34,215 bases of DNA. Origin: an uncultured Bacteroidota bacterium. GTDB taxonomy: Bacteria > Bacteroidota > Bacteroidia > Chitinophagales > Chitinophagaceae. Within the stretch, counting starts at the first letter, position 1. Every line of letters starts with the position of its first letter. The translations under genes were made by a program, and so were the position numbers. Positions 1 to 34,215 of this stretch are shown here, piece after piece. The DNA is taken from the NCBI GenBank assembly GCA_903953815.1, contig CAJBLA010000212.1, positions 1 to 34,215 of the forward strand, given 5' to 3'. The notes below the pieces were generated by a model. That model made no database searches. It saw only the letters and a program-made list of their open reading frames with translations, and was not told the DNA's origin.

Positions 1-473
1 CGACCCAATTGAGCGATACCACCTAATACTTTTTCCATTTTATCTTTATCACGACCTAATGTTAAACGCTCTTTTTTAGTTAAGCTTTCAGCACTTCCGT
101 CGCCCAACATCTTCTCGATGCTTTGCATTTTCTTAACGCTCTTACGAACTGTATTGAAGTTAGTCAACATACCACCCAACCAACGCTCTGTAGCGTAAGG
201 CATGTTTACTTTCTTAGCACACTCGCTAACGATTTCTTTTGCTTGCTTTTTTGTAGCTACAAACATGATCTTTTTACCGCTCTTAGCAATTTGCTTTAAA
301 GCAGCAGCAGTCTCTTGTAAGTGCTCTACAGTTTTGTTCAAGTCAATGATGTGAATACCTTTCTTTTCAGCGAAAATATAAGGTAACATTTTTGGATTCC
401 ACTTCTTTTTAAGGTGACCAAAGTGTACGCCAGCTTCCAAAAGTTGCTGTTGAAGTGAAGTATTATTTTCCAT
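1..473 (-). CDS. rpsB: 30S ribosomal protein S2 (partial, C-terminus outside window)
   Basis: Small-subunit protein S2, which binds late in 30S assembly and is needed for S1 association and mRNA binding. The ORF is open at the left edge, so it is absent from the ORF track. Translating the minus strand from the ATG at 473-471 gives MENNTSLQQQLLEAGVHFGH, then the S2 signatures KKKWNPKM, GIHIIDLNKT and RWLGGMLTNF. About 157 of the usual ~250+ residues are present. It lies 39 bp after rpsI in the order rplM-rpsI-rpsB; tsf would be expected beyond the edge (known from other genomes, not seen here). I see no strong ribosome binding site. Identity is very secure. Confidence 0.97.
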   Translation of the reverse strand, partial: MENNTSLQQQLLEAGVHFGHLKKKWNPKMLPYIFAEKKGIHIIDLNKTVEHLQETAAALKQIAKSGKKIMFVATKKQAKEIVSECAKKVNMPYATERWLGGMLTNFNTVRKSVKKMQSIEKMLGDGSAESLTKKERLTLGRDKDKMEKVLGGIAQLG

Positions 474-512
474 TTGTATAAATTGTAATAATGAATTAAA
501 AATTTGAATCGA

Positions 513-902
513 TTAACGCTTGCTAAATTGGAAGCTTCTACGTGCCTTCTTGTGACCGAACTTCTTACGTTCAACACTTCTTGGATCACGCTTCAATTGA
601 CCAGCCGCTTTTAAGGTTGGACGAACTTCAGGGTTTAACTCTACCAATACACGAGCAATACCTAATTTGGCTGCTTCTGCTTGACCTTTCATACCACCAC
701 CTGTTGCGTTAATTACGATATCGTATTTACCTTCAACACCAGCTGCTTTTAAAGGCGCTTCTACTTGATTTTGTAAGTATACTAAAGGAAAGTATGCTTT
801 GTAATCTTTGTCATTCACAGTGATCTTTCCAGAACCCTTGCTGACGAAGACGCGTGTTACCGCTTCCTTACGACGACCTACTGCATTTGTTTGCTTTTCC
901 AT
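513..902 (-). CDS. rpsI: 30S ribosomal protein S9
   Basis: Small-subunit protein S9; its basic C-terminal tail reaches the P-site tRNA on the ribosome. The 129-residue length is normal for the family. Visible signatures are the N-terminal NAVGRRKEAVTRVF, the central INATGGGMKGQAEAAKLGIAR, and the C-terminal RDPRSVERKKFGHKKARRSFQFSKR, which ends in the SKR tail typical of bacterial S9. The gene sits 20 bp downstream of rplM, the near-universal L13-S9 pair, and 39 bp upstream of rpsB, so all three are probably co-transcribed. Nothing unusual is seen. Confidence 0.98.
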   Translation of the reverse strand: MEKQTNAVGRRKEAVTRVFVSKGSGKITVNDKDYKAYFPLVYLQNQVEAPLKAAGVEGKYDIVINATGGGMKGQAEAAKLGIARVLVELNPEVRPTLKAAGQLKRDPRSVERKKFGHKKARRSFQFSKR

Positions 903-922
903 TTATTTATATTTGGAATTAA

Positions 923-1366
923 TTAAAATTTAAATTCTTTAGGTTGTTGTGCAGTATGAGGGTGTTTGTCACCAGCATATACAAACAATTTTTTAACCAT
1001 CTTACGTCCCAAACGATTTTTAGGTAACATACCTTTAACCGCTCTTTCCATAATTACTTCTGGACGACGCTTGATTAAATCTTCTGCAGCTTCTTCTTTT
1101 TTACCACCTGGGTAACCAGAGTAGTTTAAGTATTGCTTGTCGTGGAATTTATTTCCAGTCAACAAAACTTTTTCTGCATTAATGATGATTACATAATCTC
1201 CGCAATCAACGTGTGGAGTGTAATAAGCTTTGTTCTTACCACGTAGAACTGCTGCGATTTTTGAAGCGATACGTCCTACGGTTTGATTAGTACCATCAAC
1301 AATGTACCAGCCATGTTTAACGGTAGCCGCGTTGGCGTGCTTCGTGGTGAAATGTAGTTTACTCAT
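923..1366 (-). CDS. rplM: 50S ribosomal protein L13
   Basis: Large-subunit protein L13, an early 50S assembly protein. The 147 residues match the family length. Motifs include WYIVDGTNQTVGRIASKIA near the N-terminus, a central GDYVIIINAEKV, then YPGG and a KGMLPKNRLGRKM stretch, and a C-terminal YAGDKHPHTAQQP. The ATG at 1366-1364 fits homologues. It is the first gene of the rplM-rpsI-rpsB unit. A probable promoter lies about 70-100 bp upstream, and the leader between them contains two hairpins and a nine-codon ORF, so regulation through leader structure is possible. Confidence 0.98.
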   Translation of the reverse strand: MSKLHFTTKHANAATVKHGWYIVDGTNQTVGRIASKIAAVLRGKNKAYYTPHVDCGDYVIIINAEKVLLTGNKFHDKQYLNYSGYPGGKKEEAAEDLIKRRPEVIMERAVKGMLPKNRLGRKMVKKLFVYAGDKHPHTAQQPKEFKF

Positions 1367-1384
1367 AATTCTTTGTTTTAATGA

Positions 1385-1430
1385 GGCTGCGCTATCCCGT
1401 CAGCCATAAAATATTCCCCTTTTATAAGGG
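1385..1430 (-). promoter_or_regulatory. Structured 5' leader of the rplM operon
   Basis: Read on the minus strand, the leader holds two stem-loops: CCCTT-ATAA-AAGGG (1430-1417) and GGCTG-N11-CAGCC (1405-1385). The second encloses a nine-codon ORF starting at ATG 1407-1405 (MADGIAQPH, stop at 1380-1378), only 11 nt before rplM. Ribosomal protein operons are commonly autoregulated through leader RNA, so a role is plausible. I cannot match it to a named leader family from memory. Coincidental structure is not excluded. Confidence 0.4.
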
Positions 1431-1434
1431 AGGG

Positions 1435-1466
1435 CGAAGGTACGGGGGGAAATTGTTCTTTCCCAA
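1435..1466 (-). promoter_or_regulatory. Probable promoter of rplM-rpsI-rpsB
   Basis: On the minus strand TTGG (1466-1463), a 20-bp spacer and TACCTTCG (1442-1435) fit the Bacteroidota primary sigma-factor pattern TTTG-N19-21-TAnnTTTG, with C instead of T at the next-to-last position of the -7 box. A start about six bases downstream would give a leader of roughly 60 nt. Confidence 0.5.
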
Positions 1467-1654
1467 TATTTGAGGGTCGTTTTTTCACCCTGTATCTATA
1501 ACTACTTGATAATCAATAATATTTTTGTATCATAAAATACTTGATACTAAAATGTTGCTGAAAATCAATGAGTTAACAAATCGAAAACAGTGGCAATGAC
1601 ATTAATCTAGGGGAATATTGCGGGTTCTGACCTAAATTTACCTTACTTATATAT

Positions 1655-2824
1655 ATGTATCAGAAATTTCAAGCAACTCAATTTTTTACAGGCGCCGAGC
1701 TTTTGGATGACCAACTGGTTCTGATTACCCAAAAAGACGGTACCATTGAGGCCTTGGTGGGTATAGAAGATGCAGGAGATGATATTCAAAATTTTGAGGG
1801 CGTCATTAGTCCTGGTTTTATTAATGCACATTGTCATTTGGAGTTATCGCACATGAAAGGAATGATTCCTGCGAAAACAGGCTTGCAAGAATTTGTAAAA
1901 CAAATTGTGGGGTTGCGAAAAATAGATGATGCTTTAATTCAAGAAGCTATACTATCAGCAGAAAATGAAATGGTTGAAAATGGAATAGTTGCAGTGGGAG
2001 ATATTTGTAATACACTGGACACCTTAAACGCAAAAGCAAAACATCGTTTGGCCTATTATAGTTTTGTTGAATTGTACGATTTAGATCCAACACGCGCACC
2101 CGATAAAATAAATGCAGGTATTATTTTACAAAATACTTTTGAACAAAATTGTATTCGAGCTTCACTAGTGCCGCATGCACCTTACTCCTGCACGTTTGCA
2201 TTATTAAAATTATTAGCAACTCATTTTGGATCACATACCATTAGTATGCATAACCAAGAGACTGCTGCAGAGAATGAATTTTTTGAAAATAAAACAGGTG
2301 ACTTTATTAGCATGTATGAAAGAACAAAAGTGGCACTTGATTATTTTCATGCCACCGGAAAAACAAGTTTGCAATCCGTATTGCCGAAAATTAATACTGC
2401 CAACCATTGTATTTTAGTCCACAATAGTTTTACCTCTGTTGCTGACATTCAAGCAGTGCAACAACAAATGCCCAATACTTCTTGGTGCTTATGTCCCAAT
2501 GCCAATCAATATATTGAAAGCGCAATGCCGCCCATTGATTTATTGCGCGCGCAAAAAGCAAATATCGTAGTGGGTACGGATAGCTATGCCAGCAACTGGA
2601 GTTTAAATATTTTAGATGAATTAAAAACCATTCAAAAACACAACCCAACTATTGAGTTGGCTGAAATGCTTAGCTGGGCTACCCTAAATGGCGCGCGCGC
2701 ATTACAAATGGACAAACACTTAGGTAGTTTTGAAAAAGGAAAAAAGCCAGGGATCGTATTAATTTCAGGAGTAGATGCGGAAGGGAATTTAACAACGGGC
2801 GCGCAATCAAAAAAAATTATATAA
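1655..2824 (+). CDS. Amidohydrolase-family metal-dependent deaminase/hydrolase (TRZ/ATZ-like)
   Basis: A cytosolic metal-dependent hydrolase of the amidohydrolase superfamily (COG0402-type deaminases and chlorohydrolases); no signal peptide is visible. The metal-site motifs are in order: H59-C-H61 in INAHCHLELS, PHAPYS with H174, MHNQET with H199 and a nearby Glu, H256 in LVHNSF, and D309 in VVGTDSYASN. At 389 residues it is slightly shorter than many members, with a compact N-terminal beta domain. The HxHLExS form is also found in aminodeoxyfutalosine deaminases of the alternative menaquinone pathway, so that is one candidate function, along with deamination of another purine-like compound. 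No other menaquinone genes are in the window. The GH20 gene follows after 9 bp, so they may be co-transcribed. The substrate is undetermined. Confidence 0.8.
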   Translation: MYQKFQATQFFTGAELLDDQLVLITQKDGTIEALVGIEDAGDDIQNFEGVISPGFINAHCHLELSHMKGMIPAKTGLQEFVKQIVGLRKIDDALIQEAILSAENEMVENGIVAVGDICNTLDTLNAKAKHRLAYYSFVELYDLDPTRAPDKINAGIILQNTFEQNCIRASLVPHAPYSCTFALLKLLATHFGSHTISMHNQETAAENEFFENKTGDFISMYERTKVALDYFHATGKTSLQSVLPKINTANHCILVHNSFTSVADIQAVQQQMPNTSWCLCPNANQYIESAMPPIDLLRAQKANIVVGTDSYASNWSLNILDELKTIQKHNPTIELAEMLSWATLNGARALQMDKHLGSFEKGKKPGIVLISGVDAEGNLTTGAQSKKII

Positions 2825-2833
2825 AATTATTTT

Positions 2834-5095
2834 ATGAAAAAATATTTTAGCGTTTTAGTAGTTGTATTTTTTTTAATGGTGCTTGTATTACAACAGACAG
2901 TCGCGCAATCTACAAGTGCACCCACCACTTCCTTAACAAATATTATTCCTAAGCCGGTATCTGTAAAAGAAGCCCCAGGTGTATTTACTTTTTATCGTAA
3001 CACCATTATTGAAACCCCTGCTTCACTCCTGCATGCCAAACAATTATTGCAAAGTCAATTAAGCAATTACAATTTTGCATCTAATAAACAAGCAACTACA
3101 ATAAAATATATACTTGCAGGCAGTGCGGATAAAATTGCAAAAGAAGGTTATGCTATTACTATTGCTCCTAATGCAATAATAGTTAAAGCAAAAAATATTC
3201 AAGGGGCTTTATTAGCCACAAGCACTTTAGTGCAAATTCAATTGTTACAAAAAAATGCACAGCAAATTCCTTGTGGTGCCATTATTGATAGTCCAAGATT
3301 TGAATACCGTGGTATGCATATGGATGTTTCAAGAAATTTTTATCCAATTAGTTTTATAAAAAAGTATTTGGACATCATGGCTTTGTATAAGTTCAATACT
3401 TTTCATTGGCATTTAACCGACGGACCCGGTTGGCGATTACAAATAAATAGCTATCCTAAATTAACTTCGATGGCTGCATTCCGAACACATAATGATTGGA
3501 AAAGCTGGTGGAATAATGAACGAAAGTATTTGTCGGAAGGCGATCCCAATGCCTATGGTGGTTATTACACACAGGTGCAAGCCAAGGATATTGTGGCCTA
3601 TGCAAGTGCACGCGGCATTACGGTGATTCCAGAAATTGAAATGCCAGGACATTCTGAGGAAGTATTAGCTGCTTACCCTGAACTTTCTTGCTCCGGTAAA
3701 CCTTATGTGAATGACGTGTTTTGTGCAGGAAATGAAGCGAGTTTTGAATTTATTGAAAAAGTATTGACCGAGGTAATGGCCATCTTCCCTTCCAAATACA
3801 TTCATATTGGTGGCGATGAAGCAGGTAAAGGCGCTTGGAAAAAATGTCCCAAGTGTCAGCAAAGAATAAAAAATGAATCCTTAAAAAATGAGGAGGAGCT
3901 ACAAAGTTATTTGGTGAAGCGAGTTGAAAAGTTTTTAAATAAAAACAATCGAAATTTATTGGGCTGGGATGAAATTATAGAAGGGGGCTTGAGCCCGAAT
4001 GCAACAGTGATGAGTTGGAGGGGCGAAAAAGGAGGCATTCAAGCGGCCAATGAAAATCACGATGTCATCATGACACCTGGTGGCGAAACTTATTTTGATG
4101 CTTATCAAAATATTCCTTCCACGCAACCTGAAGCCATTGGTGGTTACTTACCTATGAAACGCGTGTACAATTACAATCCAGTGCCAGCAGTACTTGCCCT
4201 TGACAAACAAAAATATATCAAAGGCACACAGGGGCAATTATGGTCAGAATATATTCCTAGCACCACGCATCTTGAATACATGTCATTTCCAAGGGCCATT
4301 GCTTTAAGTGAGGTTGGATGGACCCCTATTGAAAATAAAAACTTTGACAATTTTAATAGTCGCTTACAAAGTCATTATTTATTATTACAAAAATTAAATG
4401 TCAACTACTACCGACCTTCCACGATTGTTGAAGTTTTTTCGGCACCTGACATGAATGAACAAAAAAATAAAATAAGTTTTACTTCCGAAATTTTTAATGC
4501 CAATATCAGATACACCATTGATGGATCAACACCTTCCATCAATTCATTAAAATATGAACAGCCCTTTTATGTAGGTGGCGAAGTAGCTATTAAAGCTTCC
4601 GTCATCACCAATGATGGCGTGGTTCACGAGCCCACTACTTATTTTTCCAATTATCATAAAGCGATTGGTAAAAAAGTAAAGTTCAATACCCTTTGGGATA
4701 AAAGCTATCCTGCACAAACGGAATCCACGCTAACCAATGGTATCATCGGTAGCATTACCTATTCAGATAAACAATGGTTGGGTTATTTAATTGATTTTGA
4801 TGTGGTGGTAGATATGGATAGTATTATCCCCTTAAATAAAATTGGGCTTCGCTTTATGCAGTATGTGGGGGCAGGTGTGTATATGCCTAAATCCGTTTCC
4901 TATTCATTCTCCAATGATGGTGTTAATTTTAGTACGCCCATCAAAGTTGAAAATAATATCCCTGATACGGAGCGAAAACTTTCATTTAAAACTTTTGAAT
5001 CCACATTTACAAATACATCGGCTAGGTATATTCGCGTGCAAGCTGATAATTCGCGAAGGCAATTTTTATTCACGGATGAAGTGATTGTGAATTAA
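2834..5095 (+). CDS. Secreted family 20 beta-N-acetylhexosaminidase with C-terminal chitobiase-like and discoidin-like domains
   Basis: Exo-acting glycoside hydrolase that would release terminal N-acetylhexosamines from chitin oligomers, glycans or peptidoglycan fragments. A signal peptide covers about residues 1-25 (MKKYFSVLVV..TVAQ), so it is exported. A GH20b-type N-terminal domain spans about 35-150. The catalytic barrel spans about 155-530, with PRFEYRGMHMDVSRNF, FHWHLTDGPGWR, IPEIEMPGH and the catalytic pair D328-E329 in HIGGDEAGKG. A chitobiase C-terminal-like module (YTIDGSTPS..KASV) and a discoidin/F5-8C-like sandwich, probably glycan binding, end the protein. The 753-residue multidomain layout is common in Bacteroidota. 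It is 9 bp after the amidohydrolase. No SusC/SusD pair is nearby, so it is not part of a visible polysaccharide utilisation locus. Confidence 0.93.
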   Translation: MKKYFSVLVVVFFLMVLVLQQTVAQSTSAPTTSLTNIIPKPVSVKEAPGVFTFYRNTIIETPASLLHAKQLLQSQLSNYNFASNKQATTIKYILAGSADKIAKEGYAITIAPNAIIVKAKNIQGALLATSTLVQIQLLQKNAQQIPCGAIIDSPRFEYRGMHMDVSRNFYPISFIKKYLDIMALYKFNTFHWHLTDGPGWRLQINSYPKLTSMAAFRTHNDWKSWWNNERKYLSEGDPNAYGGYYTQVQAKDIVAYASARGITVIPEIEMPGHSEEVLAAYPELSCSGKPYVNDVFCAGNEASFEFIEKVLTEVMAIFPSKYIHIGGDEAGKGAWKKCPKCQQRIKNESLKNEEELQSYLVKRVEKFLNKNNRNLLGWDEIIEGGLSPNATVMSWRGEKGGIQAANENHDVIMTPGGETYFDAYQNIPSTQPEAIGGYLPMKRVYNYNPVPAVLALDKQKYIKGTQGQLWSEYIPSTTHLEYMSFPRAIALSEVGWTPIENKNFDNFNSRLQSHYLLLQKLNVNYYRPSTIVEVFSAPDMNEQKNKISFTSEIFNANIRYTIDGSTPSINSLKYEQPFYVGGEVAIKASVITNDGVVHEPTTYFSNYHKAIGKKVKFNTLWDKSYPAQTESTLTNGIIGSITYSDKQWLGYLIDFDVVVDMDSIIPLNKIGLRFMQYVGAGVYMPKSVSYSFSNDGVNFSTPIKVENNIPDTERKLSFKTFESTFTNTSARYIRVQADNSRRQFLFTDEVIVN

Positions 5096-5178
5096 GGCGC
5101 GGTAATACTTAATAGTATACGCGTCATTACTACTTAATAGCACACAGGTCCTTGTTTTATTTATTTGAATCGGTAATA
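5096..5178. repeat. Short direct repeats between convergent GH20 and recO genes
   Basis: The 83-bp gap holds two copies of TACTTAATAG (5106-5115 and 5131-5140) spaced by 25 bp, and GGTAATACT at 5101-5109 and again at 5172-5180, at the recO stop. No convincing hairpin plus T-run terminator is visible. The repeats are short and may be chance in AT-rich DNA. Confidence 0.35.
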
Positions 5179-5913
5179 CTAATGCAAGATGGATTGCAAA
5201 ATAGGCAGCGATTTAATTTCACTGAATTTTTTATAATGCCAGCTGAGCGACAACTGGAATAGTTCTAATATTTTTTTTCTTTGTGCGCCGCTTAGGGAGA
5301 TCGTTTCTAAATCATTATAAAATTGTACGGCTAAAAAAGTAGAAGCTACCTGTGCAGTTTGTGCTTCCAAATAATAAGGATGCGCTGGTGGCTTGGATAC
5401 AAACTCCCCTTCCTTAATATCAAGTATGGGCGTTTCGTCGCTGTACTTTCCTTGCAAACCAAATCCCATGGTTTGACTTAAGTGAATTAAAAAATAAATA
5501 GGCAAATTACTGACCAAACCTGCGCCACCCTTATCGAGTTGTTTAAACGTATCCTCAATTAAATAAAATATTTCAGGGTGCGGTTCCGGCTGCATGGTTT
5601 GTTGTAACACTTCAACAATATATAGTGCAACTGCATTTCGGAGCACATCGGAATACACAGTTTGATATACATAATCCCAACTCACTTCCTTCACCATTTG
5701 CATCGCTTTCATGGGTGCGTGATACACTTCCATTTGCAATATAGCAGCGGGTTGATAAAACACGCCCTTATTGGCACCTTTTTTACTGGTTACCCTAGCG
5801 CCTTTGATGATGTATTGTTGTAAACCAAAAAGTTCCGTATACGCTGACATAATAATACTTGTATCCCCATATTTGGTGACACGTAATACAATACCCTTGG
5901 TGTTATGTAACAT
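5179..5913 (-). CDS. recO: DNA repair protein RecO
   Basis: Recombination mediator that works with RecR (and RecF) to load RecA on SSB-coated gaps. The N-terminal OB-fold is recognisable: HNTKGIVLRVTKYGDTSIIMSAYTELFGLQQYIIKGAR (quoted in parts: KGIVLRVTKYGDTS, LFGLQQYIIKGAR). An all-helical C-terminal domain follows. The 244 residues match the family. The four-cysteine zinc motif of many RecO proteins is absent, as in other Bacteroidota members as far as I recall. It converges on the GH20 gene and is divergent from higBA. A TAnnTTTG box lies 17 bp upstream of the ATG at 5913-5911. Confidence 0.92.
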   Translation of the reverse strand: MLHNTKGIVLRVTKYGDTSIIMSAYTELFGLQQYIIKGARVTSKKGANKGVFYQPAAILQMEVYHAPMKAMQMVKEVSWDYVYQTVYSDVLRNAVALYIVEVLQQTMQPEPHPEIFYLIEDTFKQLDKGGAGLVSNLPIYFLIHLSQTMGFGLQGKYSDETPILDIKEGEFVSKPPAHPYYLEAQTAQVASTFLAVQFYNDLETISLSGAQRKKILELFQLSLSWHYKKFSEIKSLPILQSILH

Positions 5914-5929
5914 AGATTAAATACTAAAA

Positions 5930-5937
5930 CAAATATA
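5930..5937 (-). promoter_or_regulatory. Probable -7 box of recO
   Basis: The minus strand reads TATATTTG, an exact TAnnTTTG match, 17 bp before the recO ATG. No good -33 TTTG is seen at the usual spacing, so only the -7 element supports this. Confidence 0.4.
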
Positions 5938-5975
5938 GCCATTTGGTGGCATAATATTTATTTTATTGATACAAA

Positions 5976-5994
5976 TGTAAAGTGTAACTTTACA
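5976..5994. promoter_or_regulatory. Operator palindrome of the higBA module
   Basis: TGTAAAGT-GTA-ACTTTACA is a perfect 8+3+8 inverted repeat ending 4 bp before the higB start codon. Its position over the expected transcription start is what is expected of the site at which HigA-type antitoxins repress their own operon. Inference from location and symmetry. Confidence 0.65.
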
Positions 5995-5998
5995 CTAT

Positions 5999-6283
5999 AT
6001 GATCGTCATTATCAAGCACAAAGGTTTGAAGGAATTTTGGACAAAGGGGTTAAGCGGAAAGCTGCCCTCCGATCAAAAAAATAAAATTCGACTCATATTA
6101 GACACTTTGAATGATGCCAACGAAATACCACAAGATCTTTTTCCATTTAAAAGTTGGAACATACATAAGTTAAAAGGAAACCATGTTGGATTTTGGAGTA
6201 TTACTGTAAAAGAAAATTGGAGAATTATTTTCAAATTTGATGGAAAAAATATTATAGACGTTGATTATCTTGATTATCATTAA
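5999..6283 (+). CDS. higB: HigB-family toxin (RelE-fold mRNA interferase)
   Basis: Toxin of a type II toxin-antitoxin pair. HigB proteins are small RelE-fold ribonucleases that cut mRNA on the translating ribosome. The 94 residues contain the family landmarks: an N-terminal IIKHKGLKEFWTKG, the central WNIHKLKGNHVGFWSITVKENWRIIFKF (seen here as WNIHKLKG and ENWRIIFKF), and the C-terminal DVDYLDYH, where family catalytic residues lie. The toxin gene comes first and the antitoxin follows after 9 bp, the inverted order typical of higBA. The ATG is 4 bp after the palindromic operator, so the 5' leader must be very short. The module lies between housekeeping genes with no mobile element beside it. 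No frameshift or truncation is visible, so it looks intact. Confidence 0.88.
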   Translation: MIVIIKHKGLKEFWTKGLSGKLPSDQKNKIRLILDTLNDANEIPQDLFPFKSWNIHKLKGNHVGFWSITVKENWRIIFKFDGKNIIDVDYLDYH

Positions 6284-6292
6284 TAAAAAACA

Positions 6293-6595
6293 ATGAACAG
6301 AAAAATTAAACATAATACACATCCTGGTGAATTATTTAGAGAAGAAATAATTAATGCCTACGGATTAACAATTACCGAGGTAGCTGAAATGCTAGGCGTT
6401 ACGCGTCCTGCCATATCCAACTTAGTAAATGAAAAAGCAGGCATGAGTCCGATGATGGCCTTAAGAATAGCAAAAGTATTTGGTGGAAACGCTGCGCTTT
6501 GGGTAAGAATGCAGGCTACTTATGACCTCAGGGAAGCAGAAAGCAATTGGGAAAATATTAAGCTAAAGCCCTATAAACAAGCTCAAATAGCTTAA
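6293..6595 (+). CDS. higA: HigA-family antitoxin (XRE-type helix-turn-helix)
   Basis: Antitoxin that binds and neutralises HigB and represses the operon. In 100 residues it shows the HigA opening HPGELFREEIINAYGLT, a helix-turn-helix ITEVAEMLGVTRPAISNLVNEKA at about 25-48, and MSPMMALRIAKVFGGNAALWVRMQ, the family's signature helix pair. It lies 9 bp after higB and is presumably co-translated with it. The probable binding site is the 19-bp palindrome in front of higB. It ends 21 bp from the convergent pheS stop, with no clear terminator between. Confidence 0.92.
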   Translation: MNRKIKHNTHPGELFREEIINAYGLTITEVAEMLGVTRPAISNLVNEKAGMSPMMALRIAKVFGGNAALWVRMQATYDLREAESNWENIKLKPYKQAQIA

Positions 6596-6616
6596 TAATA
6601 AATTTATTTTATTTTG

Positions 6617-7654
6617 CTAAACGCTCTTGAACTGTTGCAAAAAGCGTAAGTCATTTTGTGAATACAAGCGCAAATCGTTAACCTGGTATTTTAATTGCGC
6701 AATTCTTTCAACGCCCATACCAAAGGCAAAGCCCGTATACTTTTCAGGATCAATGTCAAAGTTTTTTAACACATTGGGATGTACCATACCGCTACCTAAT
6801 ATTTCAACCCATCCGGTGTGCTTACAAATATTACATCCTTTGCCACTACAAATTTGGCAACTAATATCCATTTCCGCACTTGGCTCCGTAAACGGAAAAT
6901 AACTTGGACGGAATCTTACTTTCACATCCTTGCCAAACATTTCTTGAACGAAAAAATAAAGTGTTTGTTTTAAATCGGCAAAGCTTACATTTTCATCAAT
7001 ATACAATCCTTCTACTTGATGAAAAAAACAATGCGCGCGCGCTGATATTGTTTCATTGCGATAAACACGTCCTGGACATATTACACGAATTGGTGGCTTT
7101 TGAGTTTCCATCACGCGCGCTTGAACACTACTGGTATGTGTACGCAATAACCATGCAGCACTTTCATCTGTCGCTTCCTTCACATAAAAGGTATCCTGCA
7201 TATCGCGCGCTGGATGATCCGCTGGTAAATTCATGGCACCGAAATTGTGCCAATCATCTTCAATCTCTGGACCTTCTGCAACTGCAAATCCTAATCTTTT
7301 AAAAATAGAAACCATTTGATTGCGCACTAAATTTAAAGGATGTCTGGTGCCCACTGTTATTTCATCGCCTGGCAAACTCATATCGATACTTGCACTATTG
7401 TCATCTGCTTCGCCTAAACCTGCTAATAATATTTCTAATTTTTCTTCGGCTGCAATTTTAAAAGCATTTAAAATTTGTCCGAATTCTTTTTTTTGTTCGT
7501 TGGGCACATTTTTCATCTCCCCCATAATTTGTTTCACCAAACCTTTGGTTCCCAAGTATTTAATACGGAATGCTTCCACCTCAGCAGAAGTAGCACCTGT
7601 CGCTGCTGCTATTTCCTTTTTAATGTCTTCGATTTGTTGTAACAATTGCTCCAT
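6617..7654 (-). CDS. pheS: Phenylalanine-tRNA ligase alpha subunit
   Basis: Catalytic alpha subunit of the alpha2beta2 phenylalanyl-tRNA synthetase; the beta subunit PheT is not in the window. The 345 residues include an N-terminal coiled coil, the class II core with GRVYRNETISARAH (motif 2 region), FHQVEGLYID, FRPSYFPFTEPSAEMD and motif 3 AFGMGVERIAQLKY. A cysteine cluster CQICSGKGCNICKHTGW (about 265-282) could bind zinc; similar inserts occur in other bacterial PheS proteins. The ATG at 7654-7652 is supported by the N-terminal alignment. Upstream is a hairpin shared with the divergent DUF4290 gene. The gene stands alone, converging on higA. Confidence 0.96.
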   Translation of the reverse strand: MEQLLQQIEDIKKEIAAATGATSAEVEAFRIKYLGTKGLVKQIMGEMKNVPNEQKKEFGQILNAFKIAAEEKLEILLAGLGEADDNSASIDMSLPGDEITVGTRHPLNLVRNQMVSIFKRLGFAVAEGPEIEDDWHNFGAMNLPADHPARDMQDTFYVKEATDESAAWLLRTHTSSVQARVMETQKPPIRVICPGRVYRNETISARAHCFFHQVEGLYIDENVSFADLKQTLYFFVQEMFGKDVKVRFRPSYFPFTEPSAEMDISCQICSGKGCNICKHTGWVEILGSGMVHPNVLKNFDIDPEKYTGFAFGMGVERIAQLKYQVNDLRLYSQNDLRFLQQFKSV

Positions 7655-7675
7655 AGTGCTACGAAGATAAGAAGA

Positions 7676-7691
7676 AGGCGTGAAAACGCCT
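7676..7691. promoter_or_regulatory. Hairpin in the pheS / DUF4290 divergent intergenic region
   Basis: AGGCGT-GAAA-ACGCCT is a perfect 6-bp stem; on the plus strand its loop is a GNRA-type tetraloop. It lies 22 bp upstream of the pheS ATG and about 85 bp upstream of DUF4290. It could be part of a pheS leader or a protein-binding palindrome. Function unknown. Confidence 0.3.
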
Positions 7692-7720
7692 GATGTTAAG
7701 GCTAACTATCCCTTTTGATG

Positions 7721-7753
7721 TTGGGGAAAATTACCCTAAAAGCCTTACATTTG
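7721..7753 (+). promoter_or_regulatory. Probable promoter of the DUF4290 gene
   Basis: TTGG (7721-7724), a 21-bp spacer and TACATTTG (7746-7753), an exact TAnnTTTG box, end 22 bp before the ATG. This fits the Bacteroidota promoter pattern and implies a leader of about 15 nt. Confidence 0.55.
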
Positions 7754-7775
7754 TTGTCAGACGAAGTTAATTTAC

Positions 7776-8474
7776 ATGGAGTACAATACAGCAAGAAGCA
7801 TAATGGGGATGAGAGAATACGGCCGTCACGTTCAGAGGATGGTTGATTATCTTATGACTATTGAGGACCGCGACAAAAGGAAGGAGCAGGCCCATATCGT
7901 GGTGGAGTTAATGGGTTTTTTAAACCCCCAGCTTAAAAATATCGAGGACTACAGACATAAATTATGGGATCACCTATTTTTTATGAGCAATTTTCAATTG
8001 GATGTAGAGAGTCCTTATCCAATTCCTACGAAGGAAACTTATAAGCAAAAACCTGATCCTTTGCCTTACCCTAAGCGTAAAATTAGATATGCGCATTTGG
8101 GTAAAAACTTAGAATTGGTGATTGATAAAGCAATGGCCGAAACAGACCAAGAAAAGAAAGCCGGCTTTGCTCATGCGATTGCGCATTATATGAAATTAGC
8201 ATACAGTAACTGGCATAAAGAATTAGTGCAGGATGATGCAATTCGTAGTGAGTTGAATGCAATTACTGGCGGTGAATTAGAATTTAGCAACACCCCATAT
8301 ATTAAACATCGTAATCAAAACTTTAGTGAGGATTACCGTCCTGCGGGAGGCCGTTGGCAAAATAACCGCAACAATAATAATCGCGGTGGTCGCGGCCCTG
8401 GTGGTCCTGGCGGAAGCGGTAGCAATGGTGGTGGACGCAACAACAACAATCGCAATTTTAAAAAGAGATATTAA
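7776..8474 (+). CDS. DUF4290 domain protein with Arg/Gly/Asn-rich tail
   Basis: Function unknown. I recognise the fold family as DUF4290, found essentially in Bacteroidota. The body (about 1-185) is probably helical and conserved, with MEYNTARSIMGMREYGRHVQ, HIVVELMGFLNPQLKNIEDY and KLWDHLFFMSNF. Residues about 186-232 are low complexity: NNRNNNNRGGRGPGGPGG, GSNGGGRNNNN and a basic end FKKRY. RGG-rich tails of this kind often bind RNA, so a nucleic-acid role is an inference from composition only. There is no signal peptide or membrane segment. It has its own promoter, and its stop codon overlaps that of the convergent mazF by 4 bp (shared TTAA). Length 232 residues. Confidence 0.85.
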   Translation: MEYNTARSIMGMREYGRHVQRMVDYLMTIEDRDKRKEQAHIVVELMGFLNPQLKNIEDYRHKLWDHLFFMSNFQLDVESPYPIPTKETYKQKPDPLPYPKRKIRYAHLGKNLELVIDKAMAETDQEKKAGFAHAIAHYMKLAYSNWHKELVQDDAIRSELNAITGGELEFSNTPYIKHRNQNFSEDYRPAGGRWQNNRNNNNRGGRGPGGPGGSGSNGGGRNNNNRNFKKRY

Positions 8475-8806
8475 GAAAACATCGTTCTTAATAATTTCAA
8501 CACATCGCTAGAAGTGTTGTTATCAATGCTGCCCATCTTTTTAGTAAGTCGTAATTTATCAACACATCTTATTTGATCTAACATTATTTGTACAGGATCT
8601 TTTTTAAATAAAGAAGGTATACGAGATGGATAATTTTTATTGGAATGAGATAAGGGTGCAATGATTACCGTGTTTAAATTATTGTTCATACCATTCGGCG
8701 ATACAATTACACAGGGTCTTAATTTTCGCACCTCACTGCCTTTGGTTGGATCTAAATCAATTAACCAGACATCAAATTGCAAATAATTTTTACCACTCAT
8801 TTTCAT
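8471..8806 (-). CDS. mazF: MazF/PemK-family toxin (mRNA interferase)
   Basis: Type II toxin expected to cleave RNA at short sequence motifs. The family pattern is clear: FDVWLIDLDPTKGSEVRKLRPCVIVSP at the start (seen as VWLIDLDPTKGSE and RPCVIVSP), NTVIIAPLSHS in the middle and IMLDQIRCVDKLRL near the C-terminus, including the conserved R of the RIP segment. The ORF track starts at a TTG (8809); the ATG at 8806 is the better start, with another at 8800. Either overlaps the antitoxin end (mazE stop at 8792-8790), indicating translational coupling. About 111 residues, normal length. It converges with the DUF4290 gene with a 4-bp stop overlap. It looks intact. Confidence 0.9.
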   Translation of the reverse strand: MKMSGKNYLQFDVWLIDLDPTKGSEVRKLRPCVIVSPNGMNNNLNTVIIAPLSHSNKNYPSRIPSLFKKDPVQIMLDQIRCVDKLRLTKKMGSIDNNTSSDVLKLLRTMFS

Positions 8807-9098
8807 CAAATTTATTTGTCAAGCCTTCAAAAATATCTTTTTCGGGTAGTTCCTTATTTTGAATGGCTTGCTTGAATTGTTTATCCCAACTGGCCAATGA
8901 AAGATTTAATTTATTTCGTTTTGGTTTGATTATTTTTTTCACCGGTTTTAATACCAGTGTATTATCGTCATTCAAAATAAAATCAATGGCTTGTCCGTTT
9001 TCTATCTTCAATTTTTTTAGCAGTGCTTTGCTTAACAACACCCCATTAGAGTTGCCAATTTTGCGAACGGTGGTAGTATAAAGTGGACGATCTTCCAT
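8790..9098 (-). CDS. mazE: MazE-like antitoxin (AbrB/SpoVT-type swapped-hairpin DNA binding)
   Basis: Antitoxin for the adjacent MazF-like toxin. The N-terminal AbrB/MazE domain is visible in YTTTVRKIGNSNGVLLSKALLKKL and IENGQAIDF, which forms the DNA-binding swapped hairpin dimer. The C-terminal part (about 60-102), with SLASWDKQFKQAIQNKELPEKD, is acidic and probably unfolds to wrap the toxin. In 102 residues it is somewhat longer than E. coli MazE. It is first in the operon and overlaps mazF by about 17 bp. Two copies of GTTATAAC lie 19-41 bp upstream and are probable binding sites. Confidence 0.87.
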   Translation of the reverse strand: MEDRPLYTTTVRKIGNSNGVLLSKALLKKLKIENGQAIDFILNDDNTLVLKPVKKIIKPKRNKLNLSLASWDKQFKQAIQNKELPEKDIFEGLTNKFDENEW

Positions 9099-9116
9099 GG
9101 TATAAATTTGTATAAA

Positions 9117-9139
9117 GTTATAACGTTTTTTGTTATAAC
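9117..9139. promoter_or_regulatory. Paired GTTATAAC palindromes upstream of mazE (operator)
   Basis: GTTATAAC is self-complementary and occurs at 9117-9124 and 9132-9139, centres 15 bp apart. A partial third copy GTTATACA follows at 9171-9178. On the minus strand ATAGTTTG (9146-9139) is a near -7 box, so the palindromes would cover the transcription start. This arrangement fits antitoxin autorepression. Confidence 0.55.
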
Positions 9140-9181
9140 AAACTATTACTTAGGTATTGTATTTCAATAGGTTATACACAA

Positions 9182-9211
9182 AAAAGGGTCCCGATGCATC
9201 GGGACCCTTTT
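9182..9211. terminator. Bidirectional intrinsic terminator between the S10 peptidase and mazEF
   Basis: A perfect 30-bp palindrome with core GGGTCCCGATG/CATCGGGACCC flanked by an A-run and a T-run, giving a strong GC stem followed by U residues in both directions. It lies 24 bp past the S10 stop codon and therefore ends that minus-strand transcript or insulates it from the mazE promoter region, depending on direction. Reading left on the minus strand it would also stop readthrough of S10 upstream DNA. Note that S10 is transcribed leftward, toward mazE. Confidence 0.85.
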
Positions 9212-9234
9212 ACTTTAAAATAAATGGAAAGTGT

Positions 9235-10782
9235 TTATTTAAATATAGCAGGTGTACCTGGAGGAGGTATACTTTTTTTAATGAAGCTTCTTAAATGATC
9301 ATTACTTGTTGCTAAATCTTCCTTGCGCAAATACATCATGTGTCCGCTTTTATATCCTTCCCAGAACATACGATCTTGAATTTTTCCCGCAGGATCCATT
9401 TGCCACATATTATATTTTGCATTAAAATAATCACATGCACCATCATAATATCCTGATTGCACCAATAAATTCAAATACGGATTTTGCATCATCGCTTGTC
9501 TTAAGTTATCGCCCGTTTTATTATTGGTATTATCCCAAGGATAAGTAGGGCCAAAAATAAAATAGTTTAAATCTGTTTTATATCCCAACTCATCTCTTAA
9601 GTACATATTGATCGCAGGCGTAAAGGAATGTTCCCATGAAGTAAGTTCAGAATTGTAATCTGATTTTTCACCAGCATCAATTCTGTCGATGCCAATATAA
9701 CGTGAATCCAATCGACCAACGGTTTTACCTTGATCACGTAAAAGTTCTTTCCAGAAATAATTGTAAGGAATTTCTAAACTTTGTTGTGCAACGACCGTTT
9801 CATTTAAGCCAATATATTTTGAAACTTTTTTAACCATGTCTTTTCTTTTCTCCATAGACAATGCGCCGCCCTGTGCAATGGCAGGCATCAATTCATTGAT
9901 AGTAAAGGATTCTACTTCAGGTAAAAATTTAGTTAAGTCCTTAGATTGAAATTCAGCGGCTAATTTTTTATGGTGCCACGCAGTTGCCGCCATGTAAGGA
10001 ATGCGTAATGCAGCATCTGATACTCTATCGCGATCAATACCTAAATCAGTAGGTGAAACTAAAATCACGCCATTTAAATACATCCAATGTCTATTTTGTA
10101 ATTCCAATGACAATCCTGAAACGCGTGTGGTACCATAACTTTCTCCAATTAAAAATTTAGGAGATGCCCATCTTTTTTGACGCGCAACAAATGCATTAAT
10201 CCAATCCGCTAAATATTTAACATCCGCATTAACGCCAAAAAATTTAGAAGTAGGAACGGACTTATCTAGGATACGAGAAAATCCTGTATTCACTGGATCA
10301 ATAAATACAATGTCCGCTACATCAATTAAGGATTGTGGGTTGTCCTCAAATCCATAAGGTTGTACTGGATAACCTTCGTCATCTATTTTTAATTTTTTGG
10401 GTCCAGTATAGCCCAAGTGCATCCAAACACTTGCAGTACCAGGTCCCCCATTAAAGGAAATGACCAAGGGTCTTGTTTCCTTATTGGTTACATCGGTGCG
10501 TTCGTAGTATACATAAAATAATGCGGCAATCGCTTTGCCATCCTCGTCCCAAACAGGTTGTGTAGTGGCAGTTACCTTGTAGGGTACTTTTTGACCTTTG
10601 ATGGTAACCTCCCCCTTGGTTTCAGTTTTTTGCTCTAAATTAATTTCTCTTTTAAATGCAGGGTATTGGTCTTTTTCAGCAGCCTTAGGCGCTGCAGTAG
10701 TAGGCGGTTCCATGGTGGGCCTTTGCGCTGTCACAAAAAGCGTTGTTACTAGTAACAATGCGGTGAAAATTTGTTTTTGCAT
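9235..10782 (-). CDS. Secreted S10-family serine carboxypeptidase-like protein
   Basis: Peptidase of the S10 (carboxypeptidase Y-like) alpha/beta-hydrolase family, predicted to trim C-terminal residues from peptides outside the cytoplasm. A signal peptide covers about 1-19 (MQKQIFTALL..VTAQ), followed by a Pro/Ala-rich spacer. The catalytic parts are ordered normally: VISFNGGPGTASVW (oxyanion region), FIDPVNTGFSR, nucleophile S215 in LIGESYGTTR, Asp447 in SGYYDGACD and His481 in SGHMMY. The 515 residues are typical of bacterial S10 proteins. It stands alone, ending at a strong terminator. No exact -7 box is seen upstream in 10783-10926. The protein looks complete; physiological substrate unknown. 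Confidence 0.9.
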   Translation of the reverse strand: MQKQIFTALLLVTTLFVTAQRPTMEPPTTAAPKAAEKDQYPAFKREINLEQKTETKGEVTIKGQKVPYKVTATTQPVWDEDGKAIAALFYVYYERTDVTNKETRPLVISFNGGPGTASVWMHLGYTGPKKLKIDDEGYPVQPYGFEDNPQSLIDVADIVFIDPVNTGFSRILDKSVPTSKFFGVNADVKYLADWINAFVARQKRWASPKFLIGESYGTTRVSGLSLELQNRHWMYLNGVILVSPTDLGIDRDRVSDAALRIPYMAATAWHHKKLAAEFQSKDLTKFLPEVESFTINELMPAIAQGGALSMEKRKDMVKKVSKYIGLNETVVAQQSLEIPYNYFWKELLRDQGKTVGRLDSRYIGIDRIDAGEKSDYNSELTSWEHSFTPAINMYLRDELGYKTDLNYFIFGPTYPWDNTNNKTGDNLRQAMMQNPYLNLLVQSGYYDGACDYFNAKYNMWQMDPAGKIQDRMFWEGYKSGHMMYLRKEDLATSNDHLRSFIKKSIPPPGTPAIFK

Positions 10783-10926
10783 GATGCTATTGTTTATATA
10801 ATTAATTTTATACTTTAAATATACGGCATAAATACAGTTTCATAATCGGAAGAATATTTAATTTATTTAGGCGGTATTTCTGTAATTTAGACAAGTTCAA
10901 TTAAGCCATTTTAAAACCTTGTTCGG

Positions 10927-11499
10927 ATGTCAGAACCATCTCAAAAAGTAATTATTTTAACTGCACCTTCGGGGGCCGGAAAAACTTCCATTGCCCAATT
11001 TTTATTGCAACGTTTCCCTAATTTATCATTTTCAGTTTCTGCCACTACCCGCGCGCCAAGGGGTGGGGAAATAGATGGGGTTGAATACCAATTTATTAGC
11101 TTAGCTAAATTTGAAGGGTTGATTGCGCAAAATGAATTTTTGGAACATGAGATGGTATATAAAGATGTTTATTATGGTACGTTGAAATCCGAATTAACAA
11201 GAATTTGGGCACTTGGGAAAACCCCTATTTTAGATATTGATGTGAAGGGCGCCATTCATGTGCAAAAACAATTAGGCAGTAGCAGTTTATCTATATTCAT
11301 TCAGCCGCCTTCCATTGCAGTATTAAAAGAAAGATTAGTACATAGAAAAACCGAAACGCCGGAAAGTATTCAAATGCGTTTAGATAAAGCCGAATATGAA
11401 ATTAGCTTCAGTCATGAATTTAATACCATTATTAAAAATGAGGTGTTGGAAGTGGCTTGCGCGGAAACAGAAAAAGTAATCATTGAATTTTTAAAATAA
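10927..11499 (+). CDS. gmk: Guanylate kinase
   Basis: Phosphorylates GMP (and dGMP) to GDP with ATP in the cytosol. The P-loop APSGAGKTS is at residues 13-21, followed by the GMP-binding segment SATTRAPRGGEIDGVEYQFIS and FLEHEMVYKDVYYGT, then DIDVKGAIHVQKQ and the lid region LVHRKTETPESIQMRL. The 190 residues match the family. A near -7 box TAATTTAG lies 37 bp upstream. It starts a plus-strand run with the SDR gene 6 bp later and the M20 gene after that, probably one transcript. In many Bacteroidota gmk is beside nadD; that gene is not here. Confidence 0.97.
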   Translation: MSEPSQKVIILTAPSGAGKTSIAQFLLQRFPNLSFSVSATTRAPRGGEIDGVEYQFISLAKFEGLIAQNEFLEHEMVYKDVYYGTLKSELTRIWALGKTPILDIDVKGAIHVQKQLGSSSLSIFIQPPSIAVLKERLVHRKTETPESIQMRLDKAEYEISFSHEFNTIIKNEVLEVACAETEKVIIEFLK

Positions 11500-11505
11500 C
11501 TTATT

Positions 11506-12324
11506 ATGTCATTACAAGGAAAAACAGTTTTTATTACTGGTGGAAGCAGAGGCATTGGTAAAGCAATGGCATTAAAATTAGCAGGCGCCGGTGCAAATAT
11601 TGTGATTGCTGCAAAATCGGTACAGGAAGATCCACGTTTGGGTGGTACCATTTTTTCAGCCGCAGCTGAAGTGGAAGCCCTTGGTGTAAAAGCTTTGGCA
11701 GTGCAAGTGGATATTCGCGATGAAGCACAAATTGCTGAAGCAATAAAACAAACCGTTGAAAAATTTGGAGGCATTGATATTGTAATTAATAATGCTAGCG
11801 CCATTCAATTAACAGATACCGAAAATACACCCAGTAAAAGATTTGATTTAATGCACAGCATTAATGTACGCGGTACTTTTTTAGTCGTACAACATGCACT
11901 CCCTTATTTAAAAAAATCATCACATGCACATATTTTAACCTTATCTCCTCCGATAAACTTGGCACCAAAATGGTTGGGACCCCATGTGGCTTATACTTTA
12001 TCAAAATATGATATGAGTATGTTAACCTTGGGTTGGGCAGAAGAATTTAAAGATGATCAAATTGCATGTAATTCATTATGGCCGCGCACCACGATTGATA
12101 CCGCTGCAGTGCGTAATTTATTGGGTGGGGAAATGTTAGCGAACATGAGCCGAACGCCCGCCATTATTGCGGATGCGGCTTTGTTTATTTTAAGCAAAGA
12201 AAAATTACAATACACAGGAAAAACATTTATTGATGAAGACGTATTGGCCGCAGAAGGCATTACCGATTTAGCACATTACTCCGTTGTACCTGGGGCTAAA
12301 TTATTTTACGATTTATTTTTATAA
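11506..12324 (+). CDS. HSDL2-like short-chain dehydrogenase/reductase
   Basis: Classical SDR oxidoreductase, most similar by eye to the SDR domain of HSDL2. The NAD(P) motif TGGSRGIG is at 11-18, NNAS at 95-98, S147 in the LSPP segment, and Y163/K167 in YTLSK as the catalytic pair. The HSDL2-specific insert after strand 2 (EDPRLGGTIFSAAAEVEALG, about 41-60) and RTTIDTAA near 195 set it apart from FabG. At 272 residues it lacks the SCP2 domain of animal HSDL2. It follows gmk by 6 bp. The substrate is unknown; HSDL2 proteins are linked to lipid metabolism. Identification as an SDR is secure, the subfamily less so. Confidence 0.86.
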   Translation: MSLQGKTVFITGGSRGIGKAMALKLAGAGANIVIAAKSVQEDPRLGGTIFSAAAEVEALGVKALAVQVDIRDEAQIAEAIKQTVEKFGGIDIVINNASAIQLTDTENTPSKRFDLMHSINVRGTFLVVQHALPYLKKSSHAHILTLSPPINLAPKWLGPHVAYTLSKYDMSMLTLGWAEEFKDDQIACNSLWPRTTIDTAAVRNLLGGEMLANMSRTPAIIADAALFILSKEKLQYTGKTFIDEDVLAAEGITDLAHYSVVPGAKLFYDLFL

Positions 12325-12355
12325 TTTTTTCGATACTACTTTAATAAAAGATTTT

Positions 12356-13825
12356 ATGATGAAACCTACTTTATTATTAAGCATGGTTGTTTTATTTTTA
12401 TCGGCTACTGCACAGAAAAAAAATAAAATAGATCCGATGGTTGCACAATTGAATACCATCAAAAGCGAAACGATTAGTTTTTTAGACAATCGTTATAATT
12501 TAGATAAAAAAACGGCGCTGCAAATTTGGGATTTTGCAGAAGTGGGTTATAAAGAAACGAAGAGCGCTGCATTACATGTGCAACATTTAAAAGAAGCTGG
12601 CTTTAAAGTGGAAACAGGTGTAGCAGATATTCCTACTGCCTTTGTAGCCACTTACGGATCGGGTTCGCCGGTGATTGGTATTTTAGCTGAGTTTGATGCT
12701 TTGCCTGGTTTGGCGCAAACAGCTAGCCCTGAAAAAAATACCATTGCTGGAAAAATTGCTGGACATGCTTGTGGGCATCATTTGTTTGGAACTGCAAGTG
12801 TAGCAACGGGCATCGTTATCAAAGAATTAATTGCAGCTGGTAAATTAAAGGGTACGATTAAAGTATATGGTTCCCCTGCAGAAGAAGGGGGTAGTGGTAA
12901 AGTATTTTTAGTACGCGCTGGATTATTAAATGATTTAGATGCTGTTATACATTGGCATCCAGATGTTGTGAATGCAGTGAGCACTTCAGTGGCGCTTGCG
13001 AATAAATCGGCAAAGTTTAAATTTTATGGTGTTGCTTCACATGCATCCATGTCACCTGATCAAGGAAGATCCGCATTAGATGGCGTTGAAGCCATGAACA
13101 ATATGGTGAACATGATGCGGGAACATATTCCGCAAGAAACTAGAATTCATTATGTAATTACGAACGGTGGTAAAGCCCCTAATGTGGTTCCAGACTTTGC
13201 AGAAGTATATTATTATGTACGTCATCCAAAACGCAAAGAGGTCGTTGAAATTTTTGACAGAGTAGTCAAAGCTGCAGAAGGTGCTGCCTTAGGAACAGGT
13301 ACTACGATGAAATATGATATCATTGGTGGCACACACGATTTATTAATTAACAAAACACTTGCTGAAGTAATGCAAGGCAACTTAGAAAAAGTAGGGGGCG
13401 TTACTTATACAGAGGAAGAAAAAGCATTTGCAAAAAAAATACAACCCACATTTAATGGAGCACCCATTGCTATGGAAACAGTCGCAACCATCAAACCACT
13501 GAGTTATGAAATGGGTGGTGGTAATACCGGATCAACTGATGTAGGTGACGTAAGCTATTTAAAGCCCACTGTTGGCGCGCGCGTAGCAACATGGGTTCCA
13601 GGAACAACAGCACATAGCTGGCAAGCAGTAGCAGCAGGTGGCACAGAGATTGGAACGAAAGGAATGTTGGTGGCAAGTAAAGCAATGGCATTAACTGCAA
13701 TTGATTTAATGAGTAATCCATTATTAATTCAAAAAGCAACACAAGAACTTAAAACTGCTATTGGCGATTATAAATACAAAGCTTTATTAGGCGACATTAA
13801 ACCAGCTTTGAATTATCGTGATTAG
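12356..13825 (+). CDS. Secreted M20-family amidohydrolase (AbgB-like)
   Basis: Metallo-amidohydrolase of the M20D group, resembling the p-aminobenzoyl-glutamate hydrolase subunit AbgB. The ORF track begins at 12284 inside the SDR gene; the ATG pair at 12356/12359 is the better start because it leads straight into a signal peptide MKPTLLLSMVVLFLSATAQ. Motifs in this numbering: GILAEFDALPG, HACGHH with C139 and H141, EEGG with E176/E177, and IHWHPD around H199-H201, all near the dinuclear metal site. The inserted dimerisation domain (about 215-340) contains ASHASMSPDQGRSALDG. Length 490 residues. It is 31 bp after the SDR gene. Substrate unknown; export suggests an amino-acid or peptide conjugate. 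Confidence 0.87.
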   Translation: MMKPTLLLSMVVLFLSATAQKKNKIDPMVAQLNTIKSETISFLDNRYNLDKKTALQIWDFAEVGYKETKSAALHVQHLKEAGFKVETGVADIPTAFVATYGSGSPVIGILAEFDALPGLAQTASPEKNTIAGKIAGHACGHHLFGTASVATGIVIKELIAAGKLKGTIKVYGSPAEEGGSGKVFLVRAGLLNDLDAVIHWHPDVVNAVSTSVALANKSAKFKFYGVASHASMSPDQGRSALDGVEAMNNMVNMMREHIPQETRIHYVITNGGKAPNVVPDFAEVYYYVRHPKRKEVVEIFDRVVKAAEGAALGTGTTMKYDIIGGTHDLLINKTLAEVMQGNLEKVGGVTYTEEEKAFAKKIQPTFNGAPIAMETVATIKPLSYEMGGGNTGSTDVGDVSYLKPTVGARVATWVPGTTAHSWQAVAAGGTEIGTKGMLVASKAMALTAIDLMSNPLLIQKATQELKTAIGDYKYKALLGDIKPALNYRD

Positions 13826-13848
13826 TGAGTAATAGAAGCGACAAAAAA

Positions 13849-15369
13849 TTATTCGTTTGTTTCCGGGCGCATTTGCGGGAAGAATAATACATCTTGTATA
13901 GAAGGTTGATTCAACATCATCATACATAAACGATCTATTCCAATACCAATTCCCGAAGTAGGTGGCATGCCATATTCCAAGGCTCTTAAAAAGTCATGGT
14001 CAATAAACATGGCTTCATCATCCCCTCTTTCCATAAGTGCTACTTGATCCTCAAAACGCTTGCGTTGATCAATAGGGTCATTTAATTCCGTATAAGCATT
14101 GGCTAACTCTTTGCCATTGACCATTAATTCAAAACGCTCAACCAATCCTTCCTTTGAACGATGCTTTTTAGTTAATGGGCTCATTTCAATCGGATAGTCA
14201 ATAATAAATGTTGGTTGGATATATTTTGATTCACTGGTTGCACCAAAAATTTCATCAATTAATTTTCCTTTTCCTATCGTTGGTGGCACATCAATATGTA
14301 ATTGCTTACAAACATCTCTTAAGCCCGCTTCATCCATTGCTGAAATATCAATACCGGTATTTTCCTGTATGGCTTCCATAATCGTCACACGACGAAAAGG
14401 TGCTTTAAAATTAATAGTGGTATCGCCAACGGTTAGTTCAGTTTTTCCATGCAAGGTGATTGCAATCTTTTCAAACAATTGTTCTGTTATTTCCATCATC
14501 CAGAAATAATCTTTGTATGCAGTATACCATTCTAATACGGTAAACTCTGGATTATGCGTACGATCCATTCCTTCATTTCTAAAGTTGCGGCTAAACTCAT
14601 ACACCCATTCAAAACCACCGACAATTAATCGCTTTAAATATAATTCATTCGCAATACGCAGGTAAAATGGAACATCCAATGCATTATGATGCGTCGTAAA
14701 AGGCCTAGCAGCAGCACCCCCAGGAATAGCTTGTAACACAGGTGTATCCACCTCTAATGCACCACGGGTATTTAAAAACTCCCGAATGGTGGTCATTAAT
14801 AATGTACGCTTTACAAAAGTTTCTTTTACATCTGGATTAATAATTAAATCAGCATAGCGTTGACGGTATCTGAATTCAGGATCCGTTACTGCATCAAACA
14901 CATGACCATCTTCATCACGCTTCACCACCGGTAATGGCTTTAATGATTTTGCTAATAAGGTAATGGTACTGGCATGCAATGAGGTTTCACCAGTTTTGGT
15001 GACAAACACATATCCAGTTGCGCCTAAAATGTCACCTAGGTCCATGGCGTTTTTAGTCATCACGTCCCAATAGGTCTTATCCTCGTCTGGACAAATTTCA
15101 TCTCTCTTTATATATAACTGAAAAATGCCCTTGTCATCTTGAATTTTTACAAATAACACTTTACCCTTATCATTCACGCTCATAATACGACCGGCAACAC
15201 AAACCGCTGCAAATTGCTCTTTGGTTTCCTCGGTATAGTTTTGCTTTATATCACTTGAATAGTGGGTCACCGGATATAAAGGGGCTGGATAGGGATTAAT
15301 GCCTGCAGCTTCTAATTGTTGTAATTTTTCGCGTCGAATGATTTCTTGTTCGGACAATGATTGACTCAT
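13849..15369 (-). CDS. lysS: Lysine-tRNA ligase (class II)
   Basis: Charges tRNA-Lys in the cytosol. It has an N-terminal OB-fold anticodon-binding domain (about 55-150; VAGRIMSVNDKGKVLFVKIQ) and a class II catalytic core with FRNEGMDRTHNPEFTVLEWY (motif 2), ELANAYTELNDP and GIGIGIDRLCMMM (motif 3). The 506 residues match the family. A TACTTTTG box lies 31-38 bp upstream of the ATG, inside the 3' end of the rluE gene, so lysS can probably be transcribed separately even though rluE reads toward it at a 49-bp distance. It converges with the M20 gene with a 23-bp gap and no visible terminator. Confidence 0.97.
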   Translation of the reverse strand: MSQSLSEQEIIRREKLQQLEAAGINPYPAPLYPVTHYSSDIKQNYTEETKEQFAAVCVAGRIMSVNDKGKVLFVKIQDDKGIFQLYIKRDEICPDEDKTYWDVMTKNAMDLGDILGATGYVFVTKTGETSLHASTITLLAKSLKPLPVVKRDEDGHVFDAVTDPEFRYRQRYADLIINPDVKETFVKRTLLMTTIREFLNTRGALEVDTPVLQAIPGGAAARPFTTHHNALDVPFYLRIANELYLKRLIVGGFEWVYEFSRNFRNEGMDRTHNPEFTVLEWYTAYKDYFWMMEITEQLFEKIAITLHGKTELTVGDTTINFKAPFRRVTIMEAIQENTGIDISAMDEAGLRDVCKQLHIDVPPTIGKGKLIDEIFGATSESKYIQPTFIIDYPIEMSPLTKKHRSKEGLVERFELMVNGKELANAYTELNDPIDQRKRFEDQVALMERGDDEAMFIDHDFLRALEYGMPPTSGIGIGIDRLCMMMLNQPSIQDVLFFPQMRPETNE

Positions 15370-15399
15370 GGATGTTATATATTATAGTAGATTATAGTG

Positions 15400-15430
15400 C
15401 AAAAGTAAAACTTAAGCATCAATTAACGAA
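15400..15430 (-). promoter_or_regulatory. Probable internal promoter of lysS
   Basis: On the minus strand TACTTTTG (15407-15400) is an exact TAnnTTTG match, with TTCG (15430-15427) 19 bp upstream as an imperfect -33 element. The -33 part lies in the end of rluE. The predicted leader is about 25 nt. Confidence 0.5.
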
Positions 15431-16003
15431 TAAAGCATTTTGAACCTCCTCAAAACTCAAGGAGAGGCAATCGCTAGGCTGCATTTGAGCTATAGAAAAC
15501 TGCCCTATTTGGGACCGAATTAATCTTACAACGGGGAATCCCACACTTGCAAACATTTTACGGACCTGCCTATTTTTACCTTCGGTGAGCTGAATAGATA
15601 CCCAGCTCGTAGGAATGCTTTTTCGCACCCGAATGGGAGGATTTCTTTCGGGTACTAATAGGTTATCGGGTAATATGTTAAGTATTGCTTTTTTAGTTTC
15701 ATAGGTTTTCCCATCTACTGAAATGGTCACACCTTTGGATAAGGATTCAATTGCATCACTAGTGATTACGCCATCTACTTGCACCCAATAAGTGCGTGCA
15801 TGCGCAAATTTTGGATGTAATAATTGATGATTAATACTTGTATCATTCGTTAATAATAACAAACCTTCACTATCATAATCTAATCGACCCACTGGATAAA
15901 CATCCTTGGATACATTCAAGATATCTTTTAAGCACAATTTACCATCCGAGGATGTAAACTGCGATAATACTTGATAAGGTTTATATATTAAATAATATTC
16001 CAT
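15419..16003 (-). CDS. rluE: RsuA/RluB/RluE-family 23S rRNA pseudouridine synthase
   Basis: Converts a specific uridine of rRNA to pseudouridine; RluE acts at U2457 of 23S rRNA in E. coli. The catalytic loop is YPVGRLDYDSEGLLLLTND, with Asp in GRLD as nucleophile. The stretch RNPPIRVRKSIPTSW, then EGKNRQVRKM and GFPVVRLIR, is the pattern I associate with RluE rather than RluB or RsuA, and there is no N-terminal S4 domain. The ORF track begins at a TTG (16027); the ATG at 16003-16001 gives the expected MEYYLIYKPYQVL start and 194 residues. A terminator-like hairpin ends 16 bp upstream of that ATG, so expression may depend on readthrough. lysS follows 49 bp later. Confidence 0.88.
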   Translation of the reverse strand: MEYYLIYKPYQVLSQFTSSDGKLCLKDILNVSKDVYPVGRLDYDSEGLLLLTNDTSINHQLLHPKFAHARTYWVQVDGVITSDAIESLSKGVTISVDGKTYETKKAILNILPDNLLVPERNPPIRVRKSIPTSWVSIQLTEGKNRQVRKMFASVGFPVVRLIRSQIGQFSIAQMQPSDCLSLSFEEVQNALFVN

Positions 16004-16018
16004 TTTTACAGTTGAATG

Positions 16019-16052
16019 AAAAAACAAAGTCCTCCTGAATGCTCAAGAGGAC
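16019..16052 (-). terminator. Intrinsic terminator-like hairpin just upstream of rluE
   Basis: Minus-strand GTCCTC, a 12-nt loop and GAGGAC, followed immediately by TTTGTTTTTT. The stem is short but the U-tract is good. Placement between a promoter and rluE suggests premature termination. Confidence 0.55.
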
Positions 16053-16094
16053 CTCGTATATGGATGGGTTAGTAAGTACGGGAATTGAATTCCC
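16019..16094 (-). ncRNA. Candidate small RNA or rluE attenuator leader
   Basis: On the minus strand a good promoter (see 16099-16129) points at a ~75-nt segment. Its predicted 5' end is a perfect hairpin GGGAATT-C-AATTCCC (16094-16080). A single-stranded linker follows, then a 6-bp stem GTCCTC/GAGGAC (16052-16029) and a TTTGTTTTTT tract (16028-16019). This is the layout of a small non-coding RNA with its own promoter and intrinsic terminator. Since rluE begins 16 bp later on the same strand, it may instead be a transcription attenuator. No ATG lies in it, so a leader peptide from ATG is unlikely. I do not recognise a known RNA family. Confidence 0.5.
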
Positions 16095-16098
16095 TTCA

Positions 16099-16129
16099 CA
16101 ATATTAAATATACTTTTTTCTAATTCAAA
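16099..16129 (-). promoter_or_regulatory. Promoter of the small RNA / rluE leader
   Basis: The minus strand has TTTG (16129-16126), a 19-bp spacer and TAATATTG (16106-16099), one mismatch from TAnnTTTG and with an exact -33. The predicted start falls on the first bases of the 5' hairpin. Confidence 0.55.
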
Positions 16130-16439
16130 AAATATTTTAAACAAATTTATTGTGGTTATCCACATATTGCCATTTTTATACGATTATTTTATAGTAAAAT
16201 AATGGCTTTACTAGTAGTAAATTTTTTATAAATTAATAAGCCCTATTATTTTGTAACTGTCTGAAACATTGATGAATAAAGGGTTTTATTAATTTGCATT
16301 ATTTATATTTTTATAAATTAAAACTATTAAATGTTATGATTTTTTATATAACGAGGGGGTTAATTTATGCACTTAATGATGAAAAAAATATTTTTATAAA
16401 AAAGGGGCATTACCTTTGATTTAGGCCAAAAAACTACTT
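16107..16439. other. AT-rich gene-free region upstream of lpxD
   Basis: No ORF of any plausibility is present and the DNA is strikingly AT-rich. It holds TTATCCACA at 16156-16164 (a perfect consensus DnaA-box sequence, also part of a TGTGG-TTAT-CCACA hairpin), a TTTAC-N5-GTAAA stem followed by T6 at 16207-16227, and a long imperfect inverted repeat with arms 16230-16244 and 16279-16295. The right end contains the lpxD promoter. I see no tRNA or known RNA. Confidence 0.6.
16411..16418 (+). promoter_or_regulatory. Probable -7 box of lpxD
   Basis: TACCTTTG is an exact TAnnTTTG match 21 bp before the ATG. The -33 region is a T-run (16391-16395) rather than a clear TTTG. Predicted leader about 16 nt. 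Confidence 0.5.
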
Positions 16440-17384
16440 ATGAAGCTACTTACACCCGTTTCTGTTGCATGGTTATCCAAATTAACCAATGCTGAAATTA
16501 TCGGTAATCAACACTTAGAAATTACTGGCGTGAATGAAATTCATCAGGTTGAATTAGGTGATATTGTGTTTGTTGATCATCCAAAATACTATAATACTTG
16601 TTTAAACAGCGAAGCAAGTTGTATAATTATTAATGATAAAAATGTAATAGTGCCCGAAGGAAAGGCTTTGTTATTTTGTACTGATCCATTTGAAGCTTAT
16701 TTAAAAATTGTAAAACACTTTAAGCCATTTATTCCTTGTGCAAAAGCAATAAGTGATGATGCAATTATAGGAGAAGGAACCATAATCATGCCTCATGTTT
16801 TTATTGGACCCAATGTAACCATTGGTAAAAATTGTGTGTTGCATCCGAGTGTTTCTATTTTATCAGATACCGTTATTGGGGATGAAGTAATTATTCAAGC
16901 CAATACGGTGATTGGAAGTGACGCTTTTTATTATAATACAAAAAAGGACCGCCAGGATTGGTATAAAAAACTACTCAGCTGCGGCAGGGTGGTCATTCAA
17001 GATAAGGTGGAAATAGGCGCCGGATGTACCATTGATCGCGGGGTGAGCGGCGATACTATTGTGGGAAGGGGCACTAAGATTGACAATATGGTACATATTG
17101 GTCATGATACCCAAATTGAACCCAATTGTTTGTTTGCAGCAGGGGTTGCCATTGCGGGGGGGGTTCAAATAAAGTCGGGGGTTACTTTATGGGGCCAAGT
17201 GGGCGTGACGAAGACAATAACCATTGGTGAAAACGCCACCGTTTTGGGTCATTCTGGCGTAACAGGTAGTTTGGCTGGCAATAAAGTATATATGGGATTC
17301 CCTGCAGAAGATGCTGGCATTAAGAAAAGAGAGATTGTTTGGATAAAACGCATCCCAGAATTATGGAAGAAGGTGATGGAATAA
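16440..17384 (+). CDS. lpxD: LpxD-like UDP-3-O-acylglucosamine N-acyltransferase
   Basis: Predicted to add the N-linked acyl chain to UDP-3-O-acyl-glucosamine in lipid A synthesis. The N-terminal LpxD uridine-binding domain spans about 1-95 (ITGVNEIHQVELGDIVFVDHPKYY). The left-handed beta-helix of hexapeptide repeats spans about 105-285, including VIGSDAFYY, IGAGCTIDRGVSGDT and the IGHD segment where the catalytic His of LpxD lies. The 314 residues are shorter than E. coli LpxD (341), with a reduced C-terminal helix. It is alone here, not beside lpxA, lpxC or fabZ, so it could be a second, paralogous acyltransferase. Family is secure; exact substrate less so. Confidence 0.82.
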   Translation: MKLLTPVSVAWLSKLTNAEIIGNQHLEITGVNEIHQVELGDIVFVDHPKYYNTCLNSEASCIIINDKNVIVPEGKALLFCTDPFEAYLKIVKHFKPFIPCAKAISDDAIIGEGTIIMPHVFIGPNVTIGKNCVLHPSVSILSDTVIGDEVIIQANTVIGSDAFYYNTKKDRQDWYKKLLSCGRVVIQDKVEIGAGCTIDRGVSGDTIVGRGTKIDNMVHIGHDTQIEPNCLFAAGVAIAGGVQIKSGVTLWGQVGVTKTITIGENATVLGHSGVTGSLAGNKVYMGFPAEDAGIKKREIVWIKRIPELWKKVME

Positions 17385-17417
17385 ATGTTTGCTAGTTAGT
17401 TCCAATCCCAATAATCC

Positions 17418-18398
17418 CTAGTCACTTAAATGATACAGCGCTTTCATTTCTTTACAAATGCGTTGAATACTCTCGGGTAACGGACGATATTTAAAATCAG
17501 GAAAAGCTTTTAATAGTTTCGTGTTATCAAAATGGACTACTGCTTGCGCTGTAGCTGCTGTTTCCTTGGTTAATAAAGGTGACTTCCCTGTAATCAAACC
17601 TTTGATTGCTTCTAATCGCCATACGATGGCCGTAAGTAATGGTGTTACACGACGATACGGAGGGCGCTTATTAAATGCTTGTGCGATTAAACTAAAAATA
17701 TATTGGTATTGCACATTTTCAGCGCTAACAATATATCGTTCACTTGTAATAGTGCTATCCATTAATAATTGCATCACATCCACCACATCCATTACATCTA
17801 CAAAACCGCTCACCCCAGTGGTAAACCATGGAAATGCTTCATAGGCCGATTTAAAAATGCCCGAAGATCCCTTCGTCCAATCGCCCGCTCCTAAAATGAT
17901 CACTGGATTTACGATAGCTACATTTAATCCTTCTGCCATACCGCGCCATACTTCCATCTCTGCTAAATACTTCGTTTTCCCATATTCACTATTACTTGTT
18001 TCCGAAGTCCAATTCATAGTTTCATCAATAGGCATTCCAATACGAATACGACCTAATGCGGCAACCGAACTTACATAAACAAGTTTTTGTATTTTATGTT
18101 CTAAACAAGCATTCACCACATTCGCAGTTCCTTCCTGATTGGCGATTAACATTTTGTGTTGGTCCTTGGGGGCAAATGAAACAATGGCTGCACAATGATA
18201 TACTTGCGTCACTCCTTGCATCGCCTTCGTTAATGAAACCACATCTAAAATATCACCCAAAATCCAGTTTACTTTTTCCGCGCCTTCAAAACTGGGAATA
18301 GTTTGACGATAAAACGCAACCACCTGTTTGTCTTTGGCAAGCAATGACTTTATTAAATGCGAACCCACAAGACCACTTGCACCTGTTACAAAAATCAT
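17418..18398 (-). CDS. NAD-dependent epimerase/dehydratase-type extended SDR
   Basis: Extended short-chain dehydrogenase with a Rossmann N-terminus. The nucleotide motif TGASGLVG is at 5-12, GDILD around 48-52, CAAIVSF near 69-75, a Ser pair at 110-111 (YVSSVAALG) and the catalytic Y139-x3-K143 in YGKTK. VNPVIILGAGDW and the C-terminal region resemble dihydroflavonol-reductase-like members of the family, which act on diverse sugars, steroids or terpenoid substrates. The 326 residues are full length. It lies 3 bp after the SCO gene on the same strand, so the two are co-transcribed, but the link in function is unclear. Substrate unknown. Confidence 0.82.
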   Translation of the reverse strand: MIFVTGASGLVGSHLIKSLLAKDKQVVAFYRQTIPSFEGAEKVNWILGDILDVVSLTKAMQGVTQVYHCAAIVSFAPKDQHKMLIANQEGTANVVNACLEHKIQKLVYVSSVAALGRIRIGMPIDETMNWTSETSNSEYGKTKYLAEMEVWRGMAEGLNVAIVNPVIILGAGDWTKGSSGIFKSAYEAFPWFTTGVSGFVDVMDVVDVMQLLMDSTITSERYIVSAENVQYQYIFSLIAQAFNKRPPYRRVTPLLTAIVWRLEAIKGLITGKSPLLTKETAATAQAVVHFDNTKLLKAFPDFKYRPLPESIQRICKEMKALYHLSD

Positions 18399-18401
18399 TG
18401 C

Positions 18402-19010
18402 TTATTCTTTTAATAGTTTAGATATATCTTGTTTTAATTGCTCCACTTCTAGCACTTTAAGTCCATCATAAATTTTACCACGCACTTTTCCTTGTCGGTC
18501 TACTAAAGCAAAAAATTGGGTATGAATAAATTGATCCTCTATTTTTTCTACATTGTTTTTAGGGTCGTCTAATAAATAAGAGCCGCGCGCCATTTGATAT
18601 AAACTATCCTTCCGCCCTGTTAAAAAAATCCACTTTTGTGTATTCACTTGTAAGGAATCTGAATAATGCTTAAGTACTGAAACTGAGTCTGTGTCTGGAT
18701 TACAGGTATGTGATAAAATTTGAAAATCAGGCTCGTTTTTATAAATCTCATACACCTGTTTCATATTTGTATTCAACTTTGGACAGATTCCTTTGCAAGT
18801 GGTAAAAAAATATTCTACGACCGTAATTTTATTTAATAAATTTTTATCAGTGACCGCCACACCATCCTGATTGGTAAAACTAAAGGGTTGCACATAATTT
18901 AATATGGGCATTTTCACCTTCCAATTGTCGGTACCCCTAAATACAAAATAATAAAAGGTGAGTAATAAGACGGTGAAAAATAAAAGATACAATTTCGTTT
19001 TTGTAGACAT
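18402..19010 (-). CDS. SCO1/SenC-family copper chaperone
   Basis: Membrane-anchored thioredoxin-fold protein that handles copper for cytochrome c oxidase CuA assembly. One N-terminal membrane anchor spans about 6-24 (LYLLFFTVLLLTFYYFVF), so the domain faces the periplasm. The copper site is complete: C72 and C76 in TCKGICPKLN and H163 in QFIHTQF. The 202 residues are typical. It heads a two-gene unit with the SDR that follows 3 bp later, and is divergent from the MerC-like gene. A TACCTTTG box lies 73 bp upstream. No oxidase genes are in the window. Confidence 0.9.
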   Translation of the reverse strand: MSTKTKLYLLFFTVLLLTFYYFVFRGTDNWKVKMPILNYVQPFSFTNQDGVAVTDKNLLNKITVVEYFFTTCKGICPKLNTNMKQVYEIYKNEPDFQILSHTCNPDTDSVSVLKHYSDSLQVNTQKWIFLTGRKDSLYQMARGSYLLDDPKNNVEKIEDQFIHTQFFALVDRQGKVRGKIYDGLKVLEVEQLKQDISKLLKE

Positions 19011-19082
19011 AGTTAGCTATTTAATTAAGTGCTCAGTAACCATACAAAATAGGACAATGCCCATCATTGCATTTTTACACGA

Positions 19083-19090
19083 CAAAGGTA
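19083..19090 (-). promoter_or_regulatory. Probable -7 box of the SCO gene
   Basis: Minus-strand TACCTTTG is an exact TAnnTTTG match, back to back with the MerC promoter. No clear -33 element. Predicted leader about 65 nt. Confidence 0.45.
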
Positions 19091-19117
19091 ATATTATTTT
19101 AGAGGAACCGAGACGGG

Positions 19118-19150
19118 TTGTGCTAATATAACAACATTGGTTTATCTTTG
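19118..19150 (+). promoter_or_regulatory. Probable promoter of the MerC-like gene
   Basis: TTGT (19118-19121), a 21-bp spacer and TATCTTTG (19143-19150), an exact -7 box. The box ends only 4 bp before the ATG, so the transcript may start at or next to the start codon. Confidence 0.55.
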
Positions 19151-19154
19151 TACT

Positions 19155-19547
19155 ATGTTTAAAAATTGGAATTGGGACGCGCTTGGAATTGGAGCTTCAT
19201 TGGCTTGTGCCATTCATTGCGCTTTATTGCCTTTATTTTTTAGCAGTTTGCCACTACTTGGAATCAACATTTTACACAATATCCAATTTGAATTAGGCAT
19301 GATTATTCTTTCCTTTGGGATTGGTGCTTATTCATTATACCACGGTTACAAAAAACACCACCACTCCTATAGACCGATCATTTTATTTACCATCGGAATT
19401 GGATTAATGTTAAGCAGAATGGTATTTCGAGATTGGGATTTAATCTTATTATTTCCTGCAGCATTTTTTATCATTATTGCACATATCAATAATCATAATA
19501 GCTGTCGTATGCATAACCATGCACATGCGGATGACTGTGATCACTAA
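19155..19547 (+). CDS. MerC-domain membrane protein
   Basis: Small four-helix inner-membrane protein of the MerC family, first known from mercury transport. The ORF track starts at a TTG (19137); the ATG at 19155 gives the family-like start [15 protein letters not shown]. Four hydrophobic segments follow in about 130 residues. The first contains the CAIHC pair (C18, C22), where MerC binds metal. The C-terminus is rich in His, Cys and Asp ([14 protein letters not shown]), likely metal binding. No merR, merA or merT is nearby, so mercury resistance is not implied; uptake or sensing of another metal is possible. The neighbouring SCO gene also handles a metal. Its stop overlaps the cysS stop by 4 bp. 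Confidence 0.8.
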
Positions 19548-21049
19548 ACAAAAGTATAGCTCATCTCTCCATCCTTTTCATCCTTGAGCTGAATACCCAT
19601 GTCCGTTAATTGATTTCTAATTTTATCGCTGGTGGCAAAGTCCTTTCGCGCTTTGGCATCTTTTCTTATTTCAATCAACAACTGAATCACGCTGTTTAAT
19701 TGTTGGCGATTGGCCCCTGCGTCCACTTTTAAACCTAAAATATTTTCAATGAATAAGGTAAGTTGTTCCTGCGCAAATATCCAAGTAGCCCCGGATAATG
19801 CATCTATCGAAATGTGTTTGTCCTTTAGTGAATTAATGGTAGGAATAATTTCAAATAAATTAGCGACCACTTTTGCAGTATTAAAATCATCCTCCATAAA
19901 TTCTGTAAGCTCCTTCAACCAGGTGTTTACTTGTGTATCCAAATTGTCGTCCTTAGCAGTTGCGCCTCCAACAAAACTTTGCGCCTTTAACCACTCATAG
20001 GCTTCCATCAAACGACGCAACGCTTTTTCAGAAGCTTGTAAAGCTTCATTACTAAAATCAAGCGTACCCCTGTATTGGCTTTGTAATATAAAAAAGCGAA
20101 CCGTCATGGGCGTATACGCTTGCGTTAGCTCATGATGATTTCCAGAAAATAATTCACTTAACTTAATTACATTGTTATAACTCTTACCCATTTTACGACC
20201 ATTGATCGTAATCATATTATTATGCATCCAATAACGTGCAGGAATTTCATGATTGCATACGGTGCTTTGCGCAATCTCACATTCATGGTGTGGAAATTGT
20301 AAATCCATACCACCTCCATGTATATCAAACTTTTTACCTAAATACTTTGTAGCCATTGCCGAACATTCAATGTGCCAACCCGGAAATCCTTCGCCCCAAG
20401 GGCTTTGCCAACGCATTATGTGTTCTACCGGTGCTTTTTTCCATAGAGCAAAATCAACTTTATTTTTTTTCTCGTCTTGATTATCTAACTCTCGCGTCGT
20501 ATCCAATTGGTCTTCTAAATTGCGACCGCTCAAAATACCATAAGGTTGATTTTTTTTGGAATAGTCCTCATTGTATTTTAAAACATCAAAATAAACAGAG
20601 CCGTTCGCTTCATATGCATACCCATCCTGCATAATTTTTTTAATCATTTCTATTTGTTCAATAATATGTCCAGTCGCAGTAGGCTCGATACTTGGCGGTA
20701 AATTATTAAACTGATCCATGGCCCAATGATACAAGTGCGTATATTTTTGCACAAGCTCCATGGGTTCTAATTTTTCTAGTATTGCTTTTGAAGCTATCTT
20801 ATCATCAGCCACCTTTCCTTCTTCTTCAAAATGTCCTGCATCTGTTATATTTCTTACATAGCGCACCTTATAGCCTAGATGCATTAAAAAGCGATACACC
20901 ACATCAAAGGTGATGAACGGACGCGCATGCCCCAAATGACTTTCACCACTTACGGTAGGTCCACAAACATACATACCTACATTAGGTGCATTTAATGGTT
21001 CAAAAACTTCCTTTTGACGTGTTAGTGAGTTGTATAGCTTGAGTGGCAT
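19544..21049 (-). CDS. cysS: Cysteine-tRNA ligase
   Basis: Class I synthetase that charges tRNA-Cys in the cytosol. The N-terminus shows [12 protein letters not shown], the zinc cysteine in [17 protein letters not shown] (HIGH-like motif SHLGHAR), a second zinc segment WHIECSAMA and [10 protein letters not shown], and a KMSKS-like motif [10 protein letters not shown]-terminal DALR/anticodon region ends in [19 protein letters not shown]. The 501 residues fit the family. It converges with the MerC gene with a 4-bp overlap. A TATCTTTG box is 15-22 bp upstream of the ATG. Confidence 0.97.
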
Positions 21050-21063
21050 AATTAGTATTGCCT

Positions 21064-21071
21064 CAAAGATA
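21064..21071 (-). promoter_or_regulatory. Probable -7 box of cysS
   Basis: Minus-strand TATCTTTG, an exact TAnnTTTG match, in the 47-bp gap between the EEP gene and cysS. No matching -33 is visible. It would give a leader of about 9 nt and separate cysS from the upstream minus-strand run. Confidence 0.45.
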
Positions 21072-21096
21072 TTTTATTTTCAATAAATAATTAAGG

Positions 21097-22209
21097 TTAA
21101 TTCTTAATCAATTGCAGGTCGGCCATGATCATATGATGATCACTTAAGTTTTCATCCAATGATTCCCAGGCTTTTGTTTTCCAAGAAGCATTGGATAAGA
21201 TATAGTCAATGCGAAGGGTAGGAGAAATTCCCAAATAAGAAGCACCAATTCCAAAGCCCTTTTCTAAAAAAGAATCGGACCAATCACCCCTAATTGTTTT
21301 GTAGGTATAGGAACTAGGTACATCATTAAAGTCGCCCGTGATGATACTCGGATAGGGGCTTTCATCTAAATATTTTTTAACTATTTGAGCTTGCACTGCA
21401 CGTTCAACAAAAGCAGTACGCATTTTTCGAAGTACTCCCTTTTTGCCATCAATATCAATACTATTCGCCTGAGCGGTTGCTTCTAAGGCGATAAAATCAT
21501 TCTGTTTAAATCGATAGGAAGCTAAGTGCGTTGTAAAAACACGAATGGTATCATCTCCTCTTAATAAATCAACGTAAATTAAGGATTCCTGATTGGTATA
21601 AGCAATCCGTTGTGCTTTTATGATTGGATACTTCGAAAAAATAATACAACCTAAGAAATAAGATTTTTCAGCAATCTGAATATCTTTTGAAAAGTAATTA
21701 TACGGATAATTCTTATTGAAGTAGGTAGCGTGATTGGCAATGTCATTGGGCCGATCATTGGTGTTATACTCCTGCATACATATAATATCAGGATTCCATT
21801 TTTGAATGGAATACGCAATATCCTGTGTGCGTAATTTTAAGGTGCTCGTTGCCTGATTGCCATTAAACCCTTTGACATTCCAGCTAATCACACGACATAT
21901 ATTATCTTTCTTTTTTTGTGCCATATTCATACCCGGATGCCATGCCACCAAGGAAAATAGGGTTTCCCAGCCGATGGCTAAAGTAAACAAGGGAATGAGT
22001 GATAGGGATGGTTTTGCCAACAACCAAAAAATAAATAAAAGTAGTTGTGCAATAACAATATAAGGTGCGAGTAATCCTAAGAACCCATTGATCCAAATCA
22101 ATGGAAGCGGTTTTATAAATAATGGATATAAAAATAAAAAAGTCAGCAGTAACTGTACTATTAAAAATATTTTTTTACCGATGCGTCTTATGCGTGATTT
22201 TTTAGCCAT
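21097..22209 (-). CDS. Membrane-anchored endonuclease/exonuclease/phosphatase (EEP) family protein
   Basis: Metal-dependent phosphodiesterase fold (DNase I, exonuclease III, sphingomyelinase superfamily); the actual substrate is unknown. Three hydrophobic N-terminal segments in about residues 10-95 (LLLTFLFLYPLFI, APYIVIAQLLLFIFWLLA, LSLIPLFTLAIGWETLF) anchor it in the membrane. The catalytic motifs are complete: ISWNVKGFNG, IICMQEYN, ITGDFNDVPSS, LRIDYILSN and LSDHHMIMADL. The ORF track begins at a GTG (22227); the ATG at 22209-22207 overlaps the rhomboid stop in ATGGCTAA and is preferred, giving 370 residues. This overlap shows translational coupling with the two rhomboid genes. Confidence 0.86.
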   Translation of the reverse strand: MAKKSRIRRIGKKIFLIVQLLLTFLFLYPLFIKPLPLIWINGFLGLLAPYIVIAQLLLFIFWLLAKPSLSLIPLFTLAIGWETLFSLVAWHPGMNMAQKKKDNICRVISWNVKGFNGNQATSTLKLRTQDIAYSIQKWNPDIICMQEYNTNDRPNDIANHATYFNKNYPYNYFSKDIQIAEKSYFLGCIIFSKYPIIKAQRIAYTNQESLIYVDLLRGDDTIRVFTTHLASYRFKQNDFIALEATAQANSIDIDGKKGVLRKMRTAFVERAVQAQIVKKYLDESPYPSIITGDFNDVPSSYTYKTIRGDWSDSFLEKGFGIGASYLGISPTLRIDYILSNASWKTKAWESLDENLSDHHMIMADLQLIKN

Positions 22210-22924
22210 TGGTTTTTGGTGCTGCACTTTTATTTAACCAATGTAATAAATTATGCATCCATTTGCCTAAATCAACTCCCTTTTTTAATAACAACACATA
22301 AACAACGCTTGTTAAAACCGATGTTATTGTAACTAGCGAATTGGCAAATTGGTAATTTGTAAGTGTGGCAATCTGTAATGCAAAGTAAATAATACTTAAT
22401 ATCCATAAAGGAACGCCATTACCAATATTGGCTAAAAGTTTAAATCGAGGGGCTATTAATGTGGCGGCCATCACTAACGCACTTACACTCATGCTGGCAC
22501 CCATTAAAGGAAAGGAAATAAAATTTGCGCTAATACCAAAGGACATCATAACGTAGGAAAGGCCGCCCATTAAGCCGGCGTAAAAATAAATAGGAAACAA
22601 ATGCTTATTAGATTGATTCATTTGTAACACATATCCAAATACGGTTAACCAAATCATATTGGTAAAAAGTTCCCAAAAGCCGTCGTGCATCCAATTAAAA
22701 GTAAATAAACTCCAAATTTGTGTAAGCCATTGATCGCCGCTAGTGGGGACCGTAAATAAATGGAATATATTTTTATAAAATAATTCAATAGGGGTGCCAT
22801 CTAAAAAATAAATTACTTTAAAAAACCCCAACATAACAAAGGCGACCAAATTGATAGCCAACAGCGCAACTAAAGCATTGTTGTCAGCACCTAATAGGGG
22901 TTTTTGATTTGGACCTGTTTGCAT
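22202..22924 (-). CDS. Rhomboid-family membrane protein lacking the catalytic His
   Basis: Polytopic protein of the rhomboid superfamily in the inner membrane. The rhomboid landmarks FNWMHDGFWELFTNMIWLTVFG (about 76-97, seen as FNWMHDGFWEL) and the Gly-rich GGLSYVMMSFG are present. The serine motif is altered: GASM (G142-M145) in place of GASG. The last helix reads NSLVTITSVLTS (about 195-206), where active rhomboids have an AHxGG-type motif, so the catalytic His appears lost. The 240 residues end in a basic KKG plus a short tail. It lies 22 bp after an intact rhomboid and overlaps the EEP gene by 8 bp. It is probably an inactive relative with a binding role, as for iRhoms and derlins. Confidence 0.8.
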   Translation of the reverse strand: MQTGPNQKPLLGADNNALVALLAINLVAFVMLGFFKVIYFLDGTPIELFYKNIFHLFTVPTSGDQWLTQIWSLFTFNWMHDGFWELFTNMIWLTVFGYVLQMNQSNKHLFPIYFYAGLMGGLSYVMMSFGISANFISFPLMGASMSVSALVMAATLIAPRFKLLANIGNGVPLWILSIIYFALQIATLTNYQFANSLVTITSVLTSVVYVLLLKKGVDLGKWMHNLLHWLNKSAAPKTNG

Positions 22925-22946
22925 ATACTGCTTATTTAATCAACGA

Positions 22947-23777
22947 TTATAAATAGGAGTTCCCTTTCTTCTTCCATAAATACACCAACACAAAACCTAC
23001 AATAGCGCCACCCACATGGGCCCACCTTGCTACATTATCACCCGCTGAATTTTCCAACGCTTTATATAATTCAAAAGCAAAATATAAAATACCCAACCAT
23101 TTTGCTTTGATGGGGAATAAAAAATAAATATAGATATGGGTATTAGGAAATAAATATACAAATGCAATCAATATTCCAAACACGGCGCCACTCGCCCCTA
23201 AAGTCGCAGTGTTGATTGTTTTATTATAATAAGTAGTGATTAAATCCATTAATTCAGGTGCGAGGCCTGGTGTAGACAAGCTCACTTTATTATCACTTAA
23301 TATGCGTGTCAATGGAATGCGGTGTGCTTGCGCATACTTTATTACAGCATCTGCAAATCCTGGCGAATTGGATTTACTTAAGGTGAGCAAATTTTGATAT
23401 TCATTGCTTAAGGGTATAAACTCATAGGATAAAATAAGCAAGTGTATCACTGCTGCACCCAAGCCACATAAAAAATAAAATAATAAAAAGCGTTTGGGTC
23501 CCCATACATTTTCAAGAATAGAACCAAACATCCAAAGGGCAAACATGTTTCCTAAAATATGACCAAAATCGCCGTGCAAAAACATATGTGTAATTAGCTG
23601 CCATGGTTGATACAGTTCACTTTGCCACGCGTGCAATGCAAAATAATTTTCGATGGAGAAGCTACTCATGGGTCCGCCAAATGTATTTTGAGCTAAAAAA
23701 ACTAATCCATTAATAATTAGTAAATTTTTAATGATGGTAGGTAATACTTCAAATCGAGTGGGACTAAATTGATTCAT
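22947..23777 (-). CDS. Rhomboid-family intramembrane serine protease
   Basis: Intramembrane protease that cuts transmembrane proteins within or near the bilayer. The L1-TM2 segment HMFLHGDFGHILGNMFALWMFG (about 64-84; seen as FLHGDFGHILGNM) carries the family His and Asn. The catalytic serine is S196 in LGASGAVFG, and the paired histidine is H254 in WAHVGGAIVG. Residues about 118-188 form an unusually long hydrophilic stretch between membrane segments, before the serine helix. Length is 276 residues. The gene is 12 bp after rlmD and heads the rhomboid-rhomboid-EEP run. Catalytically it looks competent; substrates unknown. Confidence 0.9.
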   Translation of the reverse strand: MNQFSPTRFEVLPTIIKNLLIINGLVFLAQNTFGGPMSSFSIENYFALHAWQSELYQPWQLITHMFLHGDFGHILGNMFALWMFGSILENVWGPKRFLLFYFLCGLGAAVIHLLILSYEFIPLSNEYQNLLTLSKSNSPGFADAVIKYAQAHRIPLTRILSDNKVSLSTPGLAPELMDLITTYYNKTINTATLGASGAVFGILIAFVYLFPNTHIYIYFLFPIKAKWLGILYFAFELYKALENSAGDNVARWAHVGGAIVGFVLVYLWKKKGNSYL

Positions 23778-23789
23778 TCGTAATATATT

Positions 23790-25241
23790 TTATAATAAAT
23801 CGGTACGTTTTAATTGCACTACATTTTCAATATGTAAGGTATGTGGGAACATATCTACCGGTTGTATTTTTGTAACTGTATACTTTTCACCTAATAAAGA
23901 TAAGTCACGCGCCTGAGTTGCAGGATTACAGCTTACATATACAATTAAGGGTGCCTGTATCTCTAATAGCTTTTTCACTAATTTATCATGCATACCTGCG
24001 CGCGGTGGATCCGTAATAATGACATCTGGTTTGCCATGAGTATCAAAAAATGCATCATCGCAAATATCAATAACATCGCCTGCAAAAAAAGCAGTATGTG
24101 CTAAATTGTTAATTCTTGCATTTTCCTTCGCATCTTCTATGGCGTCCGCTACCACTTCAACTCCAATTATTTTTTTAGCTTCTTTGCTACAAAAAATACC
24201 AATACTACCTGTGCCACAATATAGATCATACACTACTTCCTTACCAGTAAGCTCGGCGAAGTTGCGCGTTACTTGGTATAAGCTTTCTGCTTGTTTTGAA
24301 TTGGTTTGAAAAAAAGATTTAGGACTTATTTTAAAATCAAAATTTTCTAAAGCTTCTGTAATATAACCCGTGCCAAAAAATACTTGTGGCACTAAATCCT
24401 GCATACTATCATTTCGCTTTTCGTTGATGGTATATAATAGTGTCGTGATTTGAGGGAATTTTTTCAAGAACAAATTAAGTAAGGCTTCTCTTTTTTCGCC
24501 GCCATCATATCCTAAAATGACATTCACCATCCACTCCCCTTTCGTAGTATTGCGAATAAACATATTACGAAGCCAACCTTGGTGTTGTTTAATATTATAA
24601 AAAGGCATTTCATTTTCAATGGCAAACTGAACTGCTGTTTTTCTAATTTCATTGGTAGGCTCGGATTGTAAATAACAGGTATCTATCTCCACCACTTTTT
24701 CAAAAAAACCTCTTGCATGAAAACCGCCAGCACCAATCGATTTAACAGGTTCAAGCCCAGCAGCCTTCATTGCTTTGAACTCCTCAAAGGGTATAAATTT
24801 TTCAGTGGCAAAAGTATATTCTACTTTATTGCGATACCCCTGCGTTTCCTTGGCCCCCAATATGGGTGGGATAACTGGTAAAGGTATTTTAGCGATGCGC
24901 GTTAAATTATCAAATACTTGTTTGTGTTTGTACACCAACTGCTGTTCATAGGGTAACATTTGCCATTGACATCCGCCGCATACACCAAAGTGAGTACAAA
25001 AAGGTTTTACACGAATAGGCGAATAGGTATGAAATTTTTTAACAAATCCCTCTCCCCAATCAGCTTTGTTTTTTTGAAGTTGCACATCTACTACATCCCC
25101 AGGTACAGCACCTTCCACAAAAATTACTTTGCCATTCACCCTTGCAAGTGATTTTCCTTCGGCTGCATAATCTTCAATAAGGACATTTTCTAATAAAGGG
25201 GCTTCTTTCTTTTTTCTCACGATAGCAAAGGTAATACCCAT
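23790..25241 (-). CDS. rlmD: 23S rRNA (uracil-C5)-methyltransferase, RlmD/RumA type
   Basis: SAM-dependent enzyme that makes m5U in 23S rRNA (position 1939 for RlmD in E. coli). A TRAM domain is at about 15-72 (VLIEDYAAEGKSLARVNGKVIFVEG, partly). The 4Fe-4S ligands are C82, C88 and C91 in FCTHFGVCGGCQWQ, with a later Cys in EIDTCYLQ. The methyltransferase domain has YDLYCGTGSIG, DPPRAGMH and the catalytic C438 in VSCNPAT. The 483 residues fit. Related RlmCD enzymes methylate two sites, so exact position specificity is unproven. It is the first gene of the minus-strand run leading into the rhomboids (12 bp gap). Confidence 0.9.
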   Translation of the reverse strand: MGITFAIVRKKKEAPLLENVLIEDYAAEGKSLARVNGKVIFVEGAVPGDVVDVQLQKNKADWGEGFVKKFHTYSPIRVKPFCTHFGVCGGCQWQMLPYEQQLVYKHKQVFDNLTRIAKIPLPVIPPILGAKETQGYRNKVEYTFATEKFIPFEEFKAMKAAGLEPVKSIGAGGFHARGFFEKVVEIDTCYLQSEPTNEIRKTAVQFAIENEMPFYNIKQHQGWLRNMFIRNTTKGEWMVNVILGYDGGEKREALLNLFLKKFPQITTLLYTINEKRNDSMQDLVPQVFFGTGYITEALENFDFKISPKSFFQTNSKQAESLYQVTRNFAELTGKEVVYDLYCGTGSIGIFCSKEAKKIIGVEVVADAIEDAKENARINNLAHTAFFAGDVIDICDDAFFDTHGKPDVIITDPPRAGMHDKLVKKLLEIQAPLIVYVSCNPATQARDLSLLGEKYTVTKIQPVDMFPHTLHIENVVQLKRTDLL

Positions 25242-25339
25242 GGATTAAAATAAGGGTAAAACTGAATTTTAATTGTGATTAGTTTTATTGATAATCGCTT
25301 ATTTTTACAGCAATTTTTAAACACCCTGACTTTAATATA

Positions 25340-26839
25340 ATGAGCATTAAAAAAGCGATCCTATTATTTGTGTTTTTACCAAGTTTTTGCTTTGCACAAA
25401 CCAAAAAGCCAATTACAAAAAGCAGTACGAGTAGCGTTATTAATAGGCCAGCAGTAAATGCACAAGGCCACAGTATACAGATTAGCCTAAAACCATACCA
25501 AAATACCAAAATTTATATTGGTACGAATTATGGTAATTCTCGCGTACTCGCCGATTCTGCTATCTTAAATGATAAAAGCGAGGGTGTTTTTGCATCTAAT
25601 AAAAAATTGACTCCTGGAATCTATTTTGTGGTATCTCCCAAATATGCCATCTTATTTGATTTTTTGGTGGATGAGAATCAAAAATTTAAAATTATTGCGG
25701 ATACCACCAATTTAACAGATGTTACTATTATTGGATCGAAAGAAAATGACATATTTAAAAATTACTCGAAATCAATGAATGACATTGGTGCGCAGTTAAG
25801 TGAAATTGAAAAAGCATTCAAATCAGCTACCAATGCTAATGATTCAACAACACTTACCAATAAATATAATGATAAGAAAAAGGAAATGAACGAAAAGCGC
25901 CTTGCAATTATGAAAGGGCAACCGAATTCGATGACTGCTTATTTTTTAAATGTAATGCAACGCCCTGATGCGCCAGCTATTCCGATAGTGAATGGCAAAG
26001 CGGATTCCACCTACCCTTTTTATTTTATAAAGAATCACTTTTGGGATGATGTCGTATTCAATGATAACCGCTTGGTAAGAACGCCTTTTTTTGAAGCTAA
26101 GCTAGACGAGTATTTTAAAAATTATGTTTCCCGTGAACCAGATTCAATTATTGAGGAAGTGCAATACATGTTAACCGTTGCAAAAACGGGTAATGAAATT
26201 TATCCATTTTTGCTTTTTAAATTTACGAATAAATATATAAGCCCCGAGTTCATGGGTCAGGATAAAGTGTTCCTGCATATTTATCAAAACTTTTTTGCCA
26301 AAGGGGACACCACATTACTTAACGAGGCTTCTAAAAAATCAATCACCGAACGCGCTTATAGTATGATGGCCAACCAACTTGGATTAGCCGCACCCCCATT
26401 GGTTATAAATGATATTGACGATAAAAAAATATCTTTGTACGATATCGTTTCCCCATATACTTTTGTTGCTTTTTGGGATCCGACTTGTAGTCATTGTAAA
26501 GTGGAAATTCCAAGAGTGGATTCGTTTTATAAATCGATTTGGAGTAAGCTGAATGTAAAAATACTTTCAGTCAATATCAATTTTAAAGAATTGACTGCAT
26601 GGAAAACTTTTATCAATGAAAATAAATTAGCAGGCTGGATGCATGCTTACCAAACGGAAGCTGATTTAAATAAAGAAATACAACAAGGCAAACCTACCAC
26701 CATTCGTCAATTATACGATGTATTTAAAACGCCTACCTTTTATTTACTCGACGCGAATAAAAAAATTATCGCCAAAAATTTAAGTATTGAACAGTTCAAT
26801 GATTTTTTAGTCAATACCAGTAATAAAAAAGCGCCTTAA
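25340..26839 (+). CDS. Exported TlpA/DUF5106-type thioredoxin-like protein
   Basis: Periplasmic thioredoxin-fold protein of a kind common in Bacteroidota. A signal peptide covers about 1-20 (KAILLFVFLPSFCFAQ). The N-terminal part (about 45-130) resembles DUF4369-like beta domains and the middle (about 140-350) the helical DUF5106. The C-terminal thioredoxin domain starts near 355 and has FWDPTCSHCKVEIP with C383-S-H-C386 as the redox pair, then TIRQLYDVFKTPTFYLLD with the cis-Pro. The 499 residues are normal. Its stop codon lies inside the stem of a terminator shared with metF. It stands alone and is divergent from rlmD. Partner unknown; disulfide reduction in the envelope or cytochrome maturation are plausible. 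Confidence 0.84.
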   Translation: MSIKKAILLFVFLPSFCFAQTKKPITKSSTSSVINRPAVNAQGHSIQISLKPYQNTKIYIGTNYGNSRVLADSAILNDKSEGVFASNKKLTPGIYFVVSPKYAILFDFLVDENQKFKIIADTTNLTDVTIIGSKENDIFKNYSKSMNDIGAQLSEIEKAFKSATNANDSTTLTNKYNDKKKEMNEKRLAIMKGQPNSMTAYFLNVMQRPDAPAIPIVNGKADSTYPFYFIKNHFWDDVVFNDNRLVRTPFFEAKLDEYFKNYVSREPDSIIEEVQYMLTVAKTGNEIYPFLLFKFTNKYISPEFMGQDKVFLHIYQNFFAKGDTTLLNEASKKSITERAYSMMANQLGLAAPPLVINDIDDKKISLYDIVSPYTFVAFWDPTCSHCKVEIPRVDSFYKSIWSKLNVKILSVNINFKELTAWKTFINENKLAGWMHAYQTEADLNKEIQQGKPTTIRQLYDVFKTPTFYLLDANKKIIAKNLSIEQFNDFLVNTSNKKAP

Positions 26840-26851
26840 TTAAGGCGCTTT
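26828..26851. terminator. Bidirectional terminator overlapping the end of the TlpA-like gene
   Basis: AAAGCGCCTT-AA..TTAAGGCGCTTT forms a perfect 24-bp palindrome with A and T runs on its flanks. The TAA stop of the TlpA-like gene (26837-26839) is at its centre, so the gene's last four codons form half the stem. It lies 25 bp past the metF stop and can serve both convergent genes. Confidence 0.75.
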
Positions 26852-26876
26852 GAATTATTTAAATTGACGTGAATTA

Positions 26877-27830
26877 CTAAAACACAGCGGCAACTACATC
26901 TTTCACCACTTTTGGTTTTCCTAAAGTGTAGTAATGTAATACCGGTACGCCAGCGGCTTTTAACTCCTTACTTTGTTGTATCAACCATTCTGTACCCACT
27001 TGCTCACAAGCCTCATCGGTAGTGGCAGCCAACATTGCAGTAGATAAATCAGTAGGTATATCTACATAAAAAATATTAGGTAAAATAGTCAACTGCTTTT
27101 TATTGGTGATGGGTTTTAAGCCCGGTATGATGGGAACAGTAATGCCTATGCTTCTGCAAGCGTCCACATATTCGAAATATTTTTTATTGTCAAAAAACAT
27201 TTGTGTCATGATATATTGTGCACCAGCATCAACTTTTTCTTTGGCTTTTTGTAAATCAAATTCCATGCTTGGCGCTTCAAAATGTTTTTCAGGATAACCC
27301 GAAACGCCCATACAAAAATTACTCTTGCTGCCATTAATAATATCCTTATCCAAATAGATACCATTATTCAATCCAACCACTTGCTTTAATAATTCAATGG
27401 CTTGCTTGTTACCATTGTGTTCTGGCACAAAAGTTTTTTGTCCTTTCTCCGCATCACCCCTTAACACCAATACATTGTCAATACCTAAAAATTGTAAATC
27501 TATTAATGCATCTTCCGTTTCTCTTTTGGAAAAGCCACCACAAATAATATGTGGCACCGCATCTACATTATAATGATTCATAATTGCCGCACAAATACCT
27601 ACCGTACCGGGGCGTTTACGCACATCTACTTTTTCCTCCACACCAGCTGCGTTGGTGCGAATAATGGTTTCGCTACGATGATAGGTGACATTAATCCAAG
27701 AAGGCTTAAACTCCATCAGTGGATCTAAGTGCTCATAAATGTAAGCGATGGTTTTTCCTTTTAAAGGGGGTAATACTTCAAAGGATACTAGGGTGTCTTT
27801 TGCTTTTGCTAAATGTTCAATTACCTGCAT
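26877..27830 (-). CDS. metF: 5,10-methylenetetrahydrofolate reductase
   Basis: FAD-dependent enzyme making 5-methyl-tetrahydrofolate for methionine synthesis. Visible motifs are LVSFEVLPPLKG at the N-terminus (catalytic Glu), WINVTYHR, PHIICGG, LVLRGDAEKG, CMGVSGYPEKH and YIMTQMFFD, together with a C-terminal VPVLHYYTLGK. The ORF track begins at a TTG (27839); the ATG at 27830-27828 (MQVIEHLAKAKD) is preferred and gives 317 residues. A TATTTTTG box lies immediately upstream, so the transcript may have almost no leader. It is divergent from lptB. No S-box or B12 riboswitch is seen; there is no room for one. Confidence 0.95.
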   Translation of the reverse strand: MQVIEHLAKAKDTLVSFEVLPPLKGKTIAYIYEHLDPLMEFKPSWINVTYHRSETIIRTNAAGVEEKVDVRKRPGTVGICAAIMNHYNVDAVPHIICGGFSKRETEDALIDLQFLGIDNVLVLRGDAEKGQKTFVPEHNGNKQAIELLKQVVGLNNGIYLDKDIINGSKSNFCMGVSGYPEKHFEAPSMEFDLQKAKEKVDAGAQYIMTQMFFDNKKYFEYVDACRSIGITVPIIPGLKPITNKKQLTILPNIFYVDIPTDLSTAMLAATTDEACEQVGTEWLIQQSKELKAAGVPVLHYYTLGKPKVVKDVVAAVF

Positions 27831-27836
27831 AGTGTA

Positions 27837-27844
27837 CAAAAATA
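27837..27844 (-). promoter_or_regulatory. Probable -7 box of metF (near-leaderless)
   Basis: Minus-strand TATTTTTG, an exact TAnnTTTG match ending 6 bp before the ATG. TTTG at 27871-27868 is 23 bp upstream, longer than the usual spacing. Confidence 0.4.
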
Positions 27845-27886
27845 GTTAATATTAGTTTCCAATGAGTCAAATCCTATATTTCCCCT

Positions 27887-27894
27887 TATTTTTG
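27887..27894 (+). promoter_or_regulatory. Probable -7 box of lptB
   Basis: TATTTTTG, an exact match 14 bp before the GTG start of lptB. No clear -33. Confidence 0.42.
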
Positions 27895-27908
27895 TATAAA
27901 TATACATC

Positions 27909-28676
27909 GTGATACTCGCTATACATACCGACAAATTAATTAAACAATATAAGGGCCGCAAAGTAGTGGACAATGTGAGTATATCGGTTAAGCAAGGGGA
28001 GATTGTAGGGCTATTGGGACCGAATGGGGCCGGAAAAACGACTACTTTTTATATGGTCGTTGGATTAATTGCACCCGATGAAGGCCGCGTATTTTTAAAT
28101 GATGAAGATATTACCAAGCTTCCTATGTATAAACGTGCACAAATGGGCCTGGGTTATTTACCACAGGAGGCAAGTGTGTTTCGAAAATTATCTGTCGCTG
28201 ATAATATTATGGCCGTTTTAGAAATGACCAAATTAACAAAAGGCGAAAGAGAACATAAATTAGAATCTCTTTTAGATGAATTTAATTTACACCAAGTCCG
28301 TAATAATTTTGGAGATAGTTTAAGCGGTGGCGAACGTCGTCGTACCGAAATTGCACGCGCATTATCAGTGGACCCTAAATTTATTTTATTAGACGAGCCC
28401 TTTGCTGGCGTGGATCCTATCGCAGTAGAAGATATTCAATCTGTGGTGGCTCGATTAAAATTAAAAGATATTGGTATTTTAATAACGGATCATAATGTGA
28501 ATGAAACATTATCCATTTGCGATCGTGCCTATTTATTAATTGAAGGAAAAATATTTAAACACGGTAGCGCGGAAGAGTTGGCAGAAGATGAACAAGTGCG
28601 CCGATTGTATTTAGGAACCAACTTTGAATTAAAACGCAAGGATTGGATTATTGAGATGGGTACCAAACCTAAATAA
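27909..28676 (+). CDS. lptB: LPS export ABC transporter ATPase LptB
   Basis: Cytoplasmic ATPase that powers extraction of lipopolysaccharide from the inner membrane with LptFG. Walker [10 protein letters not shown] (37-45), Q-loop in [10 protein letters not shown] (LptB-like, followed by [12 protein letters not shown]), signature LSGGE (138-142), Walker [14 protein letters not shown] (158-170) and H-loop ITDHNVNET are all present. The start is GTG at 27909, since no in-frame ATG lies near it and the alignment with LptB begins here. The 255 residues are normal. The GH3 gene follows after 78 bp. lptA and lptC are not adjacent. Confidence 0.94.
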
Positions 28677-28754
28677 AAGTCCCTAAGCTGCCCTACTAAA
28701 GCAGCCCTTATTACTTAATTTATTAAAGCGTATAGTGTATATTGTGACACAGCT

Positions 28755-30269
28755 ATGAAGATTTTCAGCCCCGCACTGTCAAGATTGGCTCGTTTCCGTT
28801 ACTGGCATATCGAGCATTGGGTAAATAACCCCATTGCGGCGCAGCGCGAGGTATTACAAGATTTAATTACCCACGGCCAATACACGCAATTTGGAAGGAA
28901 GTACCAGTTTGCTAATATCTTCAATATTCGCACATTTAAAAAAACAGTTCCTATTCATGAGTACCATGATATGAAACCCTATATTGACCAAGTCATGGAG
29001 GGCGAGGATTCTGTATTATGGAATACGCCTGTAAAATGGTTTGCGAAAAGCAGTGGGACGACTAGCGATAAAAGTAAGTTTATTCCATTAACCGAGGAAA
29101 GTATTCAGGACAATCATTTTCAAGGATCAAAAGATGTATTAGCCTTGTATTACAAAGCAATGCCTGATAGTGATTTGCTTACGGGTAAGGGTTTGATTAT
29201 TGGAGGAAGTCATCAAGTACATCCCATTAAAGAAGATATTCAATACGGAGATTTAAGTGCGGTGTTATTACAAAACTCTCCCTTTTGGGCTGGCTTAATT
29301 CGCACACCTGAACTGTCGATTGCTTTAATGGATGAATGGGAAGCAAAAATTGAAAGCTTAGCGCAAAGTACCATCAACGAAGATGTCACCTCCATCGCGG
29401 GTGTTCCAACCTGGACATTGGTGTTGTTAAAAAGAATTCTTGCGTTGACTGGGAAAAAATCAATCAAAGAGGTGTGGCCCAATTTTGAATTGTACATACA
29501 TGGTGGTGTTTCCTTTACCCCTTATAAAGAACAGTTTAAAAAAATTATCGGTGCTGATTGTAATTTTTTAGAAATATATAACGCAAGTGAAGGTTTTTTT
29601 GCAGCACAAGATAATGTTAAGGAAGAGGGTATGTTATTGTTTTTGGAACATGGTATTTTTTATGAATTCATGCCTATTGAAGAATATGGTAAGGAGCAGC
29701 CCTTGACTGTTGGATTAAACAAAGTGGTCGTTGGAAAAAATTATGCAATTGTGATTAGCACCAATGGTGGATTGTGGCGCTACTTAGTAGGAGACACGAT
29801 TCAATTTACTAATCTTGCGCCCTACCGAATAAAAGTCAGTGGTAGATTAAAACAATTTATAAATGCATTTGGGGAAGAATTAATTGCAGATAATAGTGAT
29901 AAAGCCATGAGTGAAGCCTGTGCTAGTTTTGGTGTAGCTATCAGGGAATATACTGCAGCCCCAATTTATATGTCCGACAATAATTCAGGAGCGCATGAGT
30001 GGTTAATTGAATTTGAAAACGAGCCTGCTGATTTACCTGCTTTTACTATTGCGCTTGATAATAACCTAAAAGCAGCCAACAGCGACTATGAAGCAAAACG
30101 CCATAAGGATATTGCATTGGGTTTGCCACAAATTACAAGTGTAAAAAAGGGTTGCTTTCATACTTGGTTAAAACAAAAAGGGAAATTAGGGGGCCAACAC
30201 AAAGTGCCAAGATTATCCAACGAGCGCCACTTTATTGAAGAAATAAAAAAAGTAAATCAGGTGTTATAA
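28755..30269 (+). CDS. GH3-family acyl-acid-amido-synthetase-like protein
   Basis: Adenylate-forming enzyme of the GH3 family, known from plants, where members join jasmonate or auxin to amino acids. In bacteria the function is unknown. Motifs are SSGTTSDKSKFIPLT (about 97-111; phosphate-binding loop), EIYNASEGFFAAQD around 273-286, and a C-terminal domain with GRLKQFINAFGEELI. The 504 residues are similar to bacterial homologues. No signal peptide. It lies 78 bp downstream of lptB on the same strand, separated by a small GCTGC/GCAGC hairpin without a T-run, so co-transcription is possible. The family call is secure; substrate is undetermined. Confidence 0.9.
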   Translation: MKIFSPALSRLARFRYWHIEHWVNNPIAAQREVLQDLITHGQYTQFGRKYQFANIFNIRTFKKTVPIHEYHDMKPYIDQVMEGEDSVLWNTPVKWFAKSSGTTSDKSKFIPLTEESIQDNHFQGSKDVLALYYKAMPDSDLLTGKGLIIGGSHQVHPIKEDIQYGDLSAVLLQNSPFWAGLIRTPELSIALMDEWEAKIESLAQSTINEDVTSIAGVPTWTLVLLKRILALTGKKSIKEVWPNFELYIHGGVSFTPYKEQFKKIIGADCNFLEIYNASEGFFAAQDNVKEEGMLLFLEHGIFYEFMPIEEYGKEQPLTVGLNKVVVGKNYAIVISTNGGLWRYLVGDTIQFTNLAPYRIKVSGRLKQFINAFGEELIADNSDKAMSEACASFGVAIREYTAAPIYMSDNNSGAHEWLIEFENEPADLPAFTIALDNNLKAANSDYEAKRHKDIALGLPQITSVKKGCFHTWLKQKGKLGGQHKVPRLSNERHFIEEIKKVNQVL

Positions 30270-30301
30270 ATTACAGAATAATACTTTCGCAGGATTCTGC
30301 A

Positions 30302-30742
30302 TTAAATTGTCTGGAGACGAACAAATTGCTTATAATTCAAAATCAATTCCTTCGTATAGTCAAGTTTATCCTTTAGCATTCTCTTTTTTACATCCCCAGT
30401 ATAGGTAGTACCCAAATGGTCAAAGAAATGTTTTGTCGTAAATATGGCCATCTCTATCATGATCGGAAAAGTATCAAAGCCTCTTTTTTCTAATAAATAA
30501 TAAATACTTTTTTTATTGATTGTTCCTTTTCGTTTTGAAATAAAACCCATCCCTTCTAATTTTTTTAATCTATTGGAAAGCATTTTGCTTGGCACTTTTT
30601 CAGGAGATTCTTTGAACTCATGAAACATGGTTTTGTGCCCCCAAATCATATCTCTTAAAATAAGAAGTGTCCACTTATCTCCTATAATATCTAGGCTAGT
30701 AGCGACTGGACAAAGGGATCTGAATGCAACATTTTCTTTCAT
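30302..30742 (-). CDS. HxlR-family winged-helix transcriptional regulator
   Basis: DNA-binding regulator of the HxlR/MarR-like group, usually a dimer reacting to aldehydes, redox stress or quinones. The motif CPVATSLDIIGDKWTLLILRDMIWG (parts: IIGDKWTLLILRD) is the family signature, with the conserved N-terminal Cys; SKMLSNRLKKLEGMGFISK is the recognition helix and wing. The ORF track begins at a TTG (30751); the ATG at 30742-30740 gives MKENVAFRSLCPV and 146 residues. It is divergent from fabG, with a 12-bp palindrome between. HxlR proteins often control the divergent neighbour, but control of fabG is only an inference. Confidence 0.88.
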   Translation of the reverse strand: MKENVAFRSLCPVATSLDIIGDKWTLLILRDMIWGHKTMFHEFKESPEKVPSKMLSNRLKKLEGMGFISKRKGTINKKSIYYLLEKRGFDTFPIMIEMAIFTTKHFFDHLGTTYTGDVKKRMLKDKLDYTKELILNYKQFVRLQTI

Positions 30743-30765
30743 ATTTCTCAAATATTATTTCGCCA

Positions 30766-30773
30766 CAAAATTA
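30766..30773 (-). promoter_or_regulatory. Probable -7 box of the HxlR gene
   Basis: Minus-strand TAATTTTG, an exact TAnnTTTG match 23-30 bp upstream of the ATG; no clear -33. Confidence 0.4.
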
Positions 30774-30865
30774 CATGAATTTGAATTAATATTTTATTAT
30801 TACTAATCCAAGTGTGTTGTTGGCTGAATCATTCATATAGAAGTAAATAGAGATAGGTCTATTTT

Positions 30866-30877
30866 TCATTATAATGA
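30866..30877. promoter_or_regulatory. Palindrome TCATTATAATGA, possible HxlR operator
   Basis: Perfect 12-bp palindrome between the -33 region and the -7 box of fabG, in the intergenic space shared with the HxlR gene. Location suits a repressor site for fabG. AT-rich palindromes of this length can arise by chance. Confidence 0.35.
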
Positions 30878-30887
30878 CCAAACCCGT

Positions 30888-30895
30888 TATCTTTG
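30888..30895 (+). promoter_or_regulatory. Probable -7 box of fabG
   Basis: TATCTTTG, an exact match, with TTTC (30864-30867) 20 bp upstream as a weak -33. Predicted leader about 50 nt. Confidence 0.5.
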
Positions 30896-30949
30896 TAAAT
30901 ATTAGAAAATAAGACTATTCATAGTTATCTGTTTAAATAAAAAAAGCGC

Positions 30950-31705
30950 ATGAAACTATTATCAGGAAAAGTAGCCATTGTAACTGGAGCCGCTCGTGGT
31001 ATTGGTGCAGCAATTGCATTAAAACTAGCTGAACAAGGTGCACATATTGCATTCACTTATGTAAGTGATAGCAGTGCCGAAAAAGCAGCAGCACTTGAAA
31101 CAGCAATCATCAATTTAGGCGTTAAAGCAAAAGCTTACCAAGCCAATGCGGGCGATTTTGGCGCCTGTGAAACCTTTGTAAATGCAGTACTTGCCGAATT
31201 TGGTGCGATTGATATTTGTGTCAACAACGCAGGCATTTCAAAGGATAACCTATTATTAAGAATGACTGCAGAACAATGGGATGACGTGATGAATACGAAT
31301 TTGAAAAGTGTTTTCAATATGACCAAGCAAGTTATTCGTCCTATGATGAAAGCAAAATCGGGAAGTATTATTAATATGAGTTCGATTATAGGTATCCGAG
31401 GCAATGCAGGACAAAGTAGTTATGCTGCAAGTAAAGCGGGTATTATTGGCTTTACTAAATCGATCGCCCTTGAATTAGGTAGCCGTAATATTAGATGTAA
31501 TGCCATTGCACCTGGATTTGTGGAAACAGATATGACCCATTATTTAAATGAAGGGGAAGCAGGGAAAGCCTTTTTGGAAAAAATACCATTAGGTCGTTTT
31601 GGTAAAGCAGAAGAAATTGCCAACACCACTTTATTTTTAGCAAGTGATTTAAGTAGTTATATCACAGGTCAAGTAATTAGCACTTGTGGAGGTTTGAATA
31701 TTTAA
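30950..31705 (+). CDS. fabG: 3-oxoacyl-ACP reductase
   Basis: NADPH-dependent SDR that reduces 3-oxoacyl-ACP in fatty acid elongation. TGAARGIG is at 12-19, NNAGIS at 92-97, S144/S145 in MSSIIG, and the catalytic Y158/K162 in YAASK. The FabG-specific ISKDNLLLRM stretch and the ending SSYITGQVISTCGG support this assignment over a generic SDR. The 251 residues are normal. It is divergent from the HxlR gene and ends at a strong bidirectional terminator shared with adk. It is not clustered with acpP or fabF here. Confidence 0.93.
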   Translation: MKLLSGKVAIVTGAARGIGAAIALKLAEQGAHIAFTYVSDSSAEKAAALETAIINLGVKAKAYQANAGDFGACETFVNAVLAEFGAIDICVNNAGISKDNLLLRMTAEQWDDVMNTNLKSVFNMTKQVIRPMMKAKSGSIINMSSIIGIRGNAGQSSYAASKAGIIGFTKSIALELGSRNIRCNAIAPGFVETDMTHYLNEGEAGKAFLEKIPLGRFGKAEEIANTTLFLASDLSSYITGQVISTCGGLNI

Positions 31706-31735
31706 AATGGATTAGCGCATAAAGCGCTTTGCAAT

Positions 31736-31772
31736 AAAAAAAGGAGTTCCGATAAATCGGGACTCCTTTTTT
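31736..31772. terminator. Bidirectional terminator between fabG and adk
   Basis: GGAGTTCCGAT-AA-ATCGGGACTCC (one G-U pair) flanked by a run of A and TTTTTT. It lies 31 bp after fabG and 22 bp after the end of the convergent adk gene. Its core resembles the terminator at 9182-9211. Confidence 0.85.
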
Positions 31773-31794
31773 GTTATTTATAGTAAACTATGAA

Positions 31795-32370
31795 TTAAAT
31801 TCTTGCGTCTATTTCTTTTTTCAAATCCGCATAAATGCTTTCTACCGTACCCTCTCCTTTTATAGAAACCACTTTATCATACTGTGCATAATACTTTTCA
31901 ACCGCTGCCGTTTTATCATGGTACTCCTGAATTCGAGCACGAATAACGGTTTCATTGGTATCATCACTACGACCCGAAGTAGCGCCACGTCCTAATAATC
32001 TTTTTACTAATTCCTCTTCGGCCACTTCTAATGCCAATACAATATTAATTTCACTTGACTTTTCCTTTAATAAAGCATCTAATGCAACGCATTGTGCAGC
32101 AGTTCTTGGGAAACCATCAAATAAAAAACCGGTTGCTCCCGGATGCGCATCTATAAAATTACCTACCATGCCAATCACCACCGCATCCGGTACTAATTGA
32201 CCTTGATCCATAAAGTTTTTTGCTTCTAATCCCAAAGGGGTTTGTTGCGTTATTTCAGATCTTAATAAATTGCCAGTAGAAAGATGTTTTAAGCCAAACG
32301 CTGCAATAATATTTTCACTTTGAGTGCCCTTGCCGCTACCGGGAGGTCCGAATAAGATTAAATTGAACAT
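31795..32370 (-). CDS. adk: Adenylate kinase
   Basis: Interconverts AMP + ATP and 2 ADP in the cytosol. The P-loop GPPGSGKGTQ is at 8-17, followed by HLSTGNLLRSEI, GFLFDGFPRTAAQC and the lid GRGATSGRSDDTNETVIRAR (quoted as GRGATSGRSDDTNE and RAR). The lid is the short type without a zinc-binding Cys4 insert, giving 191 residues, typical for Bacteroidota. A TATATTTG box is 22-29 bp upstream. It converges with fabG at a shared terminator. Confidence 0.97.
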   Translation of the reverse strand: MFNLILFGPPGSGKGTQSENIIAAFGLKHLSTGNLLRSEITQQTPLGLEAKNFMDQGQLVPDAVVIGMVGNFIDAHPGATGFLFDGFPRTAAQCVALDALLKEKSSEINIVLALEVAEEELVKRLLGRGATSGRSDDTNETVIRARIQEYHDKTAAVEKYYAQYDKVVSIKGEGTVESIYADLKKEIDARI

Positions 32371-32391
32371 GCTAAATAATTAGGGTGCCAA

Positions 32392-32399
32392 CAAATATA
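32392..32399 (-). promoter_or_regulatory. Probable -7 box of adk
   Basis: Minus-strand TATATTTG, an exact TAnnTTTG match; TTG at 32425-32423 is 23 bp upstream, slightly long. Predicted leader about 15 nt. Confidence 0.42.
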
Positions 32400-32467
32400 C
32401 ACAACTCGCCTAAAATTTTGGTCAACAAAAACCAAAAAACTAAACAATTTATCTGAATGCTTGTTAG

Positions 32468-32475
32468 TATTTTTG
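32468..32475 (+). promoter_or_regulatory. Probable -7 box of msrB
   Basis: TATTTTTG, an exact match 17 bp before the ATG at 32493. It falls inside the longer ORF of the track, which supports the later start. No clear -33. Confidence 0.45.
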
Positions 32476-32492
32476 TAACTACAATAACGTCT

Positions 32493-33005
32493 ATGTATAA
32501 ATTACTTTTTTTGGTACTTTTCATCAGTCAAACCGCTTGTTCACAAACCAGCAATAAAGCCAATACAAAAAACAATACCATGTCTAAAAACATTTATTAC
32601 TCTACCACCAACAAGGAAAAGGTCGTTGTCCCAGATAGTGTTTGGAAGCAAATATTATCGCCTGAGGTTTATGCTGTTGCTAGACAAAAGGGAACCGAGC
32701 GTCCTTTTACAAGTCCTTTCGAGACCTCTAAGGAAGTGGGCACTTATCATTGTGTTGCTTGTGGAAATCCCTTATTTAAAAGTGATACCAAGTTTGATAG
32801 TGGTTGTGGTTGGCCTAGTTTTTTTGATCCTATTGCTAAAGGTGCCATTATATATACACCCGATAACACCCACGGCATGACACGTACCGAAGTGCAATGC
32901 GGAAAATGCAAAGCACATTTAGGACATGTGTTTGAAGATGGACCGCCACCGACTGGTTTACGTTATTGTATTAACGGTGTGGTTTTGGCCTTGGAGAAAA
33001 AATAA
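32493..33005 (+). CDS. msrB: Lipoprotein peptide-methionine (R)-S-oxide reductase
   Basis: Reduces methionine-R-sulfoxide in proteins. The ORF track starts at 32457, but the ATG at 32493 opens a lipoprotein signal [16 protein letters not shown], with C16 as the lipidated cysteine, and follows a promoter box; this gives 170 residues. The MsrB domain has zinc cysteines C87/C90 (HCVACGNP) and C136/C139 ([10 protein letters not shown]), SGCGWPSF with C105, and catalytic C159 in RYCINGVVL (Gly where Ser is usual after Asn). Lipid anchoring places it in the envelope, repairing oxidised periplasmic or outer-membrane proteins. Its end overlaps the convergent DUF5690 gene by 43 bp. Confidence 0.9.
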
Positions 33006-34215
33006 TACATCGCGTAAAGTGTGATAAAAACACCAACAAAGGAAAGTATCATCACGCTTTGTGAAAAAAACTGGGTCCAATTTATCTGTAAACTCATGCC
33101 TTCTTTCATAAGCATAACGCTTACACTTCCGACATAGCCCACGGCGTCCGCCACATAAATAAAGAAGCCCGCATTGCCCTTCATGGAAAATGCAGCAATC
33201 AATCGGTCAAAGAAGATGGAGTTAAATGGTATGTACACTAAATAAAGTCCAAGCCCAACCCAAATCATCCACCAAAAAGGATCTAATAATTGTTGTGTAA
33301 AATAATAGGTGGAAACACCGGCTAAAATAAAGCCCAGCAAAATAAAAACATGTGCGACCATTAAAGCCTTAAAGCTATTTTTAATGAACACAACCGCGCC
33401 TATAATTACTAAAATAAAAATAGTAATCGGGATTTCGGTTTGGGTGAAAATTGCTGGCTTAGAACCATAACCCATTTCCTTCCACATATCTGCTGAAAAA
33501 TTATCTCGTATATCTCTGAAAATAGTAGCGAATAAATAAATCGCTACAAAGGCGATTATGCCAGGTAAATATTGTTTTAATAATTGCTTACGATCTAGCG
33601 CAGTCATAGGTATACGCTTGGTTCTGAGGGCCTCATCTTCTGCAGAAGGTGGCGGTACTTTTTCTAATCCATACACACATATAATTAATGGCAGCGCGAA
33701 TACCAATCCAGTAAAAAACGGAACCCAAAATTCAGTAACATGATATTGGGCCATTAACCAAGCACCGACTGACTTTACCCAGCCGGAGGAAAAGATAAAA
33801 CTCACCGCTAATGCAGCACCAATAAAATCAGTGCTTTTGCGTCCTTCTACATAGGAAAAAACAACGCCCCATAACATGCCCAGCGGGAAACCATTTAAAA
33901 ATAAAAAGATAACATTATAAGGTGCAGGCACAATGGCAAATAATAACCAAGCCATCCAAGCAATACCGGTGAGTAAAAAAATAATTTTATACCGATTTAC
34001 TTTTTGTAATCCTGAAATAAATTTAATACCATAAAACTTGGCTAATAAATAACCCAACATTTGACTAATCACGAGTGCCGTCTTAAATGCAATGGGGCCA
34101 AAGCTAAGTCCAACACAAGTGCAAACCGTAAATGATTTTCTGAAGCCAAAAATAAATACATAGGTACCAAAGGATACAAGGGCAGCATAAAGTGCAATGT
34201 ATTTATCTTTTGATA
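32963..34215 (-). CDS. DUF5690-family polytopic membrane protein (partial, N-terminus outside window)
   Basis: Function unknown; I recognise a Bacteroidota family, DUF5690, with an MFS-like layout. The track starts at a GTG (34072), but the frame stays open to the window edge. The additional translation ([44 protein letters not shown]) is typical for the family's first helices, so the start lies outside. About 417 residues and at least ten membrane segments are visible. [20 protein letters not shown] is notable, and the conserved [17 protein letters not shown] lies in a loop near the middle. The last 14 codons overlap msrB. Possibly a transporter, but no substrate can be proposed. Confidence 0.85.

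Follow-up and report, generated by a model that had tools for sequence, protein, structure and literature searches.

Enterobacterial small RNA (sRNA)-sponge pairs consist of an sRNA and a short RNA or 3' untranslated region (3'UTR) fragment that is complementary to the seed of the sRNA and lies beside a terminator. Few regulatory RNAs have been characterized in Bacteroidota, and Bacteroides does without the usual RNA chaperones. Indeed, neither an obvious Hfq nor an obvious ProQ is found in Bacteroides, and GibS of Bacteroides thetaiotaomicron, with a length of about 145 nt, pairs at translation starts (PMC7366714). CcnA of Caulobacter crescentus lies at the origin of replication and is presumably activated by CtrA (PMC8959179).

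The window, i.e. the whole stretch of 34,215 nucleotides that was analysed, carries a gene that we call sRNA1. Like GibS, sRNA1 is an intergenic Bacteroidota sRNA with a promoter, a conserved single-stranded seed and an intrinsic terminator, but it comprises only about 76 nt, occurs in another family and has a near-invariant linker that is complementary to a small RNA and to transcript 3' ends. With Rfp18 and other Flavobacterium sRNAs it shares conservation at the genus level; these sRNAs belong to another family, and the passages that deal with them mention no antisense partner (PMC9723704). As in the enterobacterial sponges, the partner of sRNA1 is complementary to the seed and adjoins a terminator, whereas here both RNAs are family-wide, the complementarity is full over 15 to 16 nt, and the two coevolve. 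A base-pairing sRNA with a sponge is a known kind of system; new are the presence of both members throughout the family and the repetition of the complementary module before the terminators of recA and brx. To our knowledge, no protein cofactor is known for the pair. No Rfam 15 family reached its gathering score in the window or in four related loci, including loci of the partner RNA upstream of radA (radA-leader RNA), in agreement with the original prediction, which knew no named family of this form; nor was a description of sRNA1 or of the pair found in the open-access literature. The best Rfam match of the window was the PyrR binding site (RF00515; 31.8 bits, E 0.016). A PyrR-type element was rejected, as the gathering score is 54 and no pyr gene was recognized nearby.

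The original prediction had read the locus as a compact unit of promoter, 5' hairpin, linker and terminator of about 75 nt, and this reading was confirmed. The TTTG element is separated from TAATATTG by a spacer of 19 nt. Since the -7 box of flavobacterial sigma-A promoters, TAnnTTTG, spans positions -12 to -5 (PMC9723704), transcription is predicted to start at G16094, the first G of GGGAATTCAATTCCC, and the predicted transcript runs from about 16094 to 16019 on the minus strand, which gives about 76 nt from the start to the end of the T tract. The features are as follows.

16156 to 16164, minus strand: DnaA-box-like site TGTGGATAA (TTATCCACA on the plus strand), about 50 nt upstream of the -7 box
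16126 to 16129, minus strand: -33 element TTTG of a Bacteroidota sigma-A promoter, supported by an alignment of 62 sequences
16099 to 16106, minus strand: -7 element TAATATTG, invariant across the 62-sequence alignment
16019 to 16094, minus strand: sRNA1, about 76 nt, from the inferred start to the end of the T tract
16080 to 16094, minus strand: 5' hairpin GGGAAUU C AAUUCCC (DNA, GGGAATTCAATTCCC), supported by pair-type variation and shuffle z-scores
16058 to 16079, minus strand: unpaired linker of 22 nt between the 5' hairpin and the terminator
16063 to 16078, minus strand: antisense segment UACUUACUAACCCAUC inside the linker, complementary to the radA-leader RNA and to the modules at the 3' ends of brx and recA
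16024 to 16057, minus strand: hairpin of the intrinsic terminator; the T tract behind it ends at 16019

A 78-nt RNA (16096 to 16019) was predicted to fold at -28.6 kcal/mol, compared to a mean of -13.8 kcal/mol for shuffled sequences (z = -5.6). The terminator of the window has 15 pairs and the loop GCAU and is stronger than had been noted; the supposed loop GAGCATTCAG is mostly stem. The idea that the loop might be a ligand or pairing site was not borne out, because its sequence is not conserved but varies freely among relatives. Since the hairpins differ in length, RNAalifold found no more than three pairs in a MAFFT alignment, and a per-sequence stem analysis was used instead. In this analysis, several standard pair types were found at most positions of both the 5' stem (83 distinct sequences, one of them a spurious match of the stem finder, which maximizes pairing) and the terminator stem (113 distinct sequences). 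The 5' region folds better than its shuffles, with a mean z of about -5. The conservation of the stems in relatives, which had been named as a check, was found far beyond chance, and so was that of the linker. Both stems change with pairing kept, and the arms and loop of the terminator are free to vary between genera, whereas the linker GUACUUACUAACCCAUC hardly changes. In about half of the distinct sRNA1 sequences, the predicted fold leaves no fewer than 15 of the 16 linker bases unpaired, and the mean unpaired fraction is 0.85.

A DNA search recovered the unit in most congeners, with varying stems and an unchanged linker GUACUUACUAACCCAUC-Y-AUAUA. Scanning for the exact linker gave at least 119 stretches, and the matches listed include the genera Sediminibacterium, Niabella, Flavitalea, Hydrotalea, Ferruginibacter, Agriterribacter, Puia, Segetibacter, Terrimonas and others; all of the matches listed have the anatomy of promoter, hairpin, linker and terminator, except for units cut by a contig end. 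Since the exact scan presupposed the linker, a model of the whole unit was built, which is mostly a sequence model with only three pairs, and run on 200 Chitinophagaceae genomes. The unit was found in 176 of them (157 of the 172 genomes of good quality) and in 94 of the 104 genera sampled, with one match per genome in nearly all carriers. This search also recovered linker variants in diverged genera, and therefore the near-invariance of the linker is not an artefact of the exact scan. In a class-wide sample of 198 genomes, only the four Chitinophagaceae matched. At the level of sequence comparison, these data establish the sRNA1 gene, its structure and its conservation throughout the family. 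The simple promoter-hairpin-terminator unit of a single genome could be read correctly only via its relatives.

A second small RNA, usually located upstream of radA, has an unpaired segment whose reverse complement is the linker. In the genus, 127 sites matched the anti-linker with at most one mismatch, compared to 8 for a reversed-pattern control; about 54 of the 127 are the sRNA1 unit itself. In 40 genomes of other families, the corresponding numbers were 5 and 8. Besides sRNA1, the sites are of three main kinds, the radA-leader unit and the 3'UTRs of brx and of recA, and in all three the segment, read antisense to the linker, abuts an intrinsic terminator. The radA-leader unit lies about 80 to 400 nt upstream of radA and combines a promoter of its own (TTTTG...TAATTTAG) with the segment GAAUUUAAUGGGUUAGUAAGUA and a terminator; AUGGGUUAGUAAGUA sits just 5' of the terminator. 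By pattern search, this RNA is present in 179 of the 200 Chitinophagaceae genomes. In genus g52 (L428, L429, L436), the sole copy of the partner RNA found was not detected next to radA. A mini-ORF, AUG GGU UAG, was considered as the functional element of the partner RNA and rejected, its start being lost in G128 (CUG) and G270 (AUA).

The pattern search found no copy of the radA-leader RNA in the window's own genome, and the only partner detected there is therefore the 3' end of brx. This module (G000:C47:15875-15890, L092) lies in the 3'UTR of a BrxA/BrxB bacilliredoxin gene, and further loci of the brx type are L031-L037, L096-L100, L109-L111 and L120-L123. The module stands between the brx stop codon and the terminator, upstream of an lgt-like gene. 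At the 3' end of recA, the module GATGGGTTAGTNA is found directly ahead of the terminator in many, not all, congeners (L108, L112-L116, L119, L124, L125, L259, L288, L289). In single clades, a module also precedes the terminator behind a TonB-receptor-like gene, near a pyruvate dehydrogenase beta-like gene (L117, L287), or the terminator behind a YdeI-like gene (L118). A loose pattern search for diverged partners performed no better than its control.

Because the linker is the exact reverse complement of the partner segment, the two RNAs probably bind and control each other. In 44 pairs from the same genome, standard pairs are formed at 647 of the 660 positions that make up the 15-nt duplexes. 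In 20,000 shuffles of the partners, a test that ignores phylogeny, the mean was 640.7 and the maximum 646. Three double changes that keep pairing were found in two unrelated genomes: in G270, the linker changed from C to U and the partner from G to A (C-G to U-A), and in G218, one pair changed from U-A to C-G and another from C-G to U-A. One-sided changes that keep a G-U pair occur in several genera (A to G or C to U in the linker, A to G in the partner). Pairing is imperfect in g34, g51 and g64, which carry mismatches; in g52, both RNAs changed at the same pair and now form an A-A mismatch, and the brx module of the window's own genome has an A-C mismatch at position 13. The complex of the window RNA with this module was nevertheless predicted at -69.0 kcal/mol, compared to -48.8 kcal/mol for the two apart, a gain of about 20 kcal/mol with both hairpins kept. 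These comparisons demonstrate, for the predicted RNAs, the complementarity of sRNA1 and its partner and their coevolution. Both the independent-sRNA branch of the original prediction, by family-wide conservation as well, and the linker as a pairing site thereby gained support: an unpaired conserved region of sRNA1 is complementary to a trans-encoded RNA.

We consider it likely that sRNA1 is an independent gene for a trans-acting base-pairing small RNA that undergoes mutual titration with its partner RNAs, with DnaA as a possible timer; the model would involve transcription of the gene, pairing of the RNAs within the cell, their degradation by one another and control by DnaA. The 5' hairpin would protect the RNA, the 22-nt linker would be single stranded, and the terminator would close it. 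The linker would pair over 15 to 16 nt with AUGGGUUAGUAAGUA in the radA-leader RNA, in a duplex flanked by hairpins, and likewise with the AUGGGUUAGUAAGUA copies at the 3' ends of the brx (bacilliredoxin) and recA transcripts. The RNAs would titrate and destroy one another, one being the sponge of the other, and the RNA released or silenced would act on further targets, with DnaA setting the level of sRNA1. More tentatively, the whole may form a family-wide circuit, in which a DnaA-controlled sRNA1 and the radA-leader sRNA act as antisense RNAs of each other and in which the 3' modules of recA and bacilliredoxin couple the replication state to repair and redox functions; this is possible, and we hold it with much less assurance than the titration itself. 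Its retention as a single copy by most genera of this large, environmental family and the equal conservation of its antisense partner make sRNA1 a strong core-regulator candidate, and the two RNAs are a defined pair for testing.

Alternatively, sRNA1 could be a regulator of the conventional type that uses its linker as a seed for many mRNAs, with the radA-leader RNA and the 3' modules as ordinary targets or decoys. Its hairpin, conserved single-stranded seed and terminator are indeed the usual anatomy, as in GibS (PMC7366714), and genomes differ in their modules at brx, at recA and at a small number of further genes. However, the partner RNA has its own promoter and is as widely kept as sRNA1 (179 versus 176 of 200 genomes), and the known pairing sites precede terminators and are not at start codons, which makes this explanation less likely. 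It is less probable still that a DNA-binding protein reads the 15-bp motif as DNA at all of the loci, so that the reverse-complement relation is a matter of orientation only. The concerted changes at two loci in G270 and G218 would also be expected of coevolving operators, and the motif follows the promoter at a short distance in each of the two small RNA genes. At recA and brx, however, it lies in the 3'UTR right before the terminator, away from the promoter; it is always inside the predicted transcript, abutting a hairpin; and the one-sided changes keep G-U pairing, which is relevant only to RNA. RNA pairing is therefore favoured over a DNA site by the position of the motifs inside transcripts, before terminators and in 3'UTRs.

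The original prediction had also allowed for an attenuator that controls rluE and possibly lysS by regulated read-through of the terminator. The genes around sRNA1 in the window are the following.

15419 to 16003, minus strand: RluE-like 23S rRNA pseudouridine synthase, the neighbour in the window, not kept family-wide
13849 to 15369, minus strand: lysS, lysine--tRNA ligase, the immediate neighbour of sRNA1 in part of the genus
16440 to 17384, plus strand: lpxD, UDP-3-O-acylglucosamine N-acyltransferase, divergently oriented and retained beside sRNA1 in most genomes

In the window and in congeners, the distance from the end of the T tract to rluE or lysS is no more than a few tens of nucleotides, which leaves little or no room for another promoter, and read-through therefore probably feeds these genes. 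In the window, the rluE ATG (16003) follows the T tract after only 15 nt, so that rluE may depend on read-through, and a local cis role of this kind may exist and is compatible with a trans-acting sRNA1. As a general function, attenuation found no support and is very unlikely. An attenuator requires a conserved association with rluE/lysS, but the gene behind sRNA1 varies by genome and may be rluE followed by lysS, lysS alone or, in many genomes, yicC or a GNAT-type gene (a label that is our reading of the sequence); the unit is thus independent of any single downstream gene. Moreover, the linker is near-invariant while the terminator arms vary freely between genera, and therefore no conserved antiterminator is possible; no such alternative fold of the window RNA was seen in the MFE or centroid structure. 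A complementary partner at an unrelated locus would also be left unexplained. In a large part of the family (L235, L157, L140 and others), the gene behind sRNA1 is yicC, of an endoribonuclease family. An E. coli member of this family has been linked to sRNA decay.

Upstream of sRNA1, the window has one DnaA-box-like site. The sequence TTATNCACA, which we take to be the usual DnaA-box consensus, was found within 120 nt upstream of 131 of 194 sRNA1 promoters, compared to a mean of 1.9 in dinucleotide shuffles, and in 90 of 129 distinct upstream regions, mostly at fixed positions: among the 129 distinct loci, 45 sites start exactly at -49 and 24 at -71 from the -7 box. Ahead of the partner RNA it is rarer (7 of 35; shuffles, 0.35). 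The sites often form an inverted pair, TTATCCACA-N13-TGTKAATAA (in the upstream regions L138-L181, among others); an exact pair is rare in the genome as a whole, since ten genomes gave six matches, of which three lie at the sRNA1 locus. These upstream sites suggest that the synthesis of sRNA1 is probably controlled by DnaA and hence follows replication or growth. If they work, sRNA1 would be a small RNA that reports the replication state, and its partners at radA, recA and brx would tie it to DNA repair. That the locus is itself a replication origin or part of one, with DnaA boxes, an AT-rich stretch and an incidental transcript, is hardly credible: two DnaA-box-like sites in inverted orientation do lie upstream, along with an AT-rich segment, and CcnA of Caulobacter is a non-coding RNA at an origin (PMC8959179), but in G017 (a single contig) the origin-type GC-skew switch, at coarse sampling, is at about 2.62 to 2.77 Mb and the locus itself at 2.36 Mb, and the conservation of the hairpins and the partner RNA would be left unexplained. 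Under DnaA control, sRNA1 would resemble CcnA as a non-coding RNA tied to replication control, and it differs from CcnA in that the skew switch lies away from its locus and the upstream sites resemble DnaA boxes. Two other TTATNCACA sites are present in the window, at 9172 and 31883.
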